DNA of 53,777 nt from Methanomicrobiaceae archaeon (GTDB lineage: Archaea; Halobacteriota; Methanomicrobia; Methanomicrobiales; Methanoculleaceae). Under the pieces are notes generated by a model, which saw only the letters and a list, made by a program, of their open reading frames with translations, made no database searches and was not told the origin of the DNA. The DNA is taken from positions 1-53,777 of the forward strand of contig JAHKLN010000032.1 in assembly GCA_020854755.1 (NCBI GenBank). Reading direction: 5' to 3'. The position numbers and the translations under genes are program-made. Positions 1-53,777 of the stretch are shown one piece after another. Numbering within the stretch: the stretch's first letter is position 1; each line of letters starts with the position of its first letter.

Positions 1-70
1 AATACCGGATCCGGGATGCCTGCGTGGAATTCATGGATTTTCATGGCTGCGCTTGCACCGATCGCCGCTG
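1..70 (+). repeat. Partial copy of a dispersed intergenic repeat
   Basis: This copy is cut by the window edge. It carries ACCGGATCCGGGAT (4-17), then TTCATGGATTTTCAT (30-44) and a TGCGCTTGCA block (48-57). The same blocks occur in the same order on the minus strand at about 12.93-12.99 kb. Related copies lie near 16.2, 22.7, 46.4 and 53.3-53.8 kb. No coding potential is apparent. The family assignment rests on comparing copies within this window. Confidence 0.6.
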
Positions 71-320
71 CATGAGAGCTCATGTGAAATTATTCCTACC
101 TGCCATTGGTTCAGGGGAGGGGCTTGCCGGGGGATCCACCTGGAGGAAGCCATCACGATCCCCCGGAACAGACCACCGAAAGATCGATCCGGTACCTATC
201 CCCCGGCATATCGATCTCCATCGGTTACGCCCGAAACCCGCCGGACTTCAGAAGCTGTCAGGGATGTCTGCACGCCGGGAAGAAGGGAACAGCCATGCAC
301 TCCTGGATGTGTCTTCCCGG
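71..320. other. Gene-free stretch downstream of glnK
   Basis: I see no convincing gene here. The open frames crossing it have atypical composition and no recognisable family. A purine-rich GGGGAGGGG stretch near 114-122 is somewhat like the G-rich part of the dispersed repeat, but the match is weak. It separates the glnK 3' end from the repeat copy at the window start. Confidence 0.5.
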
Positions 321-360
321 CATTTTTCCGGTGAGTACCCGGTCCCCGGCACGAAAAATG
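321..360 (-). terminator. Possible hairpin downstream of glnK
   Basis: An exact 8-bp inverted repeat (CATTTTTC at 321-328, GAAAAATG at 353-360) encloses a GC-rich inner segment with CCGG repeats. It begins 15 nt beyond the glnK stop codon, and both arms are T- or A-rich. It could end or stabilise the amt-glnK transcript. This is inference; archaeal termination often needs only a T-tract. Confidence 0.35.
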
Positions 361-375
361 AGCGGGAGATGCGTC

Positions 376-714
376 TTATCGCTCCGGCGGCTTTGCATCG
401 TCGGTTCTCACCTTTGTTACGCTCTCTACGGGCATAACGAAGATCCTGCCGTCGCCGAACTTCCCTGTCCACGCTGCCCGCTTGATGGTCCGGATCACGA
501 GATCCGCATCCCCGCTCCTGACGGCAAGGTCGAGCCTGAGCTTCGGGATGAGATCGACCGGGATGGCTCTTCCCCGGTATTTGAGAGCAATGCCTTTCTG
601 CTCTCCTCTGCCGCGGACCTCGGAGACGGTCATGCCATAGATCCCCTGCTCCTCGAGCGCACGCTTCACGGCCTCGAACTTCTCGGGCCGGATGATTGCT
701 GTTACCATCTTCAT
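376..714 (-). CDS. glnK: Nitrogen regulatory protein P-II (GlnK-type)
   Basis: P-II signal protein that in the family binds 2-oxoglutarate and ATP/ADP and plugs the Amt channel when nitrogen is plentiful. The N-terminus (MKMVTAIIRPEKF) is the classic P-II beta1. The T-loop is at about 36-55 with Tyr46, the residue position uridylylated in bacterial homologs, and the B-loop TGKFGDGRIFV is at about 80-90. I chose the ATG at 714, not the in-frame ATGs at 720 and 723, because it gives exactly 112 residues and has AGGTGAT 4-10 nt upstream. It starts 10 nt after the amt stop, so amt and glnK are cotranscribed. Regulation probably comes from the GGAA-N6-TTCC palindrome upstream of amt. Confidence 0.95.
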   Translation of the reverse strand: MKMVTAIIRPEKFEAVKRALEEQGIYGMTVSEVRGRGEQKGIALKYRGRAIPVDLIPKLRLDLAVRSGDADLVIRTIKRAAWTGKFGDGRIFVMPVESVTKVRTDDAKPPER

Positions 715-724
715 CGCCATCACC

Positions 725-1921
725 TTACCCCTGTGCCGATTCTCCGTGCTGCGCGATATCGAGCCCGACGTACTCCTCCTCCTCGCTCACCCGAAGGCCG
801 AGCGTCATATCGACGGCCTTTGCAAGGATCAGCGTCACCGTGAAAGCGTAGGCCAGCGCTGCCAGGGCTGCGACGATCTGGATGGCGAACTGGCTGGCGT
901 TGCCGTAGATCAGGCCGTCGATACCGCCTATTGCGGCCACCGCAAATATGCCGGTTCCGACCGCTCCCCAGAGCCCGCCCATGCCGTGGACTGCCCACGC
1001 ATCAAGGCTCTCATCCAGACCTTTCCTGACCCGGAGGAGGAGGGCGCCGTAACAGACGAGGCCGCCGATTGCGCCGATGGCGATCGCAGATATCGGATCG
1101 ACGAACCCTGCAGCCGGAGTGATCGCGACAAGCCCGGCGATTCCCCCGCTGATCATGCCGATTGACCCCGGCCTTCCGCGGATCCAGGATGCAGCGAGCC
1201 AGGTAAGTGTGCCTGCAGCCGCAGATATGTTCGTTACGACGAAGGCGTTCACGGCCAGGCCGTCTGCGGCAAGCGCACTTCCTGCATTAAAGCCGAACCA
1301 GCCGAACCAGAGAAGTGCGCCCCCGAGCAGGGTCATCGGAATGTTGTGCGGCTCTATCCCATAGGCACCAAACCCCACCCTCCTGCCGATCACGAGGGCA
1401 AGAGCCAGTGCGGCGAACCCGGAGCTGATATGGACGACGGTGCCGCCGGCGAAGTCAAGCGCGCCGAGCTGTGCCATCCAGCCCTCGCCCCACGCCCAGT
1501 GTGCCAGCGGATCGTAGACAAGTGTCGTCCAGAGGAGGCCGAAGACGATGAACGAGCTGACCTTCACCCGCTCCGCAACCCCTGACGTGACGATTGCAAG
1601 CGTCAGGCCGGCAAAGACCAGCTGAAAGATCATAAAAAGCATATCCGGAATGCCTTCGCCTTCAAGACTGACTCCTCTAAGGAGGGCATAGTCCAGATTG
1701 CCGATGAATCCCCCGATATCCGGAGCGAAGGCCAGGCTGTAGCCGAAGAGCACCCATTGCAGGCTGACCACGGCGAATGCGATGAATGCCAGCGCAAGCA
1801 TCGATATAAAATTCTTCCTCCGCACCAGTCCGCCGTAGAAGAGCCCCACTCCCGGGGTCATCAGCATCACGAGCGCCGCACAGATCAGGATGAATGCGGT
1901 GTCACCGGTATCGATTGCCAT
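725..1921 (-). CDS. amt: Ammonium transporter Amt
   Basis: Membrane ammonium channel of the Amt/Mep/Rh family: 398 residues with about 11 hydrophobic segments. The N-terminal segment holds the conserved [11 protein letters not shown] stretch. Both pore histidines can be assigned, one in [11 protein letters not shown] and one in [12 protein letters not shown]. The short hydrophilic C-terminal tail is the usual GlnK contact region. An AGGAGAT Shine-Dalgarno lies just upstream of the ATG. It is the first gene of an amt-glnK operon, a standard nitrogen-scavenging unit in archaea. Confidence 0.97.
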
Positions 1922-2118
1922 TTCCCATCTCCTTACGTGTTACATCATACATCAGAGGCAGGATGCCTGCCCGAACCCTCCGCAGCACTCCGGCAGGGTG
2001 CACGACCCGCACCGCCCCTCTCCCGGGTCAGGGTTTGGCCACATGGAACGATGCTGCCGTGCGATGACCTTGCGGCCGCCGATTGCATGCAGGTCAGGAG
2101 TCTCAGATTTAACTGGAA

Positions 2119-2132
2119 GGAAGTAGTCTTCC
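2119..2132. promoter_or_regulatory. Candidate NrpR operator (GGAA-N6-TTCC)
   Basis: The sequence GGAAGTAGTCTTCC fits GGAA-N6-TTCC, the operator bound by the euryarchaeal nitrogen repressor NrpR, established for nif and glnA in Methanococcus maripaludis. It also sits inside a wider overlapping TGGAAG-N8-CTTCCA inverted repeat. It lies immediately beside an A/T-rich TATA-like element (2135-2147), upstream of amt on one side and of the DUF2115 gene on the other. The amt-glnK content makes nitrogen control the natural reading. A long leader of about 190 nt to amt would be implied. Confidence 0.6.
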
Positions 2133-2134
2133 AT

Positions 2135-2147
2135 CAATTATAAATAT
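2135..2147. promoter_or_regulatory. TATA-like element, amt/DUF2115 intergenic region
   Basis: CAATTATAAATAT is a near-symmetric TATA-like element in a GC-rich region and could serve either strand. Read leftward it would start a transcript near 2110, within or beside the NrpR-like palindrome, so a bound repressor would block it. Read rightward it would start near 2170, about 70 nt before the DUF2115 gene. The rest of the gap (1922-2118, 2148-2241) shows nothing definite. Confidence 0.45.
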
Positions 2148-2241
2148 TTGCAATTCACTCCCACTTCCCCGGAGGAACCCGCTTCTGCCGGCGAGCTGCC
2201 GCAGATCATGCTTATGAGGTCACGGCTACAGAAAGAATTGG

Positions 2242-2832
2242 ATGGCTCCCGTGCATCCTGCCGGATCGCGTGTCGATATCAGCGCCACATGTGCACGCCT
2301 GCGGAGAGTCCGCACCAGAAAGGATCTTGCGGAAGCGCTCTGCCGCGAAATCACCCGCTACACGCTCCACGACCTGCAGAGGCTGCGGGGGATCGTCGAA
2401 CGCGATCTCAGGCACGTGCCCGCCCACTACCGGCAGAAACTCTACCCGAAGACGATGGAGCAGATCTTCGGGACGCATCACACCATGGTCGCCTTCTGCC
2501 GGAGCGGATCGGCGGCAAACCTCCATGGCGAGGCCGATGCGAAATTTTTGGACTTCTGCAGCATGGTTGAGCGGGCATCGCTTGCCCAGGAGACGGAAGA
2601 GCGCAGGGAGCTCGAGCTCCTCTACTACCTGCTGGCGGGGTTTGCGATCTTCGTCCTCGGCCGGCCTGCCCATGCGGCAGGGACACCCTTTCCCGGCGGC
2701 CTTCAGGTTGAAGAACGGGACGGCGTCTTCTTCTGCCCCATCAGGGATCGGGAAGACGATGTGGAGACGGCCATCTGCCCATTCTGCCCGGCAAAGCCGT
2801 CTGACCACAACCGATTGCCGCCGCCGGGATAG
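2242..2832 (+). CDS. DUF2115 (UPF0305) family protein
   Basis: Conserved methanogen protein of unknown function, 196 residues. The family signature is the C-terminal block with FFCPIRDRE followed by CPFCPAKPS, a small cysteine cluster that could bind a metal. The helical N-terminal part has YTLHDLQRLRG and HVPAHYRQKLYPKT. No membrane segments are visible. The start is uncertain because no clear Shine-Dalgarno precedes the ATG. It faces the nitroreductase gene, with 3 nt between the two stop codons. The family call is by recognition; the function is unknown. Confidence 0.7.
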   Translation: MAPVHPAGSRVDISATCARLRRVRTRKDLAEALCREITRYTLHDLQRLRGIVERDLRHVPAHYRQKLYPKTMEQIFGTHHTMVAFCRSGSAANLHGEADAKFLDFCSMVERASLAQETEERRELELLYYLLAGFAIFVLGRPAHAAGTPFPGGLQVEERDGVFFCPIRDREDDVETAICPFCPAKPSDHNRLPPPG

Positions 2833-2835
2833 GGA

Positions 2836-3369
2836 TCAGTCTTCGGGCGAATACCGCTCCGAGAACGTGATCTCCTTCAGAACCTTTTTTCGTGCAATCT
2901 TCAGCTCCTCGGGATAGCCTGCCGGGATCAGGGATACAAGGGTGTACTCCTCGGGCACCTGCAGGAGTTCCCTTACCGCCTCGGCATAATCTTTCTTGTC
3001 GCCCGCCACCCAGCAGGATCCGACGCCGTAGGCCTGGAGGCCGAGGATGAGCTGGGTCGTCGCGGCAGAACAGTCTTCCAGATAATACTTCTCGTTTCGC
3101 TTCCCGAAGACGGCAAAACAGATCGGAGCGTCGGCAATAAACCTCCCGTTCTCGGCCATATCAGCGATCTTTTTTAAGGTATCGCGCTCTGTTATGGTGC
3201 CGAAAAGCCAGGGCTGCTCATTGCGGGCAGTGGGTGCCAGGCGTGCGCAGTCAAGGGCATCCCTGACGATCTTTTCATCGATCGGTTCGCTCTTGTACTT
3301 CCGGACACTGTGCCGGCTCCTGATCACCGTAATACCGAGGTTCACGGCTCCACCAATGCCACGATTCAT
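2836..3369 (-). CDS. Nitroreductase family protein
   Basis: FMN-dependent nitroreductase-fold oxidoreductase of 177 residues from the ATG at 3369; an in-frame ATG at 3432 would add 21 poorly conserved residues. RSRHSVRKY is the phosphate-binding FMN motif at about 16-24. LAPTARNEQPW follows, and a GLQAYGVGSCWVAGDKKDY stretch is at about 115-133. In methanogens such proteins often act as small flavin reductases, but the substrate cannot be read from sequence. It is downstream of and codirectional with the TraB-like gene with a 71-nt gap, so it may be the end of that operon. Confidence 0.88.
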   Translation of the reverse strand: MNRGIGGAVNLGITVIRSRHSVRKYKSEPIDEKIVRDALDCARLAPTARNEQPWLFGTITERDTLKKIADMAENGRFIADAPICFAVFGKRNEKYYLEDCSAATTQLILGLQAYGVGSCWVAGDKKDYAEAVRELLQVPEEYTLVSLIPAGYPEELKIARKKVLKEITFSERYSPED

Positions 3370-3440
3370 AGCATCCTCTGGGAGGTAATGACGTAAAAAG
3401 ATTGGGAAAGCAGAAGCTCCGGCCGGTCGCAACCCCGGGG

Positions 3441-4631
3441 CTAGAAGAGGATGCCGAAGATGTTCTGCAGCCCCTGGAGAATGACTTCAGCCGGGTCGAT
3501 GCCGAGGAACGGAAAGATGAAGATGAAGTAGGCGAACGTCCCGATCGTGCTCCCGACGTTGGCGAGGGCAGCGACGAGCACGACCCGAAAGAGCGGGATC
3601 GCCCGCATCTCCGAGAGCGTCTCGGCACGGATGATCTTCCTGAACTCCCCTGCAGACGGTTTGCGGATCTTTGCCTCCACGATGGCGGCAAACCAGCCCG
3701 CCGCAAGGAGCGGGTTTAACGACGTCATCCACGAGACGGCGAACGCCGTCAGGGCAGAGAGAGGATGCCCGCCGGCGAGCAGGGTCATGCCGCCGGAAAG
3801 CAGACCGTTGACCAGGATCCAGTAGAGAAGGGCGCTCACCAGCACGTCCACCCCGACGCCGGAGAACGCGATGGCAGCGATCAGGACGGCGAAGAGCACC
3901 GTCACGATGACACCGAAGATCGTTCCGTACGGCGGAGACTTTACCGGAGCCACCAGATCCTGATAGGGCGGCAGGGCCTCGGGAGAATTGAGGTAGCGCT
4001 GGACGCCCCGCATGTGCCCGGCGCCGACGACGGCAAGGATCCGTTCATGCCGCTCGCCGAGCGACAGGAGCTGGTATGCCAGGTAGGCGTCCCGCTCGTC
4101 GATCAGTGCCCTGGCGCCGCGGGGAGAGAACTTCCGGAACTCCTCCATCGCCACGCTCACCATATCCTGCTTCGTCAGCTCCTCGATGTCGAACTCCTCA
4201 CCCCGATACCCGGTCACCGAGACGATCAGCGCAGAGAACATCTTCAGTTTCTCCCAGAGGGTCATCTGTCCCCAGAACCTTGAGAGCGTGATCCTGATAT
4301 CCCGGTCGACGAGAGCCACCGGCGTCTGGTGCGCCTCTGCCTCCTCGATCGCCGCAAGCATCTCGGCGCCCGGCTCAACTCCCAGATCCGCGCCGATCCG
4401 CTGCTGCAGGTACGAGAAGAGCCATTGGACCAGCAACTGCGCGAAGTTGCCTCCCTTCAGAATCTCACTGACTGACGGTTCTTCTCCTTCCCGCTTCAGG
4501 GAGGCATACCGTCCGGGGTCGAGCTCCACCGCGACGACATCGGGGCCGAACTCCTCGATCGCTTCCCTGACGTCCTGGATGCTCTTTTTCGAGACGTGCG
4601 CGGTTCCTACGAGTCGGATATCAGCCATCAA
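3441..4631 (-). CDS. TraB/PrgY family membrane protein
   Basis: 396-residue protein of the TraB domain family, named for the enterococcal pheromone-shutdown protein. The N-terminus reads VGTAHVSKKSIQDV, then VVAVELDPGRYASL, with a GAGHMRGV motif near residue 207. These match the conserved Gly/His-containing blocks of the family, which is structurally related to EreA/ChaN-type folds. The C-terminal third has about four hydrophobic segments, so it is membrane-anchored. The archaeal role is unknown. It overlaps the upstream YkgJ-like gene by 11 nt, indicating translational coupling. Confidence 0.85.
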   Translation of the reverse strand: MMADIRLVGTAHVSKKSIQDVREAIEEFGPDVVAVELDPGRYASLKREGEEPSVSEILKGGNFAQLLVQWLFSYLQQRIGADLGVEPGAEMLAAIEEAEAHQTPVALVDRDIRITLSRFWGQMTLWEKLKMFSALIVSVTGYRGEEFDIEELTKQDMVSVAMEEFRKFSPRGARALIDERDAYLAYQLLSLGERHERILAVVGAGHMRGVQRYLNSPEALPPYQDLVAPVKSPPYGTIFGVIVTVLFAVLIAAIAFSGVGVDVLVSALLYWILVNGLLSGGMTLLAGGHPLSALTAFAVSWMTSLNPLLAAGWFAAIVEAKIRKPSAGEFRKIIRAETLSEMRAIPLFRVVLVAALANVGSTIGTFAYFIFIFPFLGIDPAEVILQGLQNIFGILF

Positions 4632-5163
4632 GCACCTTCATGCCGTCGCTATCGAAGACGATCAGCCTTCCTGCAGGCACGTCCGCCGCCCTGAAAGCGG
4701 CTGCAATGGCGCGTTCCTCGATCCATTCAGCCTCAAAACGAGCGATAAGCGCCCGGGCCGCCGAAAAAGCTTCCTCGTCGGAGAGCGGGGCGCCGACCCC
4801 CCGGCACGCGGATACCGTGAGCCTTCCTTCGTCCAGCATGAACGGGTAGGTACGGCAGATCCAGGGGCGGTGTTCATAGATCGTGCACCGCCCTCCGTCA
4901 AGGAAGATGCATGCCCCTTTGCGCCTTCGTATGCACCAGTCGAACGTATACCGCCGTCCGTCTCCGCAATCGACGACCTCGGGGTACGGCTCGACCGCAT
5001 CGTCCCATTCCATACCTGTTGCCGCGAGGATCTCCCGTATCTCCGGGGGACTGACGATCACCAGACTGGAATCATCGGCAGAAGAGCGGCAGCATTCGGC
5101 GCATCCGGTACATCGAAACCCGATTGATCGGATGAGCCCTGCAATGTCGTCTACTCGCTGCAT
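4621..5163 (-). CDS. YkgJ family cysteine cluster protein
   Basis: 180-residue putative Zn/Fe-S-binding protein (CxxCxxCC family). The N-terminal cluster FRCTGCAECC is at about 16-25, and further conserved cysteines lie in CIRRRKGACIFL, CTIYEHRPWICRTYPF and ACRG. The spacing fits the YkgJ/DUF327-like family, whose metal and function are not well defined. It overlaps guaAA upstream by 13 nt and the TraB-like gene downstream by 11 nt, so the three are probably one transcript. Confidence 0.88.
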   Translation of the reverse strand: MQRVDDIAGLIRSIGFRCTGCAECCRSSADDSSLVIVSPPEIREILAATGMEWDDAVEPYPEVVDCGDGRRYTFDWCIRRRKGACIFLDGGRCTIYEHRPWICRTYPFMLDEGRLTVSACRGVGAPLSDEEAFSAARALIARFEAEWIEERAIAAAFRAADVPAGRLIVFDSDGMKVLDG

Positions 5164-5705
5164 ATTCTGTCAAAATTCTCAAAGATGATCCTGCCGTCCG
5201 TCGTGTGGCTGACCTCCGGGTGCCACTGGATGCCGTAGAGCCGCTCTGTATTCGAGGCCATCGCCTCAACCCCGCAGATGCCTGAGCGTGCAAGGAGCAA
5301 AAAGCCCTCCGGTATGACCGCTACCTCATCCGCATGCGACGCCCAGACCCGGATCCTCGGCGGGTATCCTGCAAGTAACTCGTTCTGTTTGAGGATCTCC
5401 ACCTCAACAGCCCCGTAGCCGCCGCTTGCGCCATGGTCTACCGTTCCGCCGCGGGCAGTCGCCATAATGTGCAGCCCGAGGCATATGCCGAGGACAGGCA
5501 GGCCGAGATCGAGATATTCCGCGGCAACACCCGAACGTTCGAGCGTGGGGCCGCCGCCGAGAATAACGCCCCTGCAGTTCTGGGCCACATCCGCAGGAGG
5601 CGTCTGGTTGGAGATCATCGTGGCCTCGATATCCATATCACGGAGCGTTCTTAAGATGAGATGGTTGAACTGCCCGTGATTATTGACCACATATATGGGA
5701 AGCAT
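5151..5705 (-). CDS. guaAA: GMP synthase, glutamine amidotransferase subunit A
   Basis: Class I glutaminase subunit of the two-subunit archaeal GMP synthase: it releases ammonia from glutamine for the ATP-pyrophosphatase subunit, which is not in this window. At 184 residues it has the usual archaeal size. The nucleophile Cys is in LGICLGLHIMA, and the His/Glu partners are in IQWHPEVSHT. The N-terminal MLPIYVVNNHGQFNHL is typical. Gene order runs cobT, guaAA, ykgJ-like, traB-like with small gaps or overlaps. Confidence 0.95.
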   Translation of the reverse strand: MLPIYVVNNHGQFNHLILRTLRDMDIEATMISNQTPPADVAQNCRGVILGGGPTLERSGVAAEYLDLGLPVLGICLGLHIMATARGGTVDHGASGGYGAVEVEILKQNELLAGYPPRIRVWASHADEVAVIPEGFLLLARSGICGVEAMASNTERLYGIQWHPEVSHTTDGRIIFENFDRICSE

Positions 5706-5743
5706 TGCTCAGCATATGGATGCGCCGGGGTAATAGTCCTTTG

Positions 5744-6754
5744 TCAGGTGTAGCCCGATACAAACTCAATGATGGTCCTGGTAATCTCATCCGGCGAGAA
5801 GCCCATCAGGTGCGCGAGCAGCATCGCACCCCCGGCACCCATGCCTTCCTTCACCTCTCCGATGCAGTAGCGTGCAAGGCCTGCATGTCCGATGCCGGAG
5901 AAGCCGGGATCGAGATAATACGCCGTGGTGCCGATCTCCTGCAGCGTCCGGGGAAAACCGGCGGACGGATCGTCCCTGACGTAGACTGTCGTCGCGATAT
6001 GCGGCGGCCTGCCCCCGATCGCCTCCAGAGCCGCTGCAACAGCAAGCATCTGGGTGCCACCTGCAAGGAGGATCCTGCCCTCGTAGGTGTCAGCAATGCC
6101 TGCGGCGACCGGCATCATCGGGTCTCCCGCCATCCTGATGATATCGAGCGGGTCGGAGACTCCGGCGGCATCGATCCTCCCGATCGCCTCCCGACAGACC
6201 GATTCCTTCAGGGCGATCGGGTTCCTGGCGTAACTGCTGCTGACGCTTGCGCTGTACCCGAGCGCTCTCAGGACGATGAGCGCGGTGGTGGTGCCGCCCG
6301 GAACGCACTCGCCGAGCACCAGCAGGTCGCTGTACCGTGAGAGGAACCTGCCGATCATCCCTCCTTTCCGGTAAAGCTCATGCGCGTCGGGGACGGCATC
6401 GGCACTGCGCGGGTCTCCGCCGGGCCTCCCGTAGACGTCCATGCACGGTACCGTGGGGGGCGATGCGAGCCCGGCATTGATGAAGAGCGGGGAGATCCCG
6501 GTCAGGGTTGTCATGGATCGGGTGATGGTTGCCGGGGTCGGGCAGCCCGTCGGCGTGTTCGGCTTGATCGGCATGCTCGAGATCGCGCCGGTTGCCACGA
6601 GTTCGGCGTCGAGGATCGGGGTGAGCAGGGTCTTCTCCGGGCTCGGGCCCGCGCCTGAGAGCCCGGGGATGGTGGAGAGCATGGTGTTTCCGAGTACCAG
6701 GGCCATGACAGGGTTTTCTGCCCTGATGTCAGGCATCTCTGAGACGAACGGCAT
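5744..6754 (-). CDS. cobT: Archaeal CobT-type nicotinate-nucleotide phosphoribosyltransferase
   Basis: Activates the lower-ligand base of cobamides by transferring phosphoribose from nicotinate mononucleotide, giving alpha-ribazole phosphate-type products. At 336 residues it matches the archaeal CobT/UPF0284 family. Visible blocks are the glycine-rich LGNTMLSTIPGLSGAG near the N-terminus and the ECVPGGTTTAL motif near residue 152, the region that places the substrate. It is divergent from cobZ-cobS, which act on its product, so the three form a lower-ligand assembly cluster. Confidence 0.92.
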   Translation of the reverse strand: MPFVSEMPDIRAENPVMALVLGNTMLSTIPGLSGAGPSPEKTLLTPILDAELVATGAISSMPIKPNTPTGCPTPATITRSMTTLTGISPLFINAGLASPPTVPCMDVYGRPGGDPRSADAVPDAHELYRKGGMIGRFLSRYSDLLVLGECVPGGTTTALIVLRALGYSASVSSSYARNPIALKESVCREAIGRIDAAGVSDPLDIIRMAGDPMMPVAAGIADTYEGRILLAGGTQMLAVAAALEAIGGRPPHIATTVYVRDDPSAGFPRTLQEIGTTAYYLDPGFSGIGHAGLARYCIGEVKEGMGAGGAMLLAHLMGFSPDEITRTIIEFVSGYT

Positions 6755-6829
6755 ATACAGTACGTACGGAGGCGCGGCATAAAAAGGAGAGGATTCTACC
6801 TGCTGCAGGCAGACACCGTTCAGAATACG

Positions 6830-6864
6830 AATCGGTAAATAGGCCGCCGTTTACTACATATGTA
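6830..6864 (+). promoter_or_regulatory. cobZ promoter, probably leaderless
   Basis: An A/T-rich GGTAAATAGG lies about 30 nt before the cobZ ATG, which suits a TATA box for a leaderless transcript; no Shine-Dalgarno is visible. A perfect 10-bp palindrome TACATATGTA (6855-6864) abuts the start codon and may be chance or an operator. The 110-bp gap also serves divergent cobT. Confidence 0.4.
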
Positions 6865-7299
6865 ATGTTTGAGATCGAGTCCCGTCTGCAGGCGAAGGGC
6901 GTACGGCGCGAAGCAATCGTCTCCGCCGCAATGGAGCTGTACGTATCCCACGGCATGGAAACGGAGGATGCCGCCGTCTGGCTGCATGAAAAGATCGGAA
7001 GAGCGATGCAGGACCCAAACGTCAGTTCGCTGCTGCTCGGGGCTATTCTGCTTGAGGACGAGCTCTACTGGAAGCGGAAGGACTCCGAGATCGCCGAAGA
7101 TCCGGTATTTCTGCTCTCCGACGAGATCATCGGCATGGCGATCGCCGAGGTGATCGGCGGCACCTATGCCCGGTTCGAGTTTACGCGGTATGACCAGAAG
7201 AAGCCGGGCATACTGAAGGAACTCGGCCCGTTCCTGGATGACGCCGTTGCAGGCCTCATCGCCGGATGCACGTCGCGGCTGTACAGTGAGTCCGGATGA
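6865..7299 (+). CDS. cobZ: Alpha-ribazole phosphatase CobZ (PgpA-like)
   Basis: 144-residue soluble protein related to phosphatidylglycerophosphatase A. In Methanosarcina mazei this family (CobZ) was shown to replace CobC as alpha-ribazole-5'-phosphate phosphatase. The sequence is acidic and helical, with conserved FLLSDEIIGMAIAEVIGG (about 92-109), where the acidic residues fit a Mg-dependent phosphatase, and no membrane segment. It overlaps cobS by 4 nt and is divergent from cobT, so a cobamide role is favoured over phospholipid synthesis. Confidence 0.85.
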   Translation: MFEIESRLQAKGVRREAIVSAAMELYVSHGMETEDAAVWLHEKIGRAMQDPNVSSLLLGAILLEDELYWKRKDSEIAEDPVFLLSDEIIGMAIAEVIGGTYARFEFTRYDQKKPGILKELGPFLDDAVAGLIAGCTSRLYSESG

Positions 7300-8000
7300 A
7301 GCCCCTCCTTGCCCTCCTGCAGTTCTGCACGGTCCTCCCGCTTGGGAGATCGGTCGATTTCGACTATTTTGCACGCCGCTCGTACCTCTACCCGATCGCC
7401 GGCTACGTGATCGGCTGCATTGCCGCTCTTGCGGTCTTCTTCATCCCGTCGCCTGCGCTTGCCGCCGCTGTCGCCCTTGCCACCGTCCTCCTCGTCTCGG
7501 GCTGCAACCACTTCGACGGGCTGATCGACTTCGGAGACGGCCTCATGGCGCATGGGAGCAGGGAGAAGCGGGTGCAGGCGATGACGGACCGGCATGCGGG
7601 TGCGGGTGCGGTGGCAGCCGCCCTCATCGTCACGCTCCTGGCGTTCGCCGGCCTCCAGTCAGCCGGGCCGATCTGGATTGCCATCCTGTTCGCCGAGGTT
7701 TTTGCGAAACTCGCGATCTCCTACATGACCACGCTCGGTCCGCCATTCCGCGAGGGCATACACAGCTACCTGCACGGCTGCGCCCGTCCGCGGTTTCTGG
7801 TCTATGCCACCGCGCTTGCGCTCCCGCTCGCCCTCCTCTCCTGGCCACGTTTTGCCGCAGCGGCCGCTGCGACGCTGATCGTCGTCGCTGTCATGCTCCG
7901 CCTCTCCCGGCGGCTCTTTGGAGGCGTGAATGGAGACGTGGTGGGCGCCACCCATGAGATCGCCCGTGCCGGCGTGATCGTTGCTCTCGCACTCCTGTAA
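7296..8000 (+). CDS. cobS: Adenosylcobinamide-GDP ribazoletransferase
   Basis: Membrane enzyme joining adenosylcobinamide-GDP with alpha-ribazole to give adenosylcobalamin, the last condensation step. It has 234 residues with several hydrophobic segments. The family motif HFDGLIDFGDGLMAHGS at about 70-86 supplies the acidic metal-binding residues typical of CDP-alcohol-phosphotransferase-like enzymes. The ATG overlaps the cobZ stop (ATGA), so the pair is translationally coupled. Confidence 0.95.
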   Translation: MKPLLALLQFCTVLPLGRSVDFDYFARRSYLYPIAGYVIGCIAALAVFFIPSPALAAAVALATVLLVSGCNHFDGLIDFGDGLMAHGSREKRVQAMTDRHAGAGAVAAALIVTLLAFAGLQSAGPIWIAILFAEVFAKLAISYMTTLGPPFREGIHSYLHGCARPRFLVYATALALPLALLSWPRFAAAAAATLIVVAVMLRLSRRLFGGVNGDVVGATHEIARAGVIVALALL

Positions 8001-8038
8001 TACATTTTTCTATCCTGACGCCAGTTAGTATAGGTACA

Positions 8039-8911
8039 ATGAAGACGCAGTTTGGCATTCACACCAGGGGCGGTGTGATCACCGAGCGGGATGCTGACTA
8101 CGCAACGATACGGCTTCGTATCCCGGCAGGCGTTCTCTCTGCAGCACAGCTCCGCGGAATTGCCGAGATCGCGGAGAAGTACGGGGACGGCGGCGTTCAC
8201 TTAACGATGCGACAGACGATAGAGCTGCCTCATGTCGATCCGTCGCTCCTCGAAGATATTGCCGCCGTTCTCGGGGAGAACGGGACACCGCTCGGAGCGG
8301 AGCGGGACGAAGTGGTGAACGTCATGGCCTGTCCGGGCCTTGAGCGCTGCAAATACGCCAACGTCGAGACTACTGAGCTCGCAAAAAGGATAGATCACCT
8401 GGTCTTTGGGAAAGAGATGCCCGTAAAGGTCCGGATATCCATTGCAGGCTGCACGTATGCCTGCGGAAGCCCTCAGCTCAACGAGATCGGTATCGTCGGC
8501 AGGATCAGGCCGCTGAGGATTCCCGGCCTCTGCACCGGCTGCGGAACCTGCGTCGAATACTGCCGGAACTGCGCGATAGCCATCAGGGACGGTATATCGG
8601 TGCTCGATGAGAGTAAATGCCTGCAGTGCGGCATATGTATCTACTCCTGCCCGTTCCACCTGCTGAAATCAGAGTATCCGCACTACCAGATCCTGGTCGG
8701 AGGGCGGCGCGGTATGGAGCCCCGCATAGGGCGGGAACTCATCAACGTTGAGACGGAAGACGAAGTTGTCGCCGTCGTGGAACGGATTATCGACTGGATC
8801 TACCGGCGTGCATGGAGCGGAAGGCTCCTTGCCGACCAGCTGGACGAGCTCGATTTTGACCGGTTTAAAGAGATGATGGAGAAGGAATTCAGTACCGATA
8901 GAGGTGACTGA
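8039..8911 (+). CDS. Siroheme/4Fe-4S sulfite reductase-like protein (Dsr-LP type)
   Basis: 290-residue small relative of dissimilatory sulfite/nitrite reductases, of a type widespread in methanogens. The N-terminal ferredoxin-like half carries a motif with Thr/Arg substrate-pocket residues (HLTMRQTIELPHVD). The siroheme-4Fe-4S ligands are CPGLERC (Cys-x5-Cys) and CTYAC (Cys-x3-Cys). Two ferredoxin clusters are inserted: CTGCGTCVEYC and CLQCGICIYSC. The physiological substrate is not established; sulfite or an assimilatory role are options. It follows cobS by 38 nt and its tail overlaps a convergent small gene. Confidence 0.85.
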   Translation: MKTQFGIHTRGGVITERDADYATIRLRIPAGVLSAAQLRGIAEIAEKYGDGGVHLTMRQTIELPHVDPSLLEDIAAVLGENGTPLGAERDEVVNVMACPGLERCKYANVETTELAKRIDHLVFGKEMPVKVRISIAGCTYACGSPQLNEIGIVGRIRPLRIPGLCTGCGTCVEYCRNCAIAIRDGISVLDESKCLQCGICIYSCPFHLLKSEYPHYQILVGGRRGMEPRIGRELINVETEDEVVAVVERIIDWIYRRAWSGRLLADQLDELDFDRFKEMMEKEFSTDRGD

Positions 8912-9191
8912 ACCCCTGGTCCGCATCATCGTCGCATTCGATAGCCGCACCGTCCCTGATCAGGGAATTAAACATCATCGCAGCGTTGAGCAGCCCCTCA
9001 TCCGGGGCGCCGGTCTGCTTCACTCCCAGAAATGCCTGCCGCTGCGGTGAAGGGAAGACCCTTTTGCTCACTCTCACTCCGATGCAGTGCCGGCAGTATG
9101 CGCAGTGCGAGTACACCGACACCTCCCCGTCTGCGCACGTGACCGTAACCCGATCGGTCTTTTCGTCCCGGTGAAAAGGTAATGTCTTCAT
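8889..9191 (-). CDS. Small Cys/His-containing protein, unknown function
   Basis: 100-residue protein; the ATG at 9191 (MKTLPFHRDEKTD) is preferred over far-upstream starts in the EF-1alpha leader. A compact cluster YSHCAYCRHCIGVRV at about 27-41 has His and three Cys and could bind Zn or an Fe-S cluster. A helical segment PDEGLLNAAMMFNSLIRDG follows. I do not recognise the family. It is divergent from EF-1alpha, and its 3' end overlaps the siroheme protein gene by 23 nt in opposite orientation. Codon use looks like the neighbours. Confidence 0.6.
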   Translation of the reverse strand: MKTLPFHRDEKTDRVTVTCADGEVSVYSHCAYCRHCIGVRVSKRVFPSPQRQAFLGVKQTGAPDEGLLNAAMMFNSLIRDGAAIECDDDADQGFSHLYRY

Positions 9192-9275
9192 TGTACAGGG
9201 ACATTGATGCCGTAGAGATATGATTTTGTTGGTTGCTGCCGAATTTACACAAATCCCGCATGCGGGATGATGGAA

Positions 9276-9288
9276 ATGCTTTATAAGG
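9276..9288 (+). promoter_or_regulatory. Promoter of the EF-1alpha gene
   Basis: AATGCTTTATAAG is a good archaeal TATA box in this GC-rich genome. It is 79 nt before the start codon, implying a leader of roughly 55 nt. A consensus Shine-Dalgarno GGAGG (9354-9358) lies 8-9 nt before the ATG. Confidence 0.6.
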
Positions 9289-9366
9289 ATTACATCGTAT
9301 GTATAAGATACTCGCATAACCGGACTGTTCGAGCTGACAGACCTATATGAGTGGAGGATATAATTT

Positions 9367-10644
9367 ATGGCAACCGAGAAGCCGCACTTAAACCTTGCAG
9401 TTATCGGACACATTGATCACGGCAAGTCAACGACCGTAGGTCGACTGCTTTTCGAGACCGGATCTGTACCGCCTCACATCATCGAGAACTACCGCAAGGA
9501 GGCAGAGTCGAAGGGCAAGGGCTCATTCGAGTTTGCATGGGTCATGGACAACCTCAAGGAAGAGCGTGAGAGGGGTATTACCATCGATATCGCCCACAAG
9601 AGGTTCGATACCGACAAGTACTACTTCACCATCGTGGACTGCCCGGGCCACCGTGACTTCGTCAAGAATATGATCACCGGAGCGTCGCAGGCAGATGCCG
9701 CACTGCTGGTCGTCGCGGCACCCGATGGCGTGATGGAGCAGACAAAGGAGCACGTCTTCCTTGCGCGCACGCTCGGCATCAACCAGCTGATCATCGGGAT
9801 CAACAAGATGGACGCCGCGAAGTACGACGAGAAGCGCTACAACGAGGTGAAGGACCAGCTCTCGCAGCTGATCAAGATGGTCGGCTACAAGCCAGACGAC
9901 GTCCACTTCATACCGATGAGTGCGTTTAAGGGCACGAACATCTCAAAGCACAGCGAGGAGACACACTGGTACAAGGGCGTCACGCTCCTTGAGGCGCTCG
10001 ACACCCTGAAAGAGCCGGAAAAGCCGACCAACCTGCCGCTGCGCCTCCCCATCCAGGACGTCTACTCCATCTCAGGTATCGGCACCGTGCCCGTAGGACG
10101 GGTCGAGACCGGCGTCATGAAGAAGGGAATGAAGGTATCCTTCATGCCGGCGAACAAGGAGGGAGAGGTCAAGAGCATCGAGATGCACCATGAGGAGCAG
10201 CCCGAGGCGCTGCCCGGCGACAACGTCGGGTTCAACGTACGGGGTATCGGCAAGGGCGATGTCCGCCGCGGCGATGTCTGCGGCCCTGCGGATGCACCGC
10301 CGACGGTTGCGGATGAGTTCACCGCCCAGATCGTGATCCTGCACCACCCGAGCGCTCTCACCGTCGGCTATACACCGGTGTTCCACTGCCACACGGCCCA
10401 GATCGCATGCACGTTCATCGAACTGCAGAAGAAACTCGACCCGCGGAGCGGCCAGGTCAAAGAAGAGAACCCCACGTTCCTCAAGACCGGCGACGCCGCC
10501 ATCGTGAAGATCAGGCCCACCCGGCCCATGGTCATCGAGAAGGTCAAGGAGATCCCGCAGCTCGGGAGGTTTGCCATCCGCGATATGGGATCGACCATTG
10601 CTGCTGGCATGTGCATTGATATCACACCGAAGCAGATGAGATAA
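9367..10644 (+). CDS. tuf: Translation elongation factor 1-alpha
   Basis: GTPase that brings aminoacyl-tRNA to the ribosome; 425 residues, normal for archaeal EF-1A. The G motifs are clear: GHIDHGKS (G1, about 14-21), DCPGH (G3) and NKMD (G4), followed by beta-barrel domains 2 and 3. A strong TATA box and Shine-Dalgarno fit high expression. The S10 gene follows 30 nt later, the classic archaeal arrangement. Confidence 0.99.
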
Positions 10645-10674
10645 TTACTTCTAACATTTTTTGGTGATGGTCAT

Positions 10675-10983
10675 ATGCAAAAAGCCAGAATACGCCTATC
10701 AGGCACTGATTTCGAGAAAATTGAGATGGTCTGCAACCGGATCAAAGAGATAGCCGAGCGCACAGGCGTGAATCTGGCAGGTCCGATACCGCTTCCGACA
10801 AAGCGGCTGGTTGTGCCGATACGCAAGAGCCCTGACGGCGAGGGGACCGCCACCTGGGATCGCTGGCAGATGCGCGTTCATAAGCGGCTCATCGATATCG
10901 ATGCAGACGAACGTGCACTGAGGCAGTTGATGCGCATTCAGGTACCAAAGGACATCGGCATTGAGATCGTCCTTGAGAGTTGA
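10675..10983 (+). CDS. rpsJ: Small-subunit ribosomal protein S10 (uS10)
   Basis: 102-residue ribosomal protein with the conserved [15 protein letters not shown] start and the [18 protein letters not shown] core loop. It ends with the archaeal [18 protein letters not shown] Shine-Dalgarno precedes the ATG, and a short T-run (AACATTTTTTGG) lies between EF-1alpha and this gene. It is followed 11 nt later by the Agl23-like gene, so read-through is likely. Confidence 0.98.
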
Positions 10984-10994
10984 GGTGAGGCGGC

Positions 10995-12593
10995 GTGGCG
11001 GCCGCAGATGCGCCTGGCTGGATTCGTGACCAGCTCTCTTTTGAGAGACTCTTTTTCGCCGTATTTTTCATCGCGATAATTCTTCGGCTCTATCACCTGG
11101 ATCTGAAGCTCTTCCACCATGATGAAGCGATTCATGCATGGTTCTCGTTTCGCCTCCTGACAGAAGGCATCTACCAGTACGATCCCGTCTACCACGGGCC
11201 GTTCCTCTACTACGCGACGGCGGCGATGTTTTGGCTCTTTGGAGACTCGGATATCGTCGGGAGGCTCCTTCCTGCGCTTTTCGGGGTGCTGCTCGTCCTG
11301 CTGGTGTATCCGCTCTACCGCCTCGGGTATCTTGACAGGAGGCAGGCGCTTGTTGCGGCGCTCTTCCTTGCCGCCTCTCCGAGCATGGTCTATTTCTCGC
11401 GCTTTCTCCGGAATGACATCTATATTGCGTTCTTCTCGCTCCTGCTGGTGGTTGCCGTTCTCTACTACCTTGAGCGGAGCGAGACGCGTTACGCCCTCCT
11501 TGCAGCGGCTGCTGCAGGGTTCGGGATGTCGGCCAAGGAGAACATGCCGATCGTGCTGCTGATCGTCGGATCCTACCTCATCTTCCTGGTATGGACGGGC
11601 AGGGTCGAGCTGCCGAAGCAGTGGAAGACCGACCTGCTCTACGCCGCCCTCGTCGTGATCGGTATTATGGGCGTCTTCTACTCGTCGTTCGGCATGCATC
11701 CGGAGGTGCTCCAGGACGGGTGGCTCCGGGCGATCGAGCACTGGACGTCGATGCACGGCCAGCAGCGGCTCGGCGGGCCGCCGTACTTCTATATCACGCT
11801 CTTGATCCTCTACGAGCTCCCGATCCTGATCCTGGCTGTGATAGGGGTCGGGCAGTTCCTGAAGAGCGGCGACCGCCCATCCTCTGTCAGGCAGTCGCTT
11901 GAGCGCCTCCGGCAGCGGCCGAGCGGCGCGGGGAAGGCGGAGGAGAGGGAGGTGTCTCCCCGGATCTTTGATAAGAGGGAGGAGTTCTTCAGGTTCTCCG
12001 TCTACTGGATGATCCTCTCTCTGGCCGCGTACGCGTATCTGGGCGAGAAAGTGCCCTGGCTGCTCCTGCACCAGCTGCTTCCCATGATCTTTGTGGCGGT
12101 CTACCTGATGACTCCGAAGAAGATGGCCTTCGCCGCTCTCGCGACCGTCTTCCTGGTCGCCATGACCTGGCACGTCGCGTTCGTGCCTGCCGATATCAAC
12201 GAGCCCATCGTCCAGGTGCAGAACTCGGAGGAGCTCCGCGACGTCATGGCCCTGATCGACGCATCTGACAATCCCGTCATCGTTTCCGGCACCTACTGGC
12301 CGCTCCCCTGGTACTACCGCGGCGATCGGGCGGAGCACCTGACCTACTTCTTCCAGCCGGTGGACGAAGAGACGATACTTGCCAGAGACTTCGATCTCGT
12401 GATCGCCCATGACGCGATGAGCTATCCCGCGCTTCCCGGATACGAGAAGAAGACCGTCCGGCATAGTTACTGGTTCTCCCCCCACGAAAACCGCGACCGC
12501 CTGCTGGAATACTATTTCAGGCGCGACGGAACGAGCGGAAGCATAAACTTCGATCTGTTCACCCGTATCGAGAACGGCCCGGCGGCAGCTTGA
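10995..12593 (+). CDS. Agl23-like (TIGR03663) multi-pass membrane protein
   Basis: 532-residue integral membrane protein with about 10-12 hydrophobic segments and a GT39/PMT-like arrangement. The first loop holds LFHHDEAIHAWFSF, where acidic and His residues occupy the position of the catalytic DE motif in GT-C glycosyltransferases. Members sit beside the N-glycosylation flippase or oligosaccharyltransferase genes, but no other agl gene is visible here. The GTG start follows an AGGTGAGG Shine-Dalgarno 11 nt after rpsJ. The precise reaction is unproven. Confidence 0.75.
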   Translation: MAAADAPGWIRDQLSFERLFFAVFFIAIILRLYHLDLKLFHHDEAIHAWFSFRLLTEGIYQYDPVYHGPFLYYATAAMFWLFGDSDIVGRLLPALFGVLLVLLVYPLYRLGYLDRRQALVAALFLAASPSMVYFSRFLRNDIYIAFFSLLLVVAVLYYLERSETRYALLAAAAAGFGMSAKENMPIVLLIVGSYLIFLVWTGRVELPKQWKTDLLYAALVVIGIMGVFYSSFGMHPEVLQDGWLRAIEHWTSMHGQQRLGGPPYFYITLLILYELPILILAVIGVGQFLKSGDRPSSVRQSLERLRQRPSGAGKAEEREVSPRIFDKREEFFRFSVYWMILSLAAYAYLGEKVPWLLLHQLLPMIFVAVYLMTPKKMAFAALATVFLVAMTWHVAFVPADINEPIVQVQNSEELRDVMALIDASDNPVIVSGTYWPLPWYYRGDRAEHLTYFFQPVDEETILARDFDLVIAHDAMSYPALPGYEKKTVRHSYWFSPHENRDRLLEYYFRRDGTSGSINFDLFTRIENGPAAA

Positions 12594-12722
12594 TACTTTT
12601 TGCCGGCGGGTGCCGGGTGCGCCGTATGAAGGGCTTGCCGTTTCGCATGAAACGATATGAGTCCACAGGGCCGCAGCCATGCAGATGCAGGATTAAAGTT
12701 AAAACTCGAATATCTCTGCTGC

Positions 12723-12732
12723 TTTTTTTTTT
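12723..12732 (+). terminator. T10 tract downstream of the Agl23-like gene
   Basis: Ten consecutive T residues on the plus strand, about 130 nt beyond the Agl23-like stop. Archaeal RNA polymerase terminates at such T-tracts without needing a hairpin. It probably ends the EF-1alpha/S10/Agl23 transcript. Confidence 0.5.
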
Positions 12733-12879
12733 CGTTCTGCTTCCGTAAACGAAGTTCCGCAGGCTATCGCCTCAGGAGGGAGGCGGCATGCGGGAGAGGA
12801 CCTGCCTCAGTCCAGGGTTTCCTATGAAGCCGCCTATGAAGCCCCGAAGGCTACGAGCTACAGAACGAAGGTGAGTGAT

Positions 12880-13180
12880 GCTGCTTCCCGCCCATTTCCA
12901 TATAAAACCGCGTATGAAGCCCTGATGGGGGCTGCAGGCGCAACCAATGAAAATCCATGAGTTTTCTGGAGCATCCCGGATCCGGTATCTCCCGGGTCTC
13001 CCGGTAGAGTGGACCGTGGGGGACATCCCAATGGGGGGAGGCGGTGGGAAGCCGTGTACGGGAGCGAATTGAGCTGGAGCGACAAGAGCCTTCCATTTCA
13101 GAAACGGTTCGCATTTTCATGGGAAACCGCGTATGAAGCCGTTTTACGGCCACAGGCGCAACCGATGAAAATTCTTGACT
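12880..13180 (-). repeat. Intergenic repeat, two partial units in tandem
   Basis: Two units repeat 218-219 bp apart: AAACCGCGTATGAAGCC is identical at 12905-12921 and 13124-13140, and CAGGCGCAACC plus ATGAAAAT recurs at 12935-12954 and 13153-13172. Between them are TGGACCGTGGGGGACATC (near 13010-13027) and GTGGGAAGCCGTG (13044-13056), shared with the copy at 22.7-23.0 kb, and GATCCGG in ATCCCGGATCCGGTAT, shared with both window ends. It lies in a gap with no gene between 12594 and 13412; the stretches on either side show nothing else definite. Confidence 0.7.
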
Positions 13181-13412
13181 CTATACAGATACACAGTGTC
13201 AGGTTTTTACAGACCATCCCGGTCCAGTAGAACGGAATAGCCGGCAGAAAAGCCGATTCTTGGATCCCTGTGCCGAATTTACCTATCTTCATCAGCCGCG
13301 CCGGTAACCTGCCGGCAGTCGCGTGCGTTCATCGCATAAGCCCGAAGCCGACGTCTATCTCATCCCCGATCAGTGACGGCCTCTGGCCGACTTCCATCTC
13401 TGCGCCGTGCGG

Positions 13413-14849
13413 TCATTCCCCGGGCCGCGGCGGCCTCCAGCCCCGCACCTTCCAGGCGACGGCAATGCCCCCGGCAATCAGGACGAGTACGAGCACAACC
13501 ATGATCCCTGCCGCAAGGGGGTCGATACTCGCACAGTCCGGCAGCCCCCGCCCCCCCGGAGGAACGAGAACGGTAAGAAGGCGGGCAGCGATCGTGAGGG
13601 TCAATACGGCGGGAACGGCGTACTTGCAGATCGGATACACAAGCCTGAGCAGCCCGCTTCCGTACTCGCCGGCGGGAAAGACCTCCTCCCGGAAGAACCA
13701 GGTGAAGACGACTGCCGTCATCAGGGCAGAGATCGGGAGACCGAGCGTGCCGAGTGTATCGTCCATAATATCGAGGATCCGTATGCCGAGCACCGTAAGG
13801 TCTGCGGCGCTGTAACTGAGCGCTGCAGGCATGCCGGCGATCAGGATGCCGGCGGTCAGCAGCCCGCTCACCTGTCTCCTCGATAGGCGGGTGGCCTCGA
13901 TCAGTGCCACAACATTCACCTCAAGCATCGTGATCACCGAGGTCAGGGCGGCAAAAAAGAGGAGGGCGAAGAAGGCGACCGCAAAGATCCGCCCCGACGG
14001 CATCAGGTCGAATGCACGCGGAAGGGTGGAGAAGGCGAGTTCGGCACCGGCCGCCGGCTCGAGGCCGAAGGTGAAGACGATCGGAAAGATGACCATTCCT
14101 GCAAGCAGGGCTACAAAGAGATCGGCAAAGGTGATGATGAGTGCGGACCGCGGTATGCCGCCGCCTTCTTCCAGGTAGCCGCCGAAGGTGATCAGGATCC
14201 CCCACCCCACCGCGAGGGAGAAGAACGCCTGTCCGAACGCCGCGCTCCATATCAGGGGGTCTGCAAGGACTGAAAAGTCAGGGGTGAGAAAGAACGCGAT
14301 CCCTGCGGCAAAACCGGGCAGTGTTGCGGTAAAGATCGCCATGAGAACGAGGATGACGAAACTTACCGGGATCAGGAGGGAGGCGGACCGCTCGACACCT
14401 CTCCGTACGCCGAGCGAGACGATCGCGCCGGCCGCCAGTGTCGATGCCACAAAGAATGCAACAGGCAGGTATGTGCCGGTAAATCCGTCAAACGTCTCCG
14501 TTACACCTGCCGCGGAAAAGATCACATACCCGAGCGTCCATCCGGTGATGACCAGATAATAACTGAGGATGAGGAAGACGATTGCGCAGACCATCCATCC
14601 GAGAAAGCGGAACTGCCTGCCTGCCGATCCGAATGCAGTGACGATGGTCGCCCTGAGGCGGCTGCCGAGGTTCAGCTCCATGATGATTAGGGGAACGGCA
14701 AAGAAGAAGACCGCGATGAAGAAGGGTATGAGATAGGCACCGCCGCCGTTCTGCCCGACGATTGAAGAGAATCTCCAGATGTTGCCGATGCCGACCGCCG
14801 AGCCGATTGCGGCCAGCAGAAAACCGATCTTCGAGGACCACGTCTCCAT
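13413..14849 (-). CDS. Sodium-dependent transporter, SNF family
   Basis: 478-residue neurotransmitter:sodium symporter-type transporter (LeuT fold) with about 11-12 hydrophobic segments. TM1 has the conserved GSAVGIGNIWRFSSIVGQNG, whose unwound Gly/Asn region binds Na+ and substrate in LeuT. The prokaryotic members studied carry amino acids; the substrate here is unknown. It is monocistronic, with the repeat-bearing gap downstream and a 113-bp gap before the PEBP genes upstream. Confidence 0.93.
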   Translation of the reverse strand: METWSSKIGFLLAAIGSAVGIGNIWRFSSIVGQNGGGAYLIPFFIAVFFFAVPLIIMELNLGSRLRATIVTAFGSAGRQFRFLGWMVCAIVFLILSYYLVITGWTLGYVIFSAAGVTETFDGFTGTYLPVAFFVASTLAAGAIVSLGVRRGVERSASLLIPVSFVILVLMAIFTATLPGFAAGIAFFLTPDFSVLADPLIWSAAFGQAFFSLAVGWGILITFGGYLEEGGGIPRSALIITFADLFVALLAGMVIFPIVFTFGLEPAAGAELAFSTLPRAFDLMPSGRIFAVAFFALLFFAALTSVITMLEVNVVALIEATRLSRRQVSGLLTAGILIAGMPAALSYSAADLTVLGIRILDIMDDTLGTLGLPISALMTAVVFTWFFREEVFPAGEYGSGLLRLVYPICKYAVPAVLTLTIAARLLTVLVPPGGRGLPDCASIDPLAAGIMVVLVLVLIAGGIAVAWKVRGWRPPRPGE

Positions 14850-14962
14850 GCAGGTTCAACTACAGGAGTATTTCAGGACGGGGCGATAAACGTATCCAAA
14901 AGCCGGACTCGTGGACTGCCGGTCACCGGATGCCGATGGAATAGCGGCGGAAAGCCGGCATG

Positions 14963-15418
14963 TCATCCGGTGTACAGAGCAATGGCCTCGCCGACCTGGT
15001 TCATGTACCGGTCCGTGGCCCTGACGAACGCCTCCCAGTCCGACCCTGCCGGGAGGTTAATGTCGATGTCAAGAGCATACACCCTGAAGAGATAGGTCTC
15101 GATCTCGCCTTTATTCGGGCAGGGACCAGTGTACCCGACGACCCCGAAATCGTTCCTCCCCTGCACCGCCCGGATGGGCGACGATATCTCGGGACCCTTC
15201 GGAATGCCTTCGGGTATGACCGGCATCGGGTTGATGTTCCAGATCAGCCATGCGGCCCGCGAGGGGCCTTCTTCAGGAGTATTGGTAGCGAGAATTGCGA
15301 TGGACTTGATATTCGGCAGGACTCCCTCGATCGCGATCCCCGGTGATACATCCCCTCCCCTGCAGGTATGCAGGATGGGAAACTCATCGAAGCCCAGCTT
15401 TACCGTTAACGGATGCAC
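14963..15418 (-). CDS. PEBP family protein 1 (YbhB/YbcL-like)
   Basis: 151-residue phosphatidylethanolamine-binding/Raf-kinase-inhibitor-like protein. Family blocks are GGDVSPGIAI, AAWLIWNINP, IPEGIPKG and GRNDFGVVGYTGPCPNKGE. The usual Asp-Pro-x-Ala-Pro motif is degenerate, with NTPEEG at that position, so ligand binding may have changed. No signal peptide is evident. The first of three codirectional paralogs in 2 kb. The role in archaea is unknown. Confidence 0.9.
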   Translation of the reverse strand: MHPLTVKLGFDEFPILHTCRGGDVSPGIAIEGVLPNIKSIAILATNTPEEGPSRAAWLIWNINPMPVIPEGIPKGPEISSPIRAVQGRNDFGVVGYTGPCPNKGEIETYLFRVYALDIDINLPAGSDWEAFVRATDRYMNQVGEAIALYTG

Positions 15419-15520
15419 TCTCCCCCTCCTCCGCTCACCTGTTCCATGCAGGAGTATACTATATAAGGATTATTGACAGGATGCCCGACGGCGCACCCAT
15501 CCGGGCAGCGGGGCGGTTCA

Positions 15521-15985
15521 CTAACCGTAGATGGCGATCGTATCCCCGAACTGGAGCACATGCCCCTTCATGGCACCGATGACCTGATGCTTTGCGGCGC
15601 CCGGTGGAAGATCCAGCATGGCATCGAGGCCGTATACCTTGAAAAGGTATCGATGCATCTCGCCGCTCCGGGGGCAGGGTCCGCGATACCCGATGCTGCC
15701 GGCGTCGTTTATGCCCTGCAGCGCCGAAAGAGGGTGCGTCACCCTGCCCTCCTTCGGGATGCCCTCCGGAATCGTAGCCCGCGGTTCGATATTCCAGATG
15801 ATCCAGGCGGTATGAGAGCACCCTGGCTCAAAGGGGTTCAATGCAAAGACGGCGATCGATTGCACTGCAGGATTAAGACGGCCGATCCGGATCTCAGGCG
15901 AGATGTCGCCTCCGTAACAGGTACTTCTGATCGGAAGTTCGGCGGATCTCAGCTGGACCGATAGTCTCCCCACACCGGCATTCAT
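15521..15985 (-). CDS. PEBP family protein 2 (YbhB/YbcL-like)
   Basis: 154 residues from the ATG at 15985; the open frame runs upstream without family similarity. It has CYGGDISPEIRI, TAWIIWNIEP, IPEGIPKEG and NDAGSIGYRGPCPRSGEMHRY. As in paralog 1 the DPxAP position is altered (NPFEPG), and the conserved NDFG is NDAG. It is therefore the more diverged copy. The gap to paralog 1 is about 100 nt, with no operon-like overlap. Confidence 0.88.
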   Translation of the reverse strand: MNAGVGRLSVQLRSAELPIRSTCYGGDISPEIRIGRLNPAVQSIAVFALNPFEPGCSHTAWIIWNIEPRATIPEGIPKEGRVTHPLSALQGINDAGSIGYRGPCPRSGEMHRYLFKVYGLDAMLDLPPGAAKHQVIGAMKGHVLQFGDTIAIYG

Positions 15986-16199
15986 GGCAGGAGATATGAA
16001 AGTGAGATGAAAAAGATTGCTGAGTCCATGTATCTTCCGGAAGGATGGGATCACATGCTCTCTGCATCGGATGCATCCATTCCCGGAGATACCAATATTT
16101 CGCCCCAATCGCGGGTCAGAGTTATCCGATCGAGCGATGGTGCGCATTTTTCTCCGGTTGGGAACTTTCATGTGAAATTAAGCCGGTTTCCGGGATGAA
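15986..16199. other. Gap between PEBP genes 2 and 3, first part
   Basis: No gene is supported here. It ends with a short CATGTGAAATTA stretch (16169-16180) also seen near 80-91 at the window start, which suggests the dispersed repeat family extends this far. Confidence 0.4.
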
Positions 16200-16370
16200 G
16201 ACACTCGCCTCTCAACTCCATTCGCCCCCATATACGGCTTCCCTGCGACTGTCCACATCGTGGGGCGGCGGCCTGCGGGGAGATCTCCCCGCCCGGGGCG
16301 ATGCCTGCCCGATGCCCATCCACGGTCCACGGGAGCAGGACATTAAAAAACCGGATACGGGATACCTGCG
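16200..16370 (+). repeat. Intergenic repeat copy with perfect palindrome
   Basis: In order it contains CTCCATTCGCCCCCATATAC, ACGGCTTCCC (16234-16243), a perfect 18-bp palindrome GCGGGGAGATCTCCCCGC (16275-16292), TCCACGGTCCACGGGAGCAG and ACCGGATACGGGATACCTG. The same order occurs at the right window end, where the palindrome is replaced by a different hairpin. The remaining sequence to 16503 shows nothing else. Confidence 0.65.
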
Positions 16371-16503
16371 CACGATGCATCGATCGTCTCACGTGCGTCA
16401 TAGTCTGCGGGGTCTTGCCCGGGTTTCGAAGCACCATTTTATGGACCCGGGATTGCATACCGCATAACGACAGGCTGGCTGACAGGCTTCAGCAGCCGGT
16501 CCA

Positions 16504-16971
16504 TCAGGGCACAACCCTCGCCTTTCGGCTATAGAGCGCCATCGCCTCCCCGTACTGCACTGCCACGGCCTGCAGTGCGGTCTCAAGCTCTCTCCTGCCC
16601 GCTCCTGCCGGAAGGCCGATCGCTTCCCGCATACCGTAGACCCTGATGAAGAACCGGTGCGTCGCCCCTTTCGGCGGGCAGGGGCCGCCGTACCCGACAT
16701 CCCCAAAATCGTTCCTCCCCTGCACCGCCCGGAAGGGGGAACTCACCTCGGCGTCGGCGGGCACGCCCTCCGGGATGACATCCCGTGCCGGGATGTTCCA
16801 GATAAGCCAGTGGGAAAACGTCCCTCCGGGTGCATCCGGATCATCCATGATGACCGCAATATACGGCGTGCCGAGGCCGGCAATCTCGATCTTTTGGGAT
16901 ATATTCTCCCCGTCGCATGCATGTCTCTGCGGGAATCGTTCGAAGTCCAGTCGCACGTCCAGATGCTCCAT
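16504..16971 (-). CDS. PEBP family protein 3 (YbhB/YbcL-like)
   Basis: 155 residues. The ATG at 16971 is chosen because a GGAGG Shine-Dalgarno sits 6 nt before it and the protein then starts like the family (MEHLDVRLDFERFP); upstream in-frame ATGs would overlap the next gene. This copy keeps the canonical MDDPDAPGG motif, HWLIWNIPA and NDFGDVGYGGPCPPKGATH. It is probably the ancestral-like member of the trio. Confidence 0.93.
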   Translation of the reverse strand: MEHLDVRLDFERFPQRHACDGENISQKIEIAGLGTPYIAVIMDDPDAPGGTFSHWLIWNIPARDVIPEGVPADAEVSSPFRAVQGRNDFGDVGYGGPCPPKGATHRFFIRVYGMREAIGLPAGAGRRELETALQAVAVQYGEAMALYSRKARVVP

Positions 16972-17015
16972 CTTCGCCTCCTCGGGAGATGGGGATATAA
17001 AGATGTTGCGATGCA

Positions 17016-17744
17016 TCAGAACAGACCCATATCCTGCGCCTGTTTCAGGATATCCTTCACATCGCGGTCGCTGAGATCGTACCACCGCTCGTATGCCTCC
17101 GCCACTGCAAAGGCGTATCCGGTCCTGACATTTGTGCAGATAACCAGATCCGCCTCTCGTGCGAGGAACGTCACGGCATCCGCCGACCCGGTAGGCACCG
17201 CGACGACCACCTCCCGCGGCCCTTCGGACCGGGCCGCCCGGACCGCAGCAAACATCGTATAGCCCGATGCCAGCCCGTCGTCGGTGAGGATGACCGTTGT
17301 GTCTGAGAGAGGCGGCTCCTTCCTGTCGCCGACGAACATTGCCAGCCGCTCCTTCACGCTCCTCCTCGCCTTCTCGACGGCGGCGTCCACCGCTTCATCC
17401 GTAAGCCTGAGTCCGGCAAGCAGATCCTGGTTTAAAAAGACTCTCCCGTCCCAGGTGACCGCGCCGAACCCTGCTTCGGGGTTCCACGGTATCTGGACCT
17501 TTCTCACCACCGCCATCCGCAGGGGGCAACCGAGCGCCCGTGCAACCTCTATCCCGATAGGCACGCCCCCCGCAGGGATGGCGCAGACCACCGGATTGTC
17601 ATCGATTCTCTCCCGGACGATCAATGAAGCCACTCTCCTGCCTGCCTCGGTCCGGTCGCCAAACACCGAAACCCGGTTTTGCAATGCCTTGTCCTCGATA
17701 ATGCTGCCCATCGCCACCACCAGCTCCGTCTGCATCATCCCCAT
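17016..17744 (-). CDS. Phosphoribosyltransferase family protein
   Basis: 242-residue type I PRTase-fold protein. The PRPP-binding loop VILTDDGLASGYTM is at about 150-163 with paired acidic residues, and a GGVPIGIEVARALGCPL loop is near 60-76. Homologs are often annotated as ComF-like or uncharacterised PRTases and found next to PEBP or stress genes. The substrate cannot be deduced. It is 44 nt upstream of PEBP 3 and codirectional, so they may share a transcript. Confidence 0.85.
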   Translation of the reverse strand: MGMMQTELVVAMGSIIEDKALQNRVSVFGDRTEAGRRVASLIVRERIDDNPVVCAIPAGGVPIGIEVARALGCPLRMAVVRKVQIPWNPEAGFGAVTWDGRVFLNQDLLAGLRLTDEAVDAAVEKARRSVKERLAMFVGDRKEPPLSDTTVILTDDGLASGYTMFAAVRAARSEGPREVVVAVPTGSADAVTFLAREADLVICTNVRTGYAFAVAEAYERWYDLSDRDVKDILKQAQDMGLF

Positions 17745-17826
17745 CAGGGTATTAACGTGTTGTGGTGTCTGGCAGAGATCCTATAGATAGGTATTACATC
17801 TCCCGGGCAGAGATCAGAGATGAACC

Positions 17827-18705
17827 ATGCAACCTCCCCGCAATCTCCTGAAGGTGTATACGGACGGCGCCGCCCGCGGCAATCCGGGTCCGGCGGCATG
17901 GGCGTTTCTTCTCGTCAAGGACGGCCGCATCATAGCACAGAGGTCAGGGTATCTCGGAAAGGCGACGAACAACGTTGCCGAGTATCACGCAGTGATCCAT
18001 GCCCTCACCGAGGCGCATAAACACACGGATACGGTGGAGATATATTCCGATAGCGAACTGGTCGTCAGGCAGATTACCGGGCGGTATCGTACCGGAAAAG
18101 AGCATCTCGCAGCACTCAGGCGCGATGTACTCCGCCTGGCCGGAGGCTTCTCGAGTATCACCTTCTCGGCGATACCGCGGGAAGATCCGCATATCCAGGC
18201 AGCCGATAGGCTCTGTAACGAAACAATCGATAGGCATACCGGGAAGGGCGGATCCGGACGAAGGAATACGGCCGTCACCTGCACGCCTATCGGCGTGATC
18301 CGCTCTCCCTATACGGGGCAAAAAGCCGCCCCCCGGCAGGGAAGGCTCTCCGACGCTCTCAGCGAGATCATCGTTTTTGATGAATATGCTCCGGCCCTCA
18401 GGGGGATCGAGAGGCGCTCGCATCTCATCGTGCTCTACTGGCTCGATCAGGCGGACAGATCGCTGCTCATTGCCGTTCCTCCGGGGCAGGATGAAGAGTT
18501 CGGCGTCTTCTCCATCCGCTCTCCGTCCCGCCCGAACCCGATCGGGTTTGCCGTGGTGGACCTGATCCGGCGGGATGGTACCAGGCTTACGGTCAGGGGG
18601 CTGGACGCCTTCGACGGGACGCCGGTGCTCGACATCAAGACATATTCAGCAGAGTTCGACTGCATTCCGGAGGCAAAATCCAATAAAGAGAAAAGAGCGG
18701 GTTAA
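17827..18705 (+). CDS. RNase HI fused to TrmO-like tRNA methyltransferase
   Basis: 292-residue two-domain protein. Residues about 8-135 are an RNase HI of the archaeal/plant-like short type, with all four catalytic acids: Asp13 (YTDG), Glu52 (NVAEYHA), Asp75 (YSDSE) and Asp127 (AADRL). After a short basic linker, residues about 147-285 match TrmO/TsaA (VTCTPIGVIRSPYTGQ, FSIRSPSRPNPIGF, DGTPVLDIKTY), which methylates N6-threonylcarbamoyl-adenosine-37 of tRNA in bacteria. No frameshift or internal stop separates them. The 3' end overlaps AOR convergently by 4 nt. Confidence 0.88.
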   Translation: MQPPRNLLKVYTDGAARGNPGPAAWAFLLVKDGRIIAQRSGYLGKATNNVAEYHAVIHALTEAHKHTDTVEIYSDSELVVRQITGRYRTGKEHLAALRRDVLRLAGGFSSITFSAIPREDPHIQAADRLCNETIDRHTGKGGSGRRNTAVTCTPIGVIRSPYTGQKAAPRQGRLSDALSEIIVFDEYAPALRGIERRSHLIVLYWLDQADRSLLIAVPPGQDEEFGVFSIRSPSRPNPIGFAVVDLIRRDGTRLTVRGLDAFDGTPVLDIKTYSAEFDCIPEAKSNKEKRAG

Positions 18706-20516
18706 GGGGCGGGAGCCCCTGCGGCCGCCGGAATCATCTGCTCAAGCCCGAGCTCCCGCAGTTTTTCCGGAGTGGGGCGGCCTGTTGCATCCCATCCCCT
18801 GACCCGGTAATATTCATCGAGGAGCGGCTGCCGCCTCCAGACCCTCCCCTTCGGTGCGCCTTCCCCGAGCGGCTCCTCCAGGAGGCGGCGAGGCAGGGTG
18901 TCATCCTCCTTCGTCACCCCTGCTGCCAGGTTGAAGAGTTTCTGCATGTTCCATACCCGCTCTCCGATAAGCAGCGCCTTCCCGGAATCGATCTCAACCC
19001 CGGTCGCTGCCGAGATCATCGCGGCGTAATCGGCAGCTCCGAGCGGGAACGCAGTGAAGAGGCAGCTTCCCGAGGAATCGATAACCGCGGTAAGATCCTG
19101 GAATGTCTTCGTCCACTCCGCTTTACCCTTATCGGTGAAAGGATCGAGCTTCTCCGGCGATCCGAGCACCTCGGGCGAGACCATATAGCCGTAGACATGG
19201 TCGCCCCCCCGGACCGAGGTGGCATACGCCAGTCCGTGCCCCTGCAGCCCCCGGGGGTCATAGGCAGGCAGTTCCTGCTTCTTGACGCTCATTGAGAGCT
19301 CCGGATGGCCGTAGCGCTCCGCGAACCGGTAGGATCCTTCTGCAAGCTCATCGCCGATGCCCTCCCGGTATGCAATCCTGTGGACGAGAGAGAGCATCAT
19401 CTCTCCGTCCCCGAAGGCGATCCTCTCGGGAATGTAGCCCCGCTCAGACATCTCCATTGCGCACGCGATGGTTGCGCCGGTCGAGATGGTATCGAGCCCG
19501 AGATCGTTGCAGAGATGGTTCGCAAGCGATATCTGTGCAAGATCGTCGATGCCGCAGTCGGGGCCGAACGCCCAGATGGTCTCGTACTCCGGCCCCTCGA
19601 TGACCTCCCCCTCAAGCTCGATCTCTCTGCCGCACTGGATGATGCATGCCTGGCAGCCCACCTTGCTCTTCAGGATGGTGCCTGCCATCTCCTCGCCAGA
19701 AACGCGCTCCGCTTCCGGGAAGTGGGCAGTCTGGAAGTTCCGGGTCGGCAGAATGTAGTTTTCGTTCACGATATTAACGAGTACACCGGTCCCGAACCGG
19801 GGAAGCCCTTCTCCTGATATAGCATTCTCCCGGATCTTCTTCCCGATCTCTGTCTTCAGCCGCGTAACACGCTCACGATCTGCGACTGCTATCCTCTCCT
19901 TTCCCCGAGCGGCAACGGCCTTCAGGTTCTTCGATCCCATCACCGCACCGACGCCGCCGCGTCCTGCAGCCCGTGAATTCTCATTGATGACCGCAGCGAT
20001 CCTGCTCAGCCGCTCGCCGGCGGGACCGATACAGGCAACCCTGATCCTGTCGTCGCCCAGATCAGCCTGAATCGCCGATGATGTCTCCCGCGTTGTCCTG
20101 CCCCAGAGGCGGGATGCATCGCGGAGCTCCGCCGCTCCATTGTCGAGAAGCAGGTACGTCGGCGCTGCCGCCTTTCCGGAGAAGATGACGGCGTCAAATC
20201 CTGCCCGCTTCATGCTCGTGCCGAACTCCCCTCCGCTGTTCGCACTGGTCGTGGTGCCGGTCAGCGGGGATTTGGTGATGACGTCATAGCGCGATCCGAT
20301 CGGAAAGCCGCTCCCGGTTATGGGTCCGCTCGCAAATACCAGGACATTCTTCTGATCAAAGGGATCGGTTGCGGGGTCGACCATATCGGTAAGGAGCTTT
20401 ATACCGAGCCCCCGCCCTCCGATATAGTCCCGTTTCCATTCCTCGGGGAATGGTCTCGCCTCAAACACACCTTCGGTGAGATCCACGTAGAGGATTCTGC
20501 CTGCATAGCCGTTCAT
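18702..20516 (-). CDS. Aldehyde ferredoxin oxidoreductase (AOR family)
   Basis: 604-residue tungsten/molybdenum-pterin enzyme oxidising aldehydes to acids with ferredoxin. The N-terminal domain has GGRGLGIKLL, the pterin-contact region has AAGRGGVGAVMGSKNLKA (about 187-204), and the 4Fe-4S ligands begin at CQACIIQCGRE with a fourth Cys in SSGSCLFTAF. The length is normal. The substrate is not predictable, since AOR, FOR and GOR types overlap. The divergent MoaD-like gene supports a pterin link. Confidence 0.93.
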   Translation of the reverse strand: MNGYAGRILYVDLTEGVFEARPFPEEWKRDYIGGRGLGIKLLTDMVDPATDPFDQKNVLVFASGPITGSGFPIGSRYDVITKSPLTGTTTSANSGGEFGTSMKRAGFDAVIFSGKAAAPTYLLLDNGAAELRDASRLWGRTTRETSSAIQADLGDDRIRVACIGPAGERLSRIAAVINENSRAAGRGGVGAVMGSKNLKAVAARGKERIAVADRERVTRLKTEIGKKIRENAISGEGLPRFGTGVLVNIVNENYILPTRNFQTAHFPEAERVSGEEMAGTILKSKVGCQACIIQCGREIELEGEVIEGPEYETIWAFGPDCGIDDLAQISLANHLCNDLGLDTISTGATIACAMEMSERGYIPERIAFGDGEMMLSLVHRIAYREGIGDELAEGSYRFAERYGHPELSMSVKKQELPAYDPRGLQGHGLAYATSVRGGDHVYGYMVSPEVLGSPEKLDPFTDKGKAEWTKTFQDLTAVIDSSGSCLFTAFPLGAADYAAMISAATGVEIDSGKALLIGERVWNMQKLFNLAAGVTKEDDTLPRRLLEEPLGEGAPKGRVWRRQPLLDEYYRVRGWDATGRPTPEKLRELGLEQMIPAAAGAPAP

Positions 20517-20628
20517 TTATTCCACCGCACCGATAACGATCAACGATCTTCATAAGGGTTACTGAGCGGAAGCCCGGAAAAAGATTCATATGCCATGAAG
20601 GGTGGACCGGTACCGGAGGAGAGAGAGC

Positions 20629-20907
20629 GTGAGAGTCACCGTGAAGGCATTCGGCGGATTCCGCGATATTATGCCGGGAGAGATCGTCATGGATCTGCCT
20701 GCCGGTACAGACATCGGAGGGCTGCTTGAGGTGCTGGGGCGGGGGTACCGGGCCTTACCGGAGGCTCTCTTTGCCATGCCCGGTATGCTTCGCGACTATG
20801 TGAACATCCTAAAGAACGGAAGGAACATTCAGTTCATCCGCGGCCTTGCGACGCTTCTCGAAGGAGGGGGCGTCGTCGCCCTCTTTCCGCCCGCCGCAGG
20901 CGGATAG
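20629..20907 (+). CDS. MoaD/ThiS-like ubiquitin-fold sulfur carrier
   Basis: 92-residue beta-grasp protein ending in the diagnostic Gly-Gly (PPAAGG), the site thiocarboxylated in MoaD and ThiS. I chose the GTG at 20629 because GGAGGA lies 8 nt upstream; an earlier GTG at 20602 lacks one. VRVTVKAFGGFRDIM and VVALFPPAAGG are typical MoaD ends. Placed divergently from AOR, it may serve tungstopterin synthesis or act as a SAMP-like modifier. No MoaE or MoeB is nearby. Confidence 0.85.
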   Translation: MRVTVKAFGGFRDIMPGEIVMDLPAGTDIGGLLEVLGRGYRALPEALFAMPGMLRDYVNILKNGRNIQFIRGLATLLEGGGVVALFPPAAGG

Positions 20908-21003
20908 AGCCAAAGGTACTATGCCAGCACCTATACTTTTAATGGTTTTTACGGATAACCATTATAACCGAATCAACCACCAGGCATACCTGGAGGATAC
21001 CAT

Positions 21004-21900
21004 ATGACAAATACCGAAGAAGTACATCCGGAGTCCTGCAACGGGACCTGTGCAACCTGCCCATCCGCAGCGAAATGCAACGATCCGCGGAACGTTGCAC
21101 AAGAGCACGGCCTCCCTCCGAAGGCAAATATCAACGTCAAACACGTCATTCTCGTGCTGAGCGGCAAAGGGGGTGTCGGGAAGAGCACGGTTGCCGCAAA
21201 CCTTGCGTTTGCCCTCTCCAATCACGGTTACAATACCGGACTGGTCGATCTGGATATTCACGGACCGAATATCCCGAAGATGCTTGGCATCGAGGAGCAC
21301 CGGCTCCAGTCTTATGACGGGAAGACGATCGAGCCCGTGCGGATCACCGGGACGCTCGCCGTTGTCTCGATGGCCTTCCTGCTGCCGGAGAAGAATACCC
21401 CGGTCATCTGGCGGGGCCCCATGAAGATGACCGCTATCAAGCAGTTCCTTGAGGATGTCAGCTGGGGCGATCTCGACTATCTGGTTGTGGATCTTCCTCC
21501 CGGCACAGGCGATGAGGCCCTCACCATTGCGCAGATGGCACCGAATATTGCGGGAGCGGTCATTGTCACCACACCGCAGGAGGTTGCCGTCATGGATTCG
21601 AGCAAGGCGGTCGAATTTGTCAGGAAACTTGATCTGCCGGTTCTCGGTATCATCGAGAACATGAGCGGGTTCGTCTGCCCGCACTGCGGTAAGGAAGTCG
21701 ACATATTCGGCACCGGCGGCGGAAAGAAAGAGGCGGAGGATCTTGGCGTGCCGTTCCTGGGCAGCATTCCGCTCGACCCCGATATGCGGAAAGCTGCAGA
21801 CGAAGGCCGCCCGTTCATCATCCGGCGGGGCAAAGAGAACCGGACATGGCAGAGCATCAACGACGTTATGGAAGCTCTCGTGAAGATCGTTGAGGGATGA
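21004..21900 (+). CDS. Mrp/NBP35 (ApbC-type) Fe-S cluster carrier ATPase
   Basis: 298-residue P-loop ATPase that carries and transfers 4Fe-4S clusters. The deviant Walker A GKGGVGKSTVAANLAFAL is near residue 57, Walker B is in LVVDLPPGTGDEA, and the cluster-bridging CPHCGKE is near residue 223. An N-terminal extension holds CNGTCATCPSAAKCND, as in NBP35/Nubp1 and many archaeal Mrp proteins. This fits a methanogen rich in Fe-S enzymes. The next gene begins 1 nt after its stop. Confidence 0.95.
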   Translation: MTNTEEVHPESCNGTCATCPSAAKCNDPRNVAQEHGLPPKANINVKHVILVLSGKGGVGKSTVAANLAFALSNHGYNTGLVDLDIHGPNIPKMLGIEEHRLQSYDGKTIEPVRITGTLAVVSMAFLLPEKNTPVIWRGPMKMTAIKQFLEDVSWGDLDYLVVDLPPGTGDEALTIAQMAPNIAGAVIVTTPQEVAVMDSSKAVEFVRKLDLPVLGIIENMSGFVCPHCGKEVDIFGTGGGKKEAEDLGVPFLGSIPLDPDMRKAADEGRPFIIRRGKENRTWQSINDVMEALVKIVEG

Positions 21901-21901
21901 T

Positions 21902-22234
21902 ATGGGAAACACGGCATACATATCGATCATCAGCGGGAACGAGGAACCGCTCCCGGTCTTTGCCTCCATTGTCCGGTCGCTCGAACACCTGGAAGAATTT
22001 CCCTTCCTGGTGGAGCCGATCTACCGTGAAGCAGTCCAGTTAAATGAAGTGCAGACCGATAGGCTGCGGTTTGGCCTTATCCGTCTGCAGTTGTATGCCG
22101 ATATACACCGTTACGATGATATGGAGACGGCCCAGAAGATGAAGTACGTTGCACAGGTGCTTGAACGGGTCATCTTCGGGGGGCTGCTCCTTGAAGGGGA
22201 AGAGCCGGTCGAGAAGTGCTCCTGCGGCTACTGA
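21902..22234 (+). CDS. Conserved-looking small protein downstream of Mrp
   Basis: 110-residue acidic protein I do not recognise. The ATG at 21902 immediately follows the Mrp stop, so it is translationally coupled to it. It is mainly helical, and the C-terminus is GGLLLEGEEPVEKCSCGY, a Cys-x-Cys tail that could accept or bind a metal. Coupling to an Fe-S carrier makes a role in cluster delivery possible, but this is only context. Codon use matches the neighbours. Confidence 0.65.
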   Translation: MGNTAYISIISGNEEPLPVFASIVRSLEHLEEFPFLVEPIYREAVQLNEVQTDRLRFGLIRLQLYADIHRYDDMETAQKMKYVAQVLERVIFGGLLLEGEEPVEKCSCGY

Positions 22235-22699
22235 AGGCCGCATCTCTTTTATTTGCACGGCAGGCAGACATCCATTCCATGGAGAGCGGAGATTCCCCTG
22301 CTCTCCGGCATCTCCTGAGGCAGGAAGAGCAGAGTATGCCCTTCCAGAATCTTCGCCCGATTCGGCGAGGCGCATCCGAGCGGGCCGGATGCATCGCTGT
22401 GGGGCAATCCCGGAGACTGACGTATTGCCGCCCCCGATGCGGCAGCCGCTCTCTCACGGGGAGCGGCGGGGAGGGGTGGCCCCTGCCAGGATCGCTTCCC
22501 GGTGATCTCATGGTGAGGATGATCCCTGATTCTGTCTGCGAACCGGTGAGGCACCAATGCGCAGGGTGTCCGGCATGAATACGCTCCGTTGTTCATAAGG
22601 TTGTCAAGACGATCTCTGCCTGGAGTCTTCCTTGCCCGCCAGAAAGGTACATGAAGCGCACATAAAATCGAGATACAGCCTCTATTTTAGATTTCGGCT
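22235..22699. other. Gene-free region after the Mrp operon
   Basis: No convincing gene. Open frames on both strands are short or arginine/proline-rich shadows without Shine-Dalgarno. A G-rich GGGGAGCGGCGGGGAGGGGTGG stretch around 22457-22478 resembles the G-rich part of the dispersed repeat and may be a decayed copy. Confidence 0.4.
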
Positions 22700-22960
22700 T
22701 GGTTTATGGAAAAATCGAGAATTCGGTGCAAGTAACCCGGATTCGGTTTTTCCCGGTAAGTTCCGTTGCAGTGGACCGTGGGGGGGCATCATAATGGGGG
22801 GTGGGGACAGGGGAGGGGGGAGACCCCCTCCCCGCACGCTGCCTCCCCCGGATGAAGCGCCGGTGGGAAGCCGTGTCCCGGAGCGTACCAGACCGGGCGG
22901 CGCGAAACTTCTCTTTCATAAACCGGCTTGATTTTCATGGAATGATCAAGCCGGTGTTCA
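22700..22960 (-). repeat. Intergenic repeat copy, long hairpin
   Basis: Read on the minus strand it shows ATGAAAATCAAGCCGGTTTA, CACGGCTTCCCACCGGCGC, TTCATCCGGGGGAGGCAGCG, a G-rich/C-rich hairpin (GGGGAGGGGG paired with the CCCCCTCCCC-like side), CCCCCCACGGTCCA and ACCGAATCCGGGTTA. The segment CGGCGCTTCATCCGGGGGAG is also present at 53.63 kb. CGGTGGGAAGCCGTGT at 22861-22876 is exactly shared with 13.04 kb. No gene is visible up to ilvD at 23020. Confidence 0.7.
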
Positions 22961-23020
22961 TCAGTCGCGCCTGCAGCCCATTGCGCCCTCATCCGTGTTC
23001 GGGATGCGAGGATCGTAACG

Positions 23021-24673
23021 TCATCTCTGGACTGCACCCAGATTTGCCTGCTCCACCGTCCGGGCATACCGCGAGAGCATGCCGGAAAGCGTCCGGGACC
23101 GGGGTTTCCAGCCCTCCCGCCGCTTCTTGAGCGTCTCCGTATCCACGAGCAGATCAAGCCTCTTTTCGTACAGGTCGACCGCGATCTCGTCGCCCTCCTC
23201 GACGAGCGCGATCGGCCCCCCGAGCTCCGCCTCAGGGGCGACATGCCCGATGCAGGGCCCTCGCGTGCCGCCCGAGAAGCGGCCGTCCGTCACCAGGACC
23301 ACATCCGTATACCCGAGCCCCATCATCGCAGAGGTCGGTGAGAGCATCTCGGGCATGCCGGGAGCGCCTCGCGGCCCTTCGTACCGGATCACGACGACAT
23401 CGCCCTCCGTAATCTCCCGGTTGAGGATTGCATGCATGGTGGCCTCCTCCCCGTCAAACACCCGGGCAGGGCCGGTATGCCGCCACATGCGCTCCGCCAC
23501 GGCGGCGCACTTGACGACGCAGCCGTCAGGGGCAAGCGTTCCCCGGAGTATCTTCAGGCCTCCCGCAGGGCTGACGGGATGTTCGGTTGTCAGGAGGATG
23601 CTCTCGTCCGCCACCCGTGCCTCCCGGGCAATGGCATGCGTGCCTGTGCCCGAGACGGTCGGGCAATCGTCGAGATACGCTGCAAGCCGCTGGAGGACGG
23701 CCGGGATGCCTCCCGCCCGGTAGAGTGCAAGCATGGAATGCGGCCCTGATGGCTGCATGTGGCAGATATGCGGCACCTGCTCGCCGATCGCGTTGAAGGC
23801 ATCGAGATCGAGGGGGACACCGGCCTCCCGCGCGATCGCCATCAGGTGGAGGACGGTATTGGTCGATCCCCCGAGCGCCATATCGACCCGTATCGCGTTC
23901 TTCAGGCTGTACTCGGTGATGATATCTCTCGGCCTGATTCCCTCGTTCACGAGGGCCATGACCCGTTCGCCGCTCTCCCGCGCGATCCGGATCTTCCCGG
24001 CGTCCACCGCCGGAATGGCCGCACTGCCCGAAAGCGACATCCCCATTGCCTCCGTCATGCAGGCCATGGTATTTGCCGTATAGAGTCCCTGGCAGCTGCC
24101 GCATCCCGGCATCGCCGCACATTCGAGCTCTGCGAGCTCGTCTTCCGTCATGCTGCCTGCGGCGACCCTGCCGACACCCTCAAAGACGTCGATGAGCGAG
24201 AGCTCCCGCCCCCCGAGGTATCCCGGAAGCATGGGCCCGCCGGTCACAATGATCGTCGGAATATTGCAGCGCGCTGCCGCCATGAGCATCCCCGGCACGA
24301 TCTTGTCGCAGGTGCCGACGCAGACCAGCCCGTCGAACCGGTGCGACTCCACCATCAGTTCGATGGAGTCGGCGATGTTTTCGCGCGACGGGAGCGAATA
24401 GCGCATCCCCTCGTGACCCATTGCGATGCCGTCGCAGATGCCGATGGTGCCGAACTCAAACGGCACCCCGCCCGCTGCCGCAATACCCTCGCTCACCTTC
24501 GCCGACAGCGTCCGGAGGTGGATGTGCCCGGGAACGATCGTGTTCCATGCATTCGCAATTCCGATGAACGGCAGATGCATCTCCCGGTCCGTGACGCCCA
24601 GAGAGCGCAACAGCGATCTGTTCGGCGCCCGCTGGTACCCTTTCTTGACCCTCTCACTCCGCATAGAGCTCAC
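23021..24673 (-). CDS. ilvD: Dihydroxy-acid dehydratase
   Basis: Fe-S dehydratase of valine, leucine and isoleucine synthesis, converting dihydroxy-isovalerate or -methylvalerate to the 2-oxo acids. It has 550 residues, the standard length. Cluster and Mg-binding motifs are [14 protein letters not shown] and [16 protein letters not shown]; the family blocks [16 protein letters not shown] and [15 protein letters not shown] are intact. It stands alone, downstream of the tetrapyrrole operon with an 82-bp gap. Confidence 0.98.
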
Positions 24674-24755
24674 GGATAATCTGGTCAGTGCAACGTGATG
24701 TAGTTTTCACATTTCTCCTCCCGGTGCAGCGCCGGTCGCCGGCGCTGCAGAAAAG

Positions 24756-25499
24756 TTACCGCGGGAGGTGGGATTCGTCGTAGAGGTGCACGACGTCTCC
24801 GATCACGATCACGGCGGGAGGGCTGACGCCCCGCTCTTTCGCGATCTCTGCGATCTCTCCAAGCGGCCCTACCGTGACGCGCTGGTCGGTCCTGAGCCCC
24901 CGCTCGATGACGGCGACGGGCGTGAGCGGATTCTTGCCGTGCTCCATGAGCGCGGCGGCGATGCCGGGCAGATTCTTCACCCCCATCAGGATCACGATGG
25001 TGCCCCGCAGGCGTGCAAGCACCTCCCAGTCGAGCGCGGATTCGGGCTTTGTCGGGTCTTCGTGGCCGGTGATCACCGTCACCGCCGACGCGTACCGCCG
25101 GTGGGTGACCGGTATCCCGACACACTCGGGTACGGCGATGGCGCTCGTGACGCCGGGCACGACCTCCACCGGAACGCCGTGCTCCCGGAGTGCCTCAAGC
25201 TCCTCCCCGCCCCGCCCGAAGAGGAACGGATCGCCGCCCTTCAGCCTGACGACCCTCTTCCCCTCCATCACGCGGGCGATCATGATCTCCTCGATCTCGC
25301 GCTGCTCCAGCGTGTGGTCGCCGCCGAACTTCCCGCAGTCGATCCGCTCCGCATCCGGCGGGAGCGTGCTGAGAATCTCGTCACCCGGGAGCTGGTCGTA
25401 GAGGATCACATCCGCCGAATCGATCACCTCCCGCGCACGGAAGGTGAGAAGGCCGAGCCCCCCGGGCCCGGAACCCACCAGGAATGCCTTTCCTCTCAT
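24756..25499 (-). CDS. cobA: Uroporphyrinogen-III C-methyltransferase
   Basis: SAM-dependent enzyme methylating C2 and C7 of uroporphyrinogen III to give precorrin-2, the branch to siroheme, cobamides and F430. It has 247 residues. The N-terminal GSGPGGLGLLTFRA loop and RLKGGDPFLFGRGGEE match the CobA/SumT family, as does PVTHRRYASAVTVITGHE. The start overlaps the hemC stop by 4 nt. It is the last gene of the operon. Confidence 0.97.
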   Translation of the reverse strand: MRGKAFLVGSGPGGLGLLTFRAREVIDSADVILYDQLPGDEILSTLPPDAERIDCGKFGGDHTLEQREIEEIMIARVMEGKRVVRLKGGDPFLFGRGGEELEALREHGVPVEVVPGVTSAIAVPECVGIPVTHRRYASAVTVITGHEDPTKPESALDWEVLARLRGTIVILMGVKNLPGIAAALMEHGKNPLTPVAVIERGLRTDQRVTVGPLGEIAEIAKERGVSPPAVIVIGDVVHLYDESHLPR

Positions 25500-26380
25500 G
25501 TCCCGACTCCCAGCGCTTCGTATGCCTCACGGATCAGGGTCTCCGACCGGGAGCGGAGCTCGCGCCCGCAGGCGCGCGCCTCCTCGAGAGTGGTCACGCG
25601 CCTCTCGATCCGCTCCCATCGGGATCCGTCCAGGGAGAGCACCTCTGCGATCAGGTTTTTGTCCCGGCAGTAGATGCCCTGCGGCGTAAAACACCCGCCT
25701 CCCACCTCCTCCATCACAGCGCGCTCGATCTCGGCATCGAGCCGGGTCGGCCCGTGATCCAGCGCAGAAAGCGTCTCGACAAGCGACGGATCAGCCCTGC
25801 ATACGACGGCAATCGCACCCTGGTTCGGGGACGGGACGAATCGGTCCGGAGGCAGGCGATCGCCGTTCAGCCGGTAGCCGAGCCGCTCGATCCCCGCCTC
25901 GGCGAGCACGATGGCGTCGTACTGCCTCTCCGCAAGCTTTCTGATACGGGTGTCCACATTGCCGCGAAGCGGTTTGACCGAAACGGAAGGATCATGCCTG
26001 AGGATCTGGGCGATCCGGCGCGTGCTCGAGGTGCCCACAACGGCAATCTCATCGCACGTGCCCTCGTAAGCGAGGAAGTCTGCAGGGGAGTCCCGCTTCA
26101 GCACCGCACAGCAGGCCAGCCCGGGCGGACGCGCGGCAGGGATATCCTTCATGCTGTGCACGGCCGCATCGATCTCGCGCCGGAGGATGGCTTCGTCCAG
26201 GGCACGGACAAAGACCCCCTGCCCGCCGATCTCGTGGAGCGGGACGCCCGTCTTTGCATCCCCCTCTGTCGTGATGATCTGCATGTCCACCTCGATCCCC
26301 TGATCGGCAAGCAGTCTGCAGACCCGTTCCGTCTGCGCCAGTGCAAGCGCGCTTCCCCGTGTTCCGATTATCAGAGACAT
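25496..26380 (-). CDS. hemC: Hydroxymethylbilane synthase (porphobilinogen deaminase)
   Basis: Polymerises four porphobilinogens into hydroxymethylbilane. It has 294 residues, starting with [17 protein letters not shown]. The cofactor-bearing Cys lies in GGGCFTPQG near residue 232, and the conserved [12 protein letters not shown] supplies the arginine/aspartate active-site region. It overlaps hemL by 10 nt. Its product needs HemD to be cyclised, and no hemD follows. Confidence 0.97.
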
Positions 26381-27612
26381 GAGCCGTATGCTGCTGCTAT
26401 CTGATCGACATCCTCGCGGGTGTGCGCAGCAGAGAGGAAGTTCGTCTCGAACTGCGAGGGCGGGATGAATATTCCCGCATCAAGCATGGCAGTCCAGAAC
26501 CGCCCGAACGCTGCGGTATCGCACTCCTTTGCCTCCCGGTAGTTCCGCGGGGGCGTCTCCCGGAAGAAGTACTTGAACATGGAACCCGACCGCACAAACG
26601 ATCCCCCGCCGCGATCACCGATGCCCTCCCCGATGGAGCGCGTATATGCCTCAAGCTGCCCGTACAATTCCCGGTGAGCGTGAATGTGCCTGATGGTGGC
26701 GCACCCTGCAGCAAGGCTCAAGGGGTTGCCGGAAAAGGTGCCTGCCTGATACACGGGCCCGGAGGGTGCGATGAGCTCCATGATCTCGCGCCTTCCCGCA
26801 AGTGCCCCGATGGGCAGCCCTCCCCCGATGATCTTGCCGAACGTGGTGAGATCCGGGCGGATGCCGTACTCCACCTGCGCACCCCCGACACCCACGCGAT
26901 ACCCGGTGATCACTTCGTCGAAGATGAGAAGCACGCCGTGTGCCGCCGTGATCTCCCTGACATCGGCAAGATATCCTTTATCGGGCAGAATCGGGCCGAC
27001 GTTGCCCATGATCGGCTCCAGGATAAATGCGGCTATATCGTCGTCTCCGGAGAGGAGCTCCTCGAGCGCTTCCGGATCATTGTAGGCCACCTGCCGCGTG
27101 TGCGCCACGACCCCGGCGGGGACGCCTGCGGAGTCGGGCACTCCCAGCGTGGTCGCGCCGGATCCTGCTTTGACCAGCACCGCGTCGTGCGCGCCGTGGA
27201 ACCCTCCTTCAATCTTGACGATGTCCTTCTTTCCGGTGTATCCCCGCGCCAGCCTGAGCGCCGCCATCGTTGCCTCGGAACCCGACGAGACGAACCGGAT
27301 CATATCGACTCCCGGATGGTCGCCGGCAATAAGGCCTGCGAGCTCGAGCTCGAGCGGGGACGGCGTGCCGTACAGCCATCCCTGCTCGATACGGTCTGCG
27401 ATGGCTTCCCTGACCTCCGGGTGTGCATGCCCCAGGATCAGGGGGCCGTATGCCATGCAGCAGTCGATCAGCCTCCTGCCTTCGACGGTGGTCAACCGCG
27501 AGCCTCCGGCGCGATCGGTATAGAACGGATAGGGCCTGATCGCCCGGACCGGGCTGCTCACGCCGCCCGGCATCAGGGTCCTGGCCTTCTCGTAGAGTTC
27601 ACTGCTCTTCAT
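26371..27612 (-). CDS. hemL: Glutamate-1-semialdehyde 2,1-aminomutase
   Basis: PLP enzyme forming 5-aminolevulinate from glutamate-1-semialdehyde. It has 413 residues from the ATG at 27612 ([10 protein letters not shown]); an upstream in-frame ATG adds nine residues inside hemB. The family blocks [27 protein letters not shown] and [11 protein letters not shown] are present, and the PLP lysine is in [14 protein letters not shown]. It overlaps hemB by 14 nt. Confidence 0.97.
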
Positions 27613-28564
27613 GCAACCATCCTGCTGCTTCCTCTGCAAAATACGTGATAATCAGGTCGGCCCCGGCGCGTTTTATGCATGTCAGGCTCTCCATCGCAAC
27701 GGCGCGCTCGTCGATCCATCCGCGTTCTCCTGCCGCTTTGATCAGGGCATACTCGCCGCTCACCTGATATGCGGCGACGGGCAGGCCGAGGCCTGCGATT
27801 GATGCCAGCACGTCCAGATACAGGCCCGCCGGCTTGACCATCAGAATGTCCGCCCCTTCCTCTGCATCGAGTTTGGATTCCAGGAACGCCTCTCTGCCGT
27901 TGCCGGGCGCGATCTGATAGGTCGTCCTGTCTCCAAATGCATACCCAGAATCTGCTGCATCGCGAAACGGCCCATACAGTGCGCTTGCGAACTTGGTGGA
28001 GTATGACATGAGGAGCACATCGGCATGCCCTCCGTCATCCAGTGCGGCCCGGATGGCCTGCACCATCCCGTCGAGCATGCATGACGGAGCGACGATATCG
28101 GCACCGCTTTCCGCATGGCTGGACGCAATATCTGCCATCAGCGCAAGCGATGGATCGTTTAACAGGTCAACGCCGTCCCGCGTCTTGCCGACGATGCCGC
28201 AGTGGCCGTGATCCGTATACTCGCATGCGCAGACATCGGTGCAGACCACCATTCCCGGCAGTGCGTCCTTCACTGCACGGACGGCCTGCTGGACGATGCC
28301 GTCTTTTGCATACGCCTCACTCGCTCGGTTATTCTTGCGGGCAGGTATCCCGAAGAGGATCACCAAACGTATTCCCGCATCCCAGAGCCTTCCGGCCCGG
28401 TCGACAAGATCATCGACCGGATACCGGAACTGTCCCGGCATCGTCTCGATCGGGCGCGGCGATGCAATGGTTGCGTCGACAAAGAGCGGCGCAACCAGAT
28501 CGGTCTTGTGCAGGCGATTCTCACGGAGAAGCGGCTGAATGTCCCGTCTCCTTGTTCTTCTCAT
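27599..28564 (-). CDS. hemB: Porphobilinogen synthase (ALA dehydratase)
   Basis: Condenses two 5-aminolevulinates to porphobilinogen. It has 321 residues. The ATG at 28564 overlaps the hemA stop as ATGA, which decides the start. The Zn-type cysteine loop [17 protein letters not shown] and both Schiff-base lysine regions ([29 protein letters not shown]) are intact, so this is the zinc-dependent form. Confidence 0.97.
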
Positions 28565-29835
28565 TCGTCGTTGTGGAAACACACTATTTCACCCTGAGTC
28601 AGTGCCCGAACAAGGGCCTCTGCGGTCTTCGCATCGCCGTGCTCGGCGCTCGATCGAATTGAGAGCGTCAGATCGGCGAGGAGTTTCTTGGTCATCACCC
28701 GTGTCAGGTCGTCCACCACCTCTGCAACCTTTGCGTCGGCGGTCCCCAGGCGGCTCAATGCCCGGTCACGCTCACGTGTCCGGATGGCCTCCGCCCAGGT
28801 GTAGAGGAGGGCAAGGTTCTCATCCGCCGCCGCACGCCGGAGAAGCCGGGTGAAATGGTCCAGCTCCTCCTGGATGATGGTCCTGGCCCGCTCCGCCTCT
28901 GTCCGCCTGCTGTCGAGGTTCGTCCTGCTGATGTCACGCAGATCGTCGATGGTAAAGAGGTGGACGCCGTCGACGTCCCTGGCACCCTCTTCTATGTCGC
29001 GGGGCTGGGCGATATCGATCAGGATCAGGGGGCGGGGGTGCTCGTCGAGCGGCCATCGGCGCTCCTGCATCGCTTCCGCAAGCTCCCCTGCGTGGATGAC
29101 CGGATGCGGCGCGGCGGTGCAGGAGATGACGACGTCGGAGAGGGCGATGTAGCGGTAGAGATCTCTGAAGTTGACGGCGCTCCCGCCGATCTTTCTGGCA
29201 AGCGCCACCGCCCGCTCGGGGGTGCGGTTGGTGACGTAGATGGCGGTGAGATCCTTTGCCACGAGCGCCTGCGCCACCATCCTCCCCATCTCACCGCTGC
29301 CGACGACGAGAATATGCCGATCCTTCAGGCTTACCAGCAGTTGCTCGGCGAGCGCCACGGCCGCCGACCCGATGGAGACGGCGCCGCGGTTGATCCGTGT
29401 CAGGCTCCGCACCCTGGCGCCGACGTGCACCGCCTTATTGATGCAGAGCTCGATGATCCCGCTGCAGGCTCCTGCTTCCTGCGATGCTGCGAGCGCCTTC
29501 TTCATCTGCCCGAGGATCTGGTCTTCGCCGACGATCATGGAGTCGATCCCGCAGGCGAGTTCGAGAAGGTGGCGGCAGGCATCCTTTCCTTGCAGCACCG
29601 CAAAACCGCTGCGCCCCTGTGCCTGCAGAAAATCGGTGAGCGCCCCGGCGTCGCCCTGCACCAGCACCTCGACCCGGTTGCAGGTCTGCAGGAGCATCGC
29701 CCCCTTGAAGAGTTCCCGGGCAGAGCGGAGGAGCGCCTCTTCATCCGGGAAGCGGAACGCCTCGAGCGAGGCAATATCCGCCTGGTGGTGGCTCAGGCTT
29801 GCAAGCGCAATCGGGGTGTGGAGTGAGTCAGGCAT
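28561..29835 (-). CDS. hemA: Glutamyl-tRNA reductase
   Basis: First committed tetrapyrrole enzyme, reducing glutamyl-tRNA(Glu) with NADPH. It has 424 residues from the ATG at 29835, preceded by GAGGAGAGG. The catalytic Cys is in LLQTCNRVEVLV (about 46), the NADPH loop is VVGSGEMGRMVAQA, and the C-terminal helical dimerisation domain is complete. It overlaps the upstream siroheme gene by 8 nt. Confidence 0.97.
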   Translation of the reverse strand: MPDSLHTPIALASLSHHQADIASLEAFRFPDEEALLRSARELFKGAMLLQTCNRVEVLVQGDAGALTDFLQAQGRSGFAVLQGKDACRHLLELACGIDSMIVGEDQILGQMKKALAASQEAGACSGIIELCINKAVHVGARVRSLTRINRGAVSIGSAAVALAEQLLVSLKDRHILVVGSGEMGRMVAQALVAKDLTAIYVTNRTPERAVALARKIGGSAVNFRDLYRYIALSDVVISCTAAPHPVIHAGELAEAMQERRWPLDEHPRPLILIDIAQPRDIEEGARDVDGVHLFTIDDLRDISRTNLDSRRTEAERARTIIQEELDHFTRLLRRAAADENLALLYTWAEAIRTRERDRALSRLGTADAKVAEVVDDLTRVMTKKLLADLTLSIRSSAEHGDAKTAEALVRALTQGEIVCFHNDE

Positions 29836-30454
29836 GCAGGTACCTCTCCTCGGCAATCAGTCTGGCCTTCTCCCGGTCCGATGCAAGGGCTGCCCATACA
29901 TCCGCATCGCAGACGACGTCGCGGAGGATGGCCGCTCTCCGCTTCGGGGAGGGCTCGCTTTCCTGTAATAGCGCCCGCAGTTCTGCCTGCAGCTCGATCA
30001 TCCCATCGAGCTCCGCGTACTCCCGCTCAAGCATCAGGCGCAGGTACCGCGGCACCGCCGGGCTCATGCCGAACGTGCTGATCGCCACCACGTAGTGCTC
30101 TCCGCGTATCACGGACGGGATTAAGACATCCCCCTGCTCGCCCGCCGCATTGTTGAAAAATACCCCAATCGACCTGCAGATCTCCCCGATCCTCGTGTTC
30201 AGGGCGGGATCAGGCGTTGCCGCCACGGCAAGAAACACCCCTGCAAGCAGAGCCCGCAGCGCATCGTCCGATGCAGCGGCCAGATCCGCCTGTATGCGCC
30301 GAACCGGCATTCTCTCGATCTCATGCGAGAACGAACGGCTCACCACCGTTACATCCGCTTCATGCCGGAAAAATGCGGCTTTTCGGGCACCGACCTCTCC
30401 CCCTCCGAAGATGAGCACAGTTCTGCCCTTCAGGTCAAGCATGAGAGGGATCAT
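29828..30454 (-). CDS. Precorrin-2 dehydrogenase (Met8/CysG-N type)
   Basis: 208-residue NAD-dependent enzyme oxidising precorrin-2 to sirohydrochlorin; related proteins may also insert iron. The Rossmann loop is LIFGGGEVGARKAAFF near the N-terminus, followed by NNAAGEQGDVLIPSVIRG and the ISTFGMSPAVPRYLR block typical of Met8. It is the first gene of the operon leading on to hemA. A second in-frame ATG at 30442 is possible. Its product supplies siroheme for the Dsr-like protein and sirohydrochlorin for cobamides and F430. Confidence 0.92.
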   Translation of the reverse strand: MIPLMLDLKGRTVLIFGGGEVGARKAAFFRHEADVTVVSRSFSHEIERMPVRRIQADLAAASDDALRALLAGVFLAVAATPDPALNTRIGEICRSIGVFFNNAAGEQGDVLIPSVIRGEHYVVAISTFGMSPAVPRYLRLMLEREYAELDGMIELQAELRALLQESEPSPKRRAAILRDVVCDADVWAALASDREKARLIAEERYLHA

Positions 30455-30557
30455 CGATGTATATGTTGGTGAATTGTTTCACATTAAGATGTTGGATTAC
30501 GCCGGACTGACGGGAGCAACCCCGGTCTTGCGACTGTCGGGGAACCGGCCGTGCGGG

Positions 30558-30597
30558 ACACATTTATTTACTAAAACACCCAACAAACCGACCAGAT
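30558..30597 (+). promoter_or_regulatory. Promoter of the 30.6-kb membrane protein gene
   Basis: CATTTATTTACTAAAAC, centred about 32 nt before the ATG, is a fair TATA box. With no Shine-Dalgarno visible, the transcript is probably leaderless. The 143-bp gap is shared with the divergent tetrapyrrole operon, whose own promoter is not clear. Confidence 0.45.
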
Positions 30598-31548
30598 ATG
30601 ACACGAGAGTTCTACGCGCTTGCAGAACTGGACAGCGCACTCCAGAGCACCAGGGATCTCCTCTGGCCGTTCCGCCTCGGTGTGTGGCTCCGCCTTGCCG
30701 TCATAGCATTCTTCGTCGGCGGAGGCGGCGGAGCCCCGCAGATCTCATGGACCCCAGACGCCGATCTCCCTGGAGAGATGATCTCCCCGGTGACCTTCCC
30801 CGGTCTCCCCGATCTCCCCGGTTTGGCTGTCGTTCTTGCCATCGTTGCGGCCGTGATGATCGCCGTCCTTGTATACCTGCTCATCGGCGCGATCTTCCAG
30901 TTCGTCTTCGTTGACTGCGTGAGCACCCGCGACGTCGTCCTCTCCCGGTTCTTCAGGCTGCGCGCTGGAAAAGGCGCCAGGCTCTTCCTCTTCCAGATCG
31001 GAATCACAATCCTCTTTATCGCGGTGCTTGCGGCAGCTCTGCTGCCATTCTTCCTGGCTCCCGGGAGAGTGATAGGTGTCTCGAATCTGCTCGCCCTTCT
31101 GTTCCTCATCCCGGTAGTCCTCATCGTTGCGATACTGTTCGCCCTCGTCATGCTCTTCACCATCGATTTCGTCGTGCCGATCATGATCCGGGATGACTGC
31201 GGTGTGATTGAGGGCTGGCGGCGCCTGCTTGCTGCATTCTCATTGCAGTGGATGCAGGTGCTCGTCTATGTGATTGTGCGCTTCCTGGCTGGCCTTGCAG
31301 CAGGCATCCTGATGATCATCCTCACCCTGCTGGCGCTCGCAATCATCGCCGTTCCCTTCGTTCTGATCGGGCTCCTCTACTGGTGGCTTCAGGTTACAGT
31401 GTTCATGCTGCTTCCACTGATCATTCCGTACCTGATCATCGCGGTGCCGGCAGTCCTGCTGATTATGGTGCCGTTCATCACCTTCTTCCGCTCATATTCG
31501 CTGAAGGTGCTCGGGCGGCTTGCCCCCGACTACGCGATGCTGCCCTGA
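30598..31548 (+). CDS. Multi-pass membrane protein, DUF7544-like
   Basis: 316 residues with about six strongly hydrophobic helices, rich in Ile, Leu and Val. The cytosolic start reads FYALAELDSALQSTRDLLWP, and a conserved-looking loop with STRDVVLSRFFRLRAGKG lies near residue 106. The later half resembles the glycerophosphodiesterase/DUF-type archaeal membrane family, where a RDDCGVIEGWRRL loop precedes the last helices. No catalytic motif is visible. The function is unknown; the family name is tentative. Confidence 0.65.
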   Translation: MTREFYALAELDSALQSTRDLLWPFRLGVWLRLAVIAFFVGGGGGAPQISWTPDADLPGEMISPVTFPGLPDLPGLAVVLAIVAAVMIAVLVYLLIGAIFQFVFVDCVSTRDVVLSRFFRLRAGKGARLFLFQIGITILFIAVLAAALLPFFLAPGRVIGVSNLLALLFLIPVVLIVAILFALVMLFTIDFVVPIMIRDDCGVIEGWRRLLAAFSLQWMQVLVYVIVRFLAGLAAGILMIILTLLALAIIAVPFVLIGLLYWWLQVTVFMLLPLIIPYLIIAVPAVLLIMVPFITFFRSYSLKVLGRLAPDYAMLP

Positions 31549-31579
31549 GAGGGCGCGAGACAAGGCAAATACCTCCCCG

Positions 31580-31587
31580 TTTTTTTT
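31580..31587 (+). terminator. T8 tract after the membrane protein gene
   Basis: Eight T residues 31 nt beyond the stop codon at 31548, before the PrsW-like gene. This is consistent with intrinsic archaeal termination. Confidence 0.5.
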
Positions 31588-31665
31588 GCGGCTCCGCAGC
31601 CATGGGCCGCGCTGCACGCTGCCGACCAATACCTTTATCGCCATCCTTCCGGAAGATGCAGATCA

Positions 31666-32358
31666 TTGATGGTCGATCTCTACATACTTCCCATCCTTGC
31701 AATTGCGCCCGGTATCTTCTGGCTCTGGTACTTCTACACCCGGGACAGGTATGAACCGGAACCAAAATCACTGGTTGTCTGGATGTTTGTCATGGGTGTG
31801 CTCGTCACCATACCGGTCGCCTTCTTCCAGGGCTTCATCAGCATCTTCATCGTCTCAACCATCATCATGGCCTCCGTCGTCGCTCCGATTGTCGAGGAGT
31901 ATGCCAAGTTCATCGTCGTCCGCCGGACGATGTACCGGCATCCCGAGTTCAACGAGCCCATGGACGGCATCGTCTATGCGGTCGCGGTCGGACTCGGTTT
32001 TGCGTCGCTGGAAAACGTCCTCTACGTGGTCAGCGCCTATCTCCAGTCCCCTGCCCTCGGGGCGGGGACGCTGGTCGTCCGGGCGTTCCTCTCGGTGCCC
32101 GGGCACGCAATCTTTGCCGGCATGTGGGGGTATGCGCTCGGCATTGCAAAGTTCTCTGTACCTGAACGGAGGCAGAGCATCATCCTCCAGGGGCTCGTCA
32201 TCGCGATGGTGCTGCACGGGCTCTTCAACTTCCTGCTCGGCATCACCGAGGTATTTGCGATTGCCATACTCGTCTTCCTCCTCGTCCTGATACCCGGCAT
32301 GTGGTGGCTCATTCACAGGAGGATACGGCAGGCGCTCATGCGGTCGCAGTTCAGATGA
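31666..32358 (+). CDS. PrsW family intramembrane protease
   Basis: 230-residue membrane protein with seven or eight helices. The PrsW/CAAX-protease-like motifs are in order: VEEYAKFIVVRR (Glu-Glu), GFASLENVLYV (Glu with Asn), PGHAIFAGMWGYALG (His) and MVLHGLFNFLL (His). These residues form the glutamic-type active site of the family. In Bacillus, PrsW cleaves an anti-sigma factor; the archaeal substrate is unknown. It stands alone. Confidence 0.9.
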   Translation: MMVDLYILPILAIAPGIFWLWYFYTRDRYEPEPKSLVVWMFVMGVLVTIPVAFFQGFISIFIVSTIIMASVVAPIVEEYAKFIVVRRTMYRHPEFNEPMDGIVYAVAVGLGFASLENVLYVVSAYLQSPALGAGTLVVRAFLSVPGHAIFAGMWGYALGIAKFSVPERRQSIILQGLVIAMVLHGLFNFLLGITEVFAIAILVFLLVLIPGMWWLIHRRIRQALMRSQFR

Positions 32359-32542
32359 TCGACGGCAGGGCCGCGTGCCTGATCCCCGCTGCTATCGGTT
32401 CGATCCTGCATCGCCGGCACATTCCCGATGCCGGCGTGCGATACACTCCGCGGCGGGACCGGCACTTGCTGTCGGGAGAGAACAGGACCTATTCGATACT
32501 CTTATAATCTTTCAGACCCCATTCTGTAGAGCACATAGACGT
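32359..32542. promoter_or_regulatory. Upstream region of tRNA-Gly
   Basis: No gene is seen in this stretch. CTTATAATC (around 32501-32509) lies about 38 nt before the tRNA and fits an archaeal TATA/box A. Confidence 0.4.
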
Positions 32543-32614
32543 GCGCCGATAGTGTAGTGGTCATCACTAGGCGTTGCCAACGCCTAAACCCGGGTTCGAA
32601 TCCCGGTCGGCGCA
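32543..32614 (+). tRNA. tRNA-Gly (anticodon GCC)
   Basis: 72-nt cloverleaf. The acceptor stem GCGCCGA pairs perfectly with TCGGCGC. The anticodon stem AGGCG/CGCCT encloses the loop TTGCCAA with anticodon GCC. The T arm CCGGG-TTCGAAT-CCCGG is canonical and the discriminator base is A. CCA is not encoded. It reads GGC and GGU glycine codons, heavily used in this GC-rich genome. Confidence 0.97.
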
Positions 32615-32758
32615 CTTTCACTTCTTTTGCGCTGGATAAGGGTGGGCTCTTGTTATTTCACGAAGATCGAACCCTGCATGACAGGCAGGCAGCTCCGTTA
32701 CTGTTATTATCGCCGAAGTAAATTCACTTGCATACCTTAAACTGGAGTCTCTTTTTCG

Positions 32759-34729
32759 ATGTCCATACCCCCAGGAACCACAGAGAAAGGATCTGGCCTC
32801 ACCAGCGGCGACGAGAAGCAGGATGTCGCCGATGAAGTAAAACGGCTCGTTCGCGAGCGGGCTGAAGACCTCCAGACAGAGATTGAGATCCTCCGGGAAG
32901 AGAATGCAGAACTTCGACAGATCGCGACGGTCTACGCCTCGGTGCCGGTCGGACTGTGTCTGCTCGGCACGGATACCCGGTACCTGCATGTCAACCAGCG
33001 GTTTGCGGAGATGGATGGGTTCGCTATTGAGGAGCATATCGGCAGGAGAGTCCGCGAGCTGGTGCCTGACCTTGCGGATGTGGCTGAAGAACTCGCCCGG
33101 ACGGTTGTTGAGAAGGGGAGACCCGTGCTCGATATTGAAATCAGGGGGGAGACCCCGGCACAACCCGGGGTGCAGAGGTACTGGAACGAATCCTGGCGGC
33201 CGGTAACCAATAATCAGGGAGACATCGTTGCGATCAGCATCGTTGCCGAAGATATCACCGATCGGAAGTGCGCGGAAGACGCTCTCCGGGAAAGCGAGGA
33301 ACGATTAACGGCGTTCATGGACAACACCCCCGCGGTTGCCTGGATGAAAGACGAACAGGGACGCCATGTATACCTGAACCGATCGTATGAAAGCCGTTTC
33401 AATCTCCGGTTCAAAGACTGGCGCGGTAAGACGGATTTTGAGCTGTGGCCCCTGCCCGTTGCCGAGCGGTTCTGGGAGAATGATCGAACCGTCCTCAGGG
33501 AAGGCCGGGTTATCGAGGTCGTGGAGGAGGCGCCCGACCTGGAGGGAGACACTACCTACTGGTGGAACTTCAAGTTTCCCTTCCATGACGCTTCCGGAAA
33601 GAAGTATGTGGGGGGGATCGGAATCGACGTCACCGGCTGGAAGCGGGCTGAAGCGGCCCTGCAGGAGAGCGAGGAGAAGTACCGAAACCTCGTAGAACTC
33701 GCGCCGGAGCCGGTCGCGGTCCACTGCCAGGGTACCATTGTCTATGTCAATCCTCCCTGCATCGCGCTGTTCGGCGCAGAGAAACGGGAGGATCTCATCG
33801 GCAGGCCGACTCTCCAGTTCGTCCATCCGGACGACCATGAAGTGGTCAGAGGACGGATCCGCCAGATGATGAATGCGGGTACGACCGTGCCCCGGATCGC
33901 AGAGAGATTTGTGAAACTCGACGGTCAGGTCATTTATGTCGAGGTCGCCGCTACCCCCATCATATATGAAAACCTTCTCTCGGTGATGGTCCTCTTCCGG
34001 GACATTACCGAGCGCAGACGTGCGGAAGAAGCGCTCATGCGCCACACCGAAGAGCTGATCCAGCTCAACCGCCAGCTTGAAGAGGCGGACCGGGAGGCGA
34101 ACCTCTACCTGGACATCCTCACTCACGATATCGGGAACACCGAGAACGTCTCGAACCTCTACGCCGACCTGCTTATCGAGACGCTCGACGGCGAAGCCGC
34201 CGGATACGTGAAGAAACTGCAGTGCAGCATCAGGAAGAGCATCGAGATCCTGGGCACCGTCTCCACCATCCGCCGGATTCATCGGGCAAAGACCGGGCTC
34301 AAACCGACAGACCTTGGTGCAGCGGTCAGGGGGGCGATCGAGAACTATCCCAACAATATCGTCCTCCATAACGGCGTGCACTGCCTGGTCAGGGCTGATG
34401 ATCTCCTCCCCGTGGTCTTCAACAACTTAATCGGCAACGCTGTCAAGTTCGGCGGCCCTGATGTCACGATCGCCGTCAGGGTCAGGGAGGATGATGGATT
34501 TGTCCGGGTTTCGGTCGAGGATACCGGTCCCGGTGTCCCGAACGGCGAGAAGCAGGAGATCTTCCATCTGCATGAAACGAAGAAGCGGGGTGTCGGCAAG
34601 GGACTTGGACTCTATCTGGTGCAGATCCTCGTGGAGCGATACGGCGGGACGATCTGGGTCGAGGACCGGGTGCCGGGCCACCCGGAGGAAGGCGCAGCGT
34701 TCCGATTCACCCTGAAAACAGCCACGTAA
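32759..34729 (+). CDS. PAS-domain histidine kinase, soluble
   Basis: 656-residue sensor kinase with no membrane segment. A predicted coiled coil (about 20-60) leads into three PAS modules, near 60-165, 175-305 and 310-425. The second and third begin with the linker ALRESEERL or ALQESEEKY typical of PAS S-boxes. A second coil precedes the H-box DILTHDIGNTENV. The ATPase domain has NNLIGNAVKFGG (N), VEDTGPGVP (G1) and GVGKGLGLYLVQ (G2). The signal is unknown and no response regulator is adjacent. Confidence 0.93.
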   Translation: MSIPPGTTEKGSGLTSGDEKQDVADEVKRLVRERAEDLQTEIEILREENAELRQIATVYASVPVGLCLLGTDTRYLHVNQRFAEMDGFAIEEHIGRRVRELVPDLADVAEELARTVVEKGRPVLDIEIRGETPAQPGVQRYWNESWRPVTNNQGDIVAISIVAEDITDRKCAEDALRESEERLTAFMDNTPAVAWMKDEQGRHVYLNRSYESRFNLRFKDWRGKTDFELWPLPVAERFWENDRTVLREGRVIEVVEEAPDLEGDTTYWWNFKFPFHDASGKKYVGGIGIDVTGWKRAEAALQESEEKYRNLVELAPEPVAVHCQGTIVYVNPPCIALFGAEKREDLIGRPTLQFVHPDDHEVVRGRIRQMMNAGTTVPRIAERFVKLDGQVIYVEVAATPIIYENLLSVMVLFRDITERRRAEEALMRHTEELIQLNRQLEEADREANLYLDILTHDIGNTENVSNLYADLLIETLDGEAAGYVKKLQCSIRKSIEILGTVSTIRRIHRAKTGLKPTDLGAAVRGAIENYPNNIVLHNGVHCLVRADDLLPVVFNNLIGNAVKFGGPDVTIAVRVREDDGFVRVSVEDTGPGVPNGEKQEIFHLHETKKRGVGKGLGLYLVQILVERYGGTIWVEDRVPGHPEEGAAFRFTLKTAT

Positions 34730-35038
34730 GCCTGCTAAGCGGAGTTATACCGGCAGAGGATCTCGATCCTGAAAATATGAGCCCTCCTGGCACGCAGGGA
34801 ATTCTCACCAGATCTCCGGCTCCCGATCGTCGCATCCTGTCGATTGTTTGAATCTCAATTTGCCATTACCTGCTCTTTCCTTCACGTGATCGATTCTGCT
34901 TCATCATTGTATCCTGCAATGATAGCCGCTCCGATCCACTGCAGCAAAGCCACCGAGATAGATCGGATCCGGGACACTCGCAGATAATTATAGGGTTTCC
35001 ATCAGGTAGAGGCGTTTCCAATGCCGATCTCTCCCGCA
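34730..35038. other. Gene-free stretch after the kinase
   Basis: About 310 bp with no supported gene, RNA or clear repeat. It is less GC-rich than the surroundings and leads into a zone of pseudogenes and an IS element, so it may be decayed sequence. Confidence 0.5.
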
Positions 35039-35522
35039 TTACGCGATCGCCTCATCGGCTGCATCCCGATAACTCCTCCTTTCCCACCGGACCAGCAGCC
35101 AGGAGAAGAGCAGCATCTGAACGGCGATCTCAGGCAGCCCTGCAATGAGCCGGGCAACCGACGCCTCCGCTACGATATCTCCGATGAGATCGGGAATGAA
35201 GCCCGGTGAACCCAGTGCCGTCAGGCCGAACAGCGCCGAAAACAGAAGCAGCCATCCATGCTCCCTCTCCACGAACGCCGCATAGAACGGATAGAGCAAA
35301 CGGATAGAGCAGCAGGGCCGGAAGCCCGCCCCGGATGATCTGCACGGGCAGTGCAGCGGCTATCAGAGGATCGTCCAGCGGGAAAAAGACCTCGAACTGC
35401 TCCTGAACGGCGAAGGCCGCTTCGTAGTCCTGCAGCGTCATGAACACGATTCCGATGACCGCATAGGTGAGAAGATGCAGCGATGAGAACCGGAAGACAT
35501 ACCCGCGCAGCCTGCTATTCAT
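35039..35522 (-). pseudogene. Frameshifted small membrane protein gene A
   Basis: Starts at the ATG at 35522 (MNSRLRGYVFRF) and reads through hydrophobic segments to LLYPFALSVL, then loses frame. An exact 13-bp tandem duplication, AACGGATAGAGCA at 35286-35298 and 35299-35311, causes the shift. Removing one copy restores a single frame of about 156 residues (LLLYPFYAAFVEREHG to the stop at 35039) with four or so membrane helices. I do not recognise the family. It overlaps paralog B by 8 nt (ATGAATAG). Confidence 0.8.
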
Positions 35523-35945
35523 GGCTCTCGCCCCCCGTTCCCGAGCGTCTCGATGCGGCATCGCTCCGTCTCTCCCATACAAGGAACAGCCGGACGAAGA
35601 GCAGCGCCTGAACCGCACCTGCTATAAGCACCGCGACGTGCCCGGCGGGCGATGTGACCGAATAGATCAGCCCTTCGATGGATGCGGGCACAGGCTCGAC
35701 GGAGCAGAGAAGGCCAACCCCTCACAGCGCTCCAAAGAGGACCGGCCAGCGCGGTCGCCTCTTACGATTGTATCGTAAAATGGATAGAGTACGAGGGCAA
35801 GGAGCATACCGCGGAGCAGTTGGGCGGATGTATCGATGAGAACGGGAGGACGATACGGCTCGAAGAACTCCAGTATGATACGGTCTGAAGCGGGCAGCGC
35901 ATCCTGGCAGATCAGAAACGGGATCGCTATGAGCGAGCTCGTCCT
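35515..35945 (-). pseudogene. Decayed paralog B of the membrane protein
   Basis: A conceptual minus-strand translation gives LICQDALPASDRI, LLALVLYPFYDTIVRGD, then needs a one-base shift to reach RWPVLFGAL, has an in-frame TGA where Trp is expected, and continues GVGLLCSVEPVPASIEGLIY and LLFVRLFLVWERRSDAA. It parallels gene A (LYPFY, LFxAL, LLVRWERRS). The N-terminus is missing, cut off at the IS left end near 35950. The gene is clearly non-functional. Confidence 0.75.
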
Positions 35946-35953
35946 AAAATTAT

Positions 35954-36826
35954 AAGGCCTCTCAGATAAAACCTAGGGTCATGGCATTCCGGGAAATTGA
36001 CGATGATCTCTGGGAAATTATCAGGAAATATCTCCCTCCAACAAAGCCGCACATCGGCCGGCCTCGGCGTGACCCCCGCCAGTTGATCAACGGCATCCTG
36101 TACGTCCTAACCACCGGCTGCACCTGGCACGACGTCCCGGAGAAATATGGTACCAAATCAACGGTACATCGCTATCACCTCGAACTCTGCGAGCGAGGAG
36201 CATATCAGGCGTTCTTCCTTGACCTTCTCCAATCGGGGTATGAGATCCGGAAAGTCGATCTCTCGCACTGCTCCATCGATACCAAGGATATCCCGGCGAA
36301 AAAAGGGGATCCACGGGGTATGATGGCTATAAAAAGGTGAACGGGAACAAGCTGAGCGCTCTGGTCGATCGGAATGGCCTGCCACTCGCCTGTACCGTTT
36401 CCCCGGCCAATGTCCACGATTCCCGGCTGTATCAGCCAACGCTGGAAGCATTTACGATTCCAGGAGTTTCCGATCAACCTTCGATCATCTCTGCCGATGC
36501 AGCCTACGATTCCCAGGAGATTCGTCAATACAATCGGAAGCAAAGAATTAAGAGCAATATCCCGGTAAACCGGAGATCCCGCATATATCCAAAGCGAGGA
36601 AGGCCGTTCTGGTTCGATCCAGAGCTCTGCAAGGCACGGAGTGCCATTGAACGGTTCTTCAGCTGGATTGAAGCGTTTAAGAAGATCGTTCCCCGATATG
36701 AGCGATATGAATACTCATTCCTCGGACTGATTCATCTGGCATGCACCATCATGGTCTGGAGAGTTTTGGGATGAGCTCAGCGTGTACGTATGAGATGGAC
36801 GAGCGAAAATCTCCCGATATAGCCTA
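35954..36826 (+). mobile_element. IS5-type insertion sequence
   Basis: About 870 bp containing a two-frame transposase. Imperfect ends are GGCCTCTCAGAT (left) and, inverted, GGCTATATCGGGAGAT (right), flanked by T/A-rich sequence. The boundaries are approximate and no target duplication is certain. It truncates pseudogene B. It is the only intact-looking mobile element in the window. Confidence 0.7.
35981..36774 (+). CDS. IS5 family transposase, -1 frameshift type
   Basis: Two overlapping frames (35981-36340 and a -1 frame ending 36774) give one DDE transposase of about 264 residues. The first part has WEIIRKYLPP, ILYVLTTGCTWHDVPE and the first Asp in HCSIDTKDIP. The second has ISADAAYDSQEIR (second Asp) and the final Glu in RSAIERFFSWIEAF. 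The shift can occur at A6G4 (36299-36308), giving PAKKRGSTGYDGYKK. IS elements of this group often use programmed frameshifting, so it may be active. Confidence 0.82.
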
Positions 36827-37020
36827 ATAGTCGTACTTCTGCAGCCAAATCCGGAATCCCCTGGATGTATTTCCATTCATCAACTATGATACCCGCAGTC
36901 CTGCAAAGAACCTCTATCCGGGCCATTGGCAGGTTGTATCCCCCACGCCCCTTCTTCCCTCGAAGGGCCTGCAGGCTCCCTGAAGTCCGGACGCTCTCGA
37001 ATCGGTTCTATCTGCTGCAA
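36790..37020 (-). pseudogene. Possible truncated coding remnant beside the IS
   Basis: One minus-strand frame is open from about 37010 to a stop at 36779 and reads like protein: FESVRTSGSLQALRGKKG, then GGYNLPMARIEVLCRTAGI and IVDEWKYIQGIPDLAAEV. There is no good start or Shine-Dalgarno, and its end runs into the presumed IS right end. I do not recognise it. It may be debris of another mobile gene, or chance. Confidence 0.3.
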
Positions 37021-37193
37021 TGAGCAAAGTCCTCTGCGATGTTTCTCCAGGAATCCTTGCCGGGCAGGAAGAGATGCTGTTATCAGAAACAATCTTCTCA
37101 CCGTGCTGCAAAGCATTCCATTGATCAACATGCAGGGATGCCTCTCCTGCAAAGACGGCGATCCGGGACATCCGTGCAGGTATCGGATGCACG

Positions 37194-37202
37194 AAAAAAA
37201 AA
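37194..37202 (-). terminator. T9 tract for the 19-residue gene
   Basis: Nine A residues on the plus strand, read as T9 on the minus strand, begin 24 nt after the stop of the tiny gene at 37227. It supports a genuine short transcript. Confidence 0.5.
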
Positions 37203-37226
37203 GATGAGTGTGTGCGTGGAGCGGGA

Positions 37227-37286
37227 TTACTTCTTCGGTGCAATAGGTTCGGCCTTCTTTGGTCTCTGGTCCTTTTCCTTTCCCAT
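37227..37286 (-). CDS. Putative 19-residue lysine-rich small protein
   Basis: MGKEKDQRPKKAEPIAPKK: seven lysines plus one arginine, and no hydrophobic stretch. A perfect GGAGGTG Shine-Dalgarno (37295-37301) lies 8 nt upstream of the ATG. An A/T-rich AATATTCATA about 60 nt upstream could be the TATA box, and a T9 tract follows the stop. The function is unknown; the charge suggests nucleic-acid or ribosome contact. It sits between IS debris and the hydrogenase locus, and chance cannot be excluded without homologs. Confidence 0.55.
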   Translation of the reverse strand: MGKEKDQRPKKAEPIAPKK

Positions 37287-37502
37287 AAGCCGAACACCTC
37301 CTGCCCTGGCGGGATATCTGTACGAATGACGGTCTAGTGTATGAATATTCCTCATCTCCTCTCCTGAATCGGGGATTCGGAAGCAGATTGGCAGCTATTT
37401 CGGCCCTGGCAGACCTTTCCCCTTATCTTGACGGAGTGCCGCGCCGGCACTGAACAGAGGCCTCACGATAGAACTATCACCGCTCCCGCCGAACTCTCGT
37501 CG

Positions 37503-37940
37503 ATGAAGATGGCAATCGGCATCGGAAACACCCTCAGGCGGGACGACGGGGCCGGCATATATGTGGCAAAACGGCTGGAAGGCAGCGGCTGGACTGCGCT
37601 GGACTGCGGCACCGCGCCTGAGAACTTTACGTCGGTGGTGCGGCGGGCGCACCCGGAGATCCTCGTCCTCGTCGACGCGGCAGAGATGGGTCTTTCGCCC
37701 GGCGAGTTCCGGATCATCGCCAAGGATGCGATCAGGGATGTAAGCATCGGCACCCATCACCTCCCCCTGACCCATCTCATCGATTACCTGCAGGACGCCG
37801 CCGGTTGCATCGTCTTTGTCGGCATCCAGCCGGCCGTCGTCCAGGACGGCGAGGGGCTCACCCCCGAAGTCATGAGGGGAGCAAACGATCTCGTGGAAAT
37901 CCTGAAAAAAGAATGTTTTGAGGCCCTCAGGCCGCTCTGA
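37503..37940 (+). CDS. Hydrogenase maturation protease
   Basis: 145-residue HycI/HyaD-type endopeptidase from the ATG at 37503. GIGNTLRRDDGAGIYVAKRL (about 5-24) holds the first Ni-binding acidic residue, and LVDAAEMG near 60-67 and a His in IGTHHLPLTHL near 84-94 supply the others. It converges on the Mbh operon, the two stop codons abutting at 37940/37941. Its likely substrate is the C-terminal extension of the large subunit at 39353-40585. Confidence 0.92.
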   Translation: MKMAIGIGNTLRRDDGAGIYVAKRLEGSGWTALDCGTAPENFTSVVRRAHPEILVLVDAAEMGLSPGEFRIIAKDAIRDVSIGTHHLPLTHLIDYLQDAAGCIVFVGIQPAVVQDGEGLTPEVMRGANDLVEILKKECFEALRPL

Positions 37941-38345
37941 TCACTCCACGATCAGGTTATCCGAATACCGGTCCTCATCTGCGAGCAGGAACTCTTCGGT
38001 CATCCTCAGCGAGCCCTTCGGGCAGATATCGGTGCACTGGGAGCAGAAGATGCACTGCGAGACGTAGATCCTGATCCGCTTCGTCTCCGGCACCGGCTCG
38101 ATGGCATGGGCCGGGCAGACCTTCGCACAGAGGTTGCACCCGATGCAGCCCTCCGGGTCATAGGTAATCTTCCCGCGGAACGCCGGCGGCAGCGCCACCG
38201 GGGGGTGGATAGCCGCTTCGCCCCGCCCGACCTTCTTCAAGAACTCCGTGACCGACGGAGGGAGATACTTTGCCGGGAAGACATTTGTCGCCGGCTCCCT
38301 GAAGAGCTGCCGCAGCAGCTCCGGTATCATGGGAAGGCTTGCCAT
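37941..38345 (-). CDS. mbhN: Mbh hydrogenase ferredoxin-like subunit MbhN
   Basis: 134-residue subunit homologous to NuoI/EchF. It carries two 4Fe-4S motifs: Cys67, Cys70, Cys73, Cys77 ([12 protein letters not shown]) and Cys98, Cys101, Cys104, Cys108 ([12 protein letters not shown]). It passes electrons between soluble ferredoxin and the small subunit. It is the last gene of the operon, 3 nt after mbhM, so it fixes the 3' end of the 14-gene unit. Confidence 0.93.
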
Positions 38346-38348
38346 AGT

Positions 38349-39356
38349 TTACCACACTCCAAACGTTGCATCCAGCACAATCAGAAGCAGTCCGAGGATT
38401 CCGAGCCCGCCGAACCAGATCCAGTAGACGGAGACGATCTGCGTGATCTTGAACCGCGCCATCGAGACCCGGATCAGGCTCACCGAGACGAAGACCACCA
38501 GCAGCACCTTGGCAAGGAAGAAGAGGAAGTCCACCGCGAGTGCCAGGGCCGGGCTCATCGCGACGAAGGTCGATATGTTCCAGGGCAGGAAGACGGCCAC
38601 GGCAATCGCTGCCATCGCAATCGTCCTCACGCCCTGCGCCAGGTAGAATAAGGCGAGATTTCTCCCCGAATATTCGACGAGCAGCCCGCCCGCGAGTTCC
38701 GTCTCCGCCTCCTGGGAATCAAACGGCACGCGGGAGAGCTCCGCAGGCGTCACCCATGCAAGGATCAGCAGGAGGATGATCCCTCCGATGATGCCGAGCG
38801 GTCCCATAACGCCCCAGAACGGGTTGGTCGCGATCGTCGCAAGCGAGAACGGGTAGGCGATGCCCGCCATACTGAGCCGCCACGCAATGGCGATGATCGC
38901 GATTGCGAGAGGGAACTCATAGGCCATCATCGTGACCATCTCACGCTGCGCGCCCACCGTGGCGTAGGGCGATCCCGAGGCGAATCCGCCGGCAACCATG
39001 GCAAGGGCGGGGACGGTGAGGAGGTACATGATGAGCACCAGATCGCCGTATGCCCCGAGGACCGGCATCAGGCTGCCTATCGGCAGGTAGAGGAGGATGG
39101 TGATGGACGACGCCAGCGCCAGGATCGGGGCGAAGTTGAAGAGCCACGGGATGGCGTTATCTGGGACGACGCTCTCCTTTCGGAGCAGTTTCATCGTATC
39201 GATGAAGGGCTGCCTGATCGGCGGGCCGATGCGTGCCTGCATGTGGGCCGCAAACTTCCGGTCGATCCCAAGGAAGAGGAGGCCTGCAAGGATGCCGAAG
39301 GCGGATATGGCGATCGTCCCGGCGACGGCCGGAAGCAGCGTCGTGGCAGGGCTCAT
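38349..39356 (-). CDS. mbhM: Mbh membrane anchor subunit MbhM (NuoH-like)
   Basis: 335 residues with about eight membrane helices, homologous to NuoH/EchB. The first cytoplasmic loop IDRKFAAHMQARIGPPIRQP matches the conserved arginine-rich loop contacting the hydrogenase module, and DSQEAETELAGG is the acidic loop of the family. It joins the peripheral arm to the antiporter module. It overlaps mbhL by 4 nt. Confidence 0.95.
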   Translation of the reverse strand: MSPATTLLPAVAGTIAISAFGILAGLLFLGIDRKFAAHMQARIGPPIRQPFIDTMKLLRKESVVPDNAIPWLFNFAPILALASSITILLYLPIGSLMPVLGAYGDLVLIMYLLTVPALAMVAGGFASGSPYATVGAQREMVTMMAYEFPLAIAIIAIAWRLSMAGIAYPFSLATIATNPFWGVMGPLGIIGGIILLLILAWVTPAELSRVPFDSQEAETELAGGLLVEYSGRNLALFYLAQGVRTIAMAAIAVAVFLPWNISTFVAMSPALALAVDFLFFLAKVLLVVFVSVSLIRVSMARFKITQIVSVYWIWFGGLGILGLLLIVLDATFGVW

Positions 39357-40585
39357 CGCATCAGCCTCCTCGTCTTCTCGACCGATAGCCGGGTCAATTC
39401 CTCTTTTGTCATGATCCCCCGCCTCCCGTCCCGGACGATCGCCACGCGGTCGGTGCAGGAGAGGCAGGGGTCGATCGATGCGACGACGATCGGGATATCG
39501 GCGATCTGTTCGCCTTCAAGCATCGGTATCCATGACATCAGGTTGCTGTACGAGGATGCCTTCACCTTCCATGTCGTCGGGTGCTCCTTCCCGTCCATCC
39601 GAACGTAGTGGAAGACCTCGCCCCGGGGGGCTTCGTGCCGTCCAATCGCCTCGCCGTGGGCCTTCTTGAACGCCGAGAGGATCTTCGGGATCTTCGCCTC
39701 CCAGGTGATATCTCCCGCCGGGATCAGGTCAAGGCACTGCCTGATGAGATCAACGGACTGATCGACCTCAAGCAGGCGGACGACGATCCGATCGTAGACG
39801 TCGCCCCGGGTCTCCCCCAGATAGGCGTCGGGCAGCACCGGGCTGATCTCGAGATCCCCGTAGGCGGCGTAGGGGTAATCCACCCGCACGTCCATCTTCA
39901 CGCCCGACGCCCGGGCAGTCGGCCCGACCGTGCAGAGTTTCAGGGCCTCCTCATGGGTGAGCACGCCGCAGTCCCTGCACCGCATCTGGATGGTCTTATC
40001 CTCCAGGAAGACCTGCAGGAGTTTCGCCTTCAGGTCGCTGTAATAGTCGAGGCAGTTATGGATCGTCTCGTGCTGGTCGGGGGTGATGTCGCGCCGCACC
40101 CCGCCGACCTGGATGATCCCGTAGTTGACCCGGTTCCCGGTCAGGAGTTCGAGGACGTCCATCGCGAACTCCCGCACCCGCCATGACAGGTGGAGGAGGG
40201 TATCGTAGCCCAGTTCGTGGGCGGCAACCCCGGCCCAGAGGATATGGGACTGGATCCGCTCGAACTCGGCGATGATGGCACGGATATAGTCGGCCCGCTC
40301 CGGCACCTCGATCTCCATGACCTGCTCGACGGCCCGTGCGAATGAAAGGGTGTGCGAGACACCGCAGATGCCGCAGATGCGGTCGGTGAGATGGACAATC
40401 TGCACCGGGTTGCGGCGCATGCCCATCCATTCAATCGCCCGATGCGCCTGGCCGGGTGCAAAATCGGCCTTCAGGATCCTCTCGCCCTCCATCTGGAAGG
40501 TGAACATCACCGGCTCTTTTAACGCCGGATGGGTCGGGCCTATGGGGACGGTGTAGGGTACCGCCTTCTTGGTATCGTCACTCAT
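39353..40585 (-). CDS. mbhL: Mbh [NiFe]-hydrogenase large subunit MbhL
   Basis: Catalytic subunit, 410 residues. Both nickel-ligating pairs are intact: Cys71/Cys74 in DRICGICGVSH and Cys374/Cys377 in DPCLSCTDR. It is therefore a real hydrogenase and not the NuoD homolog, which lacks them. About 33 residues follow the last Cys, so C-terminal processing by the adjacent protease is plausible. The sequence between is typical group 4 [NiFe]. It overlaps mbhK by 8 nt. Confidence 0.96.
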   Translation of the reverse strand: MSDDTKKAVPYTVPIGPTHPALKEPVMFTFQMEGERILKADFAPGQAHRAIEWMGMRRNPVQIVHLTDRICGICGVSHTLSFARAVEQVMEIEVPERADYIRAIIAEFERIQSHILWAGVAAHELGYDTLLHLSWRVREFAMDVLELLTGNRVNYGIIQVGGVRRDITPDQHETIHNCLDYYSDLKAKLLQVFLEDKTIQMRCRDCGVLTHEEALKLCTVGPTARASGVKMDVRVDYPYAAYGDLEISPVLPDAYLGETRGDVYDRIVVRLLEVDQSVDLIRQCLDLIPAGDITWEAKIPKILSAFKKAHGEAIGRHEAPRGEVFHYVRMDGKEHPTTWKVKASSYSNLMSWIPMLEGEQIADIPIVVASIDPCLSCTDRVAIVRDGRRGIMTKEELTRLSVEKTRRLMR

Positions 40586-41240
40586 GCCTCTGCTCCTCCT
40601 CTTCCGACGGCTTTTTGCCTTTGACCGCGGCCTCCGTCGTTCCTTCGGCCTGCACCTCTCCCTGCTCCTCCTTCTTCACCACCGGGCGGGCCGGACGGTT
40701 CGCCGGCCTTCCCACCGCCCACAGGTCTTTCACCATATGGTCGGGAACGCCGGTCTCGTCCTTCCTCCATGGATAGACGCCTTCTGGGAACTCCTCCGGC
40801 AAAAATAGCCGTCTGCTGTCGGGGATGTCGACGATCTCGATGCCGAGCATCTCCTGCTTCTCCCGCTCGGTGAAGAGCGCGCCCGGGATGAGGTCGGTGA
40901 TCGTCGGCATACGGAGATCGTCCTTCGGCAGGAGCACGGTAAAGGTCACGGTATACTCCCCGTGCCTGGTCCCGTAGTAGATCGTGAAGTGGTAGAGGAG
41001 CTCGAGCCCGTCCCCGAGATCGCTGCCCGAGACGACGGCGAGGTGCGGGAAATGGATCTCCATCAGCTTCTCAAGGGCGGGCCTGAACAGGTCGCGATCG
41101 ATATCGATCCAGATATTGTAGTTTGCGATCTTCTTCGATCCCTCTCTCCGCTCGGTGATCCGCGCCTCGCGTATGCCGTCCCCGAACTCACGGGTAAAGA
41201 CCTCGACGATCTCTTCCGGCGTCAGTCTTGCTTCGCTCAT
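40578..41240 (-). CDS. mbhK: Mbh subunit MbhK (NuoC-like)
   Basis: 220 residues from the ATG at 41240 (MSEARLTPEE); the open frame upstream is a shadow of mbhJ. The core matches NuoC/EchD: a DLIPGALFTEREKQEMLGIE stretch and LPEEFPEGVYPWRKDE. An unusual charged tail of about 35 residues (KKEEQGEVQAEG, KGKKPSEEEEQRHE) extends beyond the fold and looks disordered. It overlaps mbhJ by 4 nt. Confidence 0.92.
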   Translation of the reverse strand: MSEARLTPEEIVEVFTREFGDGIREARITERREGSKKIANYNIWIDIDRDLFRPALEKLMEIHFPHLAVVSGSDLGDGLELLYHFTIYYGTRHGEYTVTFTVLLPKDDLRMPTITDLIPGALFTEREKQEMLGIEIVDIPDSRRLFLPEEFPEGVYPWRKDETGVPDHMVKDLWAVGRPANRPARPVVKKEEQGEVQAEGTTEAAVKGKKPSEEEEQRHE

Positions 41241-41671
41241 GGCAGTTCCCCCTGCAGCCGCTCGAGCTTCTGCAGCGCCCTGACCACGCCGAAGATGATC
41301 CCCTCCGGGCGCGGCGGGCAGCCCGGGACATAAACGTCCACCGGGATCACGTCGTCGATGGGGCCGTCGAGGTTGTACGAGTCGTAAAACGGCCCTCCGG
41401 AGATGCCGCAGGCCCCCACGCACATGACCACCTTGGGGTCCGGTATCTGCTCGTAGACCCGCAGAAGGCGCGGTCGCATCTTCTTGACGACCGGCCCGGT
41501 CACAAGGAGCAGATCCGCGTGTTTGGGCGATCCCACGAGCTTGATCCCGAACCGTTCCGGATCGTATCTGGGTGTGAGCGTCGCCACTATCTCGATCTCG
41601 CAGCCGTTACAGGATCCCGAGTTGAAGTGGAATGCCCATAACGACCTGTTGAATGATTTTGTAATATTCAT
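41237..41671 (-). CDS. mbhJ: Mbh hydrogenase small subunit MbhJ (NuoB-like)
   Basis: 144 residues from the ATG at 41671. The proximal 4Fe-4S cluster ligands are Cys21/Cys24 (GSCNGCEIE), Cys88 (CVGACGISGG) and Cys118 (VPGCPPRPEG), as in NuoB and EchC. It connects MbhN to the Ni-Fe site in MbhL. It shares one base with mbhI (the two meet at 41671). Confidence 0.95.
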   Translation of the reverse strand: MNITKSFNRSLWAFHFNSGSCNGCEIEIVATLTPRYDPERFGIKLVGSPKHADLLLVTGPVVKKMRPRLLRVYEQIPDPKVVMCVGACGISGGPFYDSYNLDGPIDDVIPVDVYVPGCPPRPEGIIFGVVRALQKLERLQGELP

Positions 41672-42015
41672 CAGATCAGACCCACCATGACGAGGATGAG
41701 TGCCGTGGTACCGAGGAACCACAGGGTGTAGTCGTTCAGCACGCCGGTATGGAGCGGGACGATGCGGTCGAAGTATCCCTTCAGGGCCTCGGTGAACCCC
41801 CAGTAGAGGTGGCTGCCCCTGACATGGACGTCGCCCTTTTCAGGCTCGGCATTCCCTGACAGGAAGGGTTTTGTCTGCTCCGTACCGCGTTTATACCCGC
41901 TCTCTCCATATGCCCAGATCAGGTAGGCGATCACGGCGGCAATGCCCGCCGCCAGCAGCCAGACGACCGGGTTCCAGATCCCGTGGCCGGTATCGAGCGT
42001 CGAAAGAATGTCCAT
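41671..42015 (-). CDS. mbhI: Mbh subunit MbhI
   Basis: 114 residues with two membrane helices, one at each end (about 17-34 and 95-113), and a hydrophilic middle containing GDVHVRGSHLYWGFTEALKG. Position and size match MbhI of Pyrococcus, which links the antiporter-like and hydrogenase modules. There are no catalytic residues. Assignment rests mainly on gene order. Confidence 0.82.
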   Translation of the reverse strand: MDILSTLDTGHGIWNPVVWLLAAGIAAVIAYLIWAYGESGYKRGTEQTKPFLSGNAEPEKGDVHVRGSHLYWGFTEALKGYFDRIVPLHTGVLNDYTLWFLGTTALILVMVGLI

Positions 42016-42016
42016 A

Positions 42017-43591
42017 TCAGAGCCCCCCGAGCACCGATGCGATATATCCGCTCTGGTTCACGAGCGCTGCCGCAGCGGGCGCAACGAACTGGTCCACCAC
42101 CCATGCCGGTGCGAGGCCGAAGGCAACGGTGACCACCGCAAGGATGCCCATGCCGATCAGCATGGGAAGAGGCGCCTCCTTCACGTCTGCATACTCGGGC
42201 AGCCTCGGACCCATGAATATGGACTGGAACACCTTGACGAATGACGCCAGCATCAGAATGCTGACGACCATCGCGATGATCGCAAGGAGCGGGTTGAAGA
42301 GGAATACCGACTCGTAGATCATCAGTTTGGATGCGAATCCGTTGAACGGGGGTATCCCCGCGATTGCCAGCGCGCCAATGATAAAGAAGATCATCGTCCA
42401 TTTCATTGAGTGGCCGAGACCACCCAGTCTGTTTAAGTTTCGCGTTCCGGTACGATAAAAGATTGCACCCGCTGTCAGGAAGAGGAGACCCTTATACATG
42501 GCATGGTTGATGATGTGGAAGATGCCGCCCTCCATGGCGACAAGCCCGTAGGCGTCCATGAGCCCCTGCTGCCCGAGGACGGCGAGCCCGACCCCGACGC
42601 CGAGGAGCATGTAGCCCGTCTGGGAGACGGCGTGATAGGCCATGAGCCGTTTTACGTCCTTCTGCACGAGCGCCATCGTGACGCCGATGAACATCGAGAG
42701 GACGCCCAGTACGATGATGATCCAGCCGACGGCGAAGTAGTCGAGGGTCACGCTGTAAAGCGTGAACACGACCCTGAACACGCCGTACAGCCCCGCCTGG
42801 CTCGCGACGACCAGCAGCGCGGTGATCGAGCCCGGCGCCATCGAGTATGCGTCGGGTGTCCAGAAGTGGAGAGGGACCGCGCCCGCCTTCATCGCGAGCG
42901 CGGCGAGGAGGAGCACGAGCGCCACCTTGTCGAGCATGGTGAACTCTATCCTGCTTGCGAGCATGGCGATATTCAGGGCATTATACTGCCCGTAGAGGAG
43001 GGCTGTCGCAAATATGACGAAAAGGCCGCCGATTGTGCATAAGAATGCGTATTTCAGCCCCGCCTCGATGGCAACGCCCTTATCGTTGCGGTAGGCGATG
43101 AGCGCGGCGCCTGCAATGGAGTTGAGCTCTAAGAAGACGAAGAAGTTGAAGAGATCCCCGGTGCAGACCATCCCGAGAATGCCGGTAATGAGCAGGAGCA
43201 GCAGCGCATAGAATCCGTCCCTGCCGGTCAGCTTCGACTCGCTGATAAGCGAGTAGAGGGTCACTGCAAACCCGGATATCGCTGCGGTAACCACCATAAA
43301 AGCGCTCATCGCATCGACGGTGAAGATGATCCTGATCGGAATGCCGCCGGAGTCGATGGGAAGCGGGATATGCGGCGCTGCTGCGCCGAAGGCGTAGACC
43401 ACCGTTCCGACGGTGTAGACCTGGTAGGCAAGGACTGCCGCGATGGCCGCTGTTGCCGCCATCGCGGCAAAGATCCAGGCGTCTCTCGCCTGCCTGCTGT
43501 ACCTGCCGATCAGGGGTGTCGCGAAGGCGGCAAAGAGGGGCAGCGCAATGATGAGCGCCGGGGCATGCTGGGCTATGATACCGGGCGTCAT
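42017..43591 (-). CDS. mbhH: Mbh antiporter-like subunit MbhH (MrpD/NuoN-like)
   Basis: 524 residues and about 14 membrane helices. It belongs to the proton-translocating family shared by Mrp antiporters and complex I. The conserved helix with GLKYAFLCTIGGLFVIFATALL region and the loop KDVKRLMAYHAVSQTGYML (lysine, His) are present. It probably moves Na+ or H+ during H2/ferredoxin turnover. It overlaps mbhG by 4 nt. Confidence 0.94.
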   Translation of the reverse strand: MTPGIIAQHAPALIIALPLFAAFATPLIGRYSRQARDAWIFAAMAATAAIAAVLAYQVYTVGTVVYAFGAAAPHIPLPIDSGGIPIRIIFTVDAMSAFMVVTAAISGFAVTLYSLISESKLTGRDGFYALLLLLITGILGMVCTGDLFNFFVFLELNSIAGAALIAYRNDKGVAIEAGLKYAFLCTIGGLFVIFATALLYGQYNALNIAMLASRIEFTMLDKVALVLLLAALAMKAGAVPLHFWTPDAYSMAPGSITALLVVASQAGLYGVFRVVFTLYSVTLDYFAVGWIIIVLGVLSMFIGVTMALVQKDVKRLMAYHAVSQTGYMLLGVGVGLAVLGQQGLMDAYGLVAMEGGIFHIINHAMYKGLLFLTAGAIFYRTGTRNLNRLGGLGHSMKWTMIFFIIGALAIAGIPPFNGFASKLMIYESVFLFNPLLAIIAMVVSILMLASFVKVFQSIFMGPRLPEYADVKEAPLPMLIGMGILAVVTVAFGLAPAWVVDQFVAPAAAALVNQSGYIASVLGGL

Positions 43592-43932
43592 CCTCTCAAC
43601 TTCCTGATGCTGCCGGCATCAGCCGTGCCGTACTTCCGGTAGATCATCATGGCAAACGAGAGCAGCAGCGCGGTGGTCGCAATGCCGATGACGATGTTTG
43701 TCAGCGTCATCGCCTGGACGGTCGGCAGCACCATCGGCCCTTCGGGCGCATTGGTAAAGATCGGGGCGATCCCTCCCTGCCGGTATCCCAGCGTCACCAG
43801 GAAGAGGTTGACGCTCGCCTCCAGAAGGCTGACGCCCATGATCATCTTGATTATGTTCCTTCGAAAGAGCAGTGCTGTCAGGCCGATGCCTCCGATCACT
43901 GCTGCCGCTATAAATGGTAGATTATTGAACAC
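43588..43932 (-). CDS. mbhG: Mbh subunit MbhG (MnhC/NuoK-like)
   Basis: 114 residues with three membrane helices, typical of MrpC/NuoK. The helix MIMGVSLLEASVNLFLVTLG has the conserved Glu used in ion transfer, and LPTVQAMTLTNIVIGIATTA begins the last helix. It is coupled to mbhH (overlap 4 nt) and mbhF (overlap 1 nt). Confidence 0.94.
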   Translation of the reverse strand: MFNNLPFIAAAVIGGIGLTALLFRRNIIKMIMGVSLLEASVNLFLVTLGYRQGGIAPIFTNAPEGPMVLPTVQAMTLTNIVIGIATTALLLSFAMMIYRKYGTADAGSIRKLRG

Positions 43933-44396
43933 TACGCTTCCTCCCTGGTTCCTGAAAGCATATAGAGGATGATGACGCTCAGTGCGCCGAGCACCTCGAG
44001 CCCGACCGCCAGATTCATCAGGGGTATGACGCCTCCGGTATTCAGGTCGCCCGGGTTTGCGCCGGGAGCAACCGATGCCCCGAAGATGAGACCGGTATCC
44101 GCAACCCAGTTGTAGAAGAAGCCGGTACCGAACGCCAGTGCGGCGAGCGCGAGGCTGACGAAGATCAGCAGTCCTGCGAACTCGCAGTTCCGCAGGATAT
44201 CCTTGCTGAAGCGCCCCACCGCCGTCTCGTAGCGGTAGGCCACTATCATCAGGATGATGCCTGTTGCAAAGACCGCACCGCCCTGAAACCCGCCGCCGGG
44301 GGTGAGGTGGCCATGCGCCACGATGTAGAGCCCGAAGATGAGGATGAACGGGAAGAGCAGGTTTGCGGCGGCACGGACGACCTTACTCATATTCAT
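43932..44396 (-). CDS. mbhF: Mbh subunit MbhF (MnhB-like)
   Basis: 154 residues from the ATG at 44396 (MNMSKVVRAA); an in-frame ATG at 44390 is an alternative, and the longer frame is a shadow. Four helices and the MrpB signature HGHLTPGGGFQGGAVFA, a histidine/glycine loop, are visible. It overlaps mbhE by 14 nt. Confidence 0.93.
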   Translation of the reverse strand: MNMSKVVRAAANLLFPFILIFGLYIVAHGHLTPGGGFQGGAVFATGIILMIVAYRYETAVGRFSKDILRNCEFAGLLIFVSLALAALAFGTGFFYNWVADTGLIFGASVAPGANPGDLNTGGVIPLMNLAVGLEVLGALSVIILYMLSGTREEA

Positions 44397-44667
44397 ACTC
44401 GTCACCTGCCCGCAGCTTCCGGAATACAAGCCCGATCCCGAGGACCGCCGTAAACAGGACGGTGGCCTCCCCGAGGGTATCGAACCCTCTGAAGTCAAAG
44501 AGAACGGCTGTCACGATGTTGTTTATGCCGGCCAGTTCCTGCCCGTTCTCGATCATGTACTCGTCCATGTCGGCATACGCCGGGTTCCCGAACTCCAGCC
44601 CGATTGCGGGGATCAGGAATCCGCCCAGCAGAATGAGCACCGTTGCAGCCATGAGTATCTGTTTCAT
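44383..44667 (-). CDS. mbhE: Mbh subunit MbhE
   Basis: 94 residues with two helices. The start ATG at 44667 overlaps the mbhD stop (ATGA), which rules out the earlier ATG in frame. FRGFDTLGEATVLFTAVLGIG is the conserved MrpA C-terminal-like block found in MbhE. It ends in an acidic EYEYE tail. Confidence 0.9.
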   Translation of the reverse strand: MKQILMAATVLILLGGFLIPAIGLEFGNPAYADMDEYMIENGQELAGINNIVTAVLFDFRGFDTLGEATVLFTAVLGIGLVFRKLRAGDEYEYE

Positions 44668-44918
44668 TCTTCCGCGTCCTCCCACCGTGTTGTGCCCTTG
44701 ATGGCAAGGATAAAGATCGCCGTCGTCAGCCCGGCGCCGATCCCCGCCTCTGCTATCGCCACGTCCGGTGCCTGCAGGATGTAGAACTCCAGCGAGAGCA
44801 GGAAACTGAATATGCCGAATGCAATCGCGGCGGAGAGGAGGTCCCGGAAGCGCCAGACAAGCAGGGCGGAGACGACGAGCCCGATAAGCACCACGATATG
44901 TGCGATGTACTCGATCAT
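44664..44918 (-). CDS. mbhD: Mbh subunit MbhD (DUF4040)
   Basis: 84 residues with three helices, equivalent to part of the MrpA C-terminal domain. ILQAPDVAIAEAGIGAGLTT is the conserved Ala/Glu motif. It overlaps mbhC by 4 nt and mbhE by 4 nt. Confidence 0.9.
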   Translation of the reverse strand: MIEYIAHIVVLIGLVVSALLVWRFRDLLSAAIAFGIFSFLLSLEFYILQAPDVAIAEAGIGAGLTTAIFILAIKGTTRWEDAEE

Positions 44919-45271
44919 GGGTTCACCTCGGCGAGACGGTCGACGACGGCCTCCGCGGGTTTCTGGCCGCTCCGGTGGGCGGCCCGTGCAATGGCATGGG
45001 CGCCGGTTGCGTTCGTGAACGCAAGCGCAATCACGGCGATGATCGTGTGGACCGAGAGGACGATATACTGCCCGTCTCCCGTTCCGAAGAAGTGCGATGC
45101 ACCGTAGACAACGACGGCAAGGCCGAGAAAGATCGTGCCGAACGTGGTGGTCTTTGTCTCCGCGTGCAGGCGGGTGAAGACGTCGGGGAAGCGGAGGATG
45201 CCGATGACCCCGAGCGTATTGAAGATCAGACCGATAGCAAGGAAGATCAAAAAGATCAGGTCAACGACCAT
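44915..45271 (-). CDS. mbhC: Mbh subunit MbhC (MnhG-like)
   Basis: 118 residues from the ATG at 45271 (MVVDLIFLIF); the longer frame is shadow. Three helices follow the MnhG pattern, with LGVIGILRFPDVFTRLHAET in the loop. The hydrophilic tail AHRSGQKPAEAVVDRLAEV is normal for this subunit. There is a 1-nt gap to mbhB. Confidence 0.92.
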   Translation of the reverse strand: MVVDLIFLIFLAIGLIFNTLGVIGILRFPDVFTRLHAETKTTTFGTIFLGLAVVVYGASHFFGTGDGQYIVLSVHTIIAVIALAFTNATGAHAIARAAHRSGQKPAEAVVDRLAEVNP

Positions 45272-45272
45272 G

Positions 45273-45530
45273 CTACATCTCACCTCCGAGATATTTTGCG
45301 ATATAGAGCGTGCTGACAAACGATAGAAGTGCATAGACGATGGCAACGTCAATGAAGATAACCTGCCGGTAGAGCGCTCCCAGGAGTATCATCGATGCGA
45401 CGGTCAGCGTATTGACCGTATCCAGCGCGACGACCCTGTCGGGTGCGGTTGGACCAAGAATTAGCCGCACTATTGAGAGAACGATCAGTACAGCTAGGAC
45501 GATCACGGCGAAAAACCAGGCGTCGATCAT
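45273..45530 (-). CDS. mbhB: Mbh subunit MbhB (MnhF-like)
   Basis: 85 residues with three helices and the MnhF motif RLILGPTAPDRVVALDTVN at about 22-40. It overlaps mbhA by 4 nt. It is part of the Mrp-like sodium-handling module at the start of the operon. Confidence 0.93.
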   Translation of the reverse strand: MIDAWFFAVIVLAVLIVLSIVRLILGPTAPDRVVALDTVNTLTVASMILLGALYRQVIFIDVAIVYALLSFVSTLYIAKYLGGEM

Positions 45531-46054
45531 TCAGCGATTCTCCTGATCCATCTGGGGAAACTGAAGAAGGCCTCGACGTCCATGATGTCTGCGGTCTCTT
45601 TCTGCTCCACGCCCGGTTTGATGTTGATCATATGGACGAAGAAGTCGTTTGTCTCCTCGTCGACATGGACGGTGAGGGTGCCCGGTGTCAGCGTGATCGA
45701 GTTCGCGAGCAGGAGGACGCCCAGATCCGTCTTGAGGCCAGGCCTGATTCTGACAATCCCTGGCCTGATCCTGCCGGTGATCACCCGGTATGCCACATCC
45801 ACGTTTGCTTTTGCCATCTCAATAAAGAACGGCCCGATCAGGTAGGCCGCGAGTGTTCCCCATCTGACGGGATTTGCCATCCGGTAATCCCTGTTTGCGC
45901 AGAAAAAACCCCTCGAGATCGTGGCCGTCACAAGGCTCAGAAATGCACCCATCGCCAGCTCCGGGCCGGACCAGAGGACGAGTTCCCCGCTTCCTGCGGT
46001 CAGCAGCAGATAGATGATGAATGCAAAAAGTGCTGTAAGAATGAATGGAATCAT
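45527..46054 (-). CDS. mbhA: Mbh subunit MbhA (MnhE-like)
   Basis: 175 residues; the first gene of the operon. Helices occupy the N-terminal third, and GVLLLANSITLTPGTLTVHV is the conserved MnhE block. A GGTGAT Shine-Dalgarno precedes the ATG. From here all 14 genes (A to N) are codirectional with 4-nt overlaps or tiny gaps, in the same order as the Pyrococcus membrane-bound hydrogenase. Confidence 0.93.
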   Translation of the reverse strand: MIPFILTALFAFIIYLLLTAGSGELVLWSGPELAMGAFLSLVTATISRGFFCANRDYRMANPVRWGTLAAYLIGPFFIEMAKANVDVAYRVITGRIRPGIVRIRPGLKTDLGVLLLANSITLTPGTLTVHVDEETNDFFVHMINIKPGVEQKETADIMDVEAFFSFPRWIRRIAE

Positions 46055-46103
46055 TCGATCACCCGGTTTATACCCTTCATAGACATCTCATCCGGATTCC
46101 TTT

Positions 46104-46140
46104 TTAATCATTATTAATCATGTTAATAGACAATATAATG
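46104..46140 (-). promoter_or_regulatory. Candidate mbh promoter with repeated TTAAT operator
   Basis: A TATA-like CATTATATTG (46131-46140, minus strand) is followed by TTAATCAT at 46104-46111 and 46114-46121 and TTAATA at 46123-46128, with about one helical turn between repeats. A start site near 46105-46110 would overlap these repeats, fitting a repressor site. The block is strikingly A/T-rich for this genome. No known regulator can be named. Confidence 0.45.
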
Positions 46141-46389
46141 AAAGGAAATCTCATATATAACTATGTTTCTTTGCAGGTTTTTAACCCTTATTTTTCTGAA
46201 AAAGTATGTTTGGCAATGGACACCAGGCACCTGAATCATGCATTGCGGCGCCATGCTGCGATGGCACGGATACTTTCTTCCCACCGTGGCCTCGCCGTTT
46301 TAAACGCCCCCTGACGTTGAAACTCTCCTCTCATGCGGCTTTCACGCGGCCGGACGGCCATTATCGAGTCATCGCAGAACGGTTTGGAA

Positions 46390-46590
46390 ACTGCGGGCTG
46401 CAGGCGCAATCGATGGCCTGGAGGAGGCATCCGGATCCAATCTGTTCGCCGCCAGTCCTGCTGCAACGGACCGGGTGGGACATCCCACCCTGCCCGGGTG
46501 GAGGTCTCCCCTCCTCGGAGAGGATGGCCGCCTGGAAGCCGCGTGCGGGAGCGGAACGTTCGGAGCGGCGGGGATCTGCTATGTCATAAG
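46390..46590 (-). repeat. Diverged intergenic repeat copy
   Basis: On the minus strand: GCACGCGGCTTCCAGGCGG, a short G/C hairpin (GGAGGGGAGACCTCC), CCCACCCGGTCCGTTGCAG, GGATCCGGATGCCTCC and TTGCGCCTGCAG. Blocks and order match the copy near 12.9-13.1 kb but with more changes. The rest of 46141-46733 shows an A/T-rich segment to about 46210 and nothing else definite. Confidence 0.6.
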
Positions 46591-46733
46591 GTGGAAGGAA
46601 CCTTCGTGCCGCGCGCATCCCTGCCCGCACCGCTGCTTCACTCTGTCTGCGGCCGCATTTTTGCGTGAAACGGTATAAAATTCTCCCGATCCCCGAATAA
46701 TCCCCAACCTATTTATCCGTATATACCAAAGAA

Positions 46734-48146
46734 ATGAGAGAGATGCCCCGCATTTACCTCGGAAAAATTCCCCTGCACTGGTGCGATCGCTGCCATGTGC
46801 CGGTGCTGGCCGGACGGTGCGGCTGCGGCGCCGAAGCAAGGCCCGTCCCCGTCACCCCTCCCGGGGATGCCCGCCCGGCATTCGAGGACGACATCGCACA
46901 TATCAACCGGGTCTACCGGGATCATTTCGGCAGCCCCCTGCTGCCTGACGGCCATATCGTCCTCCTGAACAAGGTGCCTTCTGAAGACCGGATGGACGAG
47001 ATCATCCTCGGCGGAGCGGTGGTGGGCGCCGTCCGGTACCTGCCCGGAGAGGATCGCTGGGAGCCGCTCCCCCGCCCATGCGCCTGCATGCTGATGAAGC
47101 CACAGAAACGATACGTGATCGCCGACGACGGGGCAATCCCGTCGATCAGCGAAGGCGCAAGCCTCCTCGCACCGGGCCTCGTCCGGATCGATCCGTCGGT
47201 TGCTGCTGGGGACGAGGTCTTTATCATGGACAGGAGCGGCGGGTGCATCGGGGTCGGGCGGGCACGCGTGGATGCCGCAGCAGCGGCGCAGATGGAGCGC
47301 GGGGTGGTGGTCCGGACGCGCAAGAACCTCCCATCGGACTGCGTCCCGGCGCCTGCCGGATGGGATCTGGCGGTGGAGGCGAACGCCGCCGTGCTTGCGG
47401 CGTACGAAGAGGCTTCGGTGCAGTTTGTCAGGGAGGTGGCGGCAGAGCACCCGCTCCCCCTCACCGTCTCCTACTCCGGGGGAAAGGACAGCCTTGCCAC
47501 ACTGCTCGTCGTCCTCAAGGCGGTCGGGAACGTTCCCCTGATCTTTGCCGACACCGGGCTTGAGTTTCCGGAGACCTACGAGAACGTGCGCGAGGTCGCG
47601 GAGTGCTACGGGCTCGACGTCGTCAGGATACGTGAAGAGGGGGCGTTTTTCGAGGCGCTTGAGCGCGAGGGCCCTCCCGCGGTCGATCTCCGGTGGTGCT
47701 GCAGGGTCTGCAAGCTGCACCCGGTCTCACGCCTGATCGAGAGGGAATGGGGGGAATGCCTCTCGTTTATCGGCCAGCGGAAATATGAGTCGGTACGGAG
47801 ATGGCAGAGCAGTAAGGTCTGGAGAAACGCACAGGTAAAAAACCAGGTCTCAGCAGCCCCGATCCAGCAATGGACGGCGATGCACGTCTGGCTCTATCTC
47901 TTCAGGGAGCGCGCGCCCTATAACCGGCTGTATCGACGCCGCCTGGACAGAATCGGCTGTTTTATGTGCCCCTCAAGCGATATCGCCACCCTGAGGATGA
48001 TAGAAGCAGAGTATCCGGAACTCTGGAGGATGTGGCGGGAGCACCTTGAGGCATGGCGGGAGAAGGAGGGGCTGCCCGCCGAGTGGGTGAGTGCTGCGGG
48101 ATGGCGCAGAAGGGGAGGCCGGGATGAAGCGGATAGCTATAATTGA
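46734..48146 (+). CDS. PUA-like and PAPS-reductase-family protein
   Basis: 470 residues. An N-terminal Cys cluster (WCDRCHVPVLAGRCGCG) is followed by a PUA-like RNA-binding region near 140-190 (GDEVFIMDRSGGCIGVGRA). A PP-loop ATPase/PAPS reductase domain starts at SYSGGKDSLATLL near 243. CCRVCK and IGCFMC near the C-terminal half may hold a metal or Fe-S cluster. Its combination suggests RNA sulfuration more than assimilatory sulfate reduction. It overlaps hisH by 23 nt. The start could also be the ATG at 46743. Confidence 0.82.
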   Translation: MREMPRIYLGKIPLHWCDRCHVPVLAGRCGCGAEARPVPVTPPGDARPAFEDDIAHINRVYRDHFGSPLLPDGHIVLLNKVPSEDRMDEIILGGAVVGAVRYLPGEDRWEPLPRPCACMLMKPQKRYVIADDGAIPSISEGASLLAPGLVRIDPSVAAGDEVFIMDRSGGCIGVGRARVDAAAAAQMERGVVVRTRKNLPSDCVPAPAGWDLAVEANAAVLAAYEEASVQFVREVAAEHPLPLTVSYSGGKDSLATLLVVLKAVGNVPLIFADTGLEFPETYENVREVAECYGLDVVRIREEGAFFEALEREGPPAVDLRWCCRVCKLHPVSRLIEREWGECLSFIGQRKYESVRRWQSSKVWRNAQVKNQVSAAPIQQWTAMHVWLYLFRERAPYNRLYRRRLDRIGCFMCPSSDIATLRMIEAEYPELWRMWREHLEAWREKEGLPAEWVSAAGWRRRGGRDEADSYN

Positions 48147-48726
48147 TTACGGCCTCGGAAACCTCCGCAGTGTGCTGCGCGGGCTCGAGCGGGCGGGTGC
48201 CGCCGTCCTGATCACCGCCGATGCGGACGTAATCGCATCGGCAGACGGCATCGTGCTGCCGGGAGTCGGCGCATTCCGGGAGGGCATGGAGATGCTCGGC
48301 GATCTGAAGGCGACCGTGCTTGCGTGCAGCAGGCAGACGCCGGTGCTCGGCATCTGCCTCGGGATGCAGATGCTCATGGAGTCGAGCGAGGAGCACGGCA
48401 TTCATCAGGGGCTCGGGCTTGTCCCCGGGCATGTCCGGCGCTTCCCCGCCGTGCCGGGATGCAAGGTGCCCCACATGGGATGGAACACCATCTGCATCGA
48501 GCAGCAGGATCCTCTCTTTGAGGGGCTCGCTCAAGAGGAGTATGTCTATTTCGTGCATTCCTACTATGTACCGGCGGCGCCCGAATACACGGTAACGAGC
48601 ACCGAGTATATCTGCCCCTTCGCCTCCTCGATCAGGAACGGAATGGTCTACGGGGTCCAGTTCCACCCCGAGAAGAGCGGCACGGTCGGCCTTGCGCTGC
48701 TGCAAAATTTTATCGAGATGCTCTGA
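48124..48726 (+). CDS. hisH: Imidazole glycerol phosphate synthase, glutaminase subunit
   Basis: Class I glutaminase that feeds ammonia to HisF. It has 200 residues from the ATG at 48124 (MKRIAIIDYGLGNLRSV). The nucleophile is in VLGICLGMQMLMESSEE; the oxyanion-linked CKVPHMGWN and the His/Glu pair in GVQFHPEKSGT are intact. The other his genes are not in the window; it is translationally coupled to the preceding PAPS-type gene. Confidence 0.97.
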   Translation: MKRIAIIDYGLGNLRSVLRGLERAGAAVLITADADVIASADGIVLPGVGAFREGMEMLGDLKATVLACSRQTPVLGICLGMQMLMESSEEHGIHQGLGLVPGHVRRFPAVPGCKVPHMGWNTICIEQQDPLFEGLAQEEYVYFVHSYYVPAAPEYTVTSTEYICPFASSIRNGMVYGVQFHPEKSGTVGLALLQNFIEML

Positions 48727-48743
48727 GGCCCCCGGCCCGCATC

Positions 48744-49367
48744 TCAGCTCTCCTCGGTCTGTTGTACACTGCCGGATGGCTCTGCTCTCTTCGGGGATGT
48801 CCGCCAGAGGTAGTAGACCTCATAGATCATGAGCATAAAGAGAGCCAGGCAGCCCCCGAAGAAGAAGTATATCACGAGCTGGTGGACCCCTGCATCTCCC
48901 TCCGGTTCGGTGGAGAGGAGCTGGATGCCGTCATCGACCTCAAAGGTGCGCGGGATCATCCCGCCGTCGGGCGGGGGGGAGAGGACGGGGAGTATGATCG
49001 TCATGGCGAGGCTCGCAGCGGCGAGGACGCAGAAGAGCGTCATGTACTTGAGGAGGAGCGAGCGGAGATCGCTATGCGGCGATGCGATGATGAGCACCTG
49101 GGTTGTCAGGCTGTAGACCTTCACCTCCCGGCCTTTTTTGCTCCAGCGCCTCTCCGCCACCTGCAGGATACCGGCATCGAGCAGGTTGTCGATATGGTAC
49201 GACGCGGTCGTGATCGGCACCTGTATCAGGTTTGCGATCTCGGTGGACGTCATTGTCCGCTTGCCGAGTGCCTGGATGATGTCGTTTGCGGTCTTGCTCG
49301 ACATCGCCTTTGCAACCTTCTTCGCCCGCTCGTCGCCGGGCTGCAGGATCACCACATCATCAGCCAT
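48744..49367 (-). CDS. Membrane-anchored winged-helix (ArsR-like) regulator
   Basis: 207 residues. Residues about 16-95 are a winged helix with MTSTEIANLIQVPITTASYH as the recognition region. Two membrane helices follow (about 129-150 and 170-192), with an outside loop between them and a short cytosolic tail. Membrane-tethered wHTH proteins of this plan are common in Methanomicrobiales. It overlaps alaS by 8 nt and so is probably cotranscribed with it. The target is unknown. Confidence 0.83.
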   Translation of the reverse strand: MADDVVILQPGDERAKKVAKAMSSKTANDIIQALGKRTMTSTEIANLIQVPITTASYHIDNLLDAGILQVAERRWSKKGREVKVYSLTTQVLIIASPHSDLRSLLLKYMTLFCVLAAASLAMTIILPVLSPPPDGGMIPRTFEVDDGIQLLSTEPEGDAGVHQLVIYFFFGGCLALFMLMIYEVYYLWRTSPKRAEPSGSVQQTEES

Positions 49368-52101
49368 GGAGCGCGTTCACGATCTTTTCAAATCCTATCT
49401 TGAGTGCCTGTTCCAGTTTCTCTGCATCCGGCCCGCCGCCCTGCGCCAGTGTCGGCTTGCCGCCGCCCTTCCCGCCGAGGATTCCGCATACCTCGCGCAC
49501 AATCTCAGCGGCATTGACCGCAGGGTTGCCTGACGCTGCCACCACGTTGACCCTCGCGTTCTCGGAGGCAAAGAGCGCCACCCCGCCCTCTTCGGAGACC
49601 GTGCTGGCGAGCGCGACGAGCTCCTTCGGATCGGCGTTGATCTGCCTGACCACGATCCGGACGCCGTCGATCTCCTCGCCTCCAAGCTGCTGCAGTTCGA
49701 GCTCGACGATCTTCTTGCGGAGACGCTCAATCTCCTTTCTCTGCTCCTTCCACTCGGTGAAGAATCGCGTCGTCGTCGAGGGCAGGTTCTCCTGCTGCAC
49801 GCTCAGTACGGCAGCGGAGGATGCGAGCAGATCCTCCAGGTGCTGCATGTAATAGACGGCGGCGATCCCGGCTGCAAATACAATCCGCTCGACCCCGTCC
49901 TGTATATGCTCGAGGCTGATGATCTTGAGCGGCCCGATCTCCCCGGTGCTGCGGCAGTGGGTGCCCGCGCATGCCTGCACGTCCCCGTCGACCTGCACGA
50001 TCCTGATCTCCCTGCCCGGCGGCACGCCGCCCTGGTACAGGTCGAACCCGTACTTCTGTTCCGCCCGCGTCCGCTCTTCCATCCTGACGTAGACCGGCAG
50101 ATCTTCCATCACGATCTGGTTTGCGAGCACCTCGATCCGCTTCAGCTCCTCGGGGGTGATGTGCCGGTAGTGCCTGATATCGAGGCGCGAGCTCTCGCTC
50201 CCCTTCTGGGCGCCCGCCTGATGGACGTGAGCGCCGAGCACCCTCTTTGCCGCATGCAGCAGCACGTGCGTTGCGGTATGGTGGCGCATCATCGACCGCC
50301 GCCGCTCTTCGTCGACCATGCCCTTCACACGCTCGCCGCGCTTCAGGACTCCGCCCTTGATCCGATGGAGGATGACCTCGTCGAGTTTGATCGCCTCTTC
50401 CACCCGGACCATGCTGTCGGACGTGACCAGTGTCCCGGTGTCGGAGAGCTGGCCGCCGCCTTCGGGGTAGAAGAGCGTCTGGTCGAGCACCACAAATCCG
50501 TCGAAGTAATCGAGAACCATCGCATCGAAATCGACGTCCGCCGGCAGCTCGTAGAAGAGCTTCTTCGTCGGGGGAAGGGCGGCGACGCGGTCCTTATATG
50601 CCGCAAACGGATCATCGCCCTCTTCTCTGCGGGATTCGGAGTGGATCTCTGCGATCAGGGAGTAGAAATTGTCAGGGATCTCGACGACCGCACCTTCGGC
50701 AGCCGCTACGTCTTTTACAATCTCGGGCGGGATGCCGTGCGAGTCATAGAGCGTGATCACCTCGGCAAGGGGCACGCGCTCGCTCTTCTTCTTGTATGCC
50801 TGTGCGGTCTTCTGCACGATGCGCCTGCCCCGCTCAAGCGTGGCCTCGTACTTCCCGACCTCATTTGCCACAATGTCCCGTACGGTCTCGAGATCCTGCC
50901 CGAAGCTGCTCAGGCCGGCGATCCGCATCTGCTGCTCGATCAGGTCGGCGAGATCGTCCTCGACTTTCAGGTCGTTCATCATCCGGAGGGTCCGGCGGAT
51001 GACCAGCCGGGCGAGATAGCCTTCACGCACATTGGACGGCACGATGCAGTCTCCGAGCATATAGGCGAGGCAGCGCGTATGATCGGCGATGGTGTAGATC
51101 TTCTCGATGGGGGCGATCATCCGCTCGAGCTTCTCGACCGGTACGTTGATGCTCTCCGCCACTTTTCTTCTGAGTTTGTAGAGGTTTGCGCCGGATATAT
51201 CCATGACCCCGGCAAACTTCGCGTTCAGCCCCATGATGGTGGCGAACTCGGTGCTTTTGAGGAGATGCTCGAGCCGTGCCGAATGCATCAGGCGGCTCAC
51301 CATCTCGGGGAACATGGCATCGTAGATCGTCGGCGATCCCTTCGATGCCCAGACGAACCGCTCAAGCCCATATCCCGTATCCACGATACGGGTCTTCATC
51401 GGGTAGTAGGTCACGCCGTTCAGGTCGATCGGCGTCCCCTCGGTCCTCTCCCGCCCGAGGTTCATGAAGACCAGCGTGGCGACCTCGAGCCCCCCGATCA
51501 GCACCTCAAGGCTGGGGCCGGCATTCCCTCCCCCAATCCACGGGTGCTCCTTGTAAGTGACCTGGTTTAAGTCTCCGCCGATCGAGGTGATGAACTCTTC
51601 ACAGAGCGCGACTGTCTCGTCCTTCCAGTAGATCTCCTCGGTCGGTGTATTGAAGGCATGGTGCGCCATCATCTCAAAAAGCGTCAGATGGCGGCCGGAT
51701 CGCCCGACGGAGTCGAGATCGTTCAGCCTGATGCAGGGCTGGGATATGGTTAAGGGGTTTGCCGGCGGGGGAACGACCCCGCTCGTAACAAAGGGCTGAA
51801 AATCGGCTATGGATGCGATCGTGAGGTAAATATCGTCCCGCCAGCGGGCGACCACGGGATACCGCTCCAGTCTGGTATGCCCATGCCGCTCGAAGAATGA
51901 TAGGAACGCCTCTCTCATCTCGTCTGGAGTATGGGGGGTGAAGACAGGTTTCCCTATGAAATTATAGTGGACGCAGGGGGCGTCTCCGCAGAATTCCCGT
52001 TCGGGATCGCGTGACCAGAATGCAGCACCGCAGCGTTTGCATACGATCCGTTCGAGACCCTGAGCTTTGAAGTAATCGAGTACGTATTCTTCCTCGAGCA
52101 T
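49360..52101 (-). CDS. alaS: Alanyl-tRNA synthetase, archaeal type
   Basis: Charges tRNA-Ala; 913 residues, the archaeal length. The extra N-terminal zinc-like region has CKRCGAAFW and CGDAPCVHYNF. The catalytic motif-2 region HLTLFEMMAHHAFN and motif 3 are present. The editing domain has HHTATHVLLHAAK and CAGTHCRSTG, and the C-terminal C-Ala domain has GGGKPTLAQGGGP. All parts are complete. It precedes and overlaps the wHTH regulator gene. Confidence 0.98.
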   Translation of the reverse strand: MLEEEYVLDYFKAQGLERIVCKRCGAAFWSRDPEREFCGDAPCVHYNFIGKPVFTPHTPDEMREAFLSFFERHGHTRLERYPVVARWRDDIYLTIASIADFQPFVTSGVVPPPANPLTISQPCIRLNDLDSVGRSGRHLTLFEMMAHHAFNTPTEEIYWKDETVALCEEFITSIGGDLNQVTYKEHPWIGGGNAGPSLEVLIGGLEVATLVFMNLGRERTEGTPIDLNGVTYYPMKTRIVDTGYGLERFVWASKGSPTIYDAMFPEMVSRLMHSARLEHLLKSTEFATIMGLNAKFAGVMDISGANLYKLRRKVAESINVPVEKLERMIAPIEKIYTIADHTRCLAYMLGDCIVPSNVREGYLARLVIRRTLRMMNDLKVEDDLADLIEQQMRIAGLSSFGQDLETVRDIVANEVGKYEATLERGRRIVQKTAQAYKKKSERVPLAEVITLYDSHGIPPEIVKDVAAAEGAVVEIPDNFYSLIAEIHSESRREEGDDPFAAYKDRVAALPPTKKLFYELPADVDFDAMVLDYFDGFVVLDQTLFYPEGGGQLSDTGTLVTSDSMVRVEEAIKLDEVILHRIKGGVLKRGERVKGMVDEERRRSMMRHHTATHVLLHAAKRVLGAHVHQAGAQKGSESSRLDIRHYRHITPEELKRIEVLANQIVMEDLPVYVRMEERTRAEQKYGFDLYQGGVPPGREIRIVQVDGDVQACAGTHCRSTGEIGPLKIISLEHIQDGVERIVFAAGIAAVYYMQHLEDLLASSAAVLSVQQENLPSTTTRFFTEWKEQRKEIERLRKKIVELELQQLGGEEIDGVRIVVRQINADPKELVALASTVSEEGGVALFASENARVNVVAASGNPAVNAAEIVREVCGILGGKGGGKPTLAQGGGPDAEKLEQALKIGFEKIVNALHG

Positions 52102-52155
52102 TGAAAATCACGTGTTATAATCCTATTTCACTGTGAATGATAAAGTTGTTTCCAC

Positions 52156-52482
52156 TCATTTCCCGGCGTTCAGGCAGTCCTGATACCAGAGTTCGTACGG
52201 CTCATAGAGCCCGAACCGGCGTGCAAGGCGGACGGCAAGGATATGCCAGCACTCCCCGCCCCGGAAGAGGAAATCGTTGCAGGTGCAGAAATCCTCCTCC
52301 ACCACATACTCGCCGCCGCGACCCACAACGACATAGAAGTCGAGGTATCGCTTCACCCGGCACTCCTCCAGCGCCCGGAGCGCTTTTCTGCCCCGCTCGC
52401 CACATGCCCTGATGATGGCGTCGCGGAGCGCAGGGGTCAGCGCCTCTTCACACTCTATCTCCTGCCAGATGGTGCGGTTCAT
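52156..52482 (-). CDS. SWIM zinc-finger protein
   Basis: 108 residues carrying the SWIM motif CxCx9CxH: Cys66, Cys68, Cys78, His80 in FCTCNDFLFRGGECWHI. An N-terminal helical part precedes it and YELWYQDCL closes it. SWIM domains bind nucleic acids or proteins; the archaeal short form is uncharacterised. Its ATG overlaps the Nif3-like stop by 4 nt (ATGA), so the two are coupled. Confidence 0.87.
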   Translation of the reverse strand: MNRTIWQEIECEEALTPALRDAIIRACGERGRKALRALEECRVKRYLDFYVVVGRGGEYVVEEDFCTCNDFLFRGGECWHILAVRLARRFGLYEPYELWYQDCLNAGK

Positions 52483-53186
52483 GGGAGCAGTACCACGTGT
52501 GGCGCATCATCAATATAATGCCAGCTCATGCGGTCGGCAAGCATCCGCATACCGGGAGCTTCCAGTGCATGGTGGGTGGCCTCGATGCAGGGAAGGGGCG
52601 ACTCCAGAGCGACACTGTGCTTCAGTTCCGCAGAGAGGAACGCATCTGCTCCGAGCGAGGCAGCTTCTGCGATCAGGGCGGGATCAAATCCGCTGCCGCC
52701 GACGACGGCGATCCGGTCGAGACGGTCGATCTCGTCATGAATGCGCAGGCCGCCGCCGATCTCCCGGGCCATCTCTTCAAGCGTGAGCGTGCACTCTCCC
52801 ACCACGCCGCAGGACATCCGTTCGGGGTTGCCGAGGCGCAGGTGGACTGCGAGGGCGTCGTTGATGCCGCCCGGGGCGAGGTCGAAATTCGTGTGCATCA
52901 CATACAGGTTCATTTCGGCGGCGAGAAGGATGCGAAGCAGGCGTGCGGTACCTCCCCGGACGGCAGTAATCGGCCGCCAGATCGGGGTGTGGTGGACGAC
53001 CAGCATCTCCGCACCCGCTTCGGCTGCCGCCTCAGCCACGCGGGCGGATGCATCCAGAGCGCAGCAGACCTTCCGGATATCCGGTTTGCCCTCCACCACG
53101 AGCCCGATCCGGCCGGCATCGAAGTCTTCAGCCAGTTCGGGTGGCGCGATGCGCTCCATCTCCTCAATGAATGCTCGGATGTGCAT
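52479..53186 (-). CDS. Nif3-like dinuclear metal centre protein
   Basis: 235 residues of the Nif3/YbgI/DUF34 family. The metal-binding His residues lie in LVVHHTPIWRP (about 67-77) and HTNFDLAPGGINDALA, and again in ELKHSVALESPLPCIEATHHAL near the C-terminus. YbgI homologs may be GTP cyclohydrolase-like or metal chaperones, but the role is unsettled. It is the first gene of a two-gene unit with the SWIM protein. Confidence 0.92.
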   Translation of the reverse strand: MHIRAFIEEMERIAPPELAEDFDAGRIGLVVEGKPDIRKVCCALDASARVAEAAAEAGAEMLVVHHTPIWRPITAVRGGTARLLRILLAAEMNLYVMHTNFDLAPGGINDALAVHLRLGNPERMSCGVVGECTLTLEEMAREIGGGLRIHDEIDRLDRIAVVGGSGFDPALIAEAASLGADAFLSAELKHSVALESPLPCIEATHHALEAPGMRMLADRMSWHYIDDAPHVVLLP

Positions 53187-53319
53187 GTATGAGCATGGGG
53201 CGATCTACCATAATATACATTATATCAATCCTGGTGGCAACCTCCCGCAGCCGATTGGCGGTCCTGCATCTCCCTTTTTTGGTGGTGAAGACGTGAACAG
53301 CCGGCGGTCGACGCGGCAC
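53187..53319. other. Gap upstream of the Nif3-like gene
   Basis: No gene. An A/T-rich CATAATATACATTATATCAA segment (53208-53227) just before the Nif3 start is a likely promoter for that gene, read leftward. Confidence 0.4.
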
Positions 53320-53440
53320 CCGTGCCTGAGGTGGGGGGATCTCCCGTCTCCGCCCCATTGCGATTGCCCCCTCCGTCCGCTGCTGCGGAACAGCCGGGAG
53401 GTACCGGATCCGGGATATTTGTACCCGCTCATCGATCGTT
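53320..53440 (+). repeat. Intergenic repeat copy, diverged
   Basis: Contains a GGGGGGATCTCCCG hairpin-like stretch, CCCCATTGCGATTGCCCCC and ACCGGATCCGGGATATTTGT, in the same order as the copy that follows at 53575-53777. It is shorter and lacks the GCTTCATCCGGGGGAGG block. The intervening 53441-53574 shows nothing else. Confidence 0.6.
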
Positions 53441-53574
53441 CCCACGAAACCCCTATGATGCGATGCATCAGGCTTAATCAATGAAAAACGGCAGAGTGTG
53501 AGGTTCTGGCCCGATTTCGGCTACGTGGAGAGTGCCCCGGGTAACGAGAGATTTTCACATGATAATTATGGCGA

Positions 53575-53777
53575 TTTCTGAAATGGAGGTCTCTCGCCGC
53601 TTAACTCTTTGCGCCTCCATACACGGCTACTCCCCGGCGCTTCATCCGGGGGAGGCAGCGTGCGGGGAGGGGGAGACCCCCTCCCCGGTCCCCCCCCATG
53701 GCGATTGTCCCCACGGTCCAGTATACCGGGATGGTCAGAGAAAACCGGATCCGGGATATCTGTGCAGCGTCAAGAAT
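53575..53777 (+). repeat. Intergenic repeat copy with 10-bp-stem hairpin
   Basis: The best-preserved copy. It has CGCCTCCATACACGGCTACT, GCGCTTCATCCGGGGGAGGC, a perfect 10-bp inverted repeat with a 3-nt loop (GGGGAGGGGG 53664-53673, AGA, CCCCCTCCCC 53677-53686), CCCCCCATGGCGATTGTCC, CCACGGTCCAGTATACCGGG and ACCGGATCCGGGATATCTGT. It runs to the window edge. Confidence 0.72.

Follow-up and report, generated by a model that had tools for sequence, protein, structure and literature searches.

Each half of the protein analysed here has a close counterpart among described proteins. Its N-terminal part resembles the Halobacterium RNase H1 (4e19; 41% identity over 133 columns in a fold search, TM-score 0.93 by target length), with which it shares the same four acidic residues and from which it differs by an additional C-terminal domain of a methyltransferase type. 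The C-terminal part resembles AF0241 of Archaeoglobus fulgidus (UPF0066/YaeB, 2nv4), whose AdoMet-contacting residues (Q22, R82, D111 and K122, as given in the available passages of PMC4132733) are all common to both proteins, although AF0241 is a stand-alone protein and the domain described here is fused. Bacterial TrmO (E. coli YaeB; P. aeruginosa 7btu) likewise possesses the beta-barrel AdoMet domain of the TIGR00104 family, but the bacterial and mammalian proteins have in addition a C-terminal DPRxxY domain. An N-terminal RNase HI followed by an unrelated enzyme domain is also found in the actinobacterial RNase H/acid phosphatase (PRK07238; Rv2228c, 3hst), a protein mentioned for Streptomyces in the available part of PMC1950709; the RNase H halves match, whereas the partner is a phosphatase there and a methyltransferase-type domain here. 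We found no paper on an RNase HI-TrmO fusion, or on the corresponding gene pair, in the open-access literature (domain databases may list the architecture automatically). What we describe is a genuine fusion of domains from two known families that recurs among genomes; it most likely arose from neighbouring genes, and its two activities are most likely independent.

Within the window (the whole analysed stretch of 53,777 nucleotides), the fused gene occupies positions 17827..18705 of the plus strand as a single open reading frame (ATG to TAA, 292 aa) with domain hits over the cut-offs. The RNase HI domain (residues 1-140; 17827..18246, plus strand), recognised by Pfam and by fold, harbors residues D13, E52, D75 and D127, which we take from knowledge of the family to be its catalytic acids. 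It is followed by a linker without an in-frame start (residues 141-148; 18247..18270, plus strand) and by an archaeal-type TrmO/YaeB domain (residues 149-292; 18271..18702, plus strand). The Pfam matches over the cut-off comprise RNase_H (residues 8-86, E 7.8e-15), RVT_3 (residues 13-132, E 5.1e-14) and TrmO_N (PF01980; residues 168-278, E 2.6e-32, 111.9 bits vs 26.8), and the NCBIfam model TIGR00104 (TrmO/YaeB, UPF0066) scored 160.4 against a cut-off of 93.25. The NCBIfam RNase HI equivalog cut-offs were not reached (best NF041306, 101.9 bits vs 300), these being naming thresholds that fit whole proteins of other subfamilies and do not define the family. We thus assign a putative RNase HI function from the family and the active site; the fusion was the sole RNase HI-like gene that a PF13456 search found in the genome (G000). 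Since the alignment to AF0241, the YaeB of known structure closest to the fusion, is gapless (chain residues 4-135 to fusion residues 153-284; 132 residues, E 5e-48), the AdoMet contacts map to Q171, R231, D260 and K271. The DPRxxY domain is absent (the 292-aa protein holds no DPR, and the chain ends shortly after the barrel). The predicted structure consists of two confident domains (pTM 0.57) joined by a linker with pLDDT below 50 at residues 142-148, with parts of the TrmO domain at 60-80; at this pTM the mutual placement of the two domains is not set by the model. A fold search with this model gave as top matches 2nv4 (YaeB with AdoMet) and 4e19. A chance or spurious frame was also considered, and is excluded by the domain and structure-family matches.

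In an order-wide search of 232 Methanomicrobiales genomes, 220 produced a match, and 68 loci containing both domains (one per genome) were analysed; families, genera, genomes and loci are hereafter coded f1-f6, g1-g40, G and L. The two domains are fused in 37 of these loci, lie in adjacent genes in at least 19 (a lower bound, as not every pair among the matches listed was taken) and are separated by one gene in 12. The fused state was encountered in the window (g1) and in genera g12 (8/8 genomes), g13 (19/25), g19 (6/7), g17 (1/2) and g23 (2/3), while adjacent unfused pairs occur in members of g2 to g5 (the family of the window) and of g16 and in G011 of f2, and the intervening gene typifies g14 (12/12 genomes). 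The possibility that the fusion is spread through the phylum was discarded: within a phylum sample of 392 genomes (the order contributing about 80), 150 passed E 1e-30, and all listed two-domain matches fell inside Methanomicrobiales, with no fusion outside the order among the matches listed; five stretches from outside it with extended matches were themselves devoid of RNase HI. Fused and unfused loci alike retain the active sites of the two halves: D13, E52, D75 and D127 are kept in 68/68 loci, as are Q171 and R231, and K271 in 67/68 (the exception, L013, is a gap, its sequence stopping just before the position), while position 260 is occupied by D in 42 and by E in 26 loci.

The genomic setting of the pair is conserved as well. 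Many loci of f1, f3, f4 and f5 have RNase HI and TrmO directly upstream of a gene for an Mrp/NUBPL-type P-loop ATPase, often followed by a short gene, and this ATPase is the downstream neighbour of one or both genes in many f1-f6 genomes (in several g13 loci it was not found within the sequence stretch at hand). Other f1 and f4 loci share with the window an aldehyde ferredoxin oxidoreductase gene as the next one after TrmO. In the window this convergent gene (18702..20516, minus strand) lies outside the fusion, as part of its context, and is succeeded by a ThiS/MoaD-like gene, the Mrp/NUBPL-type ATPase (21004..21900, plus strand) and a short gene without assigned family (21890..22234, plus strand) that comes after Mrp in many relatives. 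On the upstream side, a divergent phosphoribosyltransferase gene (17016..17744, minus strand) is a neighbour conserved through much of f1 and in some of f2. Twelve f4 genomes have a gene for a PD-(D/E)XK, Cas4-like nuclease between RNase HI and TrmO (Pfam was run on 1/12). The locus also occurs with only one of the two genes: in five f2 genomes TrmO lies directly upstream of Mrp and RNase HI is absent there, and among the 11 f6 loci with RNase HI that were examined, six have it before Mrp without TrmO and five have neither nearby. Genome G100 has RNase HI before Mrp without TrmO, and its genus mate G101 is fused. These single-gene states indicate that RNase HI and TrmO share a slot, yet that either may be missing from it.

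As side observations on the surroundings of the locus, the Cas4-like gene of the f4 loci (G084-G095) has hydrophobic stretches ahead of the nuclease part, and forms one frame in L048 and seemingly two overlapping frames in L090, L091 and L043. Furthermore, positions 14963-17085 of the window (minus strand) hold a run of phosphatidylethanolamine-binding-protein-type genes (by Pfam for 16507-17085 only, by sequence likeness for the rest), and a similar run adjoins the locus in G073 (L088).

With regard to the origin of the fusion, the phylogenetic tree clusters the window protein with unfused genes of its own family (support 99/90), its nearest kin having the unfused pair, and the best tree requires at least three changes between the split and fused states. 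Repeated fusion is the likeliest history, though not a proven one. The alternative that we considered, a single ancestral fusion followed by later splits, was not rejected by the AU test (p 0.134 for a clade of all fused genes), and neither was a topology that unites the window and the fused f5 genes (p 0.262). In G073 and G053 the two genes share a reading frame and are parted by a TAG and a new ATG, an arrangement which shows that the step from split to fused is small. Most likely the fusion came from neighbouring co-oriented genes. The locus presents one site in stages, from separate to fused, and is useful for the study of the origins of domain fusions.

We consider it probable (at about 0.68) that the gene encodes a bifunctional protein derived from fused neighbours (rnhA and an archaeal-type trmO/yaeB), in which two largely independent enzymes would be held on a flexible tether; that both domains are active, that TrmO forms a dimer and that no substrate is shared are points that we infer. 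The co-oriented genes for archaeal RNase HI and TrmO/YaeB would have fused at a conserved locus upstream of the Mrp/NUBPL ATPase. The RNase H domain is predicted most likely to use two-metal catalysis to cut the RNA of RNA:DNA hybrids (primers, R-loops), and the TrmO domain most likely to bind AdoMet as a homodimer and to methylate a substrate. Connected by a short flexible tether, the two domains would act largely independently of each other, and the fusion would mainly fix their ratio at 1:1; a TrmO dimer would moreover hold two RNase H domains together. A single model with a pTM of 0.57 leaves room for what may be a fixed domain arrangement. The existence of lineages with TrmO alone or RNase HI alone at the locus argues against strict interdependence.

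A base error that joined two truly separate genes in this draft genome would be a further alternative, and the fact that the nearest kin have two genes, mostly in differing frames, speaks for it, as does the dependence of the join on a single draft assembly (G000, 81% complete), the only genome of its genus (g1) in the sample. On the other hand, the segment leading from the RNase HI terminus to the first TrmO strand holds no in-frame ATG, GTG or TTG, a search of 18201-18320 showed no Shine-Dalgarno core, and both alternative frames carry the RNase HI end into the TrmO core before any stop; a separate full TrmO is consequently unreadable from the window sequence. An in-frame start codon at the join is likewise missing from 15 of the 37 fused loci (window included). 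Furthermore, 36 other Methanomicrobiales genomes carry the identical architecture, which is thereby independent of the window genome, and the order-wide search ruled out that it is peculiar to this draft. We hence regard such an error as highly improbable and the fused frame as probably not an assembly artefact. The preliminary description had noted one unbroken frame with all four RNase HI acids, joined to a TrmO-family domain; the frame coincides exactly with the 292-aa gene, and the fusion is genuine, rooted in a conserved pair of co-oriented genes. It had also suggested a search for the same architecture across Methanomicrobiales, and had named an assembly error joining two genes and the loss of conserved TrmO residues as findings that would speak against it: the former does not hold in view of the 36 further fused genomes, and the latter is contradicted by the conservation of these residues on alignment of the 68 loci.

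As to what the fused protein does, the two domains could be functionally coupled, both acting on one RNA (a hybrid strand or a tRNA-derived RNA) with the fusion channelling the substrate. At least four families retain the pair, three of them with fusions, and selection for a joint role, as opposed to neutral coupling, could lie behind this; the Cas4-like nuclease gene between the pair in f4 hints at nucleic-acid work. However, the five f2 genomes have TrmO and Mrp without RNase HI at the locus (the RNase H half was unmatched in all four of those searched), 6/11 f6 loci have RNase HI and Mrp without TrmO, no common substrate is known and the model gives the linker low confidence, all of which makes coupling unlikely. 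A more specific proposal, namely that the TrmO-type domain methylates the RNA handled by the RNase H domain, or labels hybrids so that they are protected or exposed, appears to us quite improbable; if true, archaeal YaeB would be a methyltransferase of RNA in hybrids and not of tRNA, and the retention of the pair and its fusion in several families would be accounted for. The preliminary description had labelled the C-terminal half an m6t6A37 methyltransferase; on this view, tRNA would receive its m6t6A37 from the TrmO domain, with the RNase H domain tied to tRNA function. While the passing of the TIGR00104 equivalog cut-off and the kept AdoMet residues are in line with this label, the 'full TrmO-like domain' on which it was placed is complete as the archaeal short form (with all four AdoMet residues) but lacks the DPRxxY domain. 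In the available passages of Kimura et al. 2014 (PMC4132733), E. coli is said to require this domain for forming m6t6A and all archaeal YaeB proteins to be without it; the same passages state that m6t6A had never, as of 2014, been detected in archaeal tRNA. Moreover, the isobaric 427 peak of M. acetivorans is assigned to hn6A in the available part of PMC10702137, despite the presence of a PF01980 protein in this archaeon (a control in our profile search). The accessible portion of PMC7668247 gives t6A, ms2t6A and hn6A as the large A37 modifications in archaea and names m6t6A only for E. coli, and that of PMC9654439 lists it for Bacteria and Eukarya. We therefore hold m6t6A37 formation by this protein to be very improbable, and the tRNA modification to have been over-read. 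A YaeB/TrmO copy joined to RNase HI in 37 genomes, which can be expressed, offers a concrete handle on the substrate of archaeal YaeB.

The genome of the window encodes five PF01980 proteins (seven YaeB paralogs are given for Methanoculleus marisnigri in the available passages of PMC4132733). With respect to the copies L001 (G000:C92) and L005 (G000:C115), one belongs to an ABC-transporter set that includes a solute-binding protein, and the other adjoins a MoeA gene; such varied neighbourhoods suggest that the TrmO family does several things. A TrmO-domain tree built to place the other copies of this genome was poorly resolved. The copy in the window is itself found near an aldehyde ferredoxin oxidoreductase gene and a MoaD-like gene, and archaeal YaeB may be linked to molybdenum/tungsten genes; a search of the open-access literature for a link of TsaA to tungstate or molybdate found none.

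RNase HII (PF01351) gave no match in G000 and was present in the other 41 of the 42 genomes searched. We considered and set aside the idea that RNase HII was lost from this genome and replaced by the fusion: with an assembly completeness of 81%, missing sequence is the probable reason for not finding it. In four f5 genomes (G113, G118, G119 and G120; genera g21/g22) the RNase HI half was unmatched and two RNase HII-family matches were obtained, the second of which lies in a frame of 349-371 aa; this combination recalls the exclusion of RNase HI and HIII reported in the available part of PMC1950709.

What the first reader, a model, noticed from the sequence alone, without database searches (positions are those of the whole stretch)
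37227..37286. Possible 19-residue lysine-rich gene with full expression signals
Below usual ORF cutoffs, yet it has a perfect GGAGGTG at ideal spacing, an upstream A/T-rich element and a T9 tract after the stop. The product MGKEKDQRPKKAEPIAPKK is strongly basic.
Basis: partly seen in the sequence, partly recalled or inferred. Interest (0 to 1): 0.6.

Follow-up and report, generated by a model that had tools for sequence, protein, structure and literature searches.

The report
Conserved tiny lysine-rich methanogen gene
The 19-residue lysine-rich reading frame is a real gene: many methane-producing archaea of the order Methanomicrobiales carry counterparts with the same promoter, leader and ribosome-binding site, encoding 15-35-residue positively charged peptides that match no Pfam or NCBIfam family and probably bind DNA, RNA or another negatively charged polymer.

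Summary
Synteny beside the hydrogenase protease gene hycI, then DNA and leader-profile searches, reveal an orthologous locus across Methanomicrobiales: 33 of 35 Methanoculleus genomes, sister genera, and members of three other families. They share a TATA box, an ATATCCC-type leader, GGAGGTG about 8 nt before ATG, a 15-35-residue lysine-rich ORF and usually a T-run. A profile built without the window finds this site at E=3.5e-7 in its genome (next best 0.13). Length changes keep frame and the ORF is better conserved than its leader. The ancestral order is PAPS-PUA gene, Mbh hydrogenase operon, hycI, small gene. Methanoculleus and genus g16 lost hydrogenase and hycI here but kept the small gene, so it is not merely a hydrogenase accessory. 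Relatives in one family are AAAKK/PAKK peptides resembling histone-H1 tails. Best explanation: a free, disordered polycation binding nucleic acid or another polyanion (inferred, untested). No Pfam or NCBIfam family matches. Expression has not been shown for any member.

The parts
37227..37286 (-). Small ORF, 19 aa lysine-rich (MGKEKDQRPKKAEPIAPKK) with TAA stop
   Evidence: Translation; orthologs at the same place in relatives; window-free profile hit covering TATA to codon 5
37295..37301 (-). Shine-Dalgarno GGAGGTG, 8 nt before ATG
   Evidence: Sequence; near-invariant in the family alignments with similar spacing
37287..37320 (-). Predicted 5' leader with the conserved GATATCCC motif (37318-37311); transcription start inferred about 25 nt after the TATA-like box
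   Evidence: Alignments; start site is an inference
37340..37349 (-). TATA-like element AATATTCATA, weaker than the family consensus AAAATTTATA
   Evidence: Alignment of 23 promoters
37194..37202 (-). T9 run, probable oligo-T terminator
   Evidence: 54 of 65 collected family genes have T5 or longer within 60 nt of the stop against 6% of random 60-mers
37503..37940 (+). hycI, hydrogenase maturation protease, divergent neighbour (context, not part of the gene)
   Evidence: Pfam HycI; same arrangement in G001, G004, G006, G044 and G046
37941..46054 (-). Mbh-type hydrogenase/Mrp operon (context)
   Evidence: Pfam hits for several subunits; homologous operon in relatives
46734..48146 (+). PAPS-reductase/PUA-type gene (context), marks the far end of the ancestral locus
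   Evidence: tblastn match at 46743-48143, 69% identity over 469 aa; Pfam of the G072 homolog

Best explanation
This is a genuine, separately transcribed small-protein gene that is widespread in Methanomicrobiales. Shown by comparison: conserved TATA box, leader, SD and genomic position, a frame-preserving ORF, and usually a T-run after the stop. Inferred: an archaeal promoter gives a short transcript of about 125 nt with a leader of about 34 nt, ribosomes start at GGAGGTG and make the peptide, and transcription ends in the T-run. Inferred: the peptide (family range 24-45% lysine, almost no hydrophobic residues) is disordered and works by charge, binding a polyanion, most likely nucleic acid (chromosomal DNA or rRNA), like a free-standing histone-H1-type tail. 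Estimates: real protein gene about 0.95; polyanion binder about 0.6; DNA/nucleoid in particular about 0.35.
For: Window-free profile finds the site at E=3.5e-7 genome-wide. Same position relative to hycI in four other genomes of three genera. Leader profile matches 33 of 35 g4 (Methanoculleus) genomes and members of g1, g2, g5, g8, g10, g16. In Methanoculleus: ORF identity 0.91, leader 0.70-0.75, downstream 0.38-0.53; variable columns by codon position 2, 10, 10; pN/pS 0.51; ORF length differences are all multiples of 3 and keep the AKKN end. T-runs after the stop strongly enriched. Net charge about +3 to +13 and AAAKK/PAKK peptides in g16 and g13. Kept where the Mbh operon and hycI were lost.
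Against: No transcript or peptide data. Charge and composition alone do not prove polyanion binding. The window copy is the most diverged of those in its family (R2 score 30.9 bits; weaker TATA), and no second species of its genus was available to test selection in this lineage.
Confidence: 0.6

Rival explanations
1. Accessory or regulatory peptide of the Mbh/Ech hydrogenase or Mrp antiporter, kept beside its operon for functional reasons.
For: Next gene on the same strand after Mbh-type operons (with hycI between, on the other strand) in the window, G001, G004, G006 and G044, and after Ech-like operons in G072 and G077; Mrp-type leftovers lie upstream in Methanoculleus and g16.
Against: Methanoculleus, g16 and G072:C5 lost the operon and hycI at this locus but keep the small gene under selection; M. 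marisnigri is reported to lack Mbh (PMC2686161). UBA207 has Mbh and hycI but no small gene beside hycI. The peptide has no hydrophobic segment.
Confidence: 0.12
2. Same gene, but the peptide acts on the ribosome or rRNA (a tiny ribosome-associated protein) rather than on DNA.
For: Extremely basic, very short, strong SD, single-gene unit.
Against: No homology tested to ribosomal proteins beyond profile libraries, which gave nothing; AAAKK/PAKK composition in g16 favours DNA-tail-like behaviour.
Confidence: 0.2
3. Leader peptide or upstream ORF that controls a downstream gene (attenuation).
For: Short charged ORF with a strongly conserved leader; SD lies in a predicted stem in many members.
Against: Downstream genes differ between lineages (transposase remnant in the window, Cache sensor in G004/G006, others elsewhere); a T-run follows the stop; SD pairing is not significantly above controls and is low in the window.
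Confidence: 0.05
4. Primarily a regulatory RNA whose ORF is incidental or secondary (dual-function RNA).
For: Promoter and leader are recognisable across genera when the peptide is not; dual-function RNAs are reported in M. mazei (PMC11456600).
Against: The ORF is more conserved than the leader within Methanoculleus, with coding-type substitutions and frame-preserving length changes; Rfam gives no match.
Confidence: 0.05
5. The family is real but the window copy is decaying: a diverged pseudogene next to an IS element.
For: Weaker TATA, lowest score among family members beside hycI, no AAAKK or QEKGKK end, and a split IS5-type transposase 0.5 kb away.
Against: ORF, SD, spacing and the longest T-run nearby are intact.
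Confidence: 0.12
6. Chance ORF.
For: Direct tblastn finds no relative and the direct DNA search no clear one; similar SD-start pairs occur elsewhere in the window.
Against: Window-free profile hit and conserved position in several genera.
Confidence: 0.02

Closest known systems
Lysine-rich histone-H1-like tails of bacterial DNA-binding proteins (HupB C-terminal domain, PMC5676037; AlgP KPAA repeats, PMC9239181)
   Same: Lysine/alanine/proline-rich, hydrophobic-poor; PAKK/KAAK-like motifs in the g16 and g13 relatives
   Different: Free 15-35 aa peptides with no folded DNA-binding domain; the window peptide itself has PKK/APKK but no PAKK or KAAK; DNA binding not tested; no homology claimed
Lysine-rich candidate nucleoid protein of Methanomassiliicoccales, WP_019177984.1 (PMC7613761)
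   Same: Small, basic, lysine-rich, single-gene unit in a methanogenic archaeon
   Different: 74 aa with a predicted novel fold and measured abundance; sequences were not compared here and the present peptides are far shorter
Small proteins of Methanosarcina mazei found by Ribo-seq (PMC11456600)
   Same: Small ORFs, many unannotated, in a methanogen, some conserved
   Different: Different phylogenetic group; the best leader-profile hits outside Methanomicrobiales are weak and often partial (E 3e-4 or worse)

Membership tests
Methanomicrobiales small lysine-rich gene family described here | TATA-leader-SD-start profile match | tested here: met
   Profile without the window: E=3.5e-7 in the genome, top hit
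Methanomicrobiales small lysine-rich gene family described here | Position divergent from hycI, or beyond the PAPS-PUA gene | tested here: met
Methanomicrobiales small lysine-rich gene family described here | Short lysine-rich, hydrophobic-poor product | tested here: met
   32% K, net +4, one hydrophobic residue besides M1
Methanomicrobiales small lysine-rich gene family described here | Detectable peptide similarity on its own | tested here: inconclusive
   tblastn none; profile of 5 peptides that includes the window gives E=0.042
Histone-H1-like / PAKK-tail nucleoid proteins | PAKK/KAAK motifs | tested here: not met
   Absent from the window peptide; AAAKK/PAKK-type in g16 and g13 relatives
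Histone-H1-like / PAKK-tail nucleoid proteins | Sequence-independent DNA binding | not testable with these tools
   Needs binding assays
Mbh hydrogenase accessory proteins | Occurs only with the hydrogenase | tested here: not met
   Kept in Methanoculleus and g16 where the operon and hycI are gone from the locus; M. marisnigri reported to lack Mbh
Known Pfam or NCBIfam family | Profile match | tested here: not met
   No hit for representative members up to E=10 (NCBIfam including the window peptide; Pfam relatives only)

The most novel reading that the evidence does not exclude
A new family of free-standing histone-H1-tail-like micro-proteins (15-35 aa, no folded domain) acts as a chromatin- or RNA-condensing factor across an archaeal order, with up to three different copies per genome under one shared promoter-leader design.
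Probability: 0.3. Interest if true: 0.85.

Novelty: new variant of a known kind. Interest (0 to 1): 0.62.

Why it matters
A gene family present in nearly all sampled Methanoculleus and in several families of an environmentally important methanogen order was found only by combining synteny with a promoter-leader profile; peptide searches miss it. If the peptides bind DNA or RNA they would be among the smallest proteins proposed for that role and would add to the variable set of archaeal nucleoid proteins. The profile (TATA, ATATCCC, GGAGGTG) gives a concrete way to find more such genes, and M. marisnigri JR1 is a sequenced, cultivated strain in which to test it.

Tried and rejected
tblastn of the 19-mer in 61 genomes and in plasmids: nothing. 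DNA of the window locus in relatives: mostly chance matches; the recurring 16-mer CCGCCAGGGCAGGAGG falls in an unrelated, probably coding stretch; the weak 77% piece in G012/G024 later proved to be the real ortholog. Strict patterns: too narrow. Protein profile of 5 peptides: clear hits only for the two g5 copies, weak for the window. SD-occluding hairpin as a conserved control element: SD is paired in many members, but not significantly more than in 10 control genes and hardly in the window; dropped. Mbh accessory idea: attractive from synteny, weakened by genomes that lost the operon. No structure prediction was run: the peptides are below or near the size limit and expected to be disordered.

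Full report
OBSERVATION. The ORF is on the minus strand, 37286-37227, and reads MGKEKDQRPKKAEPIAPKK. GGAGGTG (37301-37295) lies 8 nt before ATG, AATATTCATA lies at 37349-37340, and T9 lies at 37202-37194. Within the window alone this is suggestive only: 7 start codons follow one of 14 GGAGGTG at 4-11 nt and several of those are spurious; T-runs of 8 or more are rare, three in the window on both strands.

FIRST SEARCHES FAIL. tblastn of the 19-mer in 61 genomes of the family and order gives only the window itself; the locus DNA gives only weak, mostly chance-level pieces.

SYNTENY RESCUES IT. The gene sits next to and divergent from hycI (37503-37940, Pfam HycI), beyond the end of an Mbh-type hydrogenase/Mrp operon. 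At the same position, with GGAGGTG, G001 (MAG UBA206) has MAKSQKPQDKKQEKPQEKGKKK, G004 MAGKDKKGQAQAPVKNSEKQEKGKRK and G006 MAAKDKKAQAQEKKQGKQEKGKKN; G044, of another family, has MAKKGSKKQPKEPQQE. Aligned, the promoters and leaders are plainly homologous: AAAATTTATA, CATTGGTAGATATATCCCACC, GGGAGGGAGGTG, 8 nt, ATG. UBA207 (G002) has the operon and hycI but no such gene there.

ORDER-WIDE DISTRIBUTION. A DNA search with the G004 copy finds it in most g4 genomes. I take g4 to be Methanoculleus because the single contig of G010, 2,478,101 bp, equals the M. marisnigri JR1 genome size given in PMC2686161. A typical product is MAKDKKPQDKKQEKKAEKVQDKAKKN. A sequence-only profile (R1) over the 232 order genomes held gives strong matches in 33 of 35 g4 genomes and in members of g1, g2, g5, g8, g10 and g16. 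Inspected matches in g16 and g13 encode peptides such as MAAAKKAAAKKPEAKKAAKKKAAPKKK. Some g8 genomes carry up to three different copies. Outside the order the best matches are weak and often partial, E 3e-4 or worse. One inspected match, in G050, precedes an ordinary 106-aa ORF, so the profile is not perfectly specific.

LEAVE-ONE-OUT TEST. A profile built without the window sequence (R2) places the window site first in its own genome at E=3.5e-7, against 0.13 for the next. The other members were found by routes that began at this locus, so this is a leave-one-out test, not a blind one.

CODING EVIDENCE. In the aligned 26-codon Methanoculleus members the ORF is 91% identical on average, the 40 nt before it 70-75%, and the 60 nt after it 38-53%; variable columns fall 2, 10, 10 on codon positions 1, 2, 3 and pN/pS is 0.51. 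Across the genus, length changes keep frame through to the AKKN-type end. Of 65 collected genes 54 have T5 or longer within 60 nt after the stop, against 6% of random 60-mers; that set was gathered by a relaxed composition filter and may hold a few non-members.

WHAT THE NEIGHBOURHOOD SAYS. A PAPS-reductase/PUA gene (window 46734-48146 +) lies at the far end of the Mbh operon in the window and in G001. In Methanoculleus, g16 and G072:C5 the same gene sits 0.3-1.6 kb upstream of the small gene, with only a lone mnhB (Methanoculleus), mnhF-mnhG (g16) or nothing between. The simplest reading is one ancestral locus from which the hydrogenase operon and hycI were deleted while the small gene was kept. 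PMC2686161 independently reports that M. marisnigri lacks Mbh. So the peptide is not needed only for Mbh.

MECHANISM. Shown by comparison: gene structure, conservation and composition (24-45% K, net charge about +3 to +13, almost no hydrophobic residues). Inferred: short monocistronic transcript, translation from GGAGGTG, disordered polycation, electrostatic binding of a polyanion. The AAAKK/PAKK members resemble H1-type tails such as those of HupB (PMC5676037) and AlgP (PMC9239181), which favours nucleic acid; small basic proteins in single-gene units also fit criteria used for archaeal candidate nucleoid proteins (PMC7613761). rRNA or polyphosphate remain open. No Pfam or NCBIfam family matches and no paper in the library held the peptide strings searched; that does not show the genes are unannotated in public records, which could not be checked here.

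LEADER STRUCTURE. SD pairing with upstream or downstream bases is predicted in many members, but mean pairing (0.76) is not significantly above 10 control genes with GGAGGTG (0.61, p=0.08), and it is 0.29 in the window. No claim is made.

CAVEATS. There is no expression evidence. The window copy is more diverged than its relatives next to hycI, has a weak TATA, and lies near a split IS5-type transposase; early decay cannot be excluded because no second species of its genus is held.

Noticed in passing
L049-L052, L057-L059, L061, L063, L065, L067-L070 (Methanoculleus loci): A near-invariant 14-aa ORF MYKRRKSLWQKRxR after AAGGTGGAAG, beside a HycI-like protease gene of another type. It may be another small gene or part of a longer coding stretch.
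   Followed up: no
L246, L247, L257, L260, L261 (mnhB); L248-L251 (mnhF, mnhG): Intact orphan Mrp subunit genes remain where the Mbh operon has been lost between the PAPS-PUA gene and the small gene. They may have been kept for a function of their own.
   Followed up: partly
window 35981-36774: Transposase in two overlapping ORFs (Pfam DUF4096 and DDE_Tnp_1, IS4/5-type) about 0.5 kb downstream of the small gene.
   Followed up: no
L235 (G050:C1:1806700-1808300): A leader-profile match (E=1.7e-5) precedes a 106-aa ORF MGGEIYQAQV..., not a lysine-rich peptide: the leader type may be shared with another gene.
   Followed up: no
L076 / L114 (G002, UBA207): Has the Mbh operon and hycI, but no small gene beside hycI; a different gene follows.
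   Followed up: partly
L254 and L255 (G072): One genome with two PAPS-PUA loci, each followed by a different small lysine-rich gene, one of them after an Ech-like operon.
   Followed up: partly
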